NCBI RefSeq assembly: GCF_001402915.1
Contig: NZ_CP012945.1
Location: forward strand, 1,899,501 to 1,963,500
From: Devosia sp. A16
GTDB lineage: Bacteria; Pseudomonadota; Alphaproteobacteria; Rhizobiales; Devosiaceae
Reading direction: 5' to 3'
DNA length: 64,000 bases
Made by a program: the position numbers and the translations under genes. This document shows positions 1 through 64,000 of this stretch, piece after piece. A model generated the notes under the pieces. The model ran no database searches, was not told where the DNA came from, and saw only the letters and a program-made list of their open reading frames with translations. How positions within the stretch are numbered: position 1 is the first letter of the stretch; each line of letters opens with the position of its first letter.

Positions 1-505
<505 letters not shown>

Positions 506-506
<1 letters not shown>

Positions 507-1066
507 TATCCGACCTCTTTCATCGCGATCTTCATCGCCGTGAGCTTGGTTTTGAGTGAGCTGTCGATCATCTGGCTGCCGACCTTGACCACGAGGCCAC
601 CGATCAGGCTGGGATCGACATGTTGGTTGAGCGTGACGGACTTGCCGATCTTCGCCTTGAGCGTATCGGCCAGCGTCTTGACCTGGGCCGCAGTGAGCGG
701 GGTCGCCGAGGTCACGTCGGCATTGACTTCGCCGCGGGCGCCGGCGGCGCGTTCGCGGAACGCCTGGATGATCGCCGGCAGCGCAAACAGCCGGCCGTTA
801 CGGGCGACGACACGCACGAAGTTGCCCACCGTGGTGTGCGCCTTGGCGCGCTCCAGCACCGCGTGGATGGCCTGCGCCTTCTCTTCGGTGTTGATCACCG
901 GGGAGCGAAGGAACCGGGCAAAATCCGGGCTTTGTTCAGACAGGGCGAGCAGGTTTACCAGCCCCTGCTCGACCGCTGCGACGGAACCGTCGGCTGCGGC
1001 AAGATCGTAGAGCGCCGACGCATACGGCCGCGCGATCTGGGTAAGCACTGAATTCTGCGCTGCCAA
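506..1066 (-). CDS. atpH: F1Fo ATP synthase subunit delta (OSCP family)
   Basis: Peripheral-stalk subunit that joins the top of the alpha/beta head to the b subunits. The 186-residue length is normal for the family. The N-terminal helical domain begins with [13 protein letters not shown], which matches the family signature near the N terminus, and the C-terminal part holds the conserved Gly-rich segment [21 protein letters not shown]. The start used is TTG; no ATG or GTG in frame is better placed, and the protein begins at the right point for the family. It is the first gene of the atp operon here, with a candidate promoter about 120 bases upstream and priA behind it on the same strand. Confidence 0.96.
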
Positions 1067-1181
1067 TGCCCCGTCACCCTCGTGCTGCGCAACCCGAACC
1101 CGGCCGATGGAGGCGCCGGAGGCTGCTTTCGCTTATGATTGTTCGCCGGGCGAGGCAGATAGCCCCCCGGATTTCGCGCCC

Positions 1182-1210
1182 CCTCTAACATGCAAGATCG
1201 GCACCTGCAA
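1182..1210 (-). promoter_or_regulatory. Candidate sigma-70 promoter of the atp operon
   Basis: On the minus strand, TTGCAG (1205-1210) and TAGAGG (1182-1187) are spaced by exactly 17 bases and lie about 120 bases upstream of atpH. The match to the -10 consensus is modest. No transcription data support it. Confidence 0.4.
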
Positions 1211-1272
1211 GGCACCGGAACACGAGTCTTTCGGGGAGTTTTGTCGCAGGCTTCGAACCGTCCCTGAAAGGG

Positions 1273-1297
1273 CAAATCGCTCCAGTGGAGCGATTTG
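1273..1297. repeat. Perfect 25-bp palindrome between priA and atpH
   Basis: CAAATCGCTCCA and its exact complement TGGAGCGATTTG flank a single central G. It lies 60 bases after the priA stop and upstream of the candidate atp promoter. It could serve as a terminator stem for priA or as a protein site. The minus-strand transcript has only a CCCTTT run after it, so it is not a classic intrinsic terminator. Confidence 0.6.
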
Positions 1298-1358
1298 AGG
1301 TGAGAAGGCCATGAGAGCTGCGCTCGAATGGCGGGCGGCGAGCGCGGAAACCGATGAT

Positions 1359-3527
1359 CTAGAGAAAACTCTGCGGGTCGATGTCTACCTGCACCCTGAG
1401 GTTGCCGGTGGTCTTGGGCGCCTGCTCCAGCCAGAACCGCACATAGCCGCTGAGGTCGAAGTCCTTGCCCGACTGGGCCAGGAGCCGCACCCGGTGGCGG
1501 CCGCGGATCATCGAGATCGGCGCATCGGCCGGGCCGAACAGCTTCAGCCCCTCGGCCAGCGGCGCAACGCTGAGCAGTTGCCTGGCATAAGCGAAGGCCG
1601 GGTCGTGCTCGTTGGCCGAGACGATCAGCGCCGCCAGCCGTCCGAACGGCGGCAGCCCGCCGGCCTCGCGCGCCAGCAGTTCGTGCCTGTAGAATGCCTC
1701 GCGATCGCCTTTGACCATCGCCTTCATTACCGGATGATCGGGATGATAGGTCTGGAGGAACGCCTTGCCCGCCCGGTTGGCTCGCCCGGCGCGCCCGGTC
1801 ACCTGGGTGAGGATCTGAAAGGTCCGCTCGGCAGCGCGCGGGTCGCCGCGGTCGAGCCCGAGATCGGCATCGAGCACCCCGACCAGCGTCAGCTTTTCGA
1901 AATGGTGGCCCTTGGCCACCAGCTGTGTGCCCACCACCAGGTCGTATTCGCCCCGCTCGATATCGGCGAACCGCTCCCTGAGCTGCTGGTTCGATCCCAT
2001 GTCGGAGCTGAGGATCACCATGCGCGCGCCTGGAAAGCGCTCCGCCGCTTCTTCCGCCACCCGCTCGATGCCCGGCCCGATCGGGGTCAGCGAGTCCACT
2101 GCGCCGCACTCGGTGCAGGCCTTGGGCACCCGCTGCTCATGCCCGCAATGGTGGCACATCAACACGCCCCGAAACCGGTGCTCGACCAGCCAGGCCGAGC
2201 AATCCGGGCACTGGTACTGGTGGCCGCACGCCTTGCAGAGCGTCAGCGGCGCATAGCCCCGCCGATTGAGGAACAGCAGCGCCTGCTCGCCCCGATCGAG
2301 CGTCGCGAACACCTCGCGCGCCAGTCTGGGCGCGATCCACTGCCCTTTTTCGGGCGGCTCCTCGCGCATGTCAATCGGCGCAATATCGGGCATGCCGGCC
2401 TCGGCGAAGCGCGAGGTCAGCAGCACATGCTTGTAACGCCCCTGGTTGGCATTGTTGCGGCTCTCGACCGATGGCGTCGCCGAGCTCAGGATCACCCGCG
2501 CGTCGGCGAACCGCGCCCGCACCACCGCCATGTCGCGGGCGTGGTAATTCACCCCGTCATACTGCTTGAACGCCCCGTCATGCTCCTCGTCGAGCACCAC
2601 CAGTCCCAGCTCGCGGAACGGCAGGAACAGGGCCGAACGCGCCCCCAGCACCACCCGGACGTCGCCGTTCAGCACCGAACGCCAGGTGCGCGCCCGCTGC
2701 GCCGGCGTCATGTCCGAATGCCATTCGGCGGGCCTCGTGCCGAAACGCTTCGAAAACCGCTCGACGAAGGTCGAGGTCAGCGCGATCTCGGGCAGCAGCA
2801 CCAAGGCCTGCCGCCCGGCGCGCAGCGTGTCGGCGACGGCCTCGAAGAACACCTCGGTCTTGCCGCCCCCGGTCACCCCATCGAGCAGCGCCACCCCGAA
2901 GCCGCCGACCTCGATCTCGCGGAGCTGCTCGAGCGCCGCCGCCTGCTCCTCGCTGAGCGTCGGCGGCGCGGCGTCCGGATCGGGGGGCAGCGCGATCGGC
3001 GGCGGCGCCATCTCGACCCGCTCCAGCGCCCCGGCTTTTTCAAGCCCTTCGATCACCGATGCCGACACTCCGGCCTCGCCGATGATCGCCGACTTGGACC
3101 GGGCCTCGCCGTCGAGCAGCAGGTCGAGCACCTTTTCGCGCGACCGGGTGCGCTTGTCGGGCTCGACGCCGGTCGCGCGGAAGGCCGTGATCGGCCGCTC
3201 CGGTTCCAGCGCCTCGGTCGAGCGCAACACGCTGCGCAGCACCAGCCCCGGCGCGGCCAGCGTATATTTCGACACCCACTCCACCGTCTTCAGCAGCTCT
3301 TCCGACAGCGGCGGCGTGTCGAACACCCGCTCGATCTCTTTGAGCCGGTTATGGGCATAATTGTCCTTGGGCAGCCCCCACACCACCCCGAGCGTCAGCC
3401 GGCCGACCAGCGGCACGGCGACGATCGAGCCGCGCTGCACCTCCATGCCATAGGGCACGCGGTAGCTATACGGCCCGTCGACCGACACGCTCACCATCAC
3501 CGCTACGATGTCGGGGGACCTTTCCAT
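1359..3527 (-). CDS. priA: Primosomal replication restart helicase PriA
   Basis: 3'-5' DNA helicase that recognises stalled forks and reloads the replisome. The 722-residue protein has the N-terminal 3'-DNA-binding domain (VDGPYSYRVPYGMEVQRGSIVAVPLVGR split over the start), a Walker A GVTGGGKTEV, the DEEH-type box LVVLDEEHD, and the zinc-binding cysteine cluster built of CKACG, CPDC, CHHC and CTEC between the two helicase lobes. Length is typical. It starts at ATG in a GC-rich context and faces the same way as the atp operon. The gene order priA then atpH is common in this order of bacteria. Confidence 0.97.
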   Translation of the reverse strand: MERSPDIVAVMVSVSVDGPYSYRVPYGMEVQRGSIVAVPLVGRLTLGVVWGLPKDNYAHNRLKEIERVFDTPPLSEELLKTVEWVSKYTLAAPGLVLRSVLRSTEALEPERPITAFRATGVEPDKRTRSREKVLDLLLDGEARSKSAIIGEAGVSASVIEGLEKAGALERVEMAPPPIALPPDPDAAPPTLSEEQAAALEQLREIEVGGFGVALLDGVTGGGKTEVFFEAVADTLRAGRQALVLLPEIALTSTFVERFSKRFGTRPAEWHSDMTPAQRARTWRSVLNGDVRVVLGARSALFLPFRELGLVVLDEEHDGAFKQYDGVNYHARDMAVVRARFADARVILSSATPSVESRNNANQGRYKHVLLTSRFAEAGMPDIAPIDMREEPPEKGQWIAPRLAREVFATLDRGEQALLFLNRRGYAPLTLCKACGHQYQCPDCSAWLVEHRFRGVLMCHHCGHEQRVPKACTECGAVDSLTPIGPGIERVAEEAAERFPGARMVILSSDMGSNQQLRERFADIERGEYDLVVGTQLVAKGHHFEKLTLVGVLDADLGLDRGDPRAAERTFQILTQVTGRAGRANRAGKAFLQTYHPDHPVMKAMVKGDREAFYRHELLAREAGGLPPFGRLAALIVSANEHDPAFAYARQLLSVAPLAEGLKLFGPADAPISMIRGRHRVRLLAQSGKDFDLSGYVRFWLEQAPKTTGNLRVQVDIDPQSFL

Positions 3528-3653
3528 CTGTGCATGCTTTGTTCACGGCTGGATAGCAATTGCAAGAGGCTTTGCCAAACTCTTGGCCTGCTGCCGCGTT
3601 CTGTCAGCAGTCTCGGTTCAAGACATCCGTGCCCAAACCATGAGGAGCGTCCC

Positions 3654-4136
3654 ATGCCCAGCACGATTCCCGAAGGCTATACCACCGTCACGCCGTGGAT
3701 CATCTCCGCCGATACGCAGCAGCTCATCGATTTCGTCACCGCCGCCTTCGACGGCGTGGAACTGGGTCGCATGGCCAATGCCGATGGCAGCATCGGCCAT
3801 GCCGAGATCCGCATCGGCGACGCCATCGTCATGGCCTTCGATGCGCCGCCCGGCGTTGCGCCCATGCCCGCCTTCATCCGGCTTTACGTGCCCGATGCGC
3901 GCAAGGGCTTCGCCCGGGCGCTCGAGGCCGGCGCCACCGAGGTCACCAAGCCGACCCTGCTCGCCTTCGGCGACCGCGTCGCCCGCGTGCGCGATCCGCT
4001 CGGCAACATCTGGTGGCTGCAGCAGCGGGTGGAGGAGGTCTCGAAAGCGCAGATGCAGCAGCGCTGGGGCGACCCAAGATGGTCGGAACCCATGACCTAC
4101 GTGCAGAACACGCTGGCCGAGGCGCTGAAGCATTGA
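3654..4136 (+). CDS. VOC/PhnB-like protein (glyoxalase/bleomycin-resistance superfamily)
   Basis: A 160-residue protein of the vicinal-oxygen-chelate fold. It opens with PEGYTTVTPWIISADTQQ, typical of the PhnB/YdcN-like branch, and has the two beta-alpha-beta-beta-beta modules, ending in VRDPLGNIWWLQQRVEEV, where the GNxWWL segment is characteristic of the branch. Substrate cannot be told. The chosen ATG has GAGGAG about seven bases upstream. A longer open frame extends upstream opposite priA, but only this part has family features. It stands alone, convergent with the transpeptidase downstream. Confidence 0.85.
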   Translation: MPSTIPEGYTTVTPWIISADTQQLIDFVTAAFDGVELGRMANADGSIGHAEIRIGDAIVMAFDAPPGVAPMPAFIRLYVPDARKGFARALEAGATEVTKPTLLAFGDRVARVRDPLGNIWWLQQRVEEVSKAQMQQRWGDPRWSEPMTYVQNTLAEALKH

Positions 4137-4190
4137 TGCGCCTAAGCATTGGAATGTGAGCTGCTACGATGCAGCCCGCATCGTGGCTTT

Positions 4191-4346
4191 CCCCTCATCC
4201 GGCGCTACGCGCCACCTCCGGACGAGGGCTATGCCCTCGTCCCGTGACGACGGGGAGAAGAATCCGGAGAGCGCTGTGGTCACCACTGTTCCCCTCCCCG
4301 TCGGGGAGAGGGTGGATCGGCCGTAGGCCGAGACGGGTGAGGGGTG
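4191..4346. repeat. Intergenic palindromic repeat (family A)
   Basis: Two nested inverted arms: CCCCTCATCC...GGACGAGGG and CCCCTCCCCGTCGGGGAGAG...GGTGAGGGG. It fills the gap between two convergent genes. The same motif family (a core of CTCCCC facing GGGGAG with a flanking CCCCTCA/TGAGGGG) recurs at least nine times in the window. Confidence 0.7.
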
Positions 4347-4415
4347 GTAGCTCACCGACCAACCGACTTGCCGCGCATCTCGGCCGCCGCAGGAGGACCC
4401 GGCCGAGAAGCGTCC

Positions 4416-5081
4416 TCACATCACCAGAATCGGCGACCCCGACGGCACGCGCTGGTAGAGGTCGATCACGTCCTGGTTGAGCAGCCGCACGCAGCCCGAC
4501 GAGATCGCCTTGCCGATGGTGCGCTCGTCCGTCGCCCCGTGCAGGCGGTAGATGGTGTCCCGCCCGTCCTTGAAGATGTAGAGCGCCCGAGCGCCCAGCG
4601 GGTTCTCGAGGCTCGGCGCCATCCCGTGCCGATAGGGCTCGAGCTCGGGCTGCCGGTCGATCATCTCGCCCGGCGGCGTCCAGGTCGGCCATTCGCGCTT
4701 GTACTGGATCACGCCGCGCCCAGACCAGGTGAAGCCGTCGCGGCCGATGCCGACGCCATAGCGGATAGCCTTGCCGTTTTCCTGCACCAGGTAGAGGAAG
4801 CGGTGCGCGGTATCGACCACCACGGTGCCCGGCCGCTCGCCCGTCGGATCGTCCACCACCTGGCGCCAGAACTGCGGCTCGATCAGATCCATGCGCGCCG
4901 CCGGAATCGGGAAGCGTTCCTCCGGCCGCGCCGCATACATGGCGAGGACGTCGTCAGGGATGCGCTTGGTTTCGGTGTCGAGCCGGGGCGCGCCAGAGGT
5001 GGCGCAGCCGGCGAGGGCGAGGGCGGCAAAGCTCGCCGCCCCGGCGAGCAACGCCCGGCGGCCGATGATCAGGTCAGTCAT
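4416..5081 (-). CDS. L,D-transpeptidase, YkuD domain, exported (possible lipoprotein)
   Basis: Makes 3-3 cross-links in peptidoglycan or tethers protein to it, in the periplasm. The N terminus has twin arginines (GRRALLAGAAS) followed by a hydrophobic stretch and LAGC at Cys26, so export may be by Tat with lipidation. The YkuD domain fills about residues 85-221. His181 in LHGATDE and the catalytic Cys197 in the SSGCVRL motif are present. Length 221 fits the family of small ErfK-type enzymes. Single gene; a repeat follows its stop. Neither Tat export nor lipidation can be proved from sequence alone. Confidence 0.9.
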   Translation of the reverse strand: MTDLIIGRRALLAGAASFAALALAGCATSGAPRLDTETKRIPDDVLAMYAARPEERFPIPAARMDLIEPQFWRQVVDDPTGERPGTVVVDTAHRFLYLVQENGKAIRYGVGIGRDGFTWSGRGVIQYKREWPTWTPPGEMIDRQPELEPYRHGMAPSLENPLGARALYIFKDGRDTIYRLHGATDERTIGKAISSGCVRLLNQDVIDLYQRVPSGSPILVM

Positions 5082-5145
5082 TTCAAATGTCTCGATTGGC
5101 GGCAGGGATGGCCGCGTTGGGTCTTGATGGCGATGGCTTGGGGAG

Positions 5146-5466
5146 TCAGGCCAGCCGGGGCGGGGGCAGTTCCGCGAGCGGCGACCGGCCTTGCCGCATC
5201 GGCTGGTCGGCCAGGCCCCGGGCCCATTGCGCCACCGTGGCGCGTGGCTCTTCGACCACCCGCCGGCTCAGTTCCGGTTGCGGCGGCAGCACCCGCTTGC
5301 CGCCCTGCATTTCGCAAGGGTTCGGCAGATGCGCCGGTCCACCCTCGTGGCTGGCGCTCACCGTCGGCAGCCCGCTATTGGCGATGCACACCCCAGCCGC
5401 GAAGCTGGGGCTCAACAGCGCGAGCAGCGCGACGCCCAGCGTCAATATGGCAAGGAGCCGATGCAT
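5146..5466 (-). CDS. Small secreted protein of unknown function
   Basis: A 106-residue frame whose first 23 residues, MHRLLAILTLGVALLALLSP and the following SFA, form a textbook signal peptide with cleavage after SFA. The mature part has two cysteines (VCIANSG and NPCEMQ), which could form a disulfide, and a proline-rich end. I do not recognise a family. It lies between the transpeptidase (same strand, 64 bases downstream) and divergent xerC, so it could share a transcript with the transpeptidase. The signal peptide is the main reason to accept it. Confidence 0.55.
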   Translation of the reverse strand: MHRLLAILTLGVALLALLSPSFAAGVCIANSGLPTVSASHEGGPAHLPNPCEMQGGKRVLPPQPELSRRVVEEPRATVAQWARGLADQPMRQGRSPLAELPPPRLA

Positions 5467-5613
5467 GCCGCCCGCATAGCCCGCGAAATAAGGCAGGCAA
5501 AGGGCCCCTCACGCCCGCGTGTTGGGTACCCGGGGGTTCGGCAGTTGGGTGGTGCTCGATTGCAACACCCTGACGTTTGCCGAATCCTAACCTGGTGATT
5601 GCACACTCCGCGC

Positions 5614-6540
5614 ATGTCCCACGCCCTGCTCGCCGACGCCGGCCTTGCCGCCCATATCGCCAATTGGCAGCGCGATCTCGGCGCTGTCAGGCGCCTCGCG
5701 CCGCTGACGCTCGAAGCTTACCTGCGCGATCTCGGCCAGTTCGTCACGTTCCTTTCCGCTCACACCGGCGGCGAGGTCAGTCTCGCAACCTTGCGTCAAC
5801 TCCGCGCCGCCGACATCCGGGCGTTTATCGCCGCCCGTCGCAGCGACAGTCTCGGCTCGCGCTCGCTGGCGCGGGCGCTCAGCGCCATCAAGAGTTTTTT
5901 CGGTTATCTCGAACGCGAGGGCATCCTCGCCAGCGAAGCGCTCAACACCGTGCGCACACCGAAGCAACAGCGCTCGCTGCCCAAGGCGCTGACCGTGCTC
6001 GAGGCGAAGGCCACCATCCGGACTACAGACGAACTCGAAGACATCCCGTGGGTTGCGGCCCGCGACATGGCCGTGATCTCGCTTTGCTACGGAGCCGGCC
6101 TGCGTATCTCGGAAGCCCTCGCCCTCAGCCGCGCCGATCTCGAGGCGAGCGCGCTGCGGGTCACCGGCAAGGGCGGAAAAACCCGCCTCGTCCCGCTGAT
6201 CGCCCCGGTGCGCCAGGCCATCGACACCTATCTCGGCCTCACCCCGTTCCATCCCGGCCCCGACGAGCCGATCTTTCGCGGCGAGAAAGGCGGCCCGCTG
6301 TCGCCGCGCCTGATTCAGCTGCGCATGCAGCAGCTGCGCGGTGCCCTCGGCCTGCCGCCTTCGGCAACGCCGCACGCCCTGCGCCACAGCTTCGCCACGC
6401 ACCTGCTCGGCAAGCGCGGCGATCTGCGCGCTATCCAGGAACTGCTGGGGCACGCATCGCTTTCGACCACCCAGATCTACACGGCGGTCGACACCGAGCG
6501 CCTGCTCGAGAGCTACCGGGCGGCGCATCCGAGGGCCTGA
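5614..6540 (+). CDS. xerC: Tyrosine recombinase XerC
   Basis: Site-specific recombinase that, with XerD, resolves chromosome dimers at dif. The 308-residue protein has an N-terminal SAM-like core-binding domain (about 10-100) and a C-terminal catalytic domain with the full set: Arg in LRISEALAL, Lys in GKGGKTR, HALRHSFATHLL, the second His in LLGHASLSTTQ and the nucleophile Tyr in QIYTAVD. It has the housekeeping Xer length rather than a phage integrase arrangement, and no att sites or phage genes adjoin. ATG at 5614 is preferred over TTG at 5599; neither has a strong ribosome site. Confidence 0.9.
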   Translation: MSHALLADAGLAAHIANWQRDLGAVRRLAPLTLEAYLRDLGQFVTFLSAHTGGEVSLATLRQLRAADIRAFIAARRSDSLGSRSLARALSAIKSFFGYLEREGILASEALNTVRTPKQQRSLPKALTVLEAKATIRTTDELEDIPWVAARDMAVISLCYGAGLRISEALALSRADLEASALRVTGKGGKTRLVPLIAPVRQAIDTYLGLTPFHPGPDEPIFRGEKGGPLSPRLIQLRMQQLRGALGLPPSATPHALRHSFATHLLGKRGDLRAIQELLGHASLSTTQIYTAVDTERLLESYRAAHPRA

Positions 6541-6601
6541 CCGGGAACCACCGCTGCAGCTATTGTTGCCGTCGGGCTTCCAGCCGGCCGACGAAGGCAA
6601 T

Positions 6602-7378
6602 ATGAGCTACGGCCAATCATCATATGGTTCGGACCGGATCGCCGACATGCCCGTGAAAGTCGCCCACCAGCCCGGCGTGAGCCTTTATGCATCGCTGCTG
6701 CAGCAGCTCGGCGGCCGCATCCTGCGCGGCGACCTGCCGCCGGGCACCCAACTGGACAATGTCGAGGAGCTGAGCGCGGCCTACGGGGTCAGCCGGACGG
6801 TGATGCGCGAAGTGATCCGCGTCCTCTCGGACAAGGGCATGCTCGAGTCCCGCCCGCGTACCGGCACCCGGGTGCGGCCGCGCGGACACTGGAACTTCCT
6901 CGATCCCGATCTTCTGGCCTGGCGCTACGGCGCGACCACCGACCGCGCCGATACGCGCGCGCTGTTCGAACTGAGGCGGGCCATCGAGCCCGAGGCCGGA
7001 GCGCTTGCCGCCCGGCGCGCCACCTCCGAGCAGATCGCCGAGCTCGAGGGTTACTTCGCGCTGATGGAGCAATATGCCGATGACGGGCCGCGCTTCGCCG
7101 AGCCGGACCTCGCCTTCCATCAGCTCATCCTGCGCATGACCGGCAACGAGCTGATCGGCTCGCTGGCCGCACTGATGGCGGCGGCGCTGGCTATCAGCTT
7201 CCGCCTCTCCGATGCCAACCCGCTGGGCCAGCGGCCGTCGCTACCGCTGCACCGGCGGGTGATCGACTGCATCAGGAGTGGAGACGCCGAGGGCGCGCGG
7301 GAGGCCCTGCTCAAACTGCTCGATGACGCCGAACGCGACGTCGCCCGCGCCATTGGCGTGTCCCCGGCCGCCGGCTGA
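6602..7378 (+). CDS. FadR-subfamily GntR transcriptional regulator (FCD domain)
   Basis: A 258-residue repressor-type protein. The winged helix spans about residues 22-90 (ASLLQQLGGRILRGDLPPGT, then SAAYGVSRTVMREVIRVL), and the all-helical FCD effector domain follows, with metal-type ligands Asp/His in EPDLAFHQLIL and His in LPLHRRVIDCI. FCD regulators often answer to sugar acids or carboxylates; which one here is unknown. It stands 60 bases after xerC and 250 bases before the autotransporter, and a perfect palindrome lies just after its stop, so the autotransporter gene is a possible target (inference). Confidence 0.9.
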   Translation: MSYGQSSYGSDRIADMPVKVAHQPGVSLYASLLQQLGGRILRGDLPPGTQLDNVEELSAAYGVSRTVMREVIRVLSDKGMLESRPRTGTRVRPRGHWNFLDPDLLAWRYGATTDRADTRALFELRRAIEPEAGALAARRATSEQIAELEGYFALMEQYADDGPRFAEPDLAFHQLILRMTGNELIGSLAALMAAALAISFRLSDANPLGQRPSLPLHRRVIDCIRSGDAEGAREALLKLLDDAERDVARAIGVSPAAG

Positions 7379-7421
7379 GCGCCGGCCGGCCCCGCTCCGC
7401 CGACACTCGACTGACATCACC

Positions 7422-7476
7422 GGACGCTATCGCGTGCGCGGCCGCGATAGCGTCCTGCGGTCGTCGGCGATATAAT
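7422..7476 (+). promoter_or_regulatory. 13-bp perfect inverted repeat next to a consensus TATAAT box
   Basis: GGACGCTATCGCG (7422-7434) is repeated exactly in inverse at 7443-7455 with an 8-base spacer. Sixteen bases on is a consensus TATAAT (7471-7476) at the start of an AT-rich island (7471-7495) that is unlike the surrounding GC-rich DNA. No good -35 box is present; its place is taken by the right arm of the palindrome. This suggests a regulated promoter for the autotransporter gene, perhaps needing an activator. It could instead be a terminator stem for the regulator gene, though no T run follows. Confidence 0.5.
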
Positions 7477-7625
7477 ATGATTAATATTATTATTCGTCAC
7501 CTGACTGTCATCCCACGCCCTTAGATGCGCTGGCGTAACACGTGCGGCGCCCCGGGGCGCACCGGGACCGATCGGCCTGACGCCGACGGCAGCCCCCGAC
7601 GTCGCCGCACCCGAACCCGACAGCA

Positions 7626-9482
7626 ATGAGCCCGACAATGCGTTCTCGTTTCCGCGGCGCCCTCCGCCACCCCTCCCGTCTTCGAACCCAGGCGGTGCTG
7701 GCCGCCCTGCTCGGCTCCAGCATGCTCGCCGGCCTCAGCGCCCCCGCCATGGCCGAGGAGCCGTGGATCATGGTGCAACGCACCTTCTTTCTCGATGCCG
7801 ATCCGGCCCGCGGCCAGGGGGTGACCACCGATGGAACCAATTGGTACTTCTCCGGCACCCATTCGCTCGAGATCACCGACGAGACCTTCAGCACCATCCG
7901 GATCGATACCGACGCCATCCTGTCACAGGTGGGGCTGGCGAACGGCTATACCGACGTGACGCTGAACCATATCGGCGACATCGATTACGCCAACGGCAAG
8001 CTCTACATCTCGCTCGACTCGACGCAGCGCGATCCGATCACCGGCAACAAGTACTCCAACCCGGTCTTCGCGGTGTACGACGCCGCGACGCTGACCTGGA
8101 CCGGCGAGGCCTACACGGTGAATCCGCCGAACGGCATCAAGGACATTGCCAGCTGGGTGGCGGTCGATGCGGAAGCCGGCCTTGCCTACGGCATGGCCTA
8201 TGACAACGCCACCGAGCTCGCGGTCTACAACCTCGCCGATTTCAGCTTCAAGCAGTACATCCCGTTGTCGCAGGTGGTGGATCAGGCGCAGGGCGGCAAG
8301 CTCCTCAACGGCTACATGTACTTCGCCACCGACAACGACGAAAAGCTGCTGATGCGCGCCAACCTCGTCACCGGCGAGGTCGAGACGATCGGCAACCTGA
8401 AGATCGACGGCGAGCAGGAGGTGGAAGGCCTGTCGATCCGCTGGACCGGGGACGGCTGGTCGATGAACGTGCTCAATCGCGAGGAGAGCACACCGGGGAG
8501 CGGCGAGGAGGGCGTCGGCTTCTACAAGTATCTCCGTCCGACCGGTAATACGCTGTCAGGCGAAATCCATGCCGATATCGGCGGCGCGCTGCTGACGGAC
8601 AGCCGGGTGCTGCGCGAGGCGACGCTGCGCCGCATGAACGACTTCACGGCCCCGAGCGACGGGCCGGTATTCTGGGGTGAGGCGCTGGCCTCGCGCGGTC
8701 GCACCGATGCGGCGGGCGACGCGGCGAGCTTCGAGCAGCGTTCGGCCGGCTTCATCGGCGGCGTCGAAAGCACGCTGGGCGATTGGTTGGTCGGCCTCTC
8801 CGCCGGCTATGGTCGCACGAGCTTCAGTGTCACCGATCGCGCCTCGAGCGCCACCAGCGACACTTACCAGTTCGGCGTCTATGCCGGCACGCACTTCGGC
8901 GATCTCGGCCTCAAGCTGGGCGCCGGCTTGGCGGCGCACGACATCGCGACCGAGCGCAGCGTCGTCTTCCCGGCCTTCAGCGAACGGCTGTCCGCCGAGT
9001 ACGCCGCGCGCACCCTGCAAGCCTATGGCGAGCTCGACTATCGGTTCGACCTCGGCGCTGCGCTGCTGTCGCCCTTCGCCGGCCTCGCGCTCGTCTCCCA
9101 CTCGACCGACGCCTTCGAGGAAACCGGCGGCACCAACGCGGCTCTGTCGGCCGGACGCTCGTCCGACCAGAACGCCTTCACCACGCTGGGCCTGCGGGTC
9201 ACCGCGCCGCTCGACCTCGGCGAGGCAACGGGCAAGCTGCACGCCCAGGTCGGCTGGCAGCACGCGCTCGCCGACACGCAGACCGCGATCGAACTGGCGA
9301 TTCCCACCGGCGCCTCGTTCGACAGCGTCGGTGTGCCGATCGCCAAGGACGCTCTGAGCCTCGAAGCCGGCCTCGACCTGGCCCTGAGCGCCGACGCCAC
9401 GCTGACCGCCAGCTATTCCGGACAGCTTGCCGAGAGCGCCCAGAACCACAGCGTCAAGCTCGGTTTTGGCGTGAGGTTCTGA
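7626..9482 (+). CDS. Autotransporter with short, unrecognised passenger domain
   Basis: A 618-residue outer-membrane protein. Residues 1-43 form a long signal peptide ending in SAPAMA. Residues about 45-335 are the passenger, rich in short beta-strand-like segments (TTDGTNWYFSGTHSLEITD, then DITYANGKLYIS-like pattern) and without the repeated turns of a beta-helix passenger; I do not recognise its family. From about 340 on, FWGEALASRGRTDAAGD begins a classic autotransporter beta-barrel, which ends with the expected aromatic terminus KLGFGVRF. The passenger is short for the class and may be a propeller-like or esterase-like surface domain (weak inference). No linked protease or partner gene. 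ATG at 7626 used; ATG at 7638 is an alternative. Confidence 0.85.
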   Translation: MSPTMRSRFRGALRHPSRLRTQAVLAALLGSSMLAGLSAPAMAEEPWIMVQRTFFLDADPARGQGVTTDGTNWYFSGTHSLEITDETFSTIRIDTDAILSQVGLANGYTDVTLNHIGDIDYANGKLYISLDSTQRDPITGNKYSNPVFAVYDAATLTWTGEAYTVNPPNGIKDIASWVAVDAEAGLAYGMAYDNATELAVYNLADFSFKQYIPLSQVVDQAQGGKLLNGYMYFATDNDEKLLMRANLVTGEVETIGNLKIDGEQEVEGLSIRWTGDGWSMNVLNREESTPGSGEEGVGFYKYLRPTGNTLSGEIHADIGGALLTDSRVLREATLRRMNDFTAPSDGPVFWGEALASRGRTDAAGDAASFEQRSAGFIGGVESTLGDWLVGLSAGYGRTSFSVTDRASSATSDTYQFGVYAGTHFGDLGLKLGAGLAAHDIATERSVVFPAFSERLSAEYAARTLQAYGELDYRFDLGAALLSPFAGLALVSHSTDAFEETGGTNAALSAGRSSDQNAFTTLGLRVTAPLDLGEATGKLHAQVGWQHALADTQTAIELAIPTGASFDSVGVPIAKDALSLEAGLDLALSADATLTASYSGQLAESAQNHSVKLGFGVRF

Positions 9483-9572
9483 GCCCACGTCCGCCGCGAT
9501 TTGATGGGGCGACCTCGTCAGGCCGCCTCTGGCGCTCAGGTGCTTGTTCCGGAACTCTCCAACCCACCGATT

Positions 9573-9650
9573 GTCATCCCGGCGGAAGCTGGGACCCAAC
9601 TCTCCACTGGAGCGGGCTGCGAAATGGGTCCCAGCTTTCGCTGGGATGAC
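9573..9650. repeat. Intergenic palindromic repeat (family B)
   Basis: GTCATCCCGGCGGAAGCTGGG and its near-complement CCCAGCTTTCGCTGGGATGAC face each other across a short loop. Related copies lie at about 27764, 57364 and 63361. The rest of the 458-base gap 9483-9940 holds no convincing gene. Confidence 0.75.
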
Positions 9651-9940
9651 ACCGAGTTTCTGGGGCTGTCTGGTGGGCAAGCTCGTCGATGGGCGCTGCA
9701 TCAGAACAGGGAGCCCCCACCGAACGCACCGTTCACGCAAACACCTACTTTACAGCCATACCGGCGAAGCGTACCTATCCCGCCATGACCGTTTGCATCC
9801 TAATTATTGGCAAAATTCGCCTTATCCCCTCCGGGGACCGGGACGCGACGGCTGTTTGACCCGCATGTTGCTCACCGGCCCCGCCATCAGGCGCGGGTGA
9901 TCCGGTGATCTGATGGCAGGGCCAGAACTGGACCCGCCAA

Positions 9941-10930
9941 ATGTCTTCCGAGACTGCGCCTTCCCCGTCCCTCTCCCGCCCGGGCTTGCGGCAATTCGCC
10001 TGGGCCGGCATCGTGCTGGCGCTCGCCGGCGCCGCCTTCTTCGCCACCAAGGGCATCGTCATCAAGCTGGCTTTGCTCGAGGGCATCGACTCGGTGACGA
10101 CGCTCACCTGGCGGATGATCGTCGCGGTACCGATATTCCTGACCGTCGGCATCCTCGGCTACCGCAAGAAGCTGGCGACGCAGCCGGCGGGCGCGCCCCC
10201 GGTGCTCACCTGGCCGGTCCTGGCGCAGACCCTCGGCGTCGGCGTCATCGGCTATTATGTAGCGAGCTATCTCGACTTCTCGGCGCTCGAATATATCAGC
10301 GCGCAGTTCGACCGGCTGATCCTGCTCACCTATCCGTTCTTCGTCGTCTTGTTCGGCGCCATCTTCTTCAAGCGTCGGATCACCCTGCCGATGGTTGTGG
10401 CGCTCGTCGTCTCCTATCTCGGCATCGGCGTGATCTTCTGGCATGACCTGAGGATCGAGGGCGACAACGTGCTGCTCGGCGCGGCCCTGGTGTTCGGCTC
10501 TGCCATCGCCTACGCCGCCTACCAGATCATGGCCAAGCCGCTGATCGACAAGCTCGGCCCGCAGCTCTTCACCTCCATCGCGATGAGCGGCGCCGGGCCC
10601 GCGGTGATTGTGCATTTCCTCTTCACCCACCCGGTGGGCGACCTGGCGGTGAGCGGCAATGGCTTCCTCTTGATGCTGGCCATCGGCACCGTCTCGACCG
10701 TGCTCCCCGCCTACTGCATCTCCGGCGCCATCGCCCTGATCGGCCCCGAGCGCACTGCCATCATCGGCAACGTCTCGCCGGTGGTGACCGTGGGGCTCGC
10801 CATCTCCATCCTCGGCGAAGCCTTCACCCCTTACCACGCGATCGGCACGGCGCTGGTGCTGGGCGGAGTGTTCCTGTTCACGCGGAAGGAAAAGCCCAAG
10901 GTGAAAGTACTCGAGGAAAGCACGGCCTGA
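9941..10930 (+). CDS. DMT-superfamily transporter (EamA family)
   Basis: A 329-residue inner-membrane protein with about ten hydrophobic helices arranged as two EamA repeats, for example WAGIVLALAGAAFFATKGIV near the N terminus and LALVVSYLGIGVIFW-type segments in the middle. Such proteins export or import small metabolites such as amino acids or nucleosides; the substrate is not readable. The ATG at 9941 begins a short polar leader before the first helix. It is monocistronic and convergent with odhB, with a terminator hairpin between them. Confidence 0.88.
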   Translation: MSSETAPSPSLSRPGLRQFAWAGIVLALAGAAFFATKGIVIKLALLEGIDSVTTLTWRMIVAVPIFLTVGILGYRKKLATQPAGAPPVLTWPVLAQTLGVGVIGYYVASYLDFSALEYISAQFDRLILLTYPFFVVLFGAIFFKRRITLPMVVALVVSYLGIGVIFWHDLRIEGDNVLLGAALVFGSAIAYAAYQIMAKPLIDKLGPQLFTSIAMSGAGPAVIVHFLFTHPVGDLAVSGNGFLLMLAIGTVSTVLPAYCISGAIALIGPERTAIIGNVSPVVTVGLAISILGEAFTPYHAIGTALVLGGVFLFTRKEKPKVKVLEESTA

Positions 10931-10949
10931 GCGTTCTCCCGCCAATCCC

Positions 10950-10981
10950 AAAAACAAAGGGGCCCGCCGCAGCGAGCCCCT
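10950..10981 (-). terminator. Rho-independent terminator of the suc/odh operon
   Basis: On the minus strand, 24 bases after the odhB stop, an AGGGGC/GCCCCT stem is followed by TTTGTTTTT. Stem plus T run is the classic arrangement. The plus-strand reading is followed by a weaker TTTT and may also serve the convergent transporter gene. Confidence 0.75.
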
Positions 10982-11004
10982 GAACTTTTGCGCTGGCCGG
11001 TGGA

Positions 11005-12351
11005 TCAGAGATCCAGCACCAGCCGCTCGGGCGCCTCGAGGCTTTCCTTGACGCGGACGAGGAAGGTCACCGCCTCCTTGCCGTCGACGATGCGATGATC
11101 GTAGCTCAACGCCAGGTACATCATCGGGCGAATGACGATCTCGCCGCCGACGACCACCGGCCGCTCCTGGATCTTGTGCATGCCGAGAATACCGGACTGC
11201 GGGGCATTGAGGATCGGCGTCGACATCAGCGAGCCGTAGACGCCGCCATTCGAAATGGTGAAGGTGCCGCCCTGCATGTCGGCCATCGAGAGCTGACCGT
11301 CGCGCGCCAGCTTGCCCAGCCGGGCAATGTCCTTCTCGATGCCGGCGATCGACAGCTGGTCGGCGTCGCGCACCACGGGCACCACGAGGCCCTTGTCGGT
11401 GCCGACGGCCACGCCGATATGGGCGTAGTTCTTGTACACCAGGTCGTCGCCGTCGATCTCGGCATTGACCGCCGGGATCTCCTTGAGCGCGTGCGTCACC
11501 GCCTTGGTGAAGAAGCCCATGAAACCGAGCTTCACGCCGTGCTTCTTCTCGAACAGTTCCTTGTAAGAATTGCGCAGGTCCATCACCGGCTTCATGTCCA
11601 CCTCGTTGAAGGTGGTGAGCATGGCGGCTGTATTCTGCGCTTCCTTGAGGCGCCGCGCGATGGTCTGGCGCAGCCGGGTCATCTTCACCCGCTCCTCGCG
11701 CCCGTCGTCACTGGCATTCACCGGACCGCGCGGCTGCGCCGGGACCGGCGCCGGAGCCGGCTCGGCAGCCTTGGGGGCAGGAGCCGGAGCAGGCGCTGCA
11801 ACCGGGGCCGGAGCCGGCTTCGGCGCGGCAGCCGGAGCAGCTGCGGCAACGCTCGCAACCGGAGCGGCAGCGGGCTTGGTCGCGGCGGCCAGCACGTCTT
11901 CCTTGAGAATCTGGCCGCGACGACCCGAGCCACTGATATCGGCGTCGGTCAGGCCGGCTTCCGCCATCAGCTTCTGGGCGCTCGGCGCCGGCGGCACCGC
12001 GACCCCATTGCCGTTGGCCGGCTTCGTCGCCGGCTCGGCGGCGACTGCCGCCGGCTGCGGGATTTCAACCGGCTTGGCGGCACCGGCCGGGGCGGCGGCA
12101 GCGACTGACGACCCGGCTGCAGCGATCGCCCCGATCAGCGCTCCGACATTGACCGTATCGCCCGGATTGGCGGTAATGGTCTCGAGCACGCCCGCCGCCG
12201 GGGCCGGCACCTCGATGGTCACCTTGTCGGTCTCGAGCTCCACCACCGGCTCATCGGCGGCGACGGCATCGCCCACCTTCTTGAACCACTGGCCGATCGT
12301 CGCCTCGGTGACGCTCTCGCCCAGCGTGGGCACCCGGATGTCAGTCGCCAT
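11005..12351 (-). CDS. odhB: 2-oxoglutarate dehydrogenase E2, dihydrolipoyl succinyltransferase
   Basis: Core enzyme of the 2-oxoglutarate dehydrogenase complex; transfers the succinyl group from lipoamide to CoA. The 448-residue protein has one N-terminal lipoyl domain (lysine in [18 protein letters not shown]), an Ala/Pro-rich linker, the peripheral-subunit-binding domain ([27 protein letters not shown]), a second Ala/Pro linker and the catalytic domain ending in the motif [13 protein letters not shown], whose His and Asp are catalytic. It follows sucA by about 40 bases and ends the operon at a strong terminator. No lpd gene follows it in the window. Confidence 0.97.
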
Positions 12352-12393
12352 CAGTTTGGTCCTTCAGTTTTCTTGCCACTTTAGGCGATGCTA

Positions 12394-15390
12394 CTACTTG
12401 GCGAACGCTTCTTCGAGGAAGGCCTGCAGCTGCTGCAGGTGCGTGCGCATCAGGCCGGTCGCCGTCGCTGCGGAGGCGGCGCGGCCGACATACTGCGGCC
12501 GGTCGCCCGGACGCCCCATCTGGTCCATCACCCAGTCGATATAGGGCTGCACGAACGCCCAGGCACCCATGTTCTTGGGCTCTTCCTGGCACCAGACGAT
12601 CTCGGCGTTCTTGAACCGGTTGAGTTCGTCGAGCAAAGCCTTGGCCGGGAACGGATAGAGCTGCTCCAGCCGCAGCAGGTAGACGTCGTTGATGCCGCGC
12701 TTCTCGCGATCCTCGAGCAGGTCGTAATAGACCTTGCCGGTGCAGAGGATCACGCGGCGGATCTCTTCGTCGGGCGCCAGCTTGATCGTCGTCTTGGGCA
12801 CGCCCGGCGCTTCCGCATCGTCCCACAACAGGCGATGGAACGTCGATTCCGGCCCGAACTCGACCAGTCCCGACACTGCCTTCTTGTGACGCAACAGCGA
12901 CTTGGGCGTCATCAGCACCAAGGGCTTGCGGAAGTCGCGCTTCATCTGCCGGCGCAGGATGTGGAAATAGTTGGCCGGCGTCGTGCAGTTGGCCACCTGC
13001 ATGTTGTCCTCGGCGCAGCTCTGCAGATAGCGCTCCAGACGGGCCGACGAATGCTCCGGCCCCTGGCCTTCATAGCCGTGCGGCAACAGCATCACGAGCC
13101 CCGACATGCGGAACCACTTGCGTTCGCCCGAAGAGATGAACTGGTCGACCACCACCTGCGCGCCGTTGGCGAAATCGCCGAACTGCGCTTCCCACAGGGT
13201 CAGCGTGTTCGGCTCGGCCAGCGAATAGCCATACTCGAAGCCCAGCACCGCTTCTTCCGAGAGCATCGAGTTGATGACCTCGTAGCGCGCCTGCTTTTCG
13301 GCGATGTTGTTGAGCGGCGTATAGGTCTCGCCGTCGCGTTCCTGGTCGTTCAGCACCGAGTGGCGCTGGCTGAAGGTGCCGCGCTCGACGTCCTGGCCCG
13401 ACAGGCGGACCGGATGGCCCTCTTCCAGCAGCGTCGCGAAGGCCAGCGCTTCACCGGTGGCCCAGTCGATGCCTTCGCCCGACTCGATCGCGGCGAGCCG
13501 GTTGTCCATGAAGCGCTTGACCGTCTTGTGGGCGTTGAACCCGGCCGGCACCGCCGTCAGCCGCTCGCCCAGCTTGACCAGGTCGGCAAGCTCGACGCCG
13601 GTGTCGCCGCGGCGCGCCCCCTCGACATCGGCGCGCTTCAGGTCCTTCCACACGCCGTCGAGCCAGTCGGTCTTGTTGGGGCGGAAATCCTGGCCGGCCT
13701 CGAACTCGCGCTCGAGATGCGCCCGCCAGTCGGCCTTCATCCTGTCGACTTCATCCGCCGTCACCAGGCCCTCGCCGACGAGGCGCTTGGAATAGATATC
13801 CAGCGTCGTCTCGTGGCTACGGATCTTGGAATACATCAAAGGCTGGGTGAAGCTCGGCTCGTCGCCTTCGTTATGGCCGAAGCGGCGATAGCAGAAGATG
13901 TCGATCACCACCGGACGACCGAAGCGCTGCCGGAACTCGGTCGCGACCTTCGCGACATAGACCACTGCTTCCGGATCGTCGCCGTTCACGTGGAACACCG
14001 GCGCCTCGATCATCTTGGCGACGTCGGTCGGATAGGGCGAGGAGCGTGAATACATCGGCGCCGTGGTGAAGCCGATCTGGTTGTTGATCACCACGTGGAT
14101 CGACCCGCCGGTACGGTGCCCCTTGAGACCACTGAGCCCGAGGCATTCGGCGATCACGCCCTGGCCGGCAAACGCCGCATCGCCATGCAGCAGCAGCGGC
14201 AGCACCACCGAGCGATCGGTCTGGCGCGTATCGGCGAGGAAGCGCCCATCGACCGCCGAACGCTGGTCCTGCTTGGCGCGCGCCTTGCCCAGCACCACCG
14301 GATCGACGATCTCGAGATGCGACGGATTGGCGGTGAGGCTCAGGTGCACGTTGTTGCCGTCGAACTCACGGTCGGCCGAAGCACCCAGGTGGTACTTCAC
14401 GTCGCCCGAGCCTTCGACTTCCTCGGGGTAGAACGCCCCACCCTTGAACTCATGGAACAGCGCCCGGTGCGGCTTGGCCAGCACCTGGGTCAGGACGTTC
14501 AGCCGGCCGCGATGCGCCATGCCGAGCACGATATCCTTCACGCCGAGCGAACCGCCGCGCTTGATGATCTGCTCGAGGGCCGGGATCAGTGCTTCCGAGC
14601 CATCGAGACCGAACCGCTTGGTGCCGGTGAACTTGACGTCGAGGAACTTCTCGAAACCTTCCGCTTCGACAAGCTTGTTGAGGATCGCCTTCTTGCCCTC
14701 GGGCGTGAACTTGATCTCCTTGTCCGGCCCTTCCATGCGCTCCTGGATCCACTGCTTGGCTTCGGGATCGGAGATGTGCATGAACTCGACACCGACGGTC
14801 GAGCAATAGGTCCGCTGGAGAATCTCCAGCATCTGGGGAACCGTCGCGTACTCGAGCCCCAGATAGTTATCGATGAAGATCTTGCGGCCGTAATCGGCTT
14901 CGGTGAAGCCGTAGGCCGAGGGCTCGAGCTCGGGCGCCGGCTCTTCGGCCCGCATCTTCAACGGGTCGAGATCGGCATGCAGGTGCCCGCGCATGCGGTA
15001 GGCGCGGATCATCATGATGGCATGGATCGAGTCGCGCGTCGCCTGCAGCACGTCGATGGCGGTCGGTGCCGGCGCCTGTTCGGCCTTGGCCTTCTCGACC
15101 ACCGCCTTCTGCACCTTGACCTGGATCTCGCCCCAGTTGCCGTCGAGCGCCGACACCAGTTCGCCATTGGCCGACTGCGGCCAATCCTGGCGCTGCCAGC
15201 TCGGGCCCTCGGCATTCTTGTCGATGTCGGCGGGAGCATCCTCGAGCCGATCGAAATACGACGCCCAGGTCGGATCGATCGAGGCCGGATCGGCCTTGTA
15301 GCGGGCATAGAGCCCTTCGATGTAGTCGGCGTTGCCGCCATAGAGGAAAGAAGAAAGCAAGAACTGTTCGTTCTTTTCTTGTCGGGTCAT
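12394..15390 (-). CDS. sucA: 2-oxoglutarate dehydrogenase E1 component
   Basis: Thiamine-diphosphate enzyme that decarboxylates 2-oxoglutarate. The 998-residue length is normal. The N terminus has the E1 signature LLSSFLYGGNADYIEGLYARYK, which binds E2. The middle holds GMAHRGRLNVL, the ThDP-binding stretch HGDAAFAGQGVIAE, and HVVINNQIGFTT. The C-terminal transketolase-like part includes FEYGYSLAEPNTLTLWEAQFG. The gene is 160 bases after sucD on the same strand, with odhB next. The region between sucD and sucA has no gene and could hold an internal promoter. Confidence 0.98.
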   Translation of the reverse strand: MTRQEKNEQFLLSSFLYGGNADYIEGLYARYKADPASIDPTWASYFDRLEDAPADIDKNAEGPSWQRQDWPQSANGELVSALDGNWGEIQVKVQKAVVEKAKAEQAPAPTAIDVLQATRDSIHAIMMIRAYRMRGHLHADLDPLKMRAEEPAPELEPSAYGFTEADYGRKIFIDNYLGLEYATVPQMLEILQRTYCSTVGVEFMHISDPEAKQWIQERMEGPDKEIKFTPEGKKAILNKLVEAEGFEKFLDVKFTGTKRFGLDGSEALIPALEQIIKRGGSLGVKDIVLGMAHRGRLNVLTQVLAKPHRALFHEFKGGAFYPEEVEGSGDVKYHLGASADREFDGNNVHLSLTANPSHLEIVDPVVLGKARAKQDQRSAVDGRFLADTRQTDRSVVLPLLLHGDAAFAGQGVIAECLGLSGLKGHRTGGSIHVVINNQIGFTTAPMYSRSSPYPTDVAKMIEAPVFHVNGDDPEAVVYVAKVATEFRQRFGRPVVIDIFCYRRFGHNEGDEPSFTQPLMYSKIRSHETTLDIYSKRLVGEGLVTADEVDRMKADWRAHLEREFEAGQDFRPNKTDWLDGVWKDLKRADVEGARRGDTGVELADLVKLGERLTAVPAGFNAHKTVKRFMDNRLAAIESGEGIDWATGEALAFATLLEEGHPVRLSGQDVERGTFSQRHSVLNDQERDGETYTPLNNIAEKQARYEVINSMLSEEAVLGFEYGYSLAEPNTLTLWEAQFGDFANGAQVVVDQFISSGERKWFRMSGLVMLLPHGYEGQGPEHSSARLERYLQSCAEDNMQVANCTTPANYFHILRRQMKRDFRKPLVLMTPKSLLRHKKAVSGLVEFGPESTFHRLLWDDAEAPGVPKTTIKLAPDEEIRRVILCTGKVYYDLLEDREKRGINDVYLLRLEQLYPFPAKALLDELNRFKNAEIVWCQEEPKNMGAWAFVQPYIDWVMDQMGRPGDRPQYVGRAASAATATGLMRTHLQQLQAFLEEAFAK

Positions 15391-15552
15391 GTCCAGCGTC
15401 GCGAGGCGTGCACCCCGCCATCCTTCTCAAACGCCCGGGATTTCTCTCGACCGGGCCCTGTGTCGTTGCGGGCCAACCTGCCCGCAACTTCTTTGTTTGA
15501 CGTTAAGGCGCGGGAAACCACCCGCGCCCCGCCATCTGCTTCCGCCCTCGCC

Positions 15553-16461
15553 TCAGCCTTTTAGTACGTCGGCCAGGGTTTGGCCAATCCTCGCAGGCGA
15601 CTGCGACACCTTTATGCCCGCCCGTTCCATCGCCGCGATCTTGTCCTCGGCGCCGCCCTTGCCGCCCGAGATCACGGCGCCGGCATGGCCCATGGTCCGG
15701 CCGGCGGGAGCCGTGCGCCCGGCGATGAAGCCGGCCATCGGCTTCTTGCGGCCCTTCCTGGCTTCGTCGATCAGGAACTGCGCGGCGTCTTCCTCGGCCG
15801 AGCCGCCGATTTCGCCGATCATGATGATGGATTTGGTGGCTTCGTCGGCGAGGAACATCTCGAGCATATCGATGAACTCGGTGCCCTTGACCGGATCGCC
15901 GCCGATGCCGACCGCAGTGGTCTGGCCGAGCCCGGCATTGGTGGTCTGGAACACCGCTTCATAAGTAAGCGTGCCCGAGCGGGAAACAATGCCCACCGAT
16001 CCCTTGGAAAAGATCGAGCCGGGCATGATGCCGATCTTGCACTCCTCCGGCGTCAGGACGCCCGGGCAGTTGGGGCCGAGCAGCCGCGACTTCGATTTGT
16101 CGAGCCGCGCCTTGACCCGCACCATGTCGAGCACCGGAATGCCCTCGGTGATGCAGACGATCAGCGGGATTTCCGCGTCGATCGCCTCGATGATGGCGTC
16201 AGCGGCGCCAGGCGGCGGCACATAGACCACCGAGGCGGTGGCGCCGGTGCGCTCCTTGCCCTCGGCGACCGAGGCGAACACCGGCAGCGTGGCCGAAGCA
16301 TCGAGCCCCGAGGTCCACACCTCTCCGGCCTTCTTGGGGTTCACGCCGCCCACCATCTTGGTGCCGTAATAGGCCAGCGCCTGTTCGGTATGGAACGTGC
16401 CCGTCTTGCCGGTCAGCCCCTGCACCAGGACGCGAGTGTCTTTGTTGACGAGAATCGACAT
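15553..16461 (-). CDS. sucD: Succinate-CoA ligase subunit alpha
   Basis: Makes succinate and NTP from succinyl-CoA with SucC. The 302-residue protein begins [20 protein letters not shown], which is the CoA-binding Rossmann part, and has the LLGPNCPGV segment and the phosphohistidine loop [20 protein letters not shown] containing the active His. The start ATG lies 14 bases after the sucC stop, so the two subunits are co-translated as usual. Confidence 0.98.
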
Positions 16462-16475
16462 TGCTTCTTCCTGGC

Positions 16476-17672
16476 TCAGCGGGTCTTTACGGCAGCGACG
16501 ATCTTCTGCGCCGCGTCGTCGAGGTCGTCGGCCGAGATCACGTCGAGGCCGGATGAGTTGAGGATGGCCTTGCCTTCCTTGACGTTGGTGCCTTCGAGGC
16601 GCACCACCAGCGGCACCTTGAGGCCGACTTCCTTCACTGCCGCGATCACGCCTTCGGCGATGATGTCGCAACGCATGATGCCGCCGAAGATGTTGACCAG
16701 GATGCCCTTCACCGCCGGATCGGCGGTGATGATCTTGAACGCCGCCGTCACCTTCTCCTTGCTGGCGCCGCCGCCCACATCGAGGAAGTTGGCCGGCTCG
16801 GCGCCGTAGAGCTTGATGATGTCCATGGTCGCCATGGCGAGGCCGGCGCCGTTGACCATGCAGCCGATATTGCCGTCGAGCGCCACATAGGCGAGGTCGA
16901 ACTTCGACGCCTCGATCTCCTTGGCGTCCTCTTCGGTGAGGTCGCGGAGCTCGGCCAGTTCCGGATGCCGGAAGGCTGCATTGTTGTCGAAGCTCACCTT
17001 GGCGTCGAGCACCCGGATATGGCCGTTGGCCATGACGATCAGCGGGTTCACTTCGAGGAGCGACATGTCCTTTTCGACGAACGCCTTGTAGAGCGCCGGG
17101 AACACCGACTTGGCATCTTCGGCGGCCGCGCCGTCGAGCTTGAGCGCCGCGACGATCTCCGCCACGTCCCTGGCCGTGACGCCCACGGTCGGGTCGATAT
17201 CGACGGTGACGATCTTTTCCGGCGTGTCGTGCGCCACCGCCTCGATGTCCATGCCGCCTTCGGTCGAAACCACGAACGACACCCGGCCGGTGGAACGGTC
17301 GACCAGGAGCGAGCAATAGAGCTCTCGCGCGATGTCGGCACCGTCCTCGATGTAGAGCCGGTTGACCTGCTTGCCGGCCGGGCCGGTCTGCTTGGTGACC
17401 AGCGTGTTGCCCAGCATTTCCTTGGCATTGGCGGCGACTTCCGCCGCCGACTTGGCGAGCCGCACACCGCCCTTGGCGTCGGCAGGCAGTTCCTTGAACT
17501 TGCCCTTGCCGCGGCCGCCGGCATGGATCTGCGATTTCACCACATAGAGCGGGCCGGGCAGTTCGAGCGCCGCGGCTTCCGCCTCGTGGGGCGTGAAGAT
17601 CGCCACTCCGTCGGCCACCGGCAACCCGTAGGTCTTCAGCAGCGCCTTGGCCTGGTGTTCATGGATGTTCAT
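16476..17672 (-). CDS. sucC: Succinate-CoA ligase subunit beta (ATP-grasp)
   Basis: Nucleotide-binding subunit of succinyl-CoA synthetase. The 398-residue protein begins [19 protein letters not shown], the family's hallmark, carries the ATP-grasp domain ([16 protein letters not shown]) and the C-terminal CoA-ligase domain with [10 protein letters not shown]. It lies between a small secreted unknown gene (26 bases upstream) and sucD in the mdh-sucCD-sucA-odhB transcript. Confidence 0.98.
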
Positions 17673-17698
17673 GCTGCTCCTTCGCCTCGGTCCGAGGC

Positions 17699-18250
17699 CT
17701 ACGAATTTGTTCCAGAAAAGCCGGCAACCAGTTCGCTTGCGCCGGGCGCGATCACCACGCGATCGGCAGTGCAGTCGAACAGCGGCGCCATGGCACCGAT
17801 GCCGCGGGCCACGCCATTGGCCTGTTCGAGCGCTGCATCGACGACGCCGACCACGCAGCCGGGTTCGTTCTTCGAGCCGACGCGCGAGATCACCAAGGCC
17901 TGCGCCTCGCGGCCATCGACGCTGATCAGGTAGCGGATGATCGCCGCCTCGGCGGCGCCATCAGCATTGGTCAGCCACTCGACGGTGTCGCCGATGTTGT
18001 TGAAAGCCGAGAAGGTCTCAAAGCTGTCGTTCTTGACGCCGAAATCGACGTCGAGCCGCGCATCGCCTTCCGAAACGAAGACGTCGAGCCCGGCGTGACC
18101 GGGGCAGCGGAGATCGGCTCCGCCGTCCTCATAGGTCTTGAGCACCGTGCAGTCGGCATCGACGATCTTGCTGTAGACACTCGCAGCCTGGGCGCCGCCG
18201 CTGGAGGCGGCGACGGCTGCGAGGATGAGCAGGGCCGATGCGGTGCGCAT
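17699..18250 (-). CDS. Secreted protein of unknown function inserted between mdh and sucC
   Basis: A 183-residue protein. Starting at [20 protein letters not shown] gives a clean signal peptide ending in QAA. The mature part has four cysteines ([34 protein letters not shown]), which would suit two disulfides in the periplasm. I do not recognise a named family. It is on the same strand as mdh (26 bases downstream of its stop) and sucC (26 bases before its start), so it very likely shares their transcript; the link to the TCA cycle is positional only. Confidence 0.8.
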
Positions 18251-18276
18251 GGTAGCCTTTCGGTCGGACGGGAGCG

Positions 18277-19323
<1,047 letters not shown>

Positions 19324-19353
19324 CTAGCGGCCCGGTCTGCAGCGATTGCATGG

Positions 19354-20502
19354 CTAGGCCGGTTGTACGACCTCGCCGCGATGCGGCGCTCCCAGATAGT
19401 CCGCCGACTGCATCTCGATGAGCCGGGAGACGCAACGCGCGAACTCGGCCCTGGTCCGCTCGTCCTGGCCCAGCTCGTCGAGCGGCACGGCGAAGCTCGC
19501 CGCCAGCTTGGCGCCCCGGTCGTAGAGCGTGTCGACGAGCAGGATGAAGCGCTTGGCGGCGTTGGAGCGCAGCCGATCGAACTGCGGCACATGGTCGATC
19601 ATCACCGCTTCATAGGCATGGCTGAGCTTGAGGTAGTCACGTGCGCCCAACGGCTTGTCGCACAACTCCGTGAACGTGAAGCGCGCCGCGCCCATCGCCG
19701 CCCTTGGCACGGGAATGGTCCGGCCCAGCGAATAAAGCTCGGTCGGCTCGCCCGGCGCGCCGCCCGTGAGCTTCAGCCACAACCGGTCCATCGCCGCATC
19801 CACCTCCGGCCCGACGCCGAACTGGTACACCGCCTCGCCCTCGAACTTCACCCGCCGGTAGTCGGTGGGACCGTCGAGTTCGACGATCTCGACATGCTGC
19901 TTCAGCTCGGCGATGAACGGCAGCACCAGCTGGCGGTTGAGGCCGTTCTCGTAGAGGTCGTCGGGCCGCGTGTTGGAGGTCGCGACGATGGTCACCCCGC
20001 CGGCAAACAGCTTGTCGAACAGCCGTCCCAGCAGCATCGCATTGGTGATGTCCTGCACCTGGAACTCGTCGAGGCAGAGCAGCCGCACCTCGTCGAGCAA
20101 CGGCCTGGTCACCGCCGCCACCGGATCGGCGCTCTCCGCCTTGCCCTTGCTGGATTTGCGGAACGCCGCGATCGCTTCGTGCATCTCGTCCATGAACTCA
20201 TGGAAATGCACCCGGCGCTTCCTGTCCGTCGGCGCCAGTCCGTAGAACAGGTCCATCAGCATGGTCTTGCCGCGCCCGACCTGCCCCACGAGATAGGCGC
20301 CGCGCACCGGCGCGGGCCCGCCGAACAGGCCGCCGAGGAACCCACGCGACGCCTGCTGCGTGGCGAGTTCGCTCGCCACGCGATCAAGCGCCGCGGCGGC
20401 CTTGAACTGCAACGGATCGGGCGTCAACGCGCCGCTCGTCGTCAGCGCGTTCAGTCGGTCGGTGACTGGTGTGCCCGCGTGCCCCCGCCGCTGGCGTGAC
20501 AT
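19354..20502 (-). CDS. zapE: Cell division AFG1-family ATPase ZapE
   Basis: P-loop ATPase of the AFG1/LACE1 family; in bacteria ZapE acts at the Z-ring under stress. The 382-residue protein has Walker A GQVGRGKTMLMDLFY, Walker B RLLCLDEFQVQDI, and the family segment FHEFMDEMHE. A GTG sits directly before the chosen ATG and would add one residue. It is upstream of mdh on the same strand but separated by a mdh promoter candidate. Next to mdh is its usual place in Hyphomicrobiales. Confidence 0.94.
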   Translation of the reverse strand: MSRQRRGHAGTPVTDRLNALTTSGALTPDPLQFKAAAALDRVASELATQQASRGFLGGLFGGPAPVRGAYLVGQVGRGKTMLMDLFYGLAPTDRKRRVHFHEFMDEMHEAIAAFRKSSKGKAESADPVAAVTRPLLDEVRLLCLDEFQVQDITNAMLLGRLFDKLFAGGVTIVATSNTRPDDLYENGLNRQLVLPFIAELKQHVEIVELDGPTDYRRVKFEGEAVYQFGVGPEVDAAMDRLWLKLTGGAPGEPTELYSLGRTIPVPRAAMGAARFTFTELCDKPLGARDYLKLSHAYEAVMIDHVPQFDRLRSNAAKRFILLVDTLYDRGAKLAASFAVPLDELGQDERTRAEFARCVSRLIEMQSADYLGAPHRGEVVQPA

Positions 20503-20565
20503 CACGGAGCGCGCCCAGCCAAAGTGGATGGGGTTTGGCGGTTCGAGCCCGCGACCATTGGGAGA

Positions 20566-21159
20566 TTATCCGACCATCGTGATCCCCTGGCCGCCGGCCA
20601 GGGTGCCGATGAACTGGCTGCCGCTGTGGATCAGCGAGGCGATGATGTCGCCATTCTCGTCGAACAGTTGCACCTGGTTGCCCACCAGCTGCCAGCTCGC
20701 CACGACCTTCAGGCCGTCGAGCGCGCAGCCCGGCGTCGAGGCGCGGTAGCGCGAGGTGCCGGATTTGGTGGTCTGCGTCAGGTTGAGCTTGCACTGCTCG
20801 GCGCCCGACACCACGGTCCAGCCACCCAGCAGTTTTTCGACCGTCAGCCCGGTGGAGAGATCGCGACCTGCCGCCTGCGGCACCGAGCCGAGCCGGGCAA
20901 AGGACCCGTCGGCATTGGCAACCTGGGCGGGCTGGCCGGGCGTCAGCGGCGCCGGCTGGGCCAGCGAGGCCTGCTGCACGGTGCTGCCCGGCAGCGTATT
21001 GAGGTCAGAGCTCGCCACCGAGGAATCCTGGATCGGCGCGATGGTCTCGGTGGACGCGATGCTGGTGGTGGTCACACCGCTCGAGGCGCAGCCGCTCAGA
21101 ACGAGCGCCAAGACACCTGCTGCAGCAATGGAAACGCCAGCGCGTTTCGAACTCATCAT
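20566..21159 (-). CDS. Omp19-like outer-membrane lipoprotein, AprI/Inh protease-inhibitor domain
   Basis: A 197-residue lipoprotein: the signal ends in LALVLSGC, with the lipobox Cys at about 24. A low-complexity Ser/Thr/Pro linker follows, then a beta-barrel domain of the AprI/Inh metalloprotease-inhibitor type (about 105-197: GGWTVVSGAEQCKLNLTQT, GCALDGLKVVASWQLV, QVQLFDENGDIIASL). The paired cysteines QCKL and GCAL fit the conserved disulfide. The layout is that of Brucella Omp19, known as a surface lipoprotein that inhibits proteases. Activity here is inferred from family. Confidence 0.87.
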   Translation of the reverse strand: MMSSKRAGVSIAAAGVLALVLSGCASSGVTTTSIASTETIAPIQDSSVASSDLNTLPGSTVQQASLAQPAPLTPGQPAQVANADGSFARLGSVPQAAGRDLSTGLTVEKLLGGWTVVSGAEQCKLNLTQTTKSGTSRYRASTPGCALDGLKVVASWQLVGNQVQLFDENGDIIASLIHSGSQFIGTLAGGQGITMVG

Positions 21160-21350
21160 CGGCCCTGCTCCGCCAGATGGTTAAGAATTGGTGACCGGCG
21201 ATACAGCGTCAACGGCAAACCCGTCAACCGCCAAGGCCCCGCTTTTCCTATGCAGCGATTAATGTGGCGGAGTTAGGGAGCGGCGGTGGGTGGCTGTGGC
21301 CAGCCGCCTTGGCTTAGCTACCCTCGCATATGCAGCGTTGGGCACCTCTT

Positions 21351-21470
21351 GCCTTCTCCCCTTGTGGAGCAGCGCTATCGCATATGGCTTTGCGCACCGA
21401 GAGGCGGGTGACTCGCCATACGCGATAGCTCCCCCTTGTAGGGAGGATCAAGGGTGGGGGTGGCCCCACG
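21351..21470. repeat. Intergenic palindromic repeat (family A) with an internal CTATCGC arm
   Basis: An outer CTCCCCTTGTGG and CCCCCTTGTAGGGAG pair surrounds inverted arms CTATCGCATATGGC (21375-21388) and GCCATACGCGATAG (21415-21428), which match at 13 of 14 positions. The core CGCTATCGC is shared with the palindrome at 7422-7455. Confidence 0.55.
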
Positions 21471-21482
21471 TTCCCACCGCCC

Positions 21483-21707
21483 CTACCGCTTCACCATCTC
21501 CGCGACGAGCGCCTCGGCCAAAATTTTCCCATCTGCAGCCTCATCCTCCGGCAGCTCGATCGGAATGCCCTTCGGCCCGTACACCCCTGCGAGCCCCGGC
21601 AGCCCGTGCTCGCCGCCCTCCTTTGGGTGAAAGCCGTGCGCCTTCAGCGCCGCGATCAGCACGCGGGCGACGGATGGATCTTCGATCTCGGCGACGATTT
21701 CGTACAG
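21483..21707 (-). CDS. Small DUF2007-like protein with non-standard start, after sdhB
   Basis: An open frame beginning two bases after the sdhB stop reads YEIVAEIEDPSVARVLIAAL, continues KAHGFHP, and ends LAEALVAEMVKR. This looks like the small DUF2007 'signal-transducing' proteins, which have an alpha/beta pattern and a length of 70-80 residues. No ATG, GTG or TTG is available: a TGA lies in frame upstream, so the only near-cognate start at the right place is CTG at 21707, with GGGAG about ten bases before it. It is either a CTG-started gene coupled to sdhB or a gene that has lost its start. Confidence 0.5.
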   Translation of the reverse strand: MYEIVAEIEDPSVARVLIAALKAHGFHPKEGGEHGLPGLAGVYGPKGIPIELPEDEAADGKILAEALVAEMVKR

Positions 21708-21708
21708 C

Positions 21709-22491
21709 TTATGCGAACTCCCGCGTCACCATCATCTGCTTGATCTCGGCAATTGCCTTGGCCGGGTTCAGCCCCTTGGGGCAGACCTTGGCGCAGTTCA
21801 TGATGGTGTGGCAGCGATAGAGCTTGAACGGATCCTCGAGATTGTCGAGCCGCTCCTCGGTGGCCTCGTCGCGGCTGTCGATCAGCCAGCGATAGGCCTG
21901 CAGCAGCACGGCGGGGCCCAGATACTTCTCGCCGTTCCACCAGTAGGACGGGCAAGAGGTCGAGCAGCAAGCGCAGAGGATGCATTCGTACAAGCCGTCG
22001 AGCCTGGCGCGGTCGTCGCGGCTCTGCAGCCACTCCTTCTCCGGCGTCGGCGTCGTGGTCTTCAGCCACGGCTCGATGGAGCGGTGCTGGTCGTAGAAGG
22101 TCGTGAGGTCCGGCACCAGATCCTTGATCACCGGCATGTGCGGCAAGGGATAGACGCTGATGTGGCCGGCGAAATCGTCCATGCCCTTGGTGCAGGCCAG
22201 CGTGTTGGCGCCACCGATATTCATCGAGCACGAGCCGCAGATGCCCTCGCGACAGGAGCGGCGCAGCGTCAGCGTCGGGTCGACCTTGTTCTTGATCCAC
22301 AGCAGCCCATCGAGGACCATCGGCCCGCAATCGTCGAGATCGACGAAATAGGTGTCGAGCCGCGGGTTCTCGCCGCTGTCCGGATCGTAGCGGTACACCC
22401 GGTATTCCTTGAGCCGCGTCGCCCCCGCGGGTTTCGGCCAGGTCTTGCCCGGCATGATCCGCGAGTTCTTGGGGAGCGTCAGTTCAGCCAT
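21709..22491 (-). CDS. sdhB: Succinate dehydrogenase iron-sulfur subunit
   Basis: Electron-transfer subunit of complex II. The 260-residue protein carries the [2Fe-2S] ligands in [15 protein letters not shown] plus a later Cys (ANTLACTKG), and the cysteine motifs for the [4Fe-4S] and [3Fe-4S] clusters, [15 protein letters not shown] and [17 protein letters not shown]. It is on the same strand as sdhCDA but separated from sdhA by four small genes, which is unusual; the nearest upstream gene ends only four bases before its start. Confidence 0.98.
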
Positions 22492-22495
22492 CGGA

Positions 22496-22828
22496 CTATC
22501 CTACAATTTTGCATGTCTTCAGCGCCGCGGCCGACGTATTGGTCACCGTCATCACGTCATTGGCGCTCAGATTGCCGATCACCGCGGGATCGAACAGCTT
22601 GCCGGGGTCGGTCTGCGCATAGGTCGCGAGCTTCATCAGCTCGGGCTTCAGCTTGCTCGACAATTCCTTGGCATAGCACTGGCAGCTTTCCGCCGTGGCG
22701 CCGGGCACTTTCGAGCAGGCATCCGCCACGGCCTGCGCATCCGCCGACAGCCCGCCGCAGCCGGTGAGCCAGAGCGTCGCGAAGGCCCCGGCGACGAGCC
22801 CGATGGCTTTGGTGGAGCTGGGCGACAT
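22496..22828 (-). CDS. Small CxC lipoprotein of unknown function (sdh cluster)
   Basis: A 110-residue protein with a lipoprotein signal ([14 protein letters not shown]) and then a short helical domain with ACSKVPG and [13 protein letters not shown]. The Cys...CxC pattern recurs in the next gene upstream, and both have a similar size, signal and spacing, so they look like diverged tandem copies. I know no function. It ends four bases before sdhB. A role in the cell envelope is all that the sequence supports. Confidence 0.8.
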
Positions 22829-22839
22829 GGGTGAAATCC

Positions 22840-23130
22840 TCAATAGTTCGGCTTGCAGATCTGGTTCGATTTGGCGACGTAGGTGTTGTACGCCTGATAT
22901 TTGTCGGCCGGCGGCGCCTTGCCCTTCATCGACGAAATGACGATCGCCATGAATTGCTCGTCGATCAGCGTCATCGCCGCATCCGCCTTGCAGCTGCAGA
23001 GCGCATCGTCGGAGGCGATGCCCATGCACACCTTGTAGAACTCGGCCTTCTGCGCCGCGCTCGGCGCCGCCTGCGCGGCTCCCGACAGCATCCCCAGCGC
23101 CAGCAGTGTTCCGAAAACCCGCTTCATCAT
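22840..23130 (-). CDS. Small CxC secreted protein of unknown function (sdh cluster)
   Basis: A 96-residue protein: signal peptide MKRVFGTLLALGMLSGAAQA, then KVCMGIASDDALCSCKADAA with the Cys...CxC arrangement, and a C-terminal Cys (NQICKPNY). It resembles the neighbouring lipoprotein in layout. Two ATG codons in tandem are possible starts (23130 and 23127). It sits 14 bases after the DUF3052 gene and 11 before the lipoprotein, so it is probably co-transcribed. Confidence 0.82.
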   Translation of the reverse strand: MMKRVFGTLLALGMLSGAAQAAPSAAQKAEFYKVCMGIASDDALCSCKADAAMTLIDEQFMAIVISSMKGKAPPADKYQAYNTYVAKSNQICKPNY

Positions 23131-23144
23131 TCGCCCCGTTTCAC

Positions 23145-23573
23145 TCACCGCAGTTCCTTGCGGATCATCAATTTCAAACCCGACCACACATCGCTGACCG
23201 CGGCCACCTTGATATCGACCAGTCCGATCGGCAGCACCACCTCGCGGATCGTATCCTCGGTGATGTCGGTCGGCACTTTGGCTGCCTTCTTCGGCCACGA
23301 AATCCAGATCATCCCATCGCGGGTAATCGCCTCCATCAACGGCCGGGCATTATCCTCGAGCACGCCGCGCGACGTGGCAAAGCCGTGGATGAAGTCCCAG
23401 CCCGTGCTGCCGCGCCATGCATCCCACTGCGTGTCGCGGACTTCAGCAAAATCTCGCGCCGACTTCAGCTCGCCCAGTTCCTCCGGCAACCCCAGAAACA
23501 GCACCCGCTGACCATCCTTCAGGCCAAGCTTCTGTGGCAGGGGTGTGCCAGAATAGCCAGACGCCGCAGTCAA
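23145..23573 (-). CDS. DUF3052 family protein
   Basis: A 142-residue cytoplasmic protein of unknown function. It begins MTAASGYSGTPLPQKLGLK, the family's typical N terminus, and contains the segments DGMIWISWPKKAAKV and VWSGLKLMIRKELR. Start is TTG, overlapping the stop of the gene upstream (TTGA), which indicates translational coupling. No catalytic motif is apparent. It lies within the interrupted sdh cluster. Confidence 0.83.
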   Translation of the reverse strand: MTAASGYSGTPLPQKLGLKDGQRVLFLGLPEELGELKSARDFAEVRDTQWDAWRGSTGWDFIHGFATSRGVLEDNARPLMEAITRDGMIWISWPKKAAKVPTDITEDTIREVVLPIGLVDIKVAAVSDVWSGLKLMIRKELR

Positions 23574-24019
23574 TCGCGCACCTGCAAGCCGTAGCTCGAG
23601 TCAGGGATCGCCGTGTCGGCATCCTCTCCAAGCCCCACGCAGTTCAGCAATCGCATGGCGCGGCCTAGGCTCATGAGGACATCGCAATCGAGGTCGTTGG
23701 CGTCAAAGGTCCAACCGTCGGACGGCCCGGGTCCGCGTAGCTGGAGCTTTCCAGCCGAGACTTCATAGGTGCCGGCGTCCCCAATTCCCTCATCGCCGCC
23801 GACCCAACCGGTAGAAACTACGCCGTCAGCCTCGAAACAGGCCGTCACAGTGTAAGGGATGCCCCAACTGGGCGCCTTTCGTTCGGCAAAGGTGCTTTCA
23901 CGTTGCCAGCATCCCACAAGTGAACGGGCTATTTCCCCTTCGGTAGCAGTGCGCACATCCATGGCAGCCGCACCGAATGAACTGGTCCCTAAAGCGGCAG
24001 TGACCAGAATCCACTTCAC
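23570..24019 (-). CDS. Secreted protein of unknown function after sdhA
   Basis: A 149-residue frame starting at GTG one base after the sdhA stop. A short signal peptide (ILVTAALGTSSFGAAA) is followed by a domain with four cysteines (LVGCWQRES, TACFEADG, LDCDVL, LNCVGLG). The LVGCWQ start resembles small lipocalin-like or META-like periplasmic domains, but I do not recognise it for certain. Its stop overlaps the next gene, so it belongs to the same transcript. Confidence 0.68.
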   Translation of the reverse strand: MKWILVTAALGTSSFGAAAMDVRTATEGEIARSLVGCWQRESTFAERKAPSWGIPYTVTACFEADGVVSTGWVGGDEGIGDAGTYEVSAGKLQLRGPGPSDGWTFDANDLDCDVLMSLGRAMRLLNCVGLGEDADTAIPDSSYGLQVRD

Positions 24020-24020
24020 C

Positions 24021-25829
24021 TCAGTACACTCTCGCCTTCGGCGCGATCTTCTTCAAACTGATGCCGCCTTCGCTCTCCGGCGTCAGCGGGTCAACATGCA
24101 CCGGGCGATAGCCCAGCGTCACCTTCCCCGCGCCGTCGATCCAGCTCAGCGTGTGCTTGCGCCAGTTCACATCATCGCGGTTCGGGTAATCCTCGTGCGC
24201 GTGGGCGCCGCGGCTTTCGTGTCGGGCCTCGGCCGAAACCACCGTGGTGGCGGCGCAGGCCATCAGGTTCTCGAGCTCCAGCGTTTCCACGAGGTCGGAG
24301 TTCCAGATCATCGAGCGGTCCGAGACCTTGAGATCGTTGAGCTCGCCATAGAGCGCAGTGATGCGCTCGACGCCCGACTTCAGCGATTCCGAGGTGCGGA
24401 ACACCGCCGCGTCTTCCTGCATGATGCGTTGCATCTTGTCGCGCACCTGGGCCGTCGGCGACGAGCCATTGGCATGGCGCAGCCGATCGAAGCGGGCGAG
24501 GATGCGCTCGTCTTCCGAGGCGACGATCGCCGGCACCATGGCGCCCTTGTCGACCACCTTGGCCGCCCGCAGCGCCGCCGCCCGACCGAACACCACGAGG
24601 TCGGTCAGCGAGTTCGAGCCCAGCCGGTTGGCGCCATGCACCGAGGCGCAAGCCGCTTCGCCCGCCGCCATCAGCCCCGGCACCACGCGGTCCGGATCGG
24701 CTTCGGTCGGGTTCAGCACCTCGCCGTGATAGTTCGCGGGGATGCCGCCCATATTGTAGTGCACCGTCGGCAGCACCGGGATCGGCTCGCGCGTCAGGTC
24801 GACGCCGGCAAAGATCTTGGCACTCTCGGTGATCCCCGGCAGCCGCTCGTGCAGGACCTTTGGATCGAGATGGTCGAGGTGCAGGAAGATGTGGTCCTTC
24901 TTCGGGCCGACGCCGCGGCCCTCGCGGATCTCGATGGTCATGCAGCGCGAGACCACGTCGCGGCTCGCCAGGTCCTTGGCGTTGGGCGCATAGCGCTCCA
25001 TGAACCGTTCGCCTTCGGAATTGGTGAGATAGCCACCCTCGCCGCGGGCGCCTTCGGTGATCAAGACGCCCGCCCCATAGACGCCGGTGGGGTGGAACTG
25101 CACGAACTCCATGTCCTGCAGCGGCAGCCCGGCACGGGCCACCATGCCGTTGCCGTCGCCGGTGCAGGTATGGGCCGAGGTCGCCGAGAAATATGAGCGG
25201 CCATAGCCGCCGGTCGCCAGCACCACCAGCTTGGCACGGAAGCGATGCAGCGTGCCATCATCGAGCTTCCAGGCCATCACCCCCTGGCAGGAGCCGTCGG
25301 CGCCCATGATCAGGTCGAGCGCAAAATACTCGATGAAGAACTGCGCATTGTTCCTGAGGCTCTGCCCGTAGAGCGTATGGAGAATGGCGTGTCCGGTGCG
25401 GTCGGCGGCGGCGCAGGTGCGCTGCACCGGCGGGCCGTCGCCGAACTCGGTCATGTGGCCGCCGAACGGCCGCTGGTAGATGGTGCCCTTTTCGGTGCGC
25501 GAGAACGGCACGCCATAGTGCTCGAGCTCGTAGATTGCCGCCGGCGCCTCGCGCGCCAGGTACTCCATGGCGTCGTTGTCGCCCAGCCAGTCCGACCCCT
25601 TCACGGTGTCGTACATGTGCCACTGCCAGCTGTCGGGACCCATATTGCCCAACGATGCGGCGATGCCGCCCTGGGCCGCCACGGTGTGCGAGCGCGTGGG
25701 GAACACCTTGGTGATGCAGGCGGTGTTGAGCCCCTGCTCGGCCATGCCCAGCGTCGCACGCAGCCCGGCGCCGCCGGCACCGACAATGACCACGTCGAAT
25801 TCGTGGTCGATGATCTCGTAAGCGGCCAT
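24021..25829 (-). CDS. sdhA: Succinate dehydrogenase flavoprotein subunit
   Basis: Catalytic subunit of complex II; oxidises succinate to fumarate with covalent FAD. The 602-residue protein has the FAD motif [13 protein letters not shown], the flavinylation His in [13 protein letters not shown], the active-site stretch [23 protein letters not shown], and the substrate-binding [11 protein letters not shown]. It follows sdhD by five bases. The next gene starts immediately after its stop. Confidence 0.98.
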
Positions 25830-25834
25830 GCGGA

Positions 25835-26230
25835 CTAACCCCAGAAGACGAGCTTGGCGATGGCGCCCAGCGCCACCACGAAGAAAGAGGCGACGAACAG
25901 GTTGTTGGCGAGCATCGCCAGGCCATGTTCGCCCTTGTCGAAATAATCCTCGATCACGTCGCGCATGCCGTTGCGCATGTGGATCGAGACGTTGACCACC
26001 AGCAGTGCCAGCCCGATGGCGACGAACGGGTTGCGGGCGAGCTCGATCATCTCGGCCGGCGCCCGGCCGGCGAGGCTGACCACGAACCAGATGATGAACA
26101 GCGCGAACACGATGTTGATCGCGCCGGTGATGCGCTGGGTGATGAAGTGCCGGGTCGAGGCCTTGGCCTTGCCGTAATGGGTCGACGGGTTCTGGATCTG
26201 CGCCCGCGTGGGTTTATCGGAAGCGCTCAT
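25835..26230 (-). CDS. sdhD: Succinate dehydrogenase membrane anchor subunit
   Basis: A 131-residue membrane subunit that helps bind heme b and ubiquinone. Three helices are visible ([57 protein letters not shown]), and the heme-ligand region is [15 protein letters not shown]. The N terminus [19 protein letters not shown] is characteristic. Its ATG overlaps the sdhC stop by four bases. Confidence 0.95.
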
Positions 26231-26613
26231 TTGAACCACACGAAGATTGCCCAGACGATCAGAGTCACGAGGATCGAAGCACCCAGCTGGATCCGCACCA
26301 CCAGCTCGCGGCCCGCCGGGTCCATCGCCCTCGCCGTATCCCAGACGAAATGGCGGACGCCGCCGAACATGTGGTGGAACAGCACCCAGGTGTAGCCGAA
26401 CAACACGAGCTGCCCCAGCCACATGCCGAAAAGCCAGGTGACGAAATCGAAGAAACCGCCCCCGACTGCCGCCCCCACCAGCCACAGCACCAAGAGCAGG
26501 GTGCCGCCATAGAGCGCTATGCCGGTCGCGCGGTGCACGATCGACATCGTCATGGTCAGGGTAAAGCGGTAGATCGAAAGATGCGGCGAAAGCGGCCGGG
26601 AAGAGGGAGCCAT
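26227..26613 (-). CDS. sdhC: Succinate dehydrogenase cytochrome b556 subunit
   Basis: A 128-residue membrane subunit. It begins with RPLSPHLSIYRFTLTMTMSI and continues SIVHRATGIALY, the family signature, has three helices, and carries the heme-ligand His in FHHMFGGVRHFVWD. It is the first gene of the sdh transcript, 60 bases downstream of a good promoter candidate. Confidence 0.96.
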   Translation of the reverse strand: MAPSSRPLSPHLSIYRFTLTMTMSIVHRATGIALYGGTLLLVLWLVGAAVGGGFFDFVTWLFGMWLGQLVLFGYTWVLFHHMFGGVRHFVWDTARAMDPAGRELVVRIQLGASILVTLIVWAIFVWFK

Positions 26614-26673
26614 GCTAGTCTCGCGCCTCGCCCGCCGGGAAGGCCGGGCGCTCCAGTTTGGAATGGTTCGAGA

Positions 26674-26702
26674 CTTCTAGCGGCGCTTTGCGCGGAGGTC
26701 AA
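26674..26702 (-). promoter_or_regulatory. Candidate sigma-70 promoter of sdhCDA
   Basis: On the minus strand TTGACC (26697-26702) and TAGAAG (26674-26679) are spaced 17 bases apart, about 60 bases before sdhC. It is one of the clearest promoter matches in the window. Confidence 0.55.
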
Positions 26703-26758
26703 AGGCTCTGCTTATGCCCAGCATTGCACTTTGGTTCTGCTATGCGCCGAGCGCGGGG

Positions 26759-26986
26759 CTAGCGCCGCGGAGTAAGCACTTCCGGCGCGACCCGCAGCGC
26801 TTCGAGTGTGAGCAACAGGCTCAGCACACGCTCGCTGCTGGGTCCGGACGCCACCGGGGTGGCGGACGAAAGCGTGGTCGAGGCGACGAGCCTTTGGCTG
26901 TCTTCGGCCAGGACATCCCGCACCAGGTTGCCATTCATCGCGAGCATCGCGATTGCTATGACTGTTCCCGCTGCGAGTCTGCCCAT
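26759..26986 (-). CDS. Possible small secreted protein upstream of sdhC
   Basis: A 75-residue frame starting MGRLAAGTVIAIAMLAMNGN, which could be a short signal or a single membrane helix. AAGGAC lies 13 bases before the ATG. No family is recognised and there are no cysteines. It ends just upstream of the sdh promoter candidate. I list it with low confidence; the remainder of the gap 26614-27138 holds no other gene that I can support. Confidence 0.35.
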   Translation of the reverse strand: MGRLAAGTVIAIAMLAMNGNLVRDVLAEDSQRLVASTTLSSATPVASGPSSERVLSLLLTLEALRVAPEVLTPRR

Positions 26987-27010
26987 CTCTTTCGTCCTTG
27001 TTGCGGGCGA

Positions 27011-27022
27011 TCTCGATCGAGA
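27011..27022. promoter_or_regulatory. 12-bp palindrome in divergent intergenic region
   Basis: TCTCGATCGAGA is a perfect palindrome 25 bases upstream of the small secreted frame and 116 bases upstream of the Nudix gene. It may be an operator; palindromes of this length also occur by chance. Confidence 0.25.
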
Positions 27023-27138
27023 TTTCCGCTGCTTGACGAGGCTTTTAGCGCGCTCCGAATGGCCCTGCGCTGAAGCCGCTATTCACAATCGGTTCAGCAA
27101 CGCATGATCTTTGTGCCGGTTCCCAAAGGAGAGACGAC

Positions 27139-27714
27139 GTGAACGAAAAAGTGCGGGTGCTCGGCGAAGAAGTGCTGTCGAACAACTGGGGCGTGGTGAA
27201 GAAGACCACGCTCGAACTTCTCCGCCGCAACGGCGAATGGCAACGCCAGGTGCGCGAAACCTACGATCGCGGCGACGGGGCCGGCGTGTTGCTCTACAAC
27301 CGCGAAAAGCGCAGCGTCATTCTGACCCGCCAGTTCCGCTTCCCGGTCTTCGCCCACGGCGAGGCCGGATGGCTTGTCGAGGTGGTGGCCGGCAAGCTCG
27401 ATGGGGACCATCCGGTGACCACGGCGAAAAAGGAAGCCGAGGAAGAATCCGGCTACCGCGTCCATGACGTCGAACTGGTGATGAGCGCCTATATGAGCCC
27501 CGGCTCGGTCACCGAGAAGCTCTCGCTGTTTCTCGCCGAGTACGACGCCGACTCGAGGGTCTCCTCGGGCGGTGGGCTCGAGGATGAAGGCGAGGACATC
27601 GAAGTGCTGGAACTTGGTATCGACCAGGCGTTGCAGATGATCGCATCAGGCGAAATCGCCGACGCCAAGACCATCATGCTGCTGCAGCATGTGCGGCTGC
27701 AGGGGATACTTTAG
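27139..27714 (+). CDS. Nudix hydrolase, NudK-like (GDP-mannose pyrophosphatase type)
   Basis: A 191-residue hydrolase of nucleoside diphosphates linked to another moiety. The Nudix box is GKLDGDHPVTTAKKEAEEES followed by GY; it aligns without gaps with the E. coli NudK box, but a His replaces the first Glu of the box. The N terminus (VLGEEVLSNNWGVVKKTTLE) and DGAGVLLYNREKRSVILTRQ are also NudK-like. The start is GTG with AAGGAGA seven bases upstream. Substrate is inferred from the family. It stands alone. Confidence 0.87.
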   Translation: MNEKVRVLGEEVLSNNWGVVKKTTLELLRRNGEWQRQVRETYDRGDGAGVLLYNREKRSVILTRQFRFPVFAHGEAGWLVEVVAGKLDGDHPVTTAKKEAEEESGYRVHDVELVMSAYMSPGSVTEKLSLFLAEYDADSRVSSGGGLEDEGEDIEVLELGIDQALQMIASGEIADAKTIMLLQHVRLQGIL

Positions 27715-27763
27715 CGCTCTGCGCCGCGCTTTCCACGCCCACCTGCCGAGCCTCCTCTATCGG

Positions 27764-27846
27764 GTCATTCCCGCGAAAGCGGGAACCTCCGTTTGCGAAA
27801 CTCGCGGCACGCACAAGAACAGAGCCCCCCGCTTTCGCGGGGTGAC
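27764..27846. repeat. Intergenic palindromic repeat (family B)
   Basis: GTCATTCCCGCGAAAGCGGG and CCCGCTTTCGCGGGGTGAC face each other over about 40 bases, after the Nudix gene. The same arms occur at 57364-57440. Confidence 0.75.
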
Positions 27847-27878
27847 ACCGAGTTCTGGGTGACAACAGCGATTAGAGC

Positions 27879-28115
27879 TCAGTTCGTTACGAACGGGTCC
27901 GCGTCCACATCCAGCGTCGCATAGCCCTCGGGCAGCTTGACCGTAAGCGTAGCGCCGGTCTCGCGCGGATCGAGCATCAGCATCGACAACATCTGCGCCT
28001 TGGCCAGCGACGGCGTCGACTTCGAAGCGCCGATCTGCGGCTGGCTGGCGAACACGGCGAGCGGCAACGCCAGGGCGACGAGGCCGGCGGCGGCGAGGAT
28101 CAGCTTGATCTGCAT
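27879..28115 (-). CDS. Small secreted protein of unknown function
   Basis: A 78-residue protein with a clear signal peptide (MQIKLILAAAGLVALALPLA, then VFA) and a mature part of about 55 residues ending LPEGYATLDVDADPFVTN. No cysteines. Family not recognised. GAGG lies ten bases before the ATG. It follows the SET-domain gene on the same strand after 106 bases, with room for its own promoter. Confidence 0.65.
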   Translation of the reverse strand: MQIKLILAAAGLVALALPLAVFASQPQIGASKSTPSLAKAQMLSMLMLDPRETGATLTVKLPEGYATLDVDADPFVTN

Positions 28116-28221
28116 TTTCGGGACCTCAAAATCTGGCGCATAGCGCGTTTGTTGTCCCGTTCTAGCGCTGGCTGCCCGAACCCGCCTTGAACCCGCCGTT
28201 CATGTTCGGTTTAGCGCCGGT

Positions 28222-28662
28222 CTACAGCTCTCCGCGCAGGACCTTGGCTTCCGGCAATTGTAGATACGCTTCGGGTACCGGCTGAGCGAAGTAGTCCAGG
28301 GTGAATTCCTCGCCCAGTTCCACCGCGCGACCGCAACGCATGTGCTTTCCGTCAGGATCGATCACCACGTTGGGGTCGGACGAATGGTTGATCAGGCCGT
28401 AGCTGGTCCTCAGCGGTCGCACCAGCAGCAGCTCCGGCGTCACGGCGTTCCATTCCAACACCTCCAGCACTTGCGGAAACCGCTCCCACTCGACCAGTTG
28501 CCCATCGAGCATAGCCAGCAGTTCGCCCGGCTTACGAGCCCGGCTGGTAAACAGCCCGCGCCCTGCGATCCGGCTTGGCCCGACCACCGCATCGGCGACG
28601 GTCGGCACGAACGCCCCGTCGCCGAGAAAGATCTCGGTAAAGCTGTCGATGTGTACGTTCAT
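28222..28662 (-). CDS. SET-domain protein (putative protein-lysine methyltransferase)
   Basis: A 146-residue protein that is essentially a bare SET domain. The opening SRIAGRGLFTSRARKPGE is the SET-N signature, LINHSSDPNV is the NHSxxPN knot motif that binds S-adenosylmethionine, and ELGEEFTLDYF is the GEExxxDY motif with the active Tyr. There are no pre- or post-SET cysteine clusters. Its start overlaps the stop of the hydrolase gene (ATGA), so the two are co-translated. Target is unknown; free-living bacteria with such stand-alone SET proteins are known but few are characterised. Confidence 0.87.
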   Translation of the reverse strand: MNVHIDSFTEIFLGDGAFVPTVADAVVGPSRIAGRGLFTSRARKPGELLAMLDGQLVEWERFPQVLEVLEWNAVTPELLLVRPLRTSYGLINHSSDPNVVIDPDGKHMRCGRAVELGEEFTLDYFAQPVPEAYLQLPEAKVLRGEL

Positions 28663-29333
28663 CTTGCTGCCTCCACGAGCAGTTCAGTGAGCTCCACCGG
28701 TTTGTCGATCGGCACGTCGTGACCGCACGCGACTTCGCGCACCGTCCATCCGGGCAGCCCGCGGAATCCATCCGCAATGCCCTGGAAGCCGTTCCAGCCG
28801 GTCGCGACGATATAGGTCTTTCTGGGCACCGCCTTGTAGGCGCCTGTGACTTTCAGCCGCTCCGTCAGCGTCGCCGTCGGCTGCGGCGTCGCCTTGCTGT
28901 CGACCCAGGCGCGATCCGCCTCGTCGAGGTAGTCGCCCGGCGAGGAGGCCGGCGCCTCGGTCAACTGTCCGCCGAGTTCCCAGCCCGGCGCAAAGTCGGT
29001 GAAGCCCTGCCCATCCTCGGGGACGAACGCATCGAGATAGACGACCGAACGCACCCGCTCGGCGATCCGCTCCAGCGCTCCCGTGGCGACGATCCCGCCA
29101 TAGGAGTGCGCCACCAGCACGACATCCTCGAGGTCGTTCCACAGCACCTCGTTGACGATGTCATCGACATGCGTGCTCAGGGTGATCGGCAATCGGTTGA
29201 GGTGCGAGCGCTCGGCCAGGCCGCTCAGCGTCGGCGCATGCACCCGGTGCCCGCCCGCCCGCAGCCGGTCGGTGACCCGCACCCACGACCAGCTTCCCGT
29301 CCAGGCGCCATGCACGATCACGAACGTCGCCAT
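28659..29333 (-). CDS. Alpha/beta hydrolase
   Basis: A 224-residue cytoplasmic hydrolase of the small esterase/salicylate-esterase-like type. It begins MATFVIVHGAWTGSWSW, with the oxyanion HGAW; the nucleophile elbow is VAHSYGGIVA (Ser), and the catalytic His is in ACGHDVPIDKPVELTELL. ATG at 29333 is chosen because GGAGGA lies six bases upstream; an earlier ATG at 29354 is possible. Co-translated with the SET gene and divergent from an HxlR regulator. Confidence 0.88.
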   Translation of the reverse strand: MATFVIVHGAWTGSWSWVRVTDRLRAGGHRVHAPTLSGLAERSHLNRLPITLSTHVDDIVNEVLWNDLEDVVLVAHSYGGIVATGALERIAERVRSVVYLDAFVPEDGQGFTDFAPGWELGGQLTEAPASSPGDYLDEADRAWVDSKATPQPTATLTERLKVTGAYKAVPRKTYIVATGWNGFQGIADGFRGLPGWTVREVACGHDVPIDKPVELTELLVEAAR

Positions 29334-29348
29334 CCCATCCTCCATTGA

Positions 29349-29397
29349 TTGCATTTTGCAAGTGATTGCACGTTACAACCAAAAATTGTAGTTTGCA
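29349..29397. promoter_or_regulatory. Divergent promoter region with four TTGCA repeats (putative HxlR operator)
   Basis: TTGCA occurs at 29349, 29356, 29366 and 29393, and TACAA-N7-TTGTA forms an inverted repeat at 29374-29390. All lie in the 67 bases between the divergent hydrolase and HxlR genes. HxlR-type regulators usually bind such sites next to their own gene; the assignment is inference. Confidence 0.5.
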
Positions 29398-29400
29398 ACC

Positions 29401-29832
29401 ATGGAGAACCCCGACGTACCTGCCCACCGTTCCGGCTGCCCGATCAACCTCGGCCTCGAGGTGTTCGGCGACAAATGGAGCCTGTTGATCGTTCGCGACA
29501 TGATGTTCGCGGGGAAGCGGCACTTCCGCGAATTCCTCGCTTCGGACGAGGGCATTTCCACCAACATCCTCGCCGACCGACTGGTGAAGCTCGTCGAGGC
29601 GGGGGTACTGACCCGCGCCGACGATCCCCAGCACAAGCTGAAGGCGATCTATTCGTTGACCGAAATGGGGATCGAGCTGTTGCCGATCGTGGCGGAGATC
29701 AGCCGCTGGAGCCGCAAGTACCAGCCCGTCGATCCGGCACTGGCCGCCACCGGCGAGGCGCGCGATCGCGGCGGGCCGGAGGCAGTAGCCGCCCAGATGG
29801 ACGCGCTGCGGCGCATCCACCTGAACGGCTGA
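29401..29832 (+). CDS. HxlR-family transcriptional regulator
   Basis: A 143-residue winged-helix protein. The family signature runs from RSGCPINLGLEVFGDKWSLL through IVRDMMFAGKRHFREF to NILADRLVKLVEAGVL. Cys13 in SGCPIN is the conserved position that can sense thiol-reactive compounds in some members. It is divergent from the hydrolase-SET pair and probably controls it; that is inferred from position and the shared repeats. Confidence 0.92.
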   Translation: MENPDVPAHRSGCPINLGLEVFGDKWSLLIVRDMMFAGKRHFREFLASDEGISTNILADRLVKLVEAGVLTRADDPQHKLKAIYSLTEMGIELLPIVAEISRWSRKYQPVDPALAATGEARDRGGPEAVAAQMDALRRIHLNG

Positions 29833-29881
29833 TGGTGGCGCTCCGCCCGGGTCCCAACCCTGGTTGCGCCACCCTCGTTGA

Positions 29882-30091
29882 CTAGACGTAGTCGACGAGC
29901 TTCTTGTCCGGATCGTAGGGCTGGTCGCTGACCACCTTGGTCACCGCCTGGCCGCAAACCATCTTCTTGTTCATTGCGTCATACGCATAGCTGGCAGAAC
30001 CGTGCAGCACCCAGCCCTCGCTCAGCGCCTTGGTAACCTTGTGGCAGAAGGCGGAATCGTCCTCCCCCGAGAGGAACCGATAGATCAACAT
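29882..30091 (-). CDS. DUF1737 family small protein
   Basis: A 69-residue protein starting MLIYRFLSGEDDSAFCHKVT, followed by ALSEGWVLHGSASY and MVCGQAVTKVV. This pattern is that of DUF1737, whose function is unknown. It lies alone between the HxlR gene (convergent) and the carbonic anhydrase gene (divergent). Confidence 0.82.
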   Translation of the reverse strand: MLIYRFLSGEDDSAFCHKVTKALSEGWVLHGSASYAYDAMNKKMVCGQAVTKVVSDQPYDPDKKLVDYV

Positions 30092-30166
30092 GCACTACTC
30101 CTTTTGCTCGCCCTCTTTGCCCCGGGCGATTGAAATTGCGTCCAACTACCGCTAATCCGCTGCGGT

Positions 30167-30805
30167 ATGGATCGGTTTCCAGCATTTTTGCTCGACGGCT
30201 ACAAGTCGTTCATGTCGGACCGCTACGACCCCGAGCAGGGTCGCTACCGGGAACTGGCGGACCGGGGACAATCCCCGACCACCATGATCATTGCCTGTTG
30301 CGATAGCCGCGCCGCCCCGGAGACCATCTTTTCGGCCGGGCCCGGCGAGATGTTCGTCTTGCGCAACGTCGCCAACCTTGTCCCCCCGTTCCAGCCCGAT
30401 GGCGGCCAGCACGGCACTTCGGCGGCCATCGAATTCGCCGTCAACGCGCTGGAGATCTCCAATATCGTCGTCATGGGGCATGGCCGTTGCGGTGGCATCA
30501 AGGCCGCGCTCGACCCCGAGGCGGGGCCCCTGGCCCAGGGCGATTTCATCGGCAAGTGGATGGCCATGCTGGCGCCGGTCTCCGAGGCGGTATCGAAATA
30601 TACCCTGCTGACCAACAGGGAGCGCCAGACCATGCTGGAGCGCTTCTCGATCCGCAACTCGATCGCCAACCTCAGGACCTTCCCCTACGTCAAGCGTCTC
30701 GAGGAAGAAGGCAAACTCGCCATCCACGGCGCCTGGTTCGACATCTCGACCGGCGAGCTCTGGGTGATGAACGACGAAGGCGATTTCTACCGGCCGGACG
30801 CCTGA
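30167..30805 (+). CDS. Beta-class carbonic anhydrase
   Basis: Interconverts CO2 and bicarbonate in the cytoplasm. The 212-residue protein has the zinc ligands Cys44 (CCDSR, with the Asp46-Arg48 dyad), His105 and Cys108 (GHGRCGG). The length and the opening FPAFLLDGYKSFMSDRYD fit the plant-like beta type common in proteobacteria. Single gene, convergent with the transporter. Confidence 0.95.
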   Translation: MDRFPAFLLDGYKSFMSDRYDPEQGRYRELADRGQSPTTMIIACCDSRAAPETIFSAGPGEMFVLRNVANLVPPFQPDGGQHGTSAAIEFAVNALEISNIVVMGHGRCGGIKAALDPEAGPLAQGDFIGKWMAMLAPVSEAVSKYTLLTNRERQTMLERFSIRNSIANLRTFPYVKRLEEEGKLAIHGAWFDISTGELWVMNDEGDFYRPDA

Positions 30806-30831
30806 GCTCGACGCCTGGCCCGGCGTGACGA

Positions 30832-31704
30832 TCAGACCGCTTTCCGCCTCAGCCGCGGACCGAAGACATTGATCAACAGGCCGCCGAACACCAGCACGCT
30901 GCCGATCACCTCGACGCCGGTGATCGCCTCGCCGAGGAACAGCGCAGCGCCGGCGATCCCCGCCACCGGCACGAACAGCGCGAACGGCGCCACCTGCCCG
31001 GTGCTGTAGCGGCTGAGCAGCCAGGCCCAGGCGCCGAAGCCGAACAGCGTCGCGACATAGGCCATGAAGGCGATCGAGCCGATCCCCTTGATGGTCAGGT
31101 GCGAGATGGCCAGCGGGATCGTCCCCGGCCCATCCAGCAGCAGCGAGGCCAGCAGCAGCGGAATCGGCGGGATCAATGCCGACCACACCACGAACCCCAG
31201 CATGTCGATGCGCCCGGCGGCCTTCCCCACCATGTTGCCGAGACCCCAGCAGCCCGCTGCCGCGATGGTCAGCAACAACGGCAGCAATGCCGCACCGTCC
31301 AGCCGCTCGATCGCGATTACCCCGATCCCCAGCAGCGCCACCGCCGCGCCGCCCAGTTGCGCAAGGCCGGGCCGCTCGCCGAAGCAGGCGAAGGCCAGGA
31401 AGATAGTGAAGAACACCTGCAGCTGGATCACCAGCGAACTCAGCCCCGCCGGCATGCCGAGCTTGATGGCGAGAAACAACAGCCCGAACTGCCCCACCCC
31501 GATGGCGAGGCCGTAACCGACGAGCAGCGGCCAGCCCACCGTCGGCCGCCTGACGAAGAACACCGCCGGCAGCGCCGCGAATACATAGCGCAACGCCGTC
31601 AGCAGCAACGGCGCCACCTCGTCGACGCCCCAGCGGATGGCGATGAAGCTCAACCCCCAGACAAGTGCGACCGAGAGCGCGAGGACGATGTGACGGATGG
31701 GCAT
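30832..31704 (-). CDS. DMT-superfamily transporter (EamA family)
   Basis: A 290-residue membrane protein with ten predicted helices in two EamA repeats, for instance IVLALSVALVWGLSFIAIRW and VEVIGSVLVFGGLLINVFG at the end. The first repeat contains WGVDEVAPLLLTALRY, as in YdcZ/RhaT-like amino-acid exporters. Substrate unknown. ATG at 31704 has GGAAG eight bases upstream; a GTG at 31713 would add three residues. Confidence 0.88.
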   Translation of the reverse strand: MPIRHIVLALSVALVWGLSFIAIRWGVDEVAPLLLTALRYVFAALPAVFFVRRPTVGWPLLVGYGLAIGVGQFGLLFLAIKLGMPAGLSSLVIQLQVFFTIFLAFACFGERPGLAQLGGAAVALLGIGVIAIERLDGAALLPLLLTIAAAGCWGLGNMVGKAAGRIDMLGFVVWSALIPPIPLLLASLLLDGPGTIPLAISHLTIKGIGSIAFMAYVATLFGFGAWAWLLSRYSTGQVAPFALFVPVAGIAGAALFLGEAITGVEVIGSVLVFGGLLINVFGPRLRRKAV

Positions 31705-31756
31705 GAGTGGCACTTCCTTCAGCCGGCCAGCAAACAGCCAGCACTCGCAGTCAGTG

Positions 31757-31910
31757 CCTTCTCCCCTTGTGGGAGAAGGTGGCCGAAGGCCGGATGAGGG
31801 GTCCGCGCAACGAAGTGTAGCGCGATCCGAGCGTAAGCGAGGAGCGACTGAGTACGCGGAGAGAACCCCTCATCCGCCCTTCGGGCACCTTCTCCCACAA
31901 GGGGAGAAGG
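31757..31910. repeat. Intergenic palindromic repeat (family A), long arms
   Basis: Two arms of about 45 bases, starting CCTTCTCCCCTTGTGGGAG at 31757 and ending CAAGGGGAGAAGG at 31910, are near-perfect inverse copies. They sit between the transporter start and the asd stop. Confidence 0.8.
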
Positions 31911-31916
31911 CGACCA

Positions 31917-31958
31917 CTGATACATTGCAGGTTAAGCCTGATACATTGCAGCCTAAGC
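31917..31958. repeat. Tandem 21-bp duplication across the asd stop codon
   Basis: The 21-base unit CTGATACATTGCAG plus a GTTAAGC or CCTAAGC end occurs twice in tandem (31917-31937 and 31938-31958), differing at two positions. The right copy holds the asd stop codon, so the second stop in the left copy lies in frame after it. It looks like a recent local duplication at the gene end. Confidence 0.7.
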
Positions 31959-32993
31959 CGCCTTCTGCTCCACCAGGCGGCGCTCGATCAGCGTCTCGAG
32001 GATCTGCACGGTGTTGAGCGCCGCGCCCTTCCTGAGGTTGTCGCTCACCACCCAGAGGCTCAGGCCGTTCTCGACCGTCACATCTTCGCGGATGCGGCTC
32101 ACATAGGTGTCGTACTCGCCCGCCGCTTCCACCGGCGTGGCGTAGCCACCGGCCTCGCGCTTGTCGATCACCGCAACCCCCGGCGCCTCGCGCAGCGCTT
32201 CACGCGCCTCGTCGGCGGTGATCGGGTTGGCGAATTCGAGGTTCACCGCCTCGGAGTGGCCGACGAACACCGGCACCCGCACACAGGTGGCGGTGAGCTT
32301 GATCTTGGGGTCGAGGATCTTCTTGGTCTCGGCCACCATCTTCCATTCTTCCTTCGTATAGCCGTCCTCCATGAACACATCGATGTGCGGGATGACGTTG
32401 AAGGCGATCTGCTTGGAAAACTTCTTGGGCTCGGGCTTGTCGTTGACGAACACGCCCTTGGTCTGGTCCCACAGCTCGTCGACGCCGTCCTTGCCGGCGC
32501 CGGAAACGGACTGGTAGGTGGCGACCACCACGCGCTTGATCGTCGCGAGGTCATGCAGCGGCTTCAGCGCCACCACCAGTTGCGCCGTCGAGCAGTTCGG
32601 GTTGGCGATGATGTTCTTGCGGTCGTTCCGCGCCATGTACTCGTCGAGCACCTGCGCGTTGACCTCGGGCACCACCAGCGGCACGTCGGCGTGATAGCGC
32701 CAGAAGCTCGAATTATCGACCACGATGCAGCCGGTGGCGCCGATCTTCTCGCCATATTCCTTGGCGATCGCCGAGCCGGCGCTCATCAGCGCGAAATCGA
32801 CGCCCTTGAAATCGAAATGCTCGAGGTTCTGCACCTTGAGCCGCTTGTCGCCATAGCTGATCTCCTGGCCCTGCGAGCGGGCGGAGGCCAGCGCGATCAC
32901 TTCGGAAGCGGGAAACTTCCGCTCCGCGAGGATGTTGAGCATTTCCCGGCCCACATTGCCTGTGGCCCCGACGACGGCGACGCGATAACCCAT
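31953..32993 (-). CDS. asd: Aspartate-semialdehyde dehydrogenase
   Basis: Reduces beta-aspartyl phosphate to aspartate semialdehyde, the branch point to lysine/diaminopimelate, threonine and methionine. The 346-residue protein has the NADP motif VAVVGATGNVGREML, catalytic Cys134 in NPNCSTAQL, and the conserved stretch QSVSGAGKDGVDEL. AGAGGA lies eight bases before the ATG. It is preceded by a 180-base leader with hairpins and a Thr/Lys-rich reading frame, which suggests control by amino-acid supply. Nothing follows it in an operon. Confidence 0.97.
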   Translation of the reverse strand: MGYRVAVVGATGNVGREMLNILAERKFPASEVIALASARSQGQEISYGDKRLKVQNLEHFDFKGVDFALMSAGSAIAKEYGEKIGATGCIVVDNSSFWRYHADVPLVVPEVNAQVLDEYMARNDRKNIIANPNCSTAQLVVALKPLHDLATIKRVVVATYQSVSGAGKDGVDELWDQTKGVFVNDKPEPKKFSKQIAFNVIPHIDVFMEDGYTKEEWKMVAETKKILDPKIKLTATCVRVPVFVGHSEAVNLEFANPITADEAREALREAPGVAVIDKREAGGYATPVEAAGEYDTYVSRIREDVTVENGLSLWVVSDNLRKGAALNTVQILETLIERRLVEQKAA

Positions 32994-33023
32994 TTTGGAA
33001 AGTCCTCTTTGCCTTCATTCCCC

Positions 33024-33049
33024 CCGCGCTGGACCAGCCTGGTCCGCGG
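33024..33049 (-). promoter_or_regulatory. Hairpin in asd leader, 30 bases before the start codon
   Basis: GGACCA and TGGTCC pair across GGC, with CCGC/GCGG extending the stem beyond a small bulge. A second stem, TCCCCGG/CCGGGGA (33068-33091), lies just before it on the same transcript. Neither is followed by a T run, so control would be of asd translation or of Rho access rather than intrinsic termination. Together with the leader frame they look like an attenuation region. Confidence 0.45.
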
Positions 33050-33096
33050 CACATGGCATCCGGCCGCTCCCCGGCGGGAGTTGCCCGGGGATCGGC

Positions 33097-33192
33097 TCAG
33101 GGGGTTTTGGTGGTTTTGGTCGCCGAAACAACGACACCACGAAGACCCGTGGTCTTCGTTTTGGTCATTGTGATGTGGTGGGTCTTGCGCAT
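33097..33192 (-). CDS. Thr/Lys-rich leader peptide of asd (putative attenuator)
   Basis: A 31-codon frame on the asd strand, 104 bases before asd. It starts MRKTHHIT, then MTKTKTTGLRG, three valines, SA, and ends TKTTKTP before TGA. Ten residues are Thr and five are Lys, products of the pathway that asd serves. A second in-frame ATG at 33168 would give 23 residues. The coding part itself holds a perfect 9-bp hairpin (ACGAAGACC/GGTCTTCGT, 33139-33159). The ribosome site is weak: AGAGGA lies about 12 bases before the first ATG. The role is inferred from the codon content and position; such leaders are established for thr, his, trp, leu and ilv operons. Confidence 0.65.
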   Translation of the reverse strand: MRKTHHITMTKTKTTGLRGVVVSATKTTKTP

Positions 33193-33309
33193 CCCGCAAC
33201 CCGATCCTCTTGTCCGGCGCCGCGTTTCTACGCCGAAATCGCAAATAGTCAATCACCTATAGGACATCGCCTACGCGGGCAGGATTCAGCCGCGTCTCCT
33301 GTGATCCTC

Positions 33310-33355
33310 CCCCCGTGGCGGGGAGGGGGACCGGCGAAGCGGTGGAGGGGCGGCC
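33310..33355. repeat. Short family A-like palindrome upstream of the flavoprotein gene
   Basis: CCCCCGTGGCGGGGAGGGGG followed by CCGGCGAAGCGG and GGAGGGGCGG, the same kind of sequence as the longer copies elsewhere. The gap 32994-33410 otherwise holds only the asd leader. Confidence 0.5.
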
Positions 33356-33410
33356 AGACGCTCGGTCGCCTGCCCTATGCGTGCCGTAGAACTCCGTGTA
33401 TCTCCCACCC

Positions 33411-34604
33411 ATGCAACATTACGACGTGATCATCCTCGGCGCCGGCGCGGCCGGCCTCATGGCCGGCATCGAAGCCGGCAAGCGCGGCCGCTCGGTGCTG
33501 GTGATAGACCATGCCAAGAATGCCGGCGAGAAGATCCGCATCTCCGGCGGCGGGCGCTGCAACTTCACCAATATCAACGCCACGGTGAAGGCGGGACGCG
33601 ACCGTTTCCTCTCCAGCAACCCGCGCTACGCACTTTCGGCCCTCTCCCGCTACACTCCGGAGCATTTCATCGCGCTGGTCGACCAGTACGCCATCCCGTT
33701 CCACGAGAAGACCCTGGGTCAGCTGTTCTGCGACGGCTCGAGCCAGCAGATCGTCAACCTGCTGCTGAGCGAACTGAAGAAGGCGCATGGCACGCTGCTG
33801 CTCGACACCGAGATCGACAGCGTCAGCCACGCCGATGGCAGCTTCACGGTGATGACGGCAAGCGAGACGCTGATCGGGAAATCGCTGGTTGTCGCTACCG
33901 GCGGCAAATCCATCCCGAAGATGGGCGCCACCGGCTTGGCCTACCAACTCGCCACCCAGTTCGGGCTAGAGGTCACCGAGACCCGCCCCGCGCTAGTGCC
34001 GCTGACCTTCGAGCCGCGCATCCTCGAGCGCCTGGCGCCGTTGAGCGGCATCGCGGTCGACCCCACCCGCGTTTCGGTGAAGAAGAAGAGCTTCGACGAG
34101 GCCATGCTCTTCACCCATCGCGGCCTCAGCGGGCCGGCGATCCTCCAGATTTCGAGCTACTGGCGCGAGGGTGACGCCATCGTCATCGACCTGTTCCCCA
34201 ATGGCGACCTGGGCGAGATCCTCCGCGAGGCGCGCAGCACCACCCCCAAGCTGCAGTTGCAGACAGTGCTGTCGCAGCACCTCGCCAAGCGCCTCGCCCA
34301 GATGTTGGCCGAGGATATCGGCATCAGCACCATGATGGGCGACATGAGCGACAAATCGTTCGGCAAGATCGAAGACGCGCTGCGCCGCTGGACCATCAAG
34401 CCCACCGGCTCGGAAGGCTATCGCACCGCGGAAGTGACGTTGGGCGGCATCGACACCGACGGGCTCGATTCCACCACCATGCAGGCGCGCGCGGTGCCTG
34501 GCCTCTACTTCGTCGGCGAGGCCGTCGACGTCACCGGCTGGCTCGGCGGCTACAACTTCCAGTGGGCCTGGGCCTCCGGCTGGGCCGCGGGACAGGTCGC
34601 CTGA
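33411..34604 (+). CDS. NAD(P)/FAD-dependent oxidoreductase, HI0933/YhiN family
   Basis: A 397-residue flavoprotein. It begins MQHYDVIILGAGAAGLMAG, the FAD dinucleotide fold, followed by the family-specific GEKIRISGGGRCNFTN. The second FAD contact VVATGGKSIPKMGATG and the C-terminal GLYFVGEAVDVTGWLGGYNF, with WAWASGWAAG after it, are typical of the YhiN group. The physiological reaction of the family is unknown. Single gene. Confidence 0.92.
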   Translation: MQHYDVIILGAGAAGLMAGIEAGKRGRSVLVIDHAKNAGEKIRISGGGRCNFTNINATVKAGRDRFLSSNPRYALSALSRYTPEHFIALVDQYAIPFHEKTLGQLFCDGSSQQIVNLLLSELKKAHGTLLLDTEIDSVSHADGSFTVMTASETLIGKSLVVATGGKSIPKMGATGLAYQLATQFGLEVTETRPALVPLTFEPRILERLAPLSGIAVDPTRVSVKKKSFDEAMLFTHRGLSGPAILQISSYWREGDAIVIDLFPNGDLGEILREARSTTPKLQLQTVLSQHLAKRLAQMLAEDIGISTMMGDMSDKSFGKIEDALRRWTIKPTGSEGYRTAEVTLGGIDTDGLDSTTMQARAVPGLYFVGEAVDVTGWLGGYNFQWAWASGWAAGQVA

Positions 34605-34655
34605 ACCTCATCGCCCACGTCGAAGTGCCGGTGCGCGAACTCGCGCGCGGCCTGG

Positions 34656-35030
34656 TCAGGCGGCATCAGCCTCGGCAAAGGTGATCCGGTTGCCCACCGG
34701 ATCGATCACCGTGCACTCGAGCCCACCCCATTCCGGCCGCTCCAGGCCCGGCCGGTTGTTCTTGTAGCGCTTGCCGATCAGTTCTGCCTGCAGCTCGGCC
34801 ACTCCGGTGCAGTTCACCCGCACGTGCACCCCGGGCGAGCCATCGCCATGGTGCTCCGAAATATGCAACACGATGCCATCCCGGCTGACCTGCATGTAGA
34901 GCGGCAGCCCCGGCTCGAACCGATGCTCCCAATCCACCCTGAAGCCCAGCCAGTCGATATAGAACTCGCGCGCCTTCGCCTCGTCGAACGAGCGCAGGAT
35001 CGGCACCGTCTGCAGATAGTTGAGCGTCAT
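34656..35030 (-). CDS. Glyoxalase/bleomycin-resistance family protein
   Basis: A 124-residue VOC-fold protein: VPILRSFDEAKAREFYIDWL at the start, GLPLYMQVSRDGIVLHISEH in the middle and WGGLECTVIDPVGNRITFAE at the end, which carries the usual acidic ligand Glu. Similar proteins give bleomycin or related resistance, but most have unknown substrates. It faces away from the Gfo/Idh/MocA gene, which starts 95 bases on. Confidence 0.85.
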   Translation of the reverse strand: MTLNYLQTVPILRSFDEAKAREFYIDWLGFRVDWEHRFEPGLPLYMQVSRDGIVLHISEHHGDGSPGVHVRVNCTGVAELQAELIGKRYKNNRPGLERPEWGGLECTVIDPVGNRITFAEADAA

Positions 35031-35125
35031 CGCGGTTCATCCTTGTCGCAACGAAACTTGCGGAAGTCTTATGGCAGCGACGCTGTCCATCCGCTACCAA
35101 TGGGGCCAACAGAGGGAGAACCATC

Positions 35126-36139
35126 ATGGCAGAAAAGAAGATCCGCTGGGGCATCCTCAGCACCGCCAATATCGGGCTGAAGAAGGTCACCCCGGCGATC
35201 ATGAAGTCGCCGCTGAGCGAAGTGGTGGCCGTCGCCTCGCGCGACGTGGCAAAGGCTGAAGAATACATCGCCGAACTGGGCCTCACCGGCAAGGCCAGGG
35301 CGCACGGCAGCTACGAGGCCTTGTTCGCCGATCCCAACGTCGACGCCATCTATAACCCACTCCCCAACCACCTGCATGTGCCGATGACGCTCGCCGCGGC
35401 GAAAGCCGGCAAGCACGTCCTGTGCGAAAAGCCGATCGCACTCAACGCGCAAGAAGCCGAGCAACTGCGCCAACTGCCCAAGGGCATCGTGTTCCATGAA
35501 GCCTTTATGGTCCGTCATCACCCGCAGTGGCTGCGGGCTCGCGAAATCGTCCGCTCCGGCGAGCTCGGCGAACTCCGCACCGTTCGCGGCATCTTCGAGT
35601 ATTTCCTCACCGACCCCACGAACGTGCGCAACCAGGCCGATATCGGCGGCGGCGGCATCTACGATGTCGGCTGCTACCCGATCACCGGCGCCCGCTTCCT
35701 GTTCGAGGCAGAACCGAAGCGCGCCGTGTCGCTGGTCGACCGCGACCCGGTGATGAAGACCGACCGGCTCGCCTCGGTGATCCTCGATTTCGGCGGCGGC
35801 AAGCAGGCGAGCTTCGTCTGCTCCACCCAGAGCGTGAACCACCAGTCACTCGAGGTGATCGGCACCAAGGGCCGCGTCGAACTCGTGATTCCGTTCAACG
35901 CCCCTGCCGACACCGCCACCGCGCTGATCATCGACAATGGCTACGCGCCGGATGGCCACCTCAGCCGCCGCGAGATCATCCCGCCCTGCGACCAGTACAC
36001 TGAACAGGCCAACGCCTTCTGCCGCGCCATCCTCGACGACAAGCCGCTCGAATGGGGGGTCGAAGACGCCATCAAATCGATGAAGGTCATCGACGCGGTG
36101 TTTGAAAGCGAGAAGACCGGCGCCTGGGCTACCATCTAG
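35126..36139 (+). CDS. Gfo/Idh/MocA-family oxidoreductase
   Basis: A 337-residue NAD(P)-dependent sugar-type dehydrogenase. The N-terminal Rossmann part has RWGILSTANIGLKKVTPAIM, which lacks the usual GxGxxG, and the catalytic EKP motif is in HVLCEKPIAL. The C-terminal part includes GGGGIYDVGCYPITGARFLF, as in NADP xylose dehydrogenases and related enzymes. A GGGAG site lies seven bases before the ATG. Substrate is not readable from sequence and there are no sugar genes adjacent. Confidence 0.9.
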   Translation: MAEKKIRWGILSTANIGLKKVTPAIMKSPLSEVVAVASRDVAKAEEYIAELGLTGKARAHGSYEALFADPNVDAIYNPLPNHLHVPMTLAAAKAGKHVLCEKPIALNAQEAEQLRQLPKGIVFHEAFMVRHHPQWLRAREIVRSGELGELRTVRGIFEYFLTDPTNVRNQADIGGGGIYDVGCYPITGARFLFEAEPKRAVSLVDRDPVMKTDRLASVILDFGGGKQASFVCSTQSVNHQSLEVIGTKGRVELVIPFNAPADTATALIIDNGYAPDGHLSRREIIPPCDQYTEQANAFCRAILDDKPLEWGVEDAIKSMKVIDAVFESEKTGAWATI

Positions 36140-36231
36140 GCTCGGCCAGGCAAGAACTCTCGCGGAGGGGGTTCGGGGCACCGCCTCCCCTCCCCACCGG
36201 GATTATCGGGTCGTGCAATGGCTCGGCACGT

Positions 36232-36780
36232 TCATCCCGCCACTTCCGACCCCACCAACCGCTCCACCAGCAGCCGGATCCCTGGCCCCACTCCTGCCGG
36301 GTCACGGGCTTTGCGCTTGATTCCCCAGGCGGCATCGAGCAGCAGCCGCGTCATCAATTCCGGCTGTTTCGCCCCGGCCTTCCCCAACTCGTCGGCCACC
36401 AGCTTCTCGATCGCCTCTTCGCTTGCCCGCACCTCGGGCCGCACTTTTTCGTGCTCGTCATAAAGTTCGGCGGCGTGCGGCGATCCCTCGAGCAGGCTGT
36501 CGATGGCCCCGTACTTGGCGGCCAACGCAGCCGAAACCCGCTCGACCACATCCCCTTCCCCCCGCAGCGCCGCCACCACCCCCTGATGGAGCGCCGCCAT
36601 CAGCCCAGCGACGATCGCCTCGAACACCGCGTTCTTGTCCGGAAAGTACTTGTAGAGCGTGGGCTTGGCCACCCGCGCCTCAGCGGCGATCGCCTCCATC
36701 GAGGTGGCCCGAAGGCCCTGGCGCAGGATCAGCCGCCGCGCCGCCGAAAGGATCTGCTCCCGCTTGTCGATGTCCGCCAC
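36232..36780 (-). CDS. TetR/AcrR-family regulator
   Basis: A 182-residue repressor-type protein. The HTH segment reads RQGLRATSMEAIAAEARVAK followed by PTLYKYFPDKNAVFEAIV, which is the TetR signature with the YxYFxxK element. The C-terminal ligand domain is variable. Start is GTG at 36780. It is divergent from the NAD-dependent reductase, with a perfect inverted repeat between them. Confidence 0.93.
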   Translation of the reverse strand: MADIDKREQILSAARRLILRQGLRATSMEAIAAEARVAKPTLYKYFPDKNAVFEAIVAGLMAALHQGVVAALRGEGDVVERVSAALAAKYGAIDSLLEGSPHAAELYDEHEKVRPEVRASEEAIEKLVADELGKAGAKQPELMTRLLLDAAWGIKRKARDPAGVGPGIRLLVERLVGSEVAG

Positions 36781-36808
36781 GCCGATTTCCTTCGTCGATA
36801 TCTTGAAC

Positions 36809-36842
36809 GAACTGAACGATCTTCGTACATATCGTTCAGTTC
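36809..36842. promoter_or_regulatory. TetR operator: 12-bp inverted repeat in divergent promoter
   Basis: GAACTGAACGAT (36809-36820) and its exact complement ATCGTTCAGTTC (36831-36842) are separated by ten bases. The site lies 29 bases from the regulator start and 20 from the reductase start, so binding would cover both promoters. Confidence 0.75.
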
Positions 36843-36861
36843 AACGGAGGGATACCTCAGA

Positions 36862-37893
36862 ATGTCCGACCATTCCGACCGCGTTCTCGTCACCGGTGTT
36901 TCCGGTTTTCTCGGCGGCCATGTCGCCCTGCAGCTCCTCGCACAAGGCTATACCGTCCGTGGTTCGTTGCGCAGCCTCGAGCGCGCCGAAAAGGTGAGGA
37001 AAACCCTCGCGGCGCATGGCGCCGACACTTCGCGGCTCGAGTTCGTCGCCCTCGACCTGCTCTCCGATGCGGGCTGGGCCGAAGCGATGTCCGGCGTACG
37101 CTACCTGCAGCACGTCGCCTCGCCCTTCGTGCTCGAAATGCCCAAGGACAAGAACGAGCTCATCCGTCCGGCCGTCGAGGGTACCCGCCGCGCCGTCGCC
37201 GCCGCGTTCACGGCCGGCGTAGAGCGCATCGTCGTCACCTCCTCGATCGCCGCCATCGTCTATGGCCACGACGACTACAGCCGCACCTTCACCACCGCCG
37301 ACTGGACCAATACCGACAGTCCCAAGGTCGGCGCCTACGCCGAATCGAAGCTGCGCGCCGAGCGCGAAGCCTGGGCGGTCGCCGATCGTTTCGGGGCCGG
37401 CGAGCGGCTCGCTACCATCAACCCGGGCGCCATTCTTGGCCCGCTGCTCGACGAGGACGTCGGCACCTCGGGCCTCCTGGTGCAGCGCCTGCTCAATGGC
37501 TGGATGCCCGCCGCACCGAAGATGAGCTTCTCCATCATCGATGTGCGGGACGTCGCTGCCGCTCAGATCGCCGCCATGACAGCGCCCACGGCGGGGGGCA
37601 GGCGGCACATCCTCGCCGATCGTGAGATGAGCCTGTTCGAACTCGCCACTACGCTTCGCACTGCCCTGCCCCAGGCCGCCACCCGCGCTCCGCGCTTCGA
37701 ACTGCCCAACTGGGTGGTGCGCCTGATGGGCCTGTTCGACTCGCAGATCGGCTCCAACACCGCCGAGCTCGGCCATGTCCGGCGCGTCGACGGCAATAGC
37801 GGCCGGCTGCTGCTGGCCCGTCCCACCATCCCCGGCCCCGACGCCGCCGTGGCCACTGCCCGCAGCCTCCTCGCCCAGCGTCTCGTCGCCTGA
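36862..37893 (+). CDS. NAD(P)-dependent epimerase/dihydroflavonol-reductase-like SDR
   Basis: A 343-residue extended short-chain dehydrogenase. It begins DRVLVTGVSGFLGGHVALQL with the GxxGxxG cofactor motif, has VTSSIAAIVYG, and the catalytic Tyr/Lys in GAYAESKLRAE. It resembles bacterial cinnamoyl-CoA/dihydroflavonol reductase homologues that reduce aldehydes. ATG at 36862 has GGAGGG twelve bases upstream. Probably repressed by the divergent TetR protein via the inverted repeat. Confidence 0.9.
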   Translation: MSDHSDRVLVTGVSGFLGGHVALQLLAQGYTVRGSLRSLERAEKVRKTLAAHGADTSRLEFVALDLLSDAGWAEAMSGVRYLQHVASPFVLEMPKDKNELIRPAVEGTRRAVAAAFTAGVERIVVTSSIAAIVYGHDDYSRTFTTADWTNTDSPKVGAYAESKLRAEREAWAVADRFGAGERLATINPGAILGPLLDEDVGTSGLLVQRLLNGWMPAAPKMSFSIIDVRDVAAAQIAAMTAPTAGGRRHILADREMSLFELATTLRTALPQAATRAPRFELPNWVVRLMGLFDSQIGSNTAELGHVRRVDGNSGRLLLARPTIPGPDAAVATARSLLAQRLVA

Positions 37894-37946
37894 AAAAAGG
37901 ACTGGTCCTCGCCGCCGAGATTGGCTAATAAGCGCGCCATCGAAGC

Positions 37947-38022
37947 GGGGCTGTAGCTCAGTTGGGAGAGCGCATCGTTCGCAATGATGAGGCCAGCGGT
38001 TCGATTCCGCTCAGCTCCACCA
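37947..38022 (+). tRNA. tRNA-Ala (anticodon CGC)
   Basis: A 76-base cloverleaf: acceptor GGGGCTG pairs with CAGCTCC, the D arm is AGCTCAGTTGGGAGAGC-like, the anticodon arm is CATCG-TTCGCAA-TGATG with CGC at the anticodon, the T arm is AGCGG-TTCGATT-CCGCT, and CCA is encoded. CGC reads the Ala codon GCG. Confidence 0.95.
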
Positions 38023-38071
38023 CTTCGATTTTCCCTGGGACCTCCGCCGTTCCATCCGGCGGGCTGCGGCT

Positions 38072-38647
38072 TCAGCGTCCGGCTACGATAGTCCTCACCA
38101 ACCAGCGATCCTTGCCCAACCGCCGCTGCCGCGTGAAACCGGCCGCCTCGAACATCTCGAGCGTGCCGTTGTGCAGGAACGACGCCGAAACCGCGCGGCC
38201 GGCCGTGTCCTCGGGGAAGCTCTCTACGGTCCCGCCGCCCAGCCGGCCGATCTCTTCGAGCGCACCGGCCAGTGCCGCAGCGGCCACGCCGCGGCGGCGT
38301 TGCGTCTTGTCGACGAACAGGCAAGTGATCCGCCAGTCGGCCGGCGGCGCCGGTTCTGCCTCATAGGCCTTGCGCGCCTTGATCCGCGGCAACTCGGCGT
38401 GCGAGCCGAACTGGCACCAGCCGACGCAGGTTTCGCCGTCGAACACCAGCGCCGCATGCGCCGCGCCGCGGAGCACGCGCGCCTCTTTGTCGGCCCGGTT
38501 CTGCGCAGGTGCCCGCTCCTTGCCGACACCCTCGGCGTGGAACGCCATGCACCAGCAGCCGCCCCAGACGCCGTTATGGCGCTCGACCAGCGCGGCGAAA
38601 TCCGGCCAGGTTTCGGCGGTGAGCGGTCTGTTCGAGAAGCTGGTCAT
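38072..38647 (-). CDS. GNAT-family N-acetyltransferase
   Basis: A 191-residue protein. The segment WRITCLFVDKTQRRRGVAAA, followed by ALAGALEEI, is the acetyl-CoA-binding motif A of GNATs (RRxGxA). WGGCWCMAFHAEG near the N terminus is shared by a group of bacterial acetyltransferases with a Cys-rich loop. Substrate unknown. ATG at 38647 removes a non-homologous leader. It follows the tRNA on the opposite strand. Confidence 0.85.
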   Translation of the reverse strand: MTSFSNRPLTAETWPDFAALVERHNGVWGGCWCMAFHAEGVGKERAPAQNRADKEARVLRGAAHAALVFDGETCVGWCQFGSHAELPRIKARKAYEAEPAPPADWRITCLFVDKTQRRRGVAAAALAGALEEIGRLGGGTVESFPEDTAGRAVSASFLHNGTLEMFEAAGFTRQRRLGKDRWLVRTIVAGR

Positions 38648-38728
38648 CGCGGCCTCACCGAAGCTGAGAACCGCATCAGGCCGCAAACCGCGACGCGATG
38701 CAACCGCAATGACCAGATCGGCAGCCGG

Positions 38729-39055
38729 CTACTTGATACCCTTTTCGGTCATGCCCTTGTCCGCGCGGACTACCGGGCTATCGAGCAGCGGCGCCGCCAG
38801 ATCCGCCGCAGCGCCGAGCGTCGCGCCGGTGCGCACCACATACTGGTTGTTGCAATCGCCGCCGACCTTGCGCGGCGGGGTGACCACCGTCCAGCCGCCG
38901 GTCGAGCTGGGCGGAATCTCGTTGCCCCAGCGGTCGATGCACATCCATTCGCCGTCCTTCGACTTGTAGATGGTACCGGTCTGGAAGGCCATGGCATGGC
39001 TCGCGAACGTCGAAATCGCGAGAGCGGAGAAGACGAGGACGGCGGCACGACGCAT
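38729..39055 (-). CDS. Secreted protein of unknown function
   Basis: A 108-residue protein with signal peptide MRRAAVLVFSALAISTFASH, cleaved after AMA, and a small mature domain with two cysteines (EWMCIDRWGNEIPPSS and GGDCNNQYVV). No family recognised. It is divergent from the LacI regulator gene, 165 bases away. Confidence 0.72.
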   Translation of the reverse strand: MRRAAVLVFSALAISTFASHAMAFQTGTIYKSKDGEWMCIDRWGNEIPPSSTGGWTVVTPPRKVGGDCNNQYVVRTGATLGAAADLAAPLLDSPVVRADKGMTEKGIK

Positions 39056-39194
39056 TGCAATTCTCCGTACTAAACCATTGATTGGATGGACGGATCCTGG
39101 CCCTCTGCGACTGAACGGCAGCTGAACGGGCGCGCCGGGTTGTCGTCTGTTCGGCACAGCCGGTTGACAACGCCCTCGGCATCGCGCTGATATG

Positions 39195-39208
39195 TGGGAT
39201 CGATCTCA
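39195..39208 (+). promoter_or_regulatory. LacI operator O1 upstream of the regulator gene
   Basis: TGGGATCGATCTCA, a near-perfect palindrome around GATCGATC, ends 12 bases before the lacI-type start codon. The identical 14 bases recur at 40378-40391 before the transport operon. Central CG is usual for LacI-family sites. Confidence 0.75.
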
Positions 39209-39220
39209 TGTCGAGTTTCC

Positions 39221-40273
39221 ATGGCGACGATCACCGATGTGTCGAAGAGGGCGGGCGTCTCCCGATCCACCGTTTCGCGGTTGATCGCCGGCAACGGCTA
39301 CGTCTCGGACGAGGCCCGCAAGGCGGTCGAAGCGGCGATCCGGGAACTCGGCTACCGCCCCAACACCATGGCGCGGGGCCTGCGCTCCAACCGATCCGAC
39401 ATCATCGGCGGCGTGGTCGTCAACGTCTCGAGCCCGTTCTATGCGCAGATGATCGGCGGCATGCAGGAAACGGCGCGCGCCGCTGGCAAGAGCATTATCG
39501 TCGCGTCGGGTTACGCCGACCGCGATGAAGAGGCGCACGCCATTATCGAATTGCTCGATCGCGCCTGCGATGGGCTGATCCTCTATCTCGAGAACGCCCT
39601 GCGCGACGATGTGCTCGAGATCATCGCCCGCTCGCGGACCCCGGTGGTCACCGTCGGCGGCAACGAATGCCCGCCGGCCCGCGCCCGGGTCACCATCGAC
39701 AACGCCACCGGCGCCGAAGCCGGCATGCGCCTGTTGCTTGCCGAGGGCCACCGCCACATCGCCTATCTCTCCGGCGGCACCATCTATCGCGATACGCACG
39801 AGCGGCTCGCCGGCATCGACACGGCGCTGGCCGGTTACGGCCTGTCCCGCGACGATATCCATGTCGAGCATGGCAGCTTTTCCGAGACCTTCGGCCACGA
39901 CGCCACGGCCCGCCTCATCGTCGAGCGGCCCGAGACCACTGCCATCTTCGCCGGCGACGACGACGTCGCGGCCGGCGCGCTCCTGGCGCTGAAGGCCGCC
40001 GGGAAACGAGTGCCCGACGACGTCTCGCTGCTCGGCTTCGACGACAACTTCCACGCCCGCCATCTCACCCCGGGGCTCACCACCGTGCGCCAGCCGGTGG
40101 ACGAAGCGGGACGCGTCGCCACCCGCCTGCTGCTCGCCATTCTCGATGGCGAGCCGCCGCCCGAACCCGTCATCACCATTCCCACCGAGCTGATCCTGCG
40201 CCACAGCGTCGGCCCGGTGCGGGGTCTTCCGCCGACGCAGCGCAACGTCGCGCCGGCGCTGACTGCCAGTTGA
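39221..40273 (+). CDS. LacI-family transcriptional regulator of the oligosaccharide operon
   Basis: A 350-residue repressor. The HTH is TITDVSKRAGVSRSTVSRLI and the hinge is ELGYRPNTMARGLRSNRSD. The periplasmic-binding-like core ends with the family's GLTTVRQPVDEAGR. It is followed by the transport operon on the same strand, and identical operators lie before both, so it probably represses itself and the operon in the absence of an oligosaccharide. ATG at 39221 is used; the upstream extension would overlap the operator. Confidence 0.93.
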   Translation: MATITDVSKRAGVSRSTVSRLIAGNGYVSDEARKAVEAAIRELGYRPNTMARGLRSNRSDIIGGVVVNVSSPFYAQMIGGMQETARAAGKSIIVASGYADRDEEAHAIIELLDRACDGLILYLENALRDDVLEIIARSRTPVVTVGGNECPPARARVTIDNATGAEAGMRLLLAEGHRHIAYLSGGTIYRDTHERLAGIDTALAGYGLSRDDIHVEHGSFSETFGHDATARLIVERPETTAIFAGDDDVAAGALLALKAAGKRVPDDVSLLGFDDNFHARHLTPGLTTVRQPVDEAGRVATRLLLAILDGEPPPEPVITIPTELILRHSVGPVRGLPPTQRNVAPALTAS

Positions 40274-40377
40274 CCACCGAGAGATCCGGGGAGGTCCGCC
40301 GACCTTCCGGCCCGATCTCGCGGCAAACCAGGGACTACGCCTCAGGAGCTTTTTCGACTGCAAACGGCTGATCGATA

Positions 40378-40391
40378 TGGGATCGATCTCA
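40378..40391 (+). promoter_or_regulatory. LacI operator O2 upstream of the transport operon
   Basis: TGGGATCGATCTCA, identical to the site at 39195-39208. It abuts the ribosome site GGGAGAG of the binding-protein gene, 17 bases before the ATG. Confidence 0.78.
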
Positions 40392-40408
40392 CAGGGAGAG
40401 CACAAGCC

Positions 40409-42085
40409 ATGCACCGACTGCGTTTACTGACCCTTCTTGCCACTACGGCGCTGGCCGGCGCCGGTTTTGCCACCCTGGCACAGGCCGAGGTCATCATCCG
40501 CATCGCCCCGGTTCACACCGACGCGCATGTCGAGAACTACAACCCCTACAACCTCACCGGCCCGCACGCCTATGTGCAGGATTTCGCCTATGAGCCGCTG
40601 TGGATCGACAATGTCTGGCATCCGGACAACGACTTTCCGGCGCTCGCTACCTCCTACGAACTGGGCGCCGACCTCAAGAGCGTCACCTACCACCTGCGTG
40701 AGGGCGTCAAGTGGTCTGACGGCGAACCGTTCACCGCCGCCGACGTGGTCTTCACCTTCAACTACGCCAAGGCGCATCTCGATTTCCCCATCGGCTACGA
40801 CATTTACAGCGCCGAAAAAGACACCGGCTCGATCGTCGACGTGGTGGCGGTCGACGACCACACCGTCCGCTTCGAACTCAAGAATGCGGACTCGCTGGCG
40901 CGGCTCAATATCGGCCCGGTCTTCCCGCTGCCCGAGCATATCTGGAAGGATGTCGCCGACCCGGTGAACTACGCCAACCCCAAGGTGGTGGCGACCGGCC
41001 CCTTCACCGAAGTGCGCGACTTTTCGCGCAACGCGTTCAAGCTGTGCAAGAACCCGCTCTATCGTGACGCCGCCGAGGTAAAGATCGACTGCATCGAGTA
41101 CCCGCAGCTTTCCGACAACCTGCAGGTCATCGCCGCCATCACCAATGGCGATCTCGACTGGGCCACCGACGGCATCACCGATCCCGAGATCACCTTTGCG
41201 TCGAAGAGTCCGGACAACCATTACTGGCTGCCGCCCGATGCCGGCACGAACCTGCAGCTCAACACCACCAAGGCGCCATTCAACAACCTCGAGTTCAGGA
41301 AGGCCATGTCGATGGCCATCGACCGCAGCACGCTGGTCGACACCGCCACCTTCGGGCTCACAACACCGGCCGAGTATCCGATCGGCGAAGGCATGTTCTA
41401 CAAGGACTGGATCGATAAGACGGCGCTGGCGCCCTATCAGTACCTGATGGAGTACAACCCCGAGGCGGCCAAGAAAGTCCTCGATGATGCCGGCTTCCTC
41501 GACAAGGACGGCGACGGCTGGCGCGACAACCCCGACGGCACCCCCATCGCCTTCAAGATGGCCGTGCCGGCCGGTTGGGACGACTGGGTGAACACGCTGC
41601 AGACCGTGTCGGAGAACCTCCAGGACATCGGCATCAACGGCGAGATGGAGACGCCCGAGGAAGGCGCCTGGTTCGACAACATCCCGACCGGCAATTTCGA
41701 CGTCTACATTATGTGGACCAACCTGAGCTCGACGCCATGGTTCACTTACCACTCGATGTTCAACCCGCGCACCATGGTCCCCGGCCAGCTCAACGAGCAG
41801 TCCATGCACCAGATGCAGATCCCCGGTATCGAGGCCGATCTCGCCGCCATCAGCGCCACCGCCGACGTTGCCGTGCAGAAAGAGAAGATCACCTCGGTGA
41901 TGAAGCAGGTAGCCGAGAACCTGCCGGTGATCACGCTGTTCTCCAACCCCGCCTGGTACGAGTACTCGACCCGCAATTTCACCGGCTGGCCGGACGAGTC
42001 CAACGCCTGGGCCCGCCCCAACAACCCCGCCGGCATCCACGAACGGGTGAAGGTGCTGCTGAGCCTGACGCCGGTGGCGAAGTAG
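40409..42085 (+). CDS. ABC transporter substrate-binding protein, family 5 (oligosaccharide type)
   Basis: A 558-residue periplasmic binding protein with signal peptide (LLTLLATTALAGAGFATLAQ, cut after AQA). The family-5 signature is in LREGVKWSDGEPFTAADVVF. Family 5 takes up peptides, nickel or oligosaccharides; cello- and beta-gluco-oligosaccharides are known ligands. The downstream GH9 enzyme argues for a beta-linked oligosaccharide here (inference). It is the first gene of a six-gene operon under LacI control, and a repeat separates it from the first permease. Confidence 0.92.
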   Translation: MHRLRLLTLLATTALAGAGFATLAQAEVIIRIAPVHTDAHVENYNPYNLTGPHAYVQDFAYEPLWIDNVWHPDNDFPALATSYELGADLKSVTYHLREGVKWSDGEPFTAADVVFTFNYAKAHLDFPIGYDIYSAEKDTGSIVDVVAVDDHTVRFELKNADSLARLNIGPVFPLPEHIWKDVADPVNYANPKVVATGPFTEVRDFSRNAFKLCKNPLYRDAAEVKIDCIEYPQLSDNLQVIAAITNGDLDWATDGITDPEITFASKSPDNHYWLPPDAGTNLQLNTTKAPFNNLEFRKAMSMAIDRSTLVDTATFGLTTPAEYPIGEGMFYKDWIDKTALAPYQYLMEYNPEAAKKVLDDAGFLDKDGDGWRDNPDGTPIAFKMAVPAGWDDWVNTLQTVSENLQDIGINGEMETPEEGAWFDNIPTGNFDVYIMWTNLSSTPWFTYHSMFNPRTMVPGQLNEQSMHQMQIPGIEADLAAISATADVAVQKEKITSVMKQVAENLPVITLFSNPAWYEYSTRNFTGWPDESNAWARPNNPAGIHERVKVLLSLTPVAK

Positions 42086-42108
42086 GCTTGGAGACGCTGC
42101 CCTCACGT

Positions 42109-42270
42109 CCCCTCTCCCCTCAGGGGAGAGGGTCAGAGTGAGGGGTGCGGCCTCTCAACTCGCGTTCCCGCAGCAGCACGCCACCGTGCGATGCTGCAGC
42201 AGAGAGCAGGCTGACGATCTGAACCCCTCACCCGGCGCTGCGCGCCGACCTCTCCCCTCAGGGGAGAGGT
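42109..42270. repeat. Intergenic palindromic repeat (family A) inside the operon
   Basis: CCCCTCTCCCCTCAGGGGAG and a second CTCTCCCCTCAGGGGAGAGG core, with GTGAGGGGT and ACCCCTCACCC flanks, lie between the binding-protein and first permease genes. It could limit readthrough or protect the upstream message. Confidence 0.75.
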
Positions 42271-42292
42271 GACTGAGGCCAAAGGATAGGCA

Positions 42293-43276
42293 ATGGCGTT
42301 CTTGCTGAGACGACTAGGCTTCTATTTCGGGGCGTTCTTCGTCGCCATCACCCTCAATTTCCTGATCCCGCGGCTGATGCCGGGCGATCCGGCGACCCGC
42401 ATCCTGTTGTCGCTGCGCGGCAAACTCCGGCCCGACCAGATCGACGCCATCCGCAAAACCTACGGCTTCGATGGCTCGCTGTGGGAGCAGTACCTGCAAT
42501 ATCTGTGGCGGCTCGCGCATTTCGATTTCGGCATCTCGACCGTCAACTTCCCCGAGCCGACGGCGAGCCTCCTCTTCTACGCCGCCGGGTGGACGCTGTT
42601 CCTCGTCGGCGCCGCCACGGCGCTGTCGTTCGGCATCGGTATCACCATGGGCATCTGGTCGGCCTGGCGGCGCGGCGGCTTCTTCGACACCTTCTTCACC
42701 CCGATCAACGTCATGCTCAACGCCTTTACCCCGGCCGTCGTGGCGCTGCTGCTCTGGTACGCCTTCACCATGCAGTGGGCGATCTTTCCGCTCGGGCGTG
42801 CCCACGAAATGAACCTCACCCCGGCCTTCAACCTCGAGACCGTGCTGAGCGTCGCCTGGCACGCCGTGCTGCCGGTCGCCTCGATCGTCATCGTCAGCTT
42901 CGGCGCCTGGCACCTGGGCATGCGCAACACCATGATCAACCTGCTCAACGAGGATTTCGTGCTGCTCGCCAAAGCCAAGGGCCTCAGCGACCGCCGCATC
43001 CGCAACCGCTACGTGGCCCGCAACGCCATCCTGCCGCAGATCACCTCGCTGGCGCTGTCGATCGGCTACGTGCTGGGCGGCGCCTTCATCACCGAGGTGG
43101 TGTTCAACTATCCGGGGCTCGGCAAGTTCACCCTCAACGCCATCCAGACCCGCGACTATTCCTTCATCCAGGCACAGCTGATCCTGCTCACCATGAGCGT
43201 CTTGATCGCCAACCTCGCCTCCGACGTCCTCAACGTCATCCTCGATCCGCGGCTCCGTTCGCTGGGGAGGGCATGA
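42293..43276 (+). CDS. ABC transporter permease (OppB/DppB type)
   Basis: A 327-residue membrane subunit. It starts with FLLRRLGFYFGAFFVAITLN and keeps the hallmark FLIPRLMPGDPATRIL of DppB-type permeases. The cytoplasmic EAA loop is AKAKGLSDRRIRNRYVARNA. Six helices are visible. It pairs with the next permease gene and the two ATPase genes. Confidence 0.93.
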   Translation: MAFLLRRLGFYFGAFFVAITLNFLIPRLMPGDPATRILLSLRGKLRPDQIDAIRKTYGFDGSLWEQYLQYLWRLAHFDFGISTVNFPEPTASLLFYAAGWTLFLVGAATALSFGIGITMGIWSAWRRGGFFDTFFTPINVMLNAFTPAVVALLLWYAFTMQWAIFPLGRAHEMNLTPAFNLETVLSVAWHAVLPVASIVIVSFGAWHLGMRNTMINLLNEDFVLLAKAKGLSDRRIRNRYVARNAILPQITSLALSIGYVLGGAFITEVVFNYPGLGKFTLNAIQTRDYSFIQAQLILLTMSVLIANLASDVLNVILDPRLRSLGRA

Positions 43277-43295
43277 TGATGGGCCGGTGCGTGTG

Positions 43296-43422
43296 GACCC
43301 CCACCCCTGTCCCCTCCCCGCAAGGGGGAGGGAGACCTGCGCTCTCGAATTTTCGCCCCACACACACCCAGCTAGTGTTGGCGTCCCCCTCCCCCCTGCG
43401 GGGAGGGGACAGGGGTGGGGGT
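43296..43422. repeat. Intergenic palindromic repeat (family A) inside the operon
   Basis: ACCCCCACCCCTGTCCCCTC and GAGGGGACAGGGGTGGGGGT form arms of 20 bases, each followed by a CCGC-rich hairpin, between the two permease genes. Confidence 0.8.
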
Positions 43423-43451
43423 CGGCAAGCACCGGCCGCGAGGCTCACCCC

Positions 43452-44471
43452 ATGACCGACATCCTCCCCGCCATCACCACCACCGCGCCGCGCGCCGAGC
43501 TCACCGCCCCGACGCAGCGCGAGCTGATGGCCGAACTCGGGGTCCGGCCGCGCTCGCGGCTCCTCGCGAAACTCCCCGGCTGGGCCCAGCTTTTCGTCAC
43601 CAACAAGAAGGGCATGCTCGGGCTGATCATCCTCGCCATCTTCGTCATCCTGGCGCTGCTGGCGCCACTGATCACTCCCTACGATCCCTATCGCCGCGCC
43701 GGCAAACCGCATGTGCAGCCGGGCGTCGAGCACTTCCTCGGCACCTCGCGCCAGGGCAAGGACAATTTCAGCCAGCTGCTCGAAGGCAGCCGCTCGAGCC
43801 TCACCGTCGGCTTCATCGCCGGCTTCTCGGCCACGCTGATCGGCCTCGCGGTCGGCATCTCGGCCGGCTATTTCGGCGGCAAGACCGACGAGGTGCTGAC
43901 CTTCTTCGTCAACGTCTCGCTGGTGCTGCCGGCGCTGCCGTTGATCATCGTGCTCGCCAGCTTCATCGAGGAGGCGTCGCCGACCGTAATCGGCCTGGTG
44001 CTTGCCCTGACCGGCTGGGGCTGGAGCGCGCGCACCATCCGCACCCAGACCCTCGCCCTCAAGAGCCGCGAATTCGTGCTCGCCGCCGAGCTGATGGGCG
44101 AGAAGAAATGGCGGATCATCGTGCGCGAAATCCTGCCCAACATGAGTTCGTTCGTGGTCGGCGGGTTCGTTCTTGCCACCATTTACGGCATTCTCGCCGA
44201 GGCGGCGCTCGAGTTCATCGGGCTGGGCAGTCCCAACTCGGTGACCTGGGGCACCATGCTCTACTGGGCCATGCGGGCCCAGGCGCTGCAGACCGGCGCC
44301 TGGTTCGAAATCTGGCCGCCGGCCATCGCCATCATGCTGACCGGCGCGGCGCTCGTGATGGTCAATTTCGCCGTCGACGAGATCACCAACCCGCAACTCG
44401 CCGCCACCCGCCGCATCGGCCCCATCCGCCGCTTCCTGAGGCGCCGCAACCGGAGTGTGGATTTTGTCTGA
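43452..44471 (+). CDS. ABC transporter permease (OppC/DppC type)
   Basis: A 339-residue membrane subunit. An N-terminal extension of about 45 residues precedes the first helix (MLGLIILAIFVILALLAPLI), followed by HFLGTSRQGKDNFSQLLEGS, the DppC-type GTxxxGxDxxS motif. The EAA loop is ELMGEKKWRIIVREILPNM. The start is placed at the ATG at 43452. Its C-terminal Arg-rich tail (RRFLRRRNRSVD) is cytoplasmic. Confidence 0.92.
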   Translation: MTDILPAITTTAPRAELTAPTQRELMAELGVRPRSRLLAKLPGWAQLFVTNKKGMLGLIILAIFVILALLAPLITPYDPYRRAGKPHVQPGVEHFLGTSRQGKDNFSQLLEGSRSSLTVGFIAGFSATLIGLAVGISAGYFGGKTDEVLTFFVNVSLVLPALPLIIVLASFIEEASPTVIGLVLALTGWGWSARTIRTQTLALKSREFVLAAELMGEKKWRIIVREILPNMSSFVVGGFVLATIYGILAEAALEFIGLGSPNSVTWGTMLYWAMRAQALQTGAWFEIWPPAIAIMLTGAALVMVNFAVDEITNPQLAATRRIGPIRRFLRRRNRSVDFV

Positions 44472-44485
44472 CGCGATCGAACGGC

Positions 44486-44579
44486 ACCCCTCCCCCTCGT
44501 GGGGAGGGGTGGGGGTGGGGGTCCATCGGTGATCACCGCACCACCCCCACCCTCAATCCCTCCCCTCAAGGGGGAGGGA
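44486..44579. repeat. Intergenic palindromic repeat (family A) inside the operon
   Basis: CACCCCTCCCCCTCGTGGGG, then AGGGGTGGGGGTGGGGGT, faces CCACCCCCACCCTCAATCCC and TCAAGGGGGAGGGA. It is the third repeat in this operon, between the second permease and the first ATPase genes. Confidence 0.75.
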
Positions 44580-44614
44580 AGCGACGACTGCAGATACCGT
44601 GTGGAAACTGCCCC

Positions 44615-45564
44615 ATGCTGACCCAACCCCTCGTCGAAGTCCGCAATCTCACCGTCGACTATGTCGGCGCCAACAGCGTGTCGCGTGCCGTCAACGGTAT
44701 CGACTTCGATATCCGCCCGGGCGAGGCCTTCGGGCTCGCCGGGGAGAGCGGCTGCGGCAAATCCACCGTCGCCTTCGCGCTCGCGCGCCTCACCCGGCTG
44801 CCCGGACTCGTCTCGGGCGGCGCCGTCCGCTTCATGGGCGAGGACGTCCTGAGCTTTTCCCCCGAGCGGTTGCGGCGCTACCGCTGGAGCGAAGTCAGTT
44901 TCGTCTTCCAGTCGGCGATGAATGCCCTCAACCCGGTGATCAAGGTCTCCGAGCAGATCGAGGACGCCATCCTGGCGCATCGCCCTAAGGCCAGCCGCGC
45001 CGAGACGCTCGCCCGCGCCGCCGAACTGTTCGAGCTGGTGGGCATCAACCCGCGTCGCCTCGACGATTATCCGCACCAGTTCTCGGGCGGCATGCGCCAG
45101 CGCATCTGCATCGCCATGGCGCTGGCGCTCGAACCGAAACTGATCATCATGGATGAGCCCACCACCGCGCTCGACGTGGTGGTGCAGCGCGACATCATCG
45201 AGCAGATCTGTGAGTTGAAGGCCCATTTCGGCTTCTCGGTACTGTTCATCACCCACGACCTCGGGCTGATGATCGAATTCTGCGACCGCATCGGCGTCAT
45301 GTACGCCGGCGAGCTGGTGGAAGTTGCGCCTGCCAGCTCGATCCTCACCGCCCCGCAGCATCCTTATACCAGGGCGCTCGGCCGCTCCTTCCCGCCGCTC
45401 AGCGGACCACGGGTCCGCCTCGAGGGGATTGCCGGCGCGCCGCCCAGCCTCAGCGCCCTGCCCGAGGGCTGCCGCTTCTCGCCGCGCTGCGGCGAGGCCA
45501 TCCCGGTCTGCACCCGGCTGGCGCCCGAGCTCCGCCCCACTCCGGCCACGGGAGGACAGGCCGC

Positions 45565-45583
<19 letters not shown>
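44615..45583 (+). CDS. ABC transporter ATP-binding protein (OppD type)
   Basis: A 322-residue ATPase. Walker A GESGCGKST, ABC signature HQFSGGMRQR, Walker B LIIMDEPTTALD and switch His in FITHDLGLM are all intact. The C-terminal oligopeptide-type extension carries the Cys motif GCRFSPRCGEAIPVC, which in this family may bind an iron-sulfur cluster. Overlaps the next ATPase gene by 19 bases. Confidence 0.94.
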
Positions 45584-46548
<965 letters not shown>

Positions 46549-46562
46549 CCGGACCATCTGCA

Positions 46563-48290
46563 ATGAACCAGCTCCTCGCGATCAACGCCCAGTATCCCGC
46601 GCTGTTTTCGAGCCGCGCCATCGCCACCAACCAGGTCGGCTACGAAACCCTGGGCCCGAAATTCGCCGTTCTCGCCCTTGGTGAGGGCGCCGATTTCACC
46701 GCGCTGCGGCTGCGCGACGCCACCACCGGCACGCTCGTATTCGAGACCACCCCCGGGAGTGCCACCGGGGTCGATGGCTGGAAGACGCAGCGTTGGCAGA
46801 CGGCCGAGTTCTCCGCCTTCACCGGGGCCGGCCGCTTCCTCCTCGAAGCGCTCGACACCACCGGTGCCCGCCTTACCTCCGAGCCGTTCGAGATCACCGA
46901 AAAGCTGTACGTCGAGCGCTTCCCCCCAGCGCTGCTGGGCTACTTCCAGGGTCAGCGTACCGAGGAGCCCTATCTCAGCGCCGACCGCGCTATCGGCTTC
47001 ATCGGCGACAAACGCGACGCCCCCGTCGACGTGCATGGCGGCTGGTACGACGCCTCGGGCGATGTGTCGAAATACCTGAGCCACCTGAGCTATGCCAACT
47101 TCATGAACCCGCAGCAGACCCCGCTGGTGGTCTGGTCGTTCAGTAAGGCGGCTATCTGCCCGCATATCGATGGCGAGCTGCATGCCGCCTTCCGCACGGA
47201 GGCCCTGTGGGGCGCAGACTTCCTCGTCCGCATGTGCGACCCAGCCGGCATGTTCTACATGACGGTGTTCGATCGCTGGTCGGGCGACACGGCGCAGCGC
47301 CAGATCTGCTCCTATTCCACCCAGAAGGGCCATAAGCACGACACTTGGGAGGCCGGCTACCGCCAGGGCGGCGGCATGGCCATCGCCGCGCTGGCCCGCG
47401 CCGCCCGGTTGAAGCAGGACGGAGCCTTCACCGCCGCCGATTACCTCGCAACCGCCGAGCGCGCCTTTGCCCACCTCGAAGCGCACAACCTCGACTATCT
47501 CGACAATGGCGAGGAAAACATCATCGACGACTATTGCGCTTTGCTCGCCGCCACCGAACTCAGCCGCTCGACCGGCAAGCCCGAATACCTGGTGAAGGCC
47601 GGCGAACGTGCCACGAGCCTGCTCGATCGGCTGAGCAGCGGCCATGGCTACGATGGCTGGTGGCGTGCCGATAACGGCACCCGGCCGTTCTTCCACGCCT
47701 CCGATGAAGGTTTGCCGATCGCCGCCCTGGTGGATTACCTCGCCATCGCCCCCGAGGCCGATCGGCGGCGGGTCGTCGCCGCGCTCTCCAAGGTGGTGCG
47801 CCACCTCTCCACGATCACCGCAGAGGTCGAAAACCCCTTCGCCTATCCACGTCAGCTGGTGAGGCGCAGCGATGGCGAGATCGGCACGCAGTTCTTCTAT
47901 CCGCACGGCAATGACAGCGGCTACTGGTGGCAGGGCGAAAACGCCCGGCTGGGGAGTCTCGCCTATGCGTTGCGCCGCGCCATGCCGCATGTCGACGCCG
48001 AGACGGCCAAACTGGCGCGGCTCCAGTCGCAACGGGCGCTCGACTGGATCCTCGGCCTCAACCCCTACCACGCCTCGATGCTGCAGGGCTTCGGCCGCAA
48101 CTGGCCCATCTATGGGCCGGCCAAATTCCCCAATGCCAATGGCGGCATCTGCAACGGCATCACCTCCTCGCTCACCGACGAGACCGATATCGCGTTCTGC
48201 GAAACCGAGCATCCGTTCCAGTCCTGGCGCTGGAGCGAGCAATGGCTGCCGCACGCCGCCTGGTTCCTGCTGGCGATGACCGAGTACTGA
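46563..48290 (+). CDS. Glycoside hydrolase family 9, cytoplasmic
   Basis: A 575-residue enzyme with no signal peptide. The N-terminal Ig-like domain (about 18-110: SRAIATNQVGYETLGPKFAV) is of the CelD_N type. The (alpha/alpha)6 domain begins with DVHGGWYDASGDVSKYLSHL, holding catalytic Asp163/Asp167, and ends with WRWSEQWLPHAAW, where Glu559 is the expected acid. Canonical GH9 has GGWYDAGD; here one Ser is inserted. GH9 covers endoglucanases, cellobiosidases and cytoplasmic beta-glucosidase or glucosaminidase types. Being intracellular and last in an uptake operon, it probably cleaves the imported oligosaccharide. Confidence 0.9.
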   Translation: MNQLLAINAQYPALFSSRAIATNQVGYETLGPKFAVLALGEGADFTALRLRDATTGTLVFETTPGSATGVDGWKTQRWQTAEFSAFTGAGRFLLEALDTTGARLTSEPFEITEKLYVERFPPALLGYFQGQRTEEPYLSADRAIGFIGDKRDAPVDVHGGWYDASGDVSKYLSHLSYANFMNPQQTPLVVWSFSKAAICPHIDGELHAAFRTEALWGADFLVRMCDPAGMFYMTVFDRWSGDTAQRQICSYSTQKGHKHDTWEAGYRQGGGMAIAALARAARLKQDGAFTAADYLATAERAFAHLEAHNLDYLDNGEENIIDDYCALLAATELSRSTGKPEYLVKAGERATSLLDRLSSGHGYDGWWRADNGTRPFFHASDEGLPIAALVDYLAIAPEADRRRVVAALSKVVRHLSTITAEVENPFAYPRQLVRRSDGEIGTQFFYPHGNDSGYWWQGENARLGSLAYALRRAMPHVDAETAKLARLQSQRALDWILGLNPYHASMLQGFGRNWPIYGPAKFPNANGGICNGITSSLTDETDIAFCETEHPFQSWRWSEQWLPHAAWFLLAMTEY

Positions 48291-48330
48291 GCGGGCGATA
48301 TTTGCCGTCGAGCCAGCTACAAACGCGATG

Positions 48331-48404
48331 CCCACCTCCCCCTTGACGGGGGAGGCAAGCGAAGCTTGGGAGCGAAGCGAGCTAGCGTAGCTCGGAGGGG
48401 GTGC
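48331..48404. repeat. Intergenic palindromic repeat (family A)
   Basis: CACCTCCCCCTTGACGGGGG and CTCGGAGGGGGTGCG flank AAGCTTGGGAGCGAAGCGAG. It follows the GH9 gene and may contribute to ending the operon transcript. Confidence 0.65.
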
Positions 48405-48542
48405 GCCAGGCTCGCGATGCTCGCGGCCGAGACACCACGGAACCCAAACCGCCCCGCTGCGATTAAGTGCCACCGGGCCTTTCTATTGAACGGCCACACC
48501 GACACACTATGTGCCTGTAATCGCAGCGAACCCGGCCGCCCC

Positions 48543-49238
48543 ATGCCCGCTCCCGTCGTCGATGCCAAAGGCATCAATCTGCACCTGAAGAGCGGAGCCA
48601 CTTCGCTGCACATCCTGCGGGATGTCGACCTCAGCCTCGCCCCGGGCGAAGTCGCCGCCATCGTCGGCCCCTCGGGCAGCGGCAAGACCTCGCTGCTGAT
48701 GGTGCTGTCCGGTCTCGAGCAGGCGAGCTCAGGTTCGATCAGGGTCGCCGGCACCGATATCGCGACGCTCAACGAAGACCGGCTCGCTATCTTCCGGCGC
48801 AATGCGCTGGGCATCCTGTTCCAGAATTTCCACCTCATTCCCTCGCTCACCGCACTCGAGAACGTCGCCCTCACCCTCGAGATCGCCGAACCGTCGCTGC
48901 CCTGGTCCGAGATTCAGAGCCGCGCCGCCGCGGCGCTCGGCGATGTCGGCCTCGCCGGTCGCCTCACGCACCTGCCGAGCGCACTGTCGGGCGGCGAACA
49001 GCAGCGGGTCGGCCTCGCCCGCGCCATCGTCGGCAACCCCAAGCTGCTGTTGGCGGATGAGCCCACCGGGAACCTCGACCAGGAAACCGGCGCGCATGTG
49101 ATCGAACTGATGTTCGGCATCGCGCGCCAGCGCGGCACGGCGATCCTGCTGATCACCCACGACGCTTCGCTGGCCGCCAAGGCCGATCGCCAGCTGCGCA
49201 TGAACGAGGGACAACTCAGCGAGCAGGTGCGGGCGTGA
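48543..49238 (+). CDS. ABC transporter ATP-binding protein (YbbA/LolD type)
   Basis: A 231-residue ATPase of the MacB/LolD group: Walker A GPSGSGKTS, signature SALSGGEQQR, Walker B LLLADEPTGNLD and LITHDAS. The LxxxxFRRxxxGxxFQNFHL segment is also typical. It is followed at once by a large FtsX-type permease, with stop and start overlapping. Such pairs move lipoproteins, lipids or hydrophobic compounds, and YbbAP-type function is largely unknown. Confidence 0.93.
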   Translation: MPAPVVDAKGINLHLKSGATSLHILRDVDLSLAPGEVAAIVGPSGSGKTSLLMVLSGLEQASSGSIRVAGTDIATLNEDRLAIFRRNALGILFQNFHLIPSLTALENVALTLEIAEPSLPWSEIQSRAAAALGDVGLAGRLTHLPSALSGGEQQRVGLARAIVGNPKLLLADEPTGNLDQETGAHVIELMFGIARQRGTAILLITHDASLAAKADRQLRMNEGQLSEQVRA

Positions 49239-51790
49239 GTGCCGCCGCTGCGGCTCTGCGCGGCTGGCTGCGGGTCGCCCTGCGGGACCTGCGCGGCGAC
49301 CTGCGGCGCTTCACCATCCTGCTCGCCTGTCTGGCGCTCGGCGTCGGCACCATTACCCTCGTCGGCTCGGTGGGCGCGGCGCTGCAATCGGCGCTGCTGC
49401 GCGACGCCCGCACGCTGCTCGGCGGCGACATCGAGGCACAGCTCTCCTACCGCGCCGCCAACCCGGAGGAACGACAGGCGTTCGAGCGGCTGGGCAAGCT
49501 CGGCGAAGTCATCGAGGTGATGGGCCGTGGCGATGCCGGCGAGCAGAACAGCTTTCTCGCCATCCGCGCCGTCGACGCCAACTACCCGTTGATCGGCACG
49601 GTGACCGTCACCGGCGCCAACGCCCCGCTCTCGCAGTTGCTGGCCCGCCGCGACGACGGCAGCTTCGGCCTCGTTGCCGACCAGTTGCTGCTCGATCGGC
49701 TGGGCCTCAAGCTCGGCGACAAGCTCACCATCAGCGACGCCAGCTTCACCCTCGCCGGCGTTATCGGCGCCGAGCCCGACCGCATCACCGCCGGGCTGCA
49801 GTTCGGGCTGCCGGTGCTGATGTCGGTCGACGCGCTCAACGCCACGGGGATTCTCGCGCCCGGCGTCCTCGCCAGTTATCGCTACAAGATCCTGCTCGAT
49901 GGCACCGATCCGGACGGGGCCATGCAGCAGATCGCCACTGCCTTCCCCAAGGCCGGCTGGAAGCTCGCCGGCCCCAAGGATGCCACGGCCGACCTTGCGC
50001 GCTTCTTCGACATGTTCGCGCGCTTCCTCACCATCGTGGGCTTGTCCTCGCTGCTGGTCGGCGGGCTCGGCGTCTCCAACGCCATCTCCGCCTATGTCAC
50101 CGAACGGCAGCGTTCCATCGCCACCATGAAGGCGCTCGGCGCCACCGGTGCGCGTATCCTCGTCCACTTCCTCACCCAGGTGATGTTGCTGACCCTTGCC
50201 GGCATCATCGTAGGCCTGGTGCTGGGCGCGCTGCTCACCGCGGCGCTGCTGCCGATCCTCGGCGGCCTGCTCGGCCTGGCGCTGCCACCGGTGGTGGCTC
50301 CGATGACGCTGTGGACCGCAGCCGGCTTCGGCGCCCTCACCGGCTTCGCCTTCGGCTATCTGCCGCTGCGCCGCGCCGAAAAGCTGAAGCCGGCGCTGCT
50401 GTTCCGCTCCGCCGGCTCGGCCGTCGAAGGCGGGCTCGACTGGCGGGATATGCTGAAGCCGGGCCTGTGGCTGCCGCTCGGTGTCGCCGCTGCCGGTATC
50501 TACGCCCTGGCGGCCTTCACCACCGGTCGTCCGCTGCTGGTGCTGTGGTATGCCATCGGCGTCCTCGGCGCCTTCGTCGTGCTGCGCGGCGCGGCGTGGC
50601 TGCTGCAGCGTGGCCTCAGGCTGCTTCCACCGCTCGGCAATGCGGCGCTCCGCAATGCCGTCAAGTCGATCTGGCGCCCCGGCGCCCCCGCCCCGGTGGT
50701 GATCCTGTCGCTGGGGCTGGGACTGGCGCTGCTGCTGCTGATCGCCCTGATCGATGGAAACCTGCGCCATCAGCTCGCCCGCGAATCGATTCCCAACGCG
50801 CCGAGCTTCGTCTTCATGGATTTGTTCGAGGACGAGGTGGATTCGCTCAAGCAGTTCGCCGTCGGCGACAAATCGGTCGAGAGTTTCGCCTCGCTGCCCA
50901 TGGTCACCGGCGCTATCGAGGCGATCAACGATACGCCCATCGCCGAGCTCAACCGCCAGCCGCCGTCCGAATTCGCCTTCGTGCTGGAGGGTGAGATCCC
51001 GCTTTCCGCGTCCGACACGCTGCCCGACCAGTCGACCATCACCGAAGGCAGCTGGTGGCCGCCAGGTTTCATCGGCCCGCCGGAGGTCTCGGTGTTCTAT
51101 CGGCTCAAGGAGCCGCTGGGGCTGAAGCTCGGCGACATGCTCACCTTCCGCATCTTCGGCGAGGAAGTGAAGGTGAAGATCGGCAGCTTCCGCGACTACG
51201 CCTGGCGTTCCGGCAGCGTCAATTTCGGCTTCGTGCTATCGCCCAATGCGCTGGCGGATTTCCCGCTGAGCTATCTCGGCCTGCTCAAGGCGGTGCCCGG
51301 CCAGGAGACTGCGGTACAGCAGCGCCTCGTCGCCGCCTTCCCCGACCTGCTGTTCCTGCCGGTGGGCGAGGCGCTCGCAACCTTTGCCGCCATCCTCGCC
51401 AATGTCACCACGGCGGTAGAAGTCATCGGCGGCCTCGCCGTGGTCAGCGGTGTACTCGTGCTTGCCGGCGCCATGGCCGCCGGCCGCAAGCAGCGCGAAT
51501 CCGATGCGGTGGTGATGAAGGTGCTGGGCGCCACGCGCGGCGACGTGATCCGCGCCTACCTTGTCGAATACGGGCTGCTCGGCTTGCTCGCCGCCGTGCT
51601 GGCGGCGCTGCTTGGCCTTGCCGGCACCTGGGCCTTCGTCGAGTTCGTGCTGGAGATCGACTTCTGGGCCGATCCGGCGCTGCTCGTCTGGGTCGCCCTC
51701 GGCACCATCGCACTGGCCATCGCGGTCGGCATACTCACCACCTGGTCGGCCCTCTCCACCCGGCCGGCCAGCTTCCTGCGCGAGGAGTGA
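49235..51790 (+). CDS. FtsX-family ABC permease (YbbP type)
   Basis: An 851-residue membrane protein. A helix near the N terminus (FTILLACLALGVGTITLVGS) is followed by a periplasmic domain, three helices (about 265-385), a second periplasmic domain (about 515-720) and a final FtsX block (AVVSGVLVLAGAMAAGRKQR and on). This doubled FtsX layout is that of YbbP. The start GTG overlaps the ATPase stop (GTGA), showing coupling. Substrate is unknown; an exporter or envelope role is inferred from the family. Confidence 0.92.
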   Translation: MSAAAAALRGWLRVALRDLRGDLRRFTILLACLALGVGTITLVGSVGAALQSALLRDARTLLGGDIEAQLSYRAANPEERQAFERLGKLGEVIEVMGRGDAGEQNSFLAIRAVDANYPLIGTVTVTGANAPLSQLLARRDDGSFGLVADQLLLDRLGLKLGDKLTISDASFTLAGVIGAEPDRITAGLQFGLPVLMSVDALNATGILAPGVLASYRYKILLDGTDPDGAMQQIATAFPKAGWKLAGPKDATADLARFFDMFARFLTIVGLSSLLVGGLGVSNAISAYVTERQRSIATMKALGATGARILVHFLTQVMLLTLAGIIVGLVLGALLTAALLPILGGLLGLALPPVVAPMTLWTAAGFGALTGFAFGYLPLRRAEKLKPALLFRSAGSAVEGGLDWRDMLKPGLWLPLGVAAAGIYALAAFTTGRPLLVLWYAIGVLGAFVVLRGAAWLLQRGLRLLPPLGNAALRNAVKSIWRPGAPAPVVILSLGLGLALLLLIALIDGNLRHQLARESIPNAPSFVFMDLFEDEVDSLKQFAVGDKSVESFASLPMVTGAIEAINDTPIAELNRQPPSEFAFVLEGEIPLSASDTLPDQSTITEGSWWPPGFIGPPEVSVFYRLKEPLGLKLGDMLTFRIFGEEVKVKIGSFRDYAWRSGSVNFGFVLSPNALADFPLSYLGLLKAVPGQETAVQQRLVAAFPDLLFLPVGEALATFAAILANVTTAVEVIGGLAVVSGVLVLAGAMAAGRKQRESDAVVMKVLGATRGDVIRAYLVEYGLLGLLAAVLAALLGLAGTWAFVEFVLEIDFWADPALLVWVALGTIALAIAVGILTTWSALSTRPASFLREE

Positions 51791-51841
51791 TGAGCTCGCG
51801 ATTTGACTGCACCGGAGAACCTGGTCGTGCTCGGGCGTTTG

Positions 51842-51862
51842 CCCACCCACCGGGTGGGTGGG
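51842..51862 (+). terminator. Perfect hairpin after the FtsX permease gene
   Basis: CCCACCCAC and GTGGGTGGG are exact complements around CGG, 50 bases after the permease stop. The stem is very stable, but only GGTTAT follows, with no T run. It may stop transcription or protect the end of the message. Confidence 0.45.
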
Positions 51863-51926
51863 GTTATCGCCGTGGTTCAACTCATCCCCGATGTGATTTA
51901 CCGTCCCGCCAGGAAAGGAGACCCCC

Positions 51927-52535
51927 ATGCGCCGACTATTCCTTGCCCTGGTCCTGCTGCTCGTTCCGACAGTGCACGCCGCCGAACCGCAGATCGAGGA
52001 AGTTCGCGCCGCCTGGGATGCCTGTTCGGAGCTGCTCGACACCACCCCCGATGACTGGACCGGCTGGCGCCGCAACTTCGACGGCGGCTACGCCGACCAT
52101 TTCGAGTTCCACGACGGTGGCGACAACGCCGCCTCGGTGCTGGTGCAGACCTGGCTGATCGACGCCATCGCCACCCAGACCGACACCTCGTGCTTCCGCC
52201 CCGATGGCAGCCTCGCCTTCATCTACTCAGAGATGATCTCTCCCAACCTCGCCGCGGGCGCCGCGGGCGGCGCCATCACCCGCGAGGGCCGACTTTACTT
52301 CGCCCCCGATGGTCATCTGCTGCGGCTGCTCAAGCGCATCACCGAGGCGGGCAAGGAGGTGGCGCCGATCGACAACGACAAATACCAGCTGGCCCGCGGC
52401 TGCGGCCTCACCACTCCGCACGCCACCGTCGACGACGTGCGCTCCCACCTGATCGCCGAACTCGGCGACATCGAGGGGACACGGGGCAAATATGTGCCCG
52501 AGCCGCTGGATTGGTGCGGGATGGAAGTGGAGTAG
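51927..52535 (+). CDS. Secreted protein of unknown function
   Basis: A 202-residue protein with signal peptide MRRLFLALVLLLVPTVHA and AGGAAAGGAG seven bases before the ATG. The mature part has four cysteines (WDACSELL, TSCFRPDG, GCGLTTPH, DWCGMEVE), which suit two disulfides. I do not recognise the family. It stands after the ABC exporter on the same strand, but a strong hairpin and a likely own promoter separate them. Confidence 0.8.
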   Translation: MRRLFLALVLLLVPTVHAAEPQIEEVRAAWDACSELLDTTPDDWTGWRRNFDGGYADHFEFHDGGDNAASVLVQTWLIDAIATQTDTSCFRPDGSLAFIYSEMISPNLAAGAAGGAITREGRLYFAPDGHLLRLLKRITEAGKEVAPIDNDKYQLARGCGLTTPHATVDDVRSHLIAELGDIEGTRGKYVPEPLDWCGMEVE

Positions 52536-52549
52536 CTGAGAAGCCGGAG

Positions 52550-52672
52550 CGGGCTGACCCCCACCCTTGATCCCTCCCCCTAAGAAGGGGAGGGAGACGC
52601 CAACTTCGATATTGGTGGAAGGGTCTCCCTCCCCATGTTTAGGGGGAGGGGACAGGGGTGGGGGTCAGCCCG
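52550..52672. repeat. Intergenic palindromic repeat (family A)
   Basis: GCGGGCTGACCCCCACCC (52550-52567) is repeated exactly in inverse at 52655-52672. Inside is a second pair, CCCTCCCCCTAA and GGGGGAGGG. It fills the gap between convergent genes. Confidence 0.85.
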
Positions 52673-52701
52673 CACCAGCCCTTCGGTCGTCGCTGCAGCC
52701 C

Positions 52702-53595
52702 CTAATCCGGCTGCCCACCCACCTTGTTGACGGCCGACGACCCGGCCTCGATCCCCCGCCGCAGGCTCGTCTCGAGATCGGCGCCCCGCAGTTCGGCCGA
52801 GACGAACGCCGCGGCGAACGCATCGCCGGCGCCCGTGGTATCGACCACCTTCACCTTGGGCGCCGGCAGCTTCAGCTTGACGCCCGACGCATCGCCCACC
52901 GCCGCGCCATCGGCGCCGAGCTTGACCACCACCTGCCGGTAGTTCGATCCCAGCACCTGCATCTGCGTCGCGAGATCGGCGCTGCCCGACAAGGCCACCG
53001 CCTCGTCGGCATTGGCGAACAGCGTCGAGAACCCTTTGGTCCACTCGAGGAACTTGTCGGCCCCGACTTCCTCGACGAAGCCGACCGAAGCCGCGTCGAC
53101 CGCCACCGGGATGCCCCGCGATTGGGCCTCCTCGGCCATCCAGCGGGCCGCGTGGCGCGGCTTCTCCGCGAAGAGCGAGTAGCCGGACACCAGCACGAAG
53201 CGCGTCTCCTCGAGCAGCCATACCGGCATATCGGAGTGCGACAAGTCGAGGTTCGCCCCGCGATCGGTAAGAAAGCTCCGCTCCCCATCCGGATCGACGA
53301 TGATCACCAGGATGCCGGACGGCTTGACGGGGTCGGCGATCAGCACCGGCTCGACGTGGAACCCCCGCAGGTATGCCTCGAGATGCGGCTTGTCGCGCGC
53401 CCCGACCCGCGCCACGAAGCTGACGGGCGTGCCCATCGAGCCCAGCCAGACCGCCTGGTTGGCGCCGGAGCCGCCTGGGCGCTGGGTGATCTGCGCCCGC
53501 CGGTCCGAACCGCGCACCAGCGGCCCCTCCGGCAGCACGATGACGTCGGTCATCACGTCGCCGATGACGATGACCCGGCCGGCGCTGTCGCTCAT
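52702..53595 (-). CDS. psuK: PfkB-family kinase, probable pseudouridine kinase PsuK
   Basis: A 297-residue sugar kinase. The N-terminal PfkB motif is GGSGANQAVWLGSMG and the C-terminal one DTTGAGDAFAAAF, with the catalytic Asp. PfkB kinases vary in substrate. The identity as pseudouridine kinase comes from its ATGA overlap with the psuG glycosidase gene, which acts on the product, pseudouridine 5'-phosphate. Other PfkB sugars are possible. Confidence 0.85.
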   Translation of the reverse strand: MSDSAGRVIVIGDVMTDVIVLPEGPLVRGSDRRAQITQRPGGSGANQAVWLGSMGTPVSFVARVGARDKPHLEAYLRGFHVEPVLIADPVKPSGILVIIVDPDGERSFLTDRGANLDLSHSDMPVWLLEETRFVLVSGYSLFAEKPRHAARWMAEEAQSRGIPVAVDAASVGFVEEVGADKFLEWTKGFSTLFANADEAVALSGSADLATQMQVLGSNYRQVVVKLGADGAAVGDASGVKLKLPAPKVKVVDTTGAGDAFAAAFVSAELRGADLETSLRRGIEAGSSAVNKVGGQPD

Positions 53596-54515
53596 TTATT
53601 GAGTTTCGCCAGCGCCACCGCGATCTCGGACGCCACCCGAGCGTTGTTTTCGACCAGCGCGATATTGGCGACGAGGCTCTTGCCGTCGGTCAGCTCGAAG
53701 ATGCGCTTCAACAGGAACGGTGTCAGGTCCTTGCGGCTCACCCCTTCCTTCTCGGCGCCCTTGATCGCCTCGTTGATCCGGCCCTCGATCATGTCCTTGT
53801 CGAGCGCCGCGCTTTCGGGGATCGGGTTGGCGACCAGTACGCCGCCCAGCCCGAGCGCGAACTGCAGCGCGATGACCTTGGCCGCCTCCTTGCCGCTCTC
53901 GACCCGATGGTCGACCTTGCCGCCCGACTGGCGCGCCCAGAACGCCGGGAAGTCGGCGGTCTGGAAACCCAGCACCGGCACGCCCTTGCTCTCCAGCACT
54001 TCGAGCGTCTTGGGAATGTCGAGGATCGACTTGGCGCCGGCGCAGACCACCGCCACCTGGGTGCGGCCGAGCTCATCGAGATCGGCCGAGATATCGAAGG
54101 TGGTCTCGGCGCCGCGGTGCACCCCGCCGATGCCGCCGGTCGCGAACACCTGGATGCCCGCAGCTTCCGCCGCCATCATCGTCGTCGCCACCGTGGTGCC
54201 GGCCACTTCGCCGGACGCCAGCAGCGCCGCGACATCGCGGCGCGAGGCCTTGGCGGCCTTGCCGCCGGTCTGTGCCAGGCGCTCGAGATCCTTGGCCGTC
54301 ACGCCCACCTTGAACTTGCCGTCCATGATGGCGATCGTCGCCGGCACCGCACCGTTTTTCTCGATCACCGCCTCGACGTTCTGCGCCATCTCGAGGTTCT
54401 GCGGGTATGGCATGCCATGGGTGATGATGGTGGATTCGAGCGCCACCACCGGCTGCCCGGCGTCGAGCGCCTTCTTCACGGCCGGCGAGATGGAGAGATG
54501 CTTTTTGAGGCTCAC
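53592..54515 (-). CDS. psuG: Pseudouridine-5'-phosphate glycosidase
   Basis: Splits pseudouridine 5'-phosphate to uracil and ribose 5-phosphate. The 307-residue protein has the family motifs VVALESTIITHGMPYPQNLE, GVTAKDLERLA, ASRRDVAALLASG, GTTVATTMMAAEAAGI, FATGGIGGVHRG and FPAFWARQSG. The start is GTG at 54515. Overlaps psuK. A 10-bp inverted repeat 36 bases upstream is a possible operator. Confidence 0.97.
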   Translation of the reverse strand: MSLKKHLSISPAVKKALDAGQPVVALESTIITHGMPYPQNLEMAQNVEAVIEKNGAVPATIAIMDGKFKVGVTAKDLERLAQTGGKAAKASRRDVAALLASGEVAGTTVATTMMAAEAAGIQVFATGGIGGVHRGAETTFDISADLDELGRTQVAVVCAGAKSILDIPKTLEVLESKGVPVLGFQTADFPAFWARQSGGKVDHRVESGKEAAKVIALQFALGLGGVLVANPIPESAALDKDMIEGRINEAIKGAEKEGVSRKDLTPFLLKRIFELTDGKSLVANIALVENNARVASEIAVALAKLNK

Positions 54516-54550
54516 GGGAGCGCCTTTCGGATACGAGGTTTGCCCCTGAC

Positions 54551-54576
54551 TTGAACTGAAAACGACTTCAGTTCAA
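54551..54576 (-). promoter_or_regulatory. Putative operator of psuGK: 10-bp inverted repeat
   Basis: TTGAACTGAA (54551-54560) and TTCAGTTCAA (54567-54576) are exact complements spaced by six bases with a central CG. No regulator gene lies beside psuG. The remainder of the gap to 55037 holds a GATCCGG/CCGGATC hairpin (54769-54790) and presumably the pot promoter, and no gene that I can support. Confidence 0.55.
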
Positions 54577-55037
54577 CTCCCTGAAAGCCGGCGTGAGCCG
54601 ACCGGTGCCGGCCGCACCGCGCCGTCTCGTCGCACCCCCGTCCTGCCCCTGCCGCCACGGCCCCTTGAACGTCCCCAAAACCCTTGCCCGCTGCCGCATT
54701 TCCCACTAGGTTTCGGCCGGCTGGAAGGCACGTCGCGAAGGGTCACGTCACTGCTTACGGTTATGGTTGATCCGGAGCCTCCGCCGGATCGATGGGCGCC
54801 CGGCTCAGGGCACATTGCGAACCCGAACTTTCCCGGCGCGACGCCCGCGCTGCTTGGCCTACCCTCCCGTGTACCCGCTCCCCGACATCTGGCAGTCCGT
54901 AGCCACGGTTGTCGCCCCCACCACCTCATTCGCCGCCCATTGGTCGGCCATCCGCCAACCGGCGCCTTCTCGGCGTCCGGCCACCATCATGCGCCGTCGG
55001 CCACCCGCGGCGCGGGACTGTAAGGAGACAACCACAC

Positions 55038-56126
55038 ATGCATAAGCCGATGCTCATCGCCCTGGGAGCACTGCTGATCGCAGCGCCTGTCCTGGCCCAG
55101 GACAACGTCGTCAACGTCTACAACTGGTCGGACTATATCGCCGAAGACACCATCGCCAATTTCGAAGCCGAGACCGGCATCAAGGTGAACTACGACGTCT
55201 ACGACAATAACGAGATCGTCGACGCCAAGCTGCTCGCCGGCAATTCCGGCTACGACATCGTGGTGCCCTCGGGCAGCTTCCTCGAGCGCCAGATCAAGGC
55301 CGGCCTGATCCTGCCGCTCGACAAGTCGAAGCTGACCAACCTCGGCAACCTCGACCCCGCCGTCATGGCGACCGCCGCCTCGCAGGATCCGGACAACGCC
55401 CATGGCGTGCCCTACATGATCAACACCATCGGGCTCGGCTACAATGTCGCCAAGGTGAAAGCGGCGCTCGGTGACGCGGCTCCCCTCGACAGCTGGGACC
55501 TGCTGTTCAAGCCCGAGGTCGTCGCCAAACTCAAGGATTGCGGCGTCGCCGTGCTCGACAGTCCGTCCGAGGTGATGGGTATCGCGCTGCACTATCTCGG
55601 TCTCGATCCCAATTCCGAGAACGAAGAGGATCTCGCCAAGGCCGAGGCCCTGATGGCCAGCATCAAGCCGTCGATCCGCTACTTCCATTCGAGCCAGTAC
55701 ATCGACGACCTGGGCAATGGCGAAATCTGTCTGGCGCTCGGCTATTCGGGCGACATCTTCATCGCCGCCGATGCCGCCAAGCAGGCCGCCCAGGGCAACG
55801 AGATCACTTACCTGATCCCCAAGGAAGGCGCTGCGACGCTGTTCGACTTCCTCGCCATCCCGGTCGATGCCCCGCATCCGGACAATGCGCTGAAGTTCAT
55901 CAACTACATCCTCGAGCCCAAGGTCGTGGCGGCGATCACCAACTACGTGTTCTACGCCAACCCCAACCTCAAGGCGCTGGAGTTCGTGAACGAGGACGTG
56001 AAGTCGAATCCGGGCATCTATCCGCCGGCCGAGACCATGGCCAAGGCTTTCGTAATGAAGGCGCACTCGCCCGAGTTCGAAGAGGTCTTGACCCGGACCT
56101 GGACCCGCATCAAAACCGGTCTGTAA
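55038..56126 (+). CDS. potF: Polyamine (putrescine/spermidine) ABC substrate-binding protein
   Basis: A 362-residue periplasmic protein with a signal (IALGALLIAAPVLAQ). The mature start VVNVYNWSDYIAEDTIANFE is the PotD/PotF signature, and LALGYSGDIFIAADAA and DFLAIPVDAPHPDNALKFIN are also typical. TAAGGAGA lies eight bases before the ATG. The following potGHI genes complete the transporter. The putrescine-type layout is suggested by the gene order; ligand not proven. Confidence 0.95.
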   Translation: MHKPMLIALGALLIAAPVLAQDNVVNVYNWSDYIAEDTIANFEAETGIKVNYDVYDNNEIVDAKLLAGNSGYDIVVPSGSFLERQIKAGLILPLDKSKLTNLGNLDPAVMATAASQDPDNAHGVPYMINTIGLGYNVAKVKAALGDAAPLDSWDLLFKPEVVAKLKDCGVAVLDSPSEVMGIALHYLGLDPNSENEEDLAKAEALMASIKPSIRYFHSSQYIDDLGNGEICLALGYSGDIFIAADAAKQAAQGNEITYLIPKEGAATLFDFLAIPVDAPHPDNALKFINYILEPKVVAAITNYVFYANPNLKALEFVNEDVKSNPGIYPPAETMAKAFVMKAHSPEFEEVLTRTWTRIKTGL

Positions 56127-56134
56127 TCTCCTCA

Positions 56135-56156
56135 GGGGGCAGCCTGCGCTGCCCCC
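56135..56156 (+). terminator. Intercistronic hairpin between potF and potG
   Basis: GGGGGCAG (56135-56142) and CTGCCCCC (56149-56156) pair around CCTGCG, followed by TTCAGTCTTTCT. Such hairpins often reduce expression of the transporter genes relative to the binding protein. Confidence 0.65.
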
Positions 56157-56179
56157 TTCAGTCTTTCTCCAGGTGCCGA

Positions 56180-57328
56180 ATGGCCAAGAAGCCGCAGCTC
56201 GCCATCGACACGCGCCCCTGGCGCGACCCGTCGGCCAAGCCGTTTGTGCGTATCCGCAACGTCTCCAAGAAGTTTGGCGACGTTTCGGCGGTGCACGAAG
56301 TGTCGCTCGACATCTACAAATCCGAGCTGTTCTGCCTGCTTGGCGGCTCGGGTTCCGGCAAATCGACGCTGCTGCGCATGCTCGCCGGCTTCGAGCAGCC
56401 GACCTCAGGCAGCATCGAGATCGACGGCCAGGACATGACCGAGGTGCCGCCGTACCACCGGCCGGTCAACATGATGTTCCAGTCCTACGCGCTGTTCCCG
56501 CACATGAACGTCGAGCAGAACATCGCCTATGGCCTCAAGCGCGATAACATGCCGCGCGGCGAGATCGCCGATCGCGTCGCTGAGCTCTTGAGCCTCGTCA
56601 AGCTCCAGGACTATGGCCGGCGTCGTCCGCACCAGCTGTCGGGCGGCCAGCGCCAGCGCGTTGCCCTTGCCCGCTCGCTGGCCAAGCGTCCCAAGCTGCT
56701 GCTGCTCGACGAACCGCTCGGCGCGCTCGACAAGAAGCTGCGCGAGGAAACCCAGTTCGAGCTGGTCAAGATCCAGGAATCGCTCGGCGTCACCTTCATC
56801 GTCGTCACCCACGACCAGGAAGAAGCGATGACGCTCGCCACCCGCATCGGGGTGATGAACCAGGGCGAGATCGCCATGATCGGCGAGCCGCACGACATCT
56901 ACGAGTTCCCCAATTCGCGCTTCGTTGCCGGCTTCATCGGCTCGGTGAACATGGTCGAGGGCGTCGTCACCGAGGACGAGCCGGACCATGTGCGCATCCG
57001 CTCGGCCGAACTCGGCTGCGACATCTATGTCGGCCATGGCGTCGATTGCGCCCCCGACCAGATTCTGTGGTGGGCCATCCGTCCTGAAAAGATGGAGCTG
57101 AGCCGCGAAAAACCGGAGGCGCTGAACGGCGCCAACGTCACCCGCGGCGTGGTCGAGGAGATCGGCTATCTGGGCGACATGAGCGTCTACCAGGTGCTGC
57201 TCGACAGCGGCAAACGCATCCGCGTCAGCCAGACCAATACGGTGCGCGGCAACCCCGACGCCATCACCTGGGAAGAACAGGTCTATGTCACCTGGGGCCC
57301 GAGCTCCGGTTCGGTGCTGACGGTATGA
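56180..57328 (+). CDS. potG: Polyamine ABC transporter ATP-binding protein
   Basis: A 382-residue ATPase: Walker A GGSGSGKST, signature HQLSGGQRQR, Walker B LLLLDEPLGALD, switch His VTHDQEEAM, and the PotA/G-type TOBE domain at the C terminus (about 285-380, including WWAIRPEKMELSRE). It begins with the potG-like leader DTRPWRDPSAKPFVRIRNVS. It follows potF after a hairpin. Confidence 0.95.
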   Translation: MAKKPQLAIDTRPWRDPSAKPFVRIRNVSKKFGDVSAVHEVSLDIYKSELFCLLGGSGSGKSTLLRMLAGFEQPTSGSIEIDGQDMTEVPPYHRPVNMMFQSYALFPHMNVEQNIAYGLKRDNMPRGEIADRVAELLSLVKLQDYGRRRPHQLSGGQRQRVALARSLAKRPKLLLLDEPLGALDKKLREETQFELVKIQESLGVTFIVVTHDQEEAMTLATRIGVMNQGEIAMIGEPHDIYEFPNSRFVAGFIGSVNMVEGVVTEDEPDHVRIRSAELGCDIYVGHGVDCAPDQILWWAIRPEKMELSREKPEALNGANVTRGVVEEIGYLGDMSVYQVLLDSGKRIRVSQTNTVRGNPDAITWEEQVYVTWGPSSGSVLTV

Positions 57329-57363
57329 GTGGGGCGATTTTCCAGCTTCGCCATCTCCACGGA

Positions 57364-57440
57364 ATCATTCCCGCGAAAGCGGGAACCTCTGTTTGCGGTG
57401 TTCGCGGCCAAACCGAGATCCACGCTTCCGCGGGGATGAC
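57364..57440. repeat. Intergenic palindromic repeat (family B) inside the pot operon
   Basis: TCATTCCCGCGAAAGCGGGA and CACGCTTCCGCGGGGATGA face each other between potG and potH. It shares its left arm with the copy at 27764. Confidence 0.75.
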
Positions 57441-57479
57441 TCGGCGCGAGTTGCGCAGCCGGGAAAGCGACATTCACCC

Positions 57480-58436
57480 ATGACCCTCACCGGCAACCAG
57501 TTGCCGCCGCCGCGTCGCCTCCGGCCGTGGAGCGGGCTGGAGCGCCGGCTGCGCGATGTCGGCATTTCCGGCCGCACCCTGGTGATCGCCGCGCCGGCCA
57601 TCTGGCTGACCGTCTTCTTCATCGTGCCGCTGTTCGTGGTGTTCGGCATTTCGCTCGCCACCAAGCAGTTCGGCCGCCCGCCCTATTCACCGCTGCTGAC
57701 CACCGAAGGCGGCACCGTGCAGCTGACGCTGCACCTTTCCAACTACCTCAAGCTGTTCACCGATCCGCTCTATGTCGCGGCCTATCTGAGCTCGATCCGT
57801 ATCGCTCTGATCGCCACGGTGATCACGCTGTTCATCGGCTATCCGATGGCCTACGCCATCGCCCGCGCCCCTGACAAATGGCGCAACATCCTGCTGATGA
57901 TGGTGATCCTGCCGTTCTGGACCTCGTTCCTGCTGCGCGTCTATGCGCTCAGCGGTTTCATGCGCGGCAACGGCGTGATCAACCAGGTGCTGGCAGTGTT
58001 CGGCGTCCAGCCGCTGGTGATGATGCAGACTGATTTCGCCGTCTATGTGGGCATCGTCTACACCTACCTGCCCTTCATGATCCTGCCGCTCTACACCACC
58101 CTGGTGAAGCTCGACTCCTCGCTGCTCGAGGCCTCCGCCGATCTCGGTTCGCGCCCGTGGCAGACCTTCCTCTCGGTGACGCTGCCGCTTTCGCTGCCCG
58201 GCATCATCGCCGGCTCCATGCTGGTGTTCATCCCGGCGATCGGCGAGTTCGTCATCCCCTCGCTGCTCGGCGGGCCGGAAACCCTGATGATCGGCCGGGT
58301 GCTGTGGGACGAGTTCTTCGGCGCCACCAACTGGCCGCGTGCCGCGGCGGTGGCCGTGGCCATGCTGGTCGTCGTCGTCATTCCCATCCTGCTGCTGCAG
58401 AAGGCGCAGGATGCCGTGGTCGAGAAGGACCGGTAG
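57480..58436 (+). CDS. potH: Polyamine ABC transporter permease
   Basis: A 318-residue membrane subunit with a cytoplasmic lead of about 35 residues and then six helices (LVIAAPAIWLTVFFIVPLFV and so on). The EAA loop is LLEASADLGSRPWQTFLSVTLP. The segment IGYPMAYAIARAP is characteristic of PotB/PotH. The stop is directly followed by the potI start. Confidence 0.95.
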   Translation: MTLTGNQLPPPRRLRPWSGLERRLRDVGISGRTLVIAAPAIWLTVFFIVPLFVVFGISLATKQFGRPPYSPLLTTEGGTVQLTLHLSNYLKLFTDPLYVAAYLSSIRIALIATVITLFIGYPMAYAIARAPDKWRNILLMMVILPFWTSFLLRVYALSGFMRGNGVINQVLAVFGVQPLVMMQTDFAVYVGIVYTYLPFMILPLYTTLVKLDSSLLEASADLGSRPWQTFLSVTLPLSLPGIIAGSMLVFIPAIGEFVIPSLLGGPETLMIGRVLWDEFFGATNWPRAAAVAVAMLVVVVIPILLLQKAQDAVVEKDR

Positions 58437-59243
58437 ATGCGGCGCGGCTGGTTCCTCCCCATTGCGGCAACGCTCGGCTTTGCCTTCCTCTACCTGCCGA
58501 TCATTTCGCTGGTGGTGTTCTCGTTCAACGAGAGCCGGCTGGTGACGGTGTGGTCGGGCTTTTCCACCAAGTGGTATGGCGAGCTGTTCGCCGATCCGCA
58601 GATGCTGGGCGCCGCCTGGCTGAGCCTCAGGATCGCTTTCTTCTCGGCGAGCTTCGCGCTGGTGCTGGGGACGCTGTGCGCGGTGGCGCTGGTGCGCTTC
58701 AAGCGCTTCCGCGGCCGCACCGTGCTCGCCGGCGCGGTCTCCGCACCGCTGGTGATGCCCGACGTGATCACCGGCCTCGCGCTGCTGCTGCTGTTCGTCG
58801 CCATGGAATCGACGCTCGGCTGGCCTGCGGGCCGCGGCATCGTCACTATCATCATCGCCCACACCACCTTCTGCATGGCCTATATCACCGTGGTGGTGCA
58901 GTCGCGGCTGTCCGACCTCGACCTCAGCCTCGAAGAAGCGGCTATGGACCTCGGTGCCACGCCATTCCGGGTGTTCTTCGATGTCACCCTGCCGATCATC
59001 GCACCGGCCCTGATCTCGGGCTGGCTGCTCGGCTTCACCCTGTCGCTCGACGACCTGGTGATCGCCAGCTTCGTTTCCGGCCCCGGCTCCTCGACCCTGC
59101 CGATGGTGATCTTCAGTAAGATCAAGCTCGGCGTCTCGCCTGACGTCAATGCTCTCGCCACCATCATCATCGGCGTCGTGGCGCTCGGCGTCGTCGCCGC
59201 GACGATCATCGGCCTGCGCGGCAGCAAGCAGAAGCGGGCCTAA
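58437..59243 (+). CDS. potI: Polyamine ABC transporter permease
   Basis: A 268-residue membrane subunit. It begins RRGWFLPIAATLGFAFLYLP with IISLVVFSFNESRLVTVWSG, the PotC/PotI signature, and has the EAA loop LEEAAMDLGATPFRVFFDVT. LDDLVIASFVSGPGSSTLPM is also conserved. The ATG is adjacent to the potH stop, so they are coupled. Confidence 0.95.
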   Translation: MRRGWFLPIAATLGFAFLYLPIISLVVFSFNESRLVTVWSGFSTKWYGELFADPQMLGAAWLSLRIAFFSASFALVLGTLCAVALVRFKRFRGRTVLAGAVSAPLVMPDVITGLALLLLFVAMESTLGWPAGRGIVTIIIAHTTFCMAYITVVVQSRLSDLDLSLEEAAMDLGATPFRVFFDVTLPIIAPALISGWLLGFTLSLDDLVIASFVSGPGSSTLPMVIFSKIKLGVSPDVNALATIIIGVVALGVVAATIIGLRGSKQKRA

Positions 59244-59257
59244 TTGGGAGCCCCGTC

Positions 59258-59411
59258 CCTTCTCCCCTCAGGGGAGAAGGTGGCGCGAAGCGCCGGATGA
59301 GGGGTGAAGCGGCGCAACTTGCGCTCGCTGAGAAGCTGAACCCCTCACCCGAGTTCCGCTACGGACCTGGCGGTCCCAGTTGACGCCCCTCTGCCCTCAG
59401 GGGAGAGGGGC
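59258..59411. repeat. Intergenic palindromic repeat (family A)
   Basis: CCTTCTCCCCTCAGGGGAGA plus CGGATGAGGGG faces CCCCTCACCCG and CCCCTCTGCCCTCAGGGGAG. It follows the pot operon. The gap 59244-59812 contains this, a candidate promoter and the FMN riboswitch. Confidence 0.75.
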
Positions 59412-59463
59412 GTCCCTCCCTCATGCCGCGACAGCCACCCCCCGGTTTCGTCTTTGTGCTTGC

Positions 59464-59492
59464 TTGCAGCAGAGGGCCGGGAGGTCTATGTG
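59464..59492 (+). promoter_or_regulatory. Candidate promoter of the riboflavin transporter gene
   Basis: TTGCAG (59464-59469) and TATGTG (59487-59492) with a 17-base spacer, 30 bases before the riboswitch. The -10 match is weak. Confidence 0.3.
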
Positions 59493-59522
59493 AACCATTG
59501 TCGGTCGAGCAATCGGCTGGCG

Positions 59523-59663
59523 AGTTCTCAGGGCGGGGTGCAATTCCCCACCGGCGGTAAATGGGCGAACGCCCAAAGCCCGCGAGCGCTTTCGGAGCGA
59601 TCCGAGGGGTCAGCAGATCCGGTGAAACTCCGGAGCCGACGGTATAGTCCGGATGAAAGAGAA
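59523..59663 (+). promoter_or_regulatory. FMN riboswitch (RFN element)
   Basis: Closing stem GTTCTC (59523-59528)/GAGAAC (59658-59663). The conserved RFN segments are all present in order: GGCGGGGTGCAATTCCCCAC and CGGCGGT, GCCCGCGAGC, a variable arm, GGTCAGCAGATCCGGTGAAA, CTCCGGAGCCGACGGTATAG and TCCGGATGAAAGAG. Binding of FMN would lower expression of the transporter gene. A CCCCG/CGGGG hairpin at 59703-59716 lies in the right place for an expression platform, but no T run follows; the mode of control is unclear. Confidence 0.96.
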
Positions 59664-59812
59664 CGGGATTTACGCTGGCTCTGCCGGCGTCCCTTGGTCC
59701 GTCCCCGTTGCGGGGAGGAGATCCATGCCGAGCATGGTGGAGGGGGCGCTCGTCATTTCCCATCGCGATTCCCCGTAACCCTGAGGAAACAGGCTACGGA
59801 AAGGATCGTTTG

Positions 59813-60796
59813 ATGAGCCAGGTTTCCTCCACCAACAACTCCGCCGCCACGGCGGGCGCCACGTTCATGCTGGTTGCCGCCGTCGCCTTCGCCGGCTCCA
59901 ACGTGCTGCAGTCGGTGCTGCCGACCCCCGTCGAGTATGGCGGCTTCGGCATGGCCTCGACCGGCATGGTGTTCTGGCAATACCTGATCGCCGGCGTGAT
60001 CAGCCTGCCGCTGATCCTGCGCATCGGCATCGACAAGCTCCGCACCAGTCATCCCCTCGCGCACGAAATCCGCGCCTTTGTCTCGGCGCTCGGCGCGCAT
60101 GTCTTCGTCTACGGCTTCGCGTCCGGCGTACCGATCTGGCAGATGGTGACGCTGCTGGCCGCCGGCCCGCTGTTCATCATCTTCGGTTCCACGGTGTTCC
60201 TCGGCGAACGCGCCTCCGCCGCGCGCCTCGTCGCCGCCCTCGCCGGCTTCACCGGGGCCGTCATCGTCTCCGGCATCGGCAGCGAGGGCCTCGGCTGGCA
60301 CACCCTGATCCCGATCGCCGCCGCGGCGCTGTGGGCCACCACCGACGTCTTGACCAAGTATCTGGCACTGAAGGGTGAGAGCCCCGAAACGCTGACCATT
60401 TCGCTGCTGGTGCTGGTCACCCCGAACCATCTGCTGATCCTGCTCGTCGTCAACGCGCTCGGCTGGCTGGCGCCCGCCGTGGTGCCGGCCGGCCTCGCCA
60501 CCGGCTTCCCGTTTGCCCTGCCGAGCGGCGACGGCCTTTGGCTGCTGCTCCTGCTCGGCGTGCTGACCGGCCTCGCGCAATACCTGATGGCCTTTGCGTA
60601 CCGGGCCGCCGACGCCACCTACCTGCAGCCCTTCGCCGACCTCAAGGTGCCGCTCAGCGCGCTGGTCGGCTGGGTCGCCCTGGGTCAGGTGCCGTCGGTC
60701 TGGTTCTGGCCCGGGGCCGCGCTGATCGTCGCCGCCTCGGCGTTCATCTATTGGGTCGAGAGCCGCAATCGCACCCCGACCCTCGCCGCCGCCTGA
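59813..60796 (+). CDS. ribN: Riboflavin transporter RibN (EamA/DMT family)
   Basis: A 327-residue membrane protein with about ten helices in two EamA repeats (MLVAAVAFAGSNVLQSVLPT at the start). DMT proteins move many small molecules, but the FMN riboswitch 150 bases upstream and the resemblance to the known RibN group of rhizobia make riboflavin uptake the likely role. GGAAAGGA lies ten bases before the ATG. Monocistronic; a repeat follows. Confidence 0.9.
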   Translation: MSQVSSTNNSAATAGATFMLVAAVAFAGSNVLQSVLPTPVEYGGFGMASTGMVFWQYLIAGVISLPLILRIGIDKLRTSHPLAHEIRAFVSALGAHVFVYGFASGVPIWQMVTLLAAGPLFIIFGSTVFLGERASAARLVAALAGFTGAVIVSGIGSEGLGWHTLIPIAAAALWATTDVLTKYLALKGESPETLTISLLVLVTPNHLLILLVVNALGWLAPAVVPAGLATGFPFALPSGDGLWLLLLLGVLTGLAQYLMAFAYRAADATYLQPFADLKVPLSALVGWVALGQVPSVWFWPGAALIVAASAFIYWVESRNRTPTLAAA

Positions 60797-60867
60797 GGCC
60801 GCTGCACGCCCTCAGGCCCCGGAGCCCCCGTGACTGCGGCTCCGGGACTTTTCCCTAACTCCCGATA

Positions 60868-60992
60868 GAGACGGGCCCCTCCCAGCCTTCCCCATAAGAG
60901 GAGGTGAAGAGTCGGGGCTCCGTCTTCGATGGTGCCGAACCCACCGGCGGGGCACCTCCCCCTTCATGGAGGAGGCTGGGAGGGAGCCGTCT
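60868..60992. repeat. Intergenic palindromic repeat (family A)
   Basis: AGACGGGCCCCTCCCAGCCT and GGAGGCTGGGAGGGAGCCGT form the arms, with AGGAGGTG and CACCTCCCC inside, in the convergent gap between ribN and the next gene. Confidence 0.7.
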
Positions 60993-60995
60993 CGG

Positions 60996-62114
60996 TCAGT
61001 CGACGGCCACCCATCGCCCCTCGCGATGCGACTGCGCCATTGCATGCACTGCCCGCTCGATCTCGAGCCCGCGCGCGAAATCGACGATCTGTGCGCCGGC
61101 ATCGCCGCCGATCGCCTTCAGCAACTCATGGCATTCGATGATCTTCAACTCGTTGAAACCCAGCCCGTGCCCCGGCGCCGGAATGAAGCGATCGTAGGGC
61201 ACGTGCACCGGCGCGCTGAGGATGGTGCGAAAGCCCTGCTCGGCCACCGGGCCGCTGGCCTCGAACAGCTGGAACTCGTTCATCCGCTCCTGGTCGTAGG
61301 CGATCGTGCCCTTCGAACCGAACACCTGCAGGGCGATCCGGCCCTTGCGCCCCCAGGCGGAGCGGTCGAGCGCCATCACCCCCGATGCGCCGTTGCCGAG
61401 CTCGAGCAGCACCAAGGCGATGTCCCAGGTCTCGACCTTGCGCCGGCCGCCGTCGCGGCTCGGCCGATCGGCATAGGGCATGGCGAGCTGCGCCATCACC
61501 CGCCTGACCCCGCCGAACAGGAACTGTATCAGGCTGAGCGGATGCACGCCGAAATCGTCGAGCGCGCCATAGCCTGACGAGGCTTCGCTCTTCCAGTAGA
61601 ACAGCGCCTCCGGGTCGGCCATGAAATCTTCGTCCATCTCGAAGCGGACATGGTTCACCTCGCCGATGGCGCCCGCCTCGAGCAGCATCCTGATGTGCCG
61701 GATCACCGGGTTCTGGATGTAGTTATAGCCAAGTGCGGTGACCTTGCCCGACGCCTTCGCCGCCGCGACCATGCGTTCGGCATCGGCAAACCCCACCGCC
61801 ATCGGCTTCTCGCACCAGACATGCTTGCCCGCTTCCAGCGCGACAATCGCCATTTCGGCGTGGAAAGCGTTCGGCGTCGTCACCGACACCACCTCGACCT
61901 CCGGGTCGGCGATCAGGGCCCGCCAGTCCGAAGTGGATTTCTCGAACCCGAACTCCTCGGCCCGCCGCGCCGCCAGCTCCGGCGAGACTTCCGCCAGGTG
62001 CACCAGCCGTGGCCGCGGCCCATCGCCGAACACCGGCTTCACCCCGTTCCAGGCCAGGGCATGGCACTTGCCCATATAGCCGGTGCCGATCAGGCCGACG
62101 CCGATGCTGGTCAC
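60996..62114 (-). CDS. Gfo/Idh/MocA-family oxidoreductase
   Basis: A 372-residue NAD(P)-dependent dehydrogenase. The Rossmann fold begins TSIGVGLIGTGYMGKCHALA and the EKP motif is in HVWCEKPMAVGF. FEMDEDFMADPEALFYWKSE and DFGVHPLSLIQFLFGG belong to the catalytic part with the His. The start is GTG at 62114, with AAGGAG seven bases upstream. It is divergent from the RpiR regulator, with a palindromic site between. Inositol or another sugar is a plausible substrate from this context (inference). Confidence 0.9.
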   Translation of the reverse strand: MTSIGVGLIGTGYMGKCHALAWNGVKPVFGDGPRPRLVHLAEVSPELAARRAEEFGFEKSTSDWRALIADPEVEVVSVTTPNAFHAEMAIVALEAGKHVWCEKPMAVGFADAERMVAAAKASGKVTALGYNYIQNPVIRHIRMLLEAGAIGEVNHVRFEMDEDFMADPEALFYWKSEASSGYGALDDFGVHPLSLIQFLFGGVRRVMAQLAMPYADRPSRDGGRRKVETWDIALVLLELGNGASGVMALDRSAWGRKGRIALQVFGSKGTIAYDQERMNEFQLFEASGPVAEQGFRTILSAPVHVPYDRFIPAPGHGLGFNELKIIECHELLKAIGGDAGAQIVDFARGLEIERAVHAMAQSHREGRWVAVD

Positions 62115-62311
62115 TGTCAGTCTCCTTCGAAGGCGAGTCGCGATTGGTCTGGCTCGCCTGCCGTCCCATCGGTCCGAGAAAGCGCGCTCTGGAGGAGAGC
62201 TTACGTGTGGTCCGCGGCCCTGTCGTCGACAACCGCAGCGATCGAGCACCGTGCTGCATCCGATCCGCGCAGCCACCAGCATGGAACATCCAGAGCCGCA
62301 GCTGCCATTGA

Positions 62312-62327
62312 TGGAATGTTTATTCCA
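62312..62327. promoter_or_regulatory. Putative RpiR operator, TGGAAT-N4-ATTCCA
   Basis: TGGAATGTTTATTCCA is an inverted repeat with perfect six-base arms, of the GGAA-N6-TTCC form reported for rhizobial IolR, an RpiR-family regulator. It lies in the 344-base gap between the dehydrogenase and the RpiR gene; no gene is supported elsewhere in that gap. Confidence 0.6.
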
Positions 62328-62458
62328 CTCTACGATGGATGGTCAATCAGGGTGCCCGTCCGGTCCGGGCGTGGAAAACCGCGGCGGCGCCGGCGCAAGC
62401 CATGGACTTTGGCTGCAGTTCTGTTGGACTCTGCTGCGGCAGCCGCTATGAGGCCGGA

Positions 62459-63301
62459 ATGGACGACACGCAGATCAAGCTGGATGACGCCGTGCCGCGG
62501 GATTTTCCCGCGCTGCGCGCGCTGATCGCCGCGCGTGCCCCCACCCTGCCCCGCCGCCTGACTCAGGTGGCGAGCTTTGCCCTCGACAACCCCGACGATA
62601 TCGCTTTCGGCACCGCGGCCAGCGTGGCGCAGCGCTCGGGCGTGCAACCTTCGACCCTGGTGCGCTTCAGCCAGGCGCTGGGCTACCAGGGCTTTTCCGA
62701 CCTGCAGGAAGTGTTCCGCGCCCGCCTGCGCGATCGGGTGCCCTCCTATGAGGAACGGCTCAAGCAGTTGCACGAGCATGGCGGCAGCAAGAGCGGCCTG
62801 CTGCTGCAGGGCTTTGCCGATGCCGCCGAGCGCTCGGTCGCCGATCTCCGTCTCAAGCTCGACCCCGAAACGCTCGATGCCGCGGTCGATATCCTCGCCA
62901 GGGCCGAGACGATCTATCTGGTGGGGCTGCGGCGCTCATTCCCGATTACCAGCTACATGGCCTACGCGATGGGCAAGCTCGGGATCCGCAACCTGCTGGT
63001 CGACGGCATTGCCGGGCTCGGGGCCGAGCAGATCGGCTTCATCTCGCCGCGCGACGCGGTGCTGGCCATCAGCTTCACCCCCTATGCCAGCGAGACGGTG
63101 AACCTCGTCCACGCCGCCAAGGCGCGGCACGCCAAGGTGGTGTCGATCACCGACTCGATCTTCTCGCCCATCGCGCCGGTCGCCGACGCGTGGCTGGAAA
63201 TCGTCGAAGCGGATTTCGAGGGCTTCCGCTCGATGGCGGCGACCATGGCACTGGCCATGACGCTGACGGTGGCTGTCGCCAGCCGGCGCAGCGAGAAGTA
63301 G
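62459..63301 (+). CDS. MurR/RpiR-family transcriptional regulator
   Basis: A 280-residue protein. The RpiR HTH is in TAASVAQRSGVQPSTLVRFS and QALGYQGFSDLQEVFRARLR. The C-terminal SIS domain (about 130-265) binds a phosphosugar: AETIYLVGLRRSFPITSYMA and DAVLAISFTPYASETVNLVH. Rhizobial IolR and several sugar-catabolism regulators belong here. It probably controls the divergent dehydrogenase through the palindrome between them. Confidence 0.93.
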   Translation: MDDTQIKLDDAVPRDFPALRALIAARAPTLPRRLTQVASFALDNPDDIAFGTAASVAQRSGVQPSTLVRFSQALGYQGFSDLQEVFRARLRDRVPSYEERLKQLHEHGGSKSGLLLQGFADAAERSVADLRLKLDPETLDAAVDILARAETIYLVGLRRSFPITSYMAYAMGKLGIRNLLVDGIAGLGAEQIGFISPRDAVLAISFTPYASETVNLVHAAKARHAKVVSITDSIFSPIAPVADAWLEIVEADFEGFRSMAATMALAMTLTVAVASRRSEK

Positions 63302-63360
63302 TCGCTGGTTTCGAGGTCGTTTCTACCTCACGGAGGCAATACTTCTCCTCCTCACCGGCT

Positions 63361-63435
63361 GTCACCCCAGCGAAAGCTGGGGCCCATCTCACAGCCCGCG
63401 CCAACCGAGAGTTGGGTCCGTTCGCTGGGATGACA
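63361..63435. repeat. Intergenic palindromic repeat (family B)
   Basis: GTCACCCCAGCGAAAGCTGG and TCCGTTCGCTGGGATGACA face each other in the convergent gap after the RpiR gene. Confidence 0.7.
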
Positions 63436-63498
63436 CCTGGTGGGTGTGGAAGCGCCGTGCCTCGCCTGGCTGTCCGGCAATCGAACTGCTCGCCGCCC

Positions 63499-64000
63499 TC
63501 AGCTCTTCTTGACCGGATACCCCGTCGCCAGCCCGCCGCCGCCGGCGCCGACCACGGTCTGCTCGAACTCGACGCAGGAGCCGGTCATCGGCGCCGATTC
63601 CGGCCCGCCGAGGAAGGCGATGAGCCGCGCCACGTCCTCGGGCTTGATCAGCTTGCCGAACGGCCGCGACGCCTCCGCCTTCTCCAGCCAGTCGTCGGCC
63701 GCGTCGTGGAAGGTCTTCAGCGTCACGTGCTCACCGGGCGTATCGGCCCAGCCCAGGATAATGCCGTTCACCCGGATGCGCATCAGGTTGACGGCATTGG
63801 CGGTGTTCTTGGTCAGCGTCATCAGCGCGCCCTTCGAGGCGCTGTAGGCGGCGAGGTTGGGCGAGCCGATATAGGCGTTGACCGACAGGATGTTGACGAT
63901 CGTCCCCTCGATCTTTTCGCGCTGCATCAGCTTGATGGCGTCCTGCATCAGGAAGAACGGCGCCCGCACATTGATGGCGAACATCCGGTCATAGAGGGCA
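63499..64000 (-). CDS. Short-chain dehydrogenase/reductase, C-terminal part (cut by window edge)
   Basis: The C-terminal two-thirds of a classical [23 protein letters not shown] holds the conserved Asn region, [11 protein letters not shown] the Ser, and [10 protein letters not shown] the catalytic Tyr and Lys. The end [20 protein letters not shown] matches the family's PMTGxxxxxDGG position, though with EFEQ instead of DGG. The N terminus lies outside the window. Substrate unknown. Confidence 0.92.

Follow-up and report, generated by a model that had tools for sequence, protein, structure and literature searches.

The product of asd, aspartate-semialdehyde dehydrogenase, carries out the step common to the formation of lysine, threonine, methionine and diaminopimelate. 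A familiar leader system in this part of metabolism is thrL of E. coli, which contains threonine and isoleucine codons and controls the thrABC operon by means of an intrinsic terminator. The asd locus of Devosia described here resembles thrL in that a leader peptide rich in codons for pathway end products precedes the biosynthetic gene; it differs in that the gene is asd rather than thrABC, the codons are for threonine and lysine rather than threonine and isoleucine, and no intrinsic terminator was found in Devosiaceae.

Two other systems come from the same order. Sinorhizobium trpL, which encodes the 14-amino-acid peTrpL from a leaderless small ORF (sORF), is the tryptophan attenuator of trpE (PMC10117765) and is likewise a leader-peptide attenuator, although of another gene and for another amino acid. 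Closer still is SEP5 of Sinorhizobium meliloti, an sORF with six Thr and three Lys codons clustered near its 3′ end, which lies in the 5′-UTR of a gene termed ‘aspartate dehydrogenase’ and was shown to be translated by Ribo-seq and Western blotting (Hadjeras et al. 2023, PMC10117765). In the passages of that paper that deal with it, SEP5 is described as ‘possibly a leader peptide’ and as conserved only in Sinorhizobium. From the paper’s wording we infer that the gene downstream of SEP5 is asd and that SEP5 is the same element as the Devosia leader; read in this way, both are sORFs that precede asd and carry a Thr/Lys codon cluster at their 3′ end. SEP5, however, was called Sinorhizobium-specific, whereas the leader was scored here in 14 families of Hyphomicrobiales and three others, and the SEP5 passages contain no RNA structure or mechanism, in contrast to the promoter element and RNA architecture reported below. 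As far as those passages go, the wide distribution and the RNA architecture go beyond the published SEP5 proposal. No asd leader besides SEP5 was found among the matches listed from the open-access literature, a scope outside which most subscription papers lie. In the available passages of a Caulobacter paper (PMC4117421), the matches to ‘asd’ are the abbreviation aSD and there is no asd leader, while those of PMC1273637 and PMC3766115 contain ‘asd’ 0 times. The initial annotation of the Devosia sequence knew of no asd leader of this type in Hyphomicrobiales; given the SEP5 proposal, the idea is not wholly new.

The window, that is, the whole 64,000-nucleotide stretch of Devosia sp. A16 DNA that was analysed, carries asd and its leader on the minus strand:

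31953..32993, minus strand: asd, aspartate-semialdehyde dehydrogenase, 346 aa (TIGR01296 asd_B 457 bits, PRK14874 509 bits)
33003..33007, minus strand: likely asd Shine-Dalgarno sequence, GAGGA (from the sequence)
33097..33192, minus strand: leader ORF of 31 codons, closed by a TGA stop at 33099-33097 (from the sequence and relatives with similar C-termini)
33103..33120, minus strand: control block ACC AAA ACC ACC AAA ACC (T K T T K T); one more sense codon and then the stop come after it (Devosiaceae leader comparison)
33225..33252, minus strand: putative promoter TTGACT-N16-TAGAAA (TTGACT 33252-33247, TAGAAA 33230-33225; sequence only)

The leader ORF lies within the 402 nt that separate asd from a divergent flavoprotein frame of the HI0933 family (33396-34604, plus strand). 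As the initial annotation had described it, the frame is on the asd strand and its peptide, MRKTHHITMTKTKTTGLRGVVVSATKTTKTP (33192-33097, minus strand), contains ten Thr and five Lys in 31 codons; its stop is 103 nt from the asd ATG (32993). A Pfam scan of the 31-aa peptide matched no family. The closest named relatives of the window’s asd are those of Devosia insulae (97% identity) and Devosia sp. Root413D1 (96%), and the family labelled f1 below is therefore called Devosiaceae. The interval from the asd promoter to the divergent gene contains, at window positions ~33303-33360, a GC-rich palindromic stretch, cctccccccgtggcggggaggggg, that by eye resembles a dispersed intergenic repeat. Elsewhere in the window are an FMN riboswitch (59520-59668, plus strand, 118.8 bits) and a tRNA gene (37947-38019, plus strand, 66.1 bits).

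Up to 450 nt upstream of asd were scanned at 278 loci, and the most Thr/Lys-rich frame was taken at each. A frame was scored as a leader if it had at least 5 Thr/Lys in 10 residues, with at least 5 within the last 16 residues, and a stop 75–200 nt before asd. The loci comprised 80 named loci, genomes of the genus Devosia, other Hyphomicrobiales, a family labelled f22 and 40 families outside the order. The Hyphomicrobiales sample consisted of 80 regions, by genus, among the best matches listed of 397 genomes, together with 29 automatic loci beyond the window’s own; f22 was represented by the best 30 of 121 genomes, and, of 289 genomes outside the order, 40 regions were taken so that each family contributed one. 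The family and genus names given to the relatives’ genomes were inferred, and the f-numbers are labels. At one locus (L011) the 45 nt of upstream sequence are too short to reveal a leader.

A Thr/Lys-rich leader in the same sense as asd was scored at 134 of the 278 loci, representing 129 unique regions. One of these, L018 from a Hyphomicrobium MAG, passed the script’s thresholds, looks like a chance ORF and was judged false; it stays in both counts. The stop lies 78–195 nt before asd in the 134, and 90–130 nt before it in 117 of them, while the best frame in the remaining 144 loci never exceeds 5 Thr/Lys of 10. Under a stricter C-terminal test 131 of the 278 loci keep a leader, with f12 dropping to 3/4 and f40 to 0/1. 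Fourteen sampled Hyphomicrobiales families bear the leader. It was scored at all 41 Devosiaceae loci (40 distinct leaders), at 29/30 in f22, and at every locus of f9 (10/10), f42 (6/6), f5 (4/4), f12 (4/4), f25 (3/3), a mixed f21/f34 group (7/7) and f13, f40 and f46 (1/1 each); other f21 loci gave 4/5, f26 2/3 and f19 1/2. It was absent from f2 (0/13), from f28 and f29 (0/5 each) and from 13 further families sampled at one or two loci each. Among the named loci, 17 of 80 have it, and the carriers include Devosia, Mesorhizobium, Ochrobactrum/Brucella, Aquibium, Corticibacterium and Chelatococcus; no leader was found at the named Bradyrhizobium and Labrys loci sampled, and Hyphomicrobium gave only the false call L018. 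Outside Hyphomicrobiales 3 of 40 families scored (L242, L253 and L265), each with a similar Thr/Lys leader before asd, and L265 additionally has a terminator-like site. Two f22 loci, L223 and L225, have a short asd leader of weak Thr/Lys content in which the middle hairpin was not seen by eye; these are possibly decaying or minimal forms.

The leader is also unusual in composition. Among the 902 window ORFs of at least 10 aa it alone reaches at least 7 Thr/Lys per 10 residues, and none of 4553 background ORFs in the flanks of related asd loci (287,402 bases) attains that score. Near hom and the two best-scoring of the nine DHDPS genes of the same genome, no Thr/Lys-rich ORF was found (best 4–5 of 10). 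The KTTKT-coding pattern AARACNACNAARACN matches the 5.03-Mb genome once, at the asd leader; since a backward-read control pattern matches twice, this count is no evidence by itself, and the evidence is the conservation. This is a genuine asd leader-peptide element, which many families of Hyphomicrobiales carry and others do not.

As judged from the aligned peptides, only the C-terminal block adjoining the stop is conserved, and the remainder of the peptide varies. Across the 129 unique leaders, the Thr plus Lys fraction is 0.73–0.93 at -2 to -7, counted back from the stop, 0.27–0.49 at -8 to -15 and 0.07–0.19 from -16 on; among the 40 Devosiaceae leaders, Thr occupies -5 and -2 in 40/40, and Lys occupies -3 in 38/40 and -6 in 31/40. 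The initial annotation had pointed to Thr/Lys clusters at both ends of the frame and had proposed alignment of asd upstream regions as the check. That alignment bears out the run at the stop, with pathway end-product codons kept in a short ORF before the gene while the rest varies. The N-terminal cluster, by contrast, is limited to the window species or its nearest relatives: where the window has TKTKTT, its three nearest relatives have TKAETM, TKAETK and TKAETT and L093 has TRTKAG, and the cluster cannot be recognised in the other Devosiaceae leaders. A perfect 9-bp stem within the leader ORF, ACGAAGACC/GGTCTTCGT at 33159-33139, is likewise present as described, and is by eye shortened or broken in the closest relatives.

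In the leaders, threonine is encoded by ACC in Devosiaceae, mostly by ACG in f9, by both in f22 and by ACC, ACT or ACA in f42; the codon thus shifts between families while the residue stays threonine, a pattern that points to selection acting on the amino acid. Lysine is encoded by AAA at 315 of 352 leader positions, as against 101 of 2097 Lys codons in 91 asd genes of leader-bearing loci, where AAG accounts for the other 1996; f42 is an exception, with AAG at 8 of its 10 leader Lys codons. The AAA preference could reflect sensing through the tRNA or, alternatively, a requirement for RNA that is rich in A and free of structure.

A promoter-like element accompanies the leader. The motif TTGAC occurs 60–230 nt upstream of the leader stop at 123 of the 129 unique leader loci, as compared with 10 of 144 leaderless loci when a stretch of the same length was searched, a control that is unmatched because the leaderless set differs in taxonomy. 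It lies at 150–189 nt in 85 of those 123 loci, and TTGAC-N15..18-TANNA is found in 34 of 40 Devosiaceae. A standard sigma-70 scan found no promoter in the leader region. In the window, transcription would be expected to start at ~33218, and with a conserved promoter-like element upstream, the leader ORF should lie within the asd transcript.

Between the leader stop and asd, the RNA can be described as four short strands around a hairpin:

33086..33091, minus strand: RNA strand 1 (UCCCCG), 5 nt past the leader stop, partner of strand 3 (conservation of helix 1:3)
33075..33080, minus strand: RNA strand 2 (CUCCCG), able to pair with strand 3 in a local hairpin or, over a longer distance, with strand 4 (Devosiaceae alignment)
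33068..33073, minus strand: RNA strand 3 (CGGGGA) (Devosiaceae alignment)
33027..33048, minus strand: hairpin C, variable in stem sequence (covariation)
33021..33026, minus strand: RNA strand 4 (CGGGGG), which pairs with strand 2 and precedes the asd ribosome-binding site (Devosiaceae alignment)

The initial annotation had placed stable hairpins before asd and had asked whether three stems were conserved. Hairpins can indeed form between the leader ORF and asd, although the folding energy of the window’s leader does not stand out (z -1.85, equalled by 8 of 200 shuffles); the downstream helices are conserved and in part covary, and the 9-bp stem is not. In an alignment of 40 Devosiaceae sequences, helix 1:3 is paired in 100% of cells, 2 of which carry changes on both sides. 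Helix 2:4, formed between CUCCCG and a run of purines ahead of the asd ribosome-binding site, is paired in 98.8%, with 1 double-changed cell. Both helices show little sequence variation. The alternative helix 2:3 is paired in 97.5%, with zero double changes. Hairpin C has a covariation score of 0.430 as against 0.154 when shuffled (0/500 reach it) and at most 0.158 when slid, with 54 double-changed cells. Helices 1:3 and 2:4 and hairpin C occupy separate nucleotides and can together form an H-type pseudoknot. Their joint score gives 93.3% paired cells, and 0/500 shuffles attain any of five measures, a significance mostly owing to hairpin C. Pseudoknot-compatible pairings were below shuffled energy in 16 of 16 groups tested (mean z -0.94 to -2.87), a test covering 114 of the 129 leaders, from which leaders more than 130 nt from asd, including all ten of f9, were dropped. 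A nested alternative, 1:4 with 2:3, is often also possible because strands 1 and 2 are alike, as are strands 3 and 4.

Helices of the 2:4 type, differing in sequence, occur in many families. The f22 counterpart pairs CCCUCUCC with GGAGAGGG just before the Shine-Dalgarno sequence, in an alignment of 35 of 38 f22-type rows (L223, L225 and one duplicate omitted). There the structure is 86.7% paired, as compared with at most 55.3% when slid, and 11 cells are double-changed against 3.5 when shuffled, but 6–12 with slid partners; compensatory cases were seen by eye in L224, L216, L217, L221 and L238. When strands 2 and 4 were swapped between loci, cognate pairs did better in two of seven groups, f22 (p 0.04) and f21 with f34 (p 0.03), and no better in f1 (0.36), f9 (0.87), f42 (0.64), f5 and others (0.09) and f12 with f25 (0.48); L227 and L232 were also omitted from this test and from the ribosome-position test below.

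A covariance model built from Devosiaceae (R2) was run on 57 leader loci of other families and 28 leaderless loci. Its 13 matches below E 0.01 all fall at the asd leader, the best being L117 (5e-11), followed by L042 (8e-8) and by L163, L160 and L122 (2e-6 to 5e-6). Below E 0.1, 21 of the 57 loci are matched at the leader, together with three matches in the wrong place or on the wrong strand (L117 plus strand, L053 minus strand and L216 158-267). Leaderless loci gave none below E 1 and one at 3.3. In its own genome R2 finds asd at E 7e-23, the next-best site, which is GC-rich and intergenic, at 0.004 (22 bits), and nine more at E 0.04–0.8; given these secondary sites, the cross-family matches of ~14–20 bits rest on place as much as on score. 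A connection between that second-best site (L282), also intergenic, and the cctccccccgtggcggggaggggg stretch of the window is a guess. The corresponding f22 model (R1) did much worse than R2: its matches in other families were weak, the best at E 0.08, and its first off-target match came at E 0.31. No Rfam family, amino-acid leader families included, reached its gathering score in the window’s asd leader or in ten related loci, and at E up to 5 the only match was an unrelated sRNA family at 10.8 bits.

Taken together, the best reading of the locus is a ribosome-mediated cis-attenuator of asd that senses both threonine and lysine, to which we assign a probability of roughly 0.77, lowered slightly because of the backward KTTKT control and the misplaced R2 matches. 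Under this model, 33252-32994 would form the asd mRNA leader with its short ORF, which would be translated in Devosia. When charged Thr- or Lys-tRNA is low, the ribosome would slow in the Thr/Lys codon run. When both amino acids are plentiful, it would proceed to the stop, 5 nt upstream of strand 1, and its footprint would reach over that strand; a ribosome at the stop would therefore cover strand 1, and its position should select between the alternative pairings, namely 1:3 with 2:4, or 2:3 with strands 1 and 4 otherwise engaged. A shortage of either amino acid would thereby presumably raise asd expression. Attenuation by the ribosome was also the initial proposal, and the stop-adjacent Thr/Lys run, the promoter-like element and the partly covarying helices speak for it, whereas the lack of an intrinsic terminator in Devosiaceae speaks against its classic form.

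The switch is plausible from the layout, although equilibrium folding did not reproduce one driven by the ribosome. In a test of 106 leaders in five groups, the predicted probability of helix 2:4 in Devosiaceae was 0.15 with the ribosome at the stop, 0.06 at -3 and 0.01 from -7; a model-like response was confined to Devosiaceae, where it was weak, with small effects in f22, f42 and f21 and an opposite one in the mixed f5 group. With the ribosome masked, the accessibility of the asd Shine-Dalgarno sequence averaged 0.46–0.47 at every position over the 134 leaders, and that of the start codon fell from 0.55 to 0.49–0.50. Switching of Shine-Dalgarno sequestration by ribosome position thus finds no support in masked folding.

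How ribosome position would be converted into asd expression may involve Rho, translation or mRNA decay, and in Devosiaceae Rho-dependent termination or ribosome access to asd is more likely than an intrinsic terminator. One form of the cis-attenuator is control of asd translation, in which helix 2:4, near the ribosome-binding site, would limit loading unless the leader ribosome shifts the pairing. The 3′ end of strand 4 averages 17–27 nt before the asd start in five groups (8–33 nt at single loci), and the near-complete pairing of 2:4 in Devosiaceae, with versions of other sequence in many families, fits such a role; the flat Shine-Dalgarno accessibility just described does not, nor does the position of strand 4 in the window, clear of the Shine-Dalgarno sequence. 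We consider this form possible, at somewhat less than even odds. Similar odds attach to Rho-dependent attenuation, in which the C/A-rich, G-poor codon run would be a Rho-loading stretch that a slowed ribosome covers. The want of an intrinsic terminator in Devosiaceae is in keeping with it, as is the placement of the control codons at the extreme end of the ORF, followed by ~100 nt of untranslated spacer; however, the C/A bias follows from the codons themselves, and the G-containing ACG codon is frequent in f9 and f22.

Classic attenuation of the thr/trp type, in which stalling would prevent an intrinsic terminator before asd from forming, is improbable. The leader layout does match that of classic attenuators, and a hairpin with a T-run occurs in 7 of 36 f22 leaders (1.5 expected) and in the single f176 leader (0.1 expected). 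Overall, however, such sites number 8 in 129, against 3.9 expected by shuffling, and none was found between leader and asd in the 40 Devosiaceae, including the window. An intrinsic terminator as the general output was consequently rejected for Devosiaceae, and for the same reason the element is not a textbook thr/trp attenuator.

It is more improbable still that the peptide itself acts as a microprotein rather than as a sensor. Tagged SEP5 protein of S. meliloti could be detected in the soluble fraction (PMC10117765), and peTrpL, a leader peptide of S. meliloti, is reported to have a role in trans, yet the sequence here is poorly conserved beyond roughly the last 7 residues and its position upstream of asd is kept. 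Finally, a chance or composition artefact is already refuted: taking the most Thr/Lys-rich frame per locus builds in some enrichment, and the backward KTTKT pattern did match twice, but no background ORF reaches the score of the leader, the leaderless loci stay at 5 of 10 or less, and its place, sense and stop proximity are kept across 14 families though the selection does not impose them.

Returning to the Thr- and Lys-sensing cis-attenuator, a more specific and rather doubtful version is that it represents a terminator-less class of attenuators. In such a class, one peptide would read threonine and lysine, the latter mostly through the rare AAA codon, and would thereby set a four-strand RNA, able to form an H-type pseudoknot in which 1:3 and 2:4 lie around a variable hairpin, close to the ribosome-binding region of asd, the shared branch-point gene. 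It would act across much of Hyphomicrobiales by way of translation or Rho rather than a U-tract terminator.

If the cis-attenuator reading is true, the joint reading of threonine and lysine would give a single gene control of an ‘either is short’ kind. A hint from one genus would also be carried over to numerous others, symbiotic, soil-dwelling and host-associated. Moreover, the strong preference for AAA bears on whether attenuators pick the codons whose tRNAs lose their charge first.
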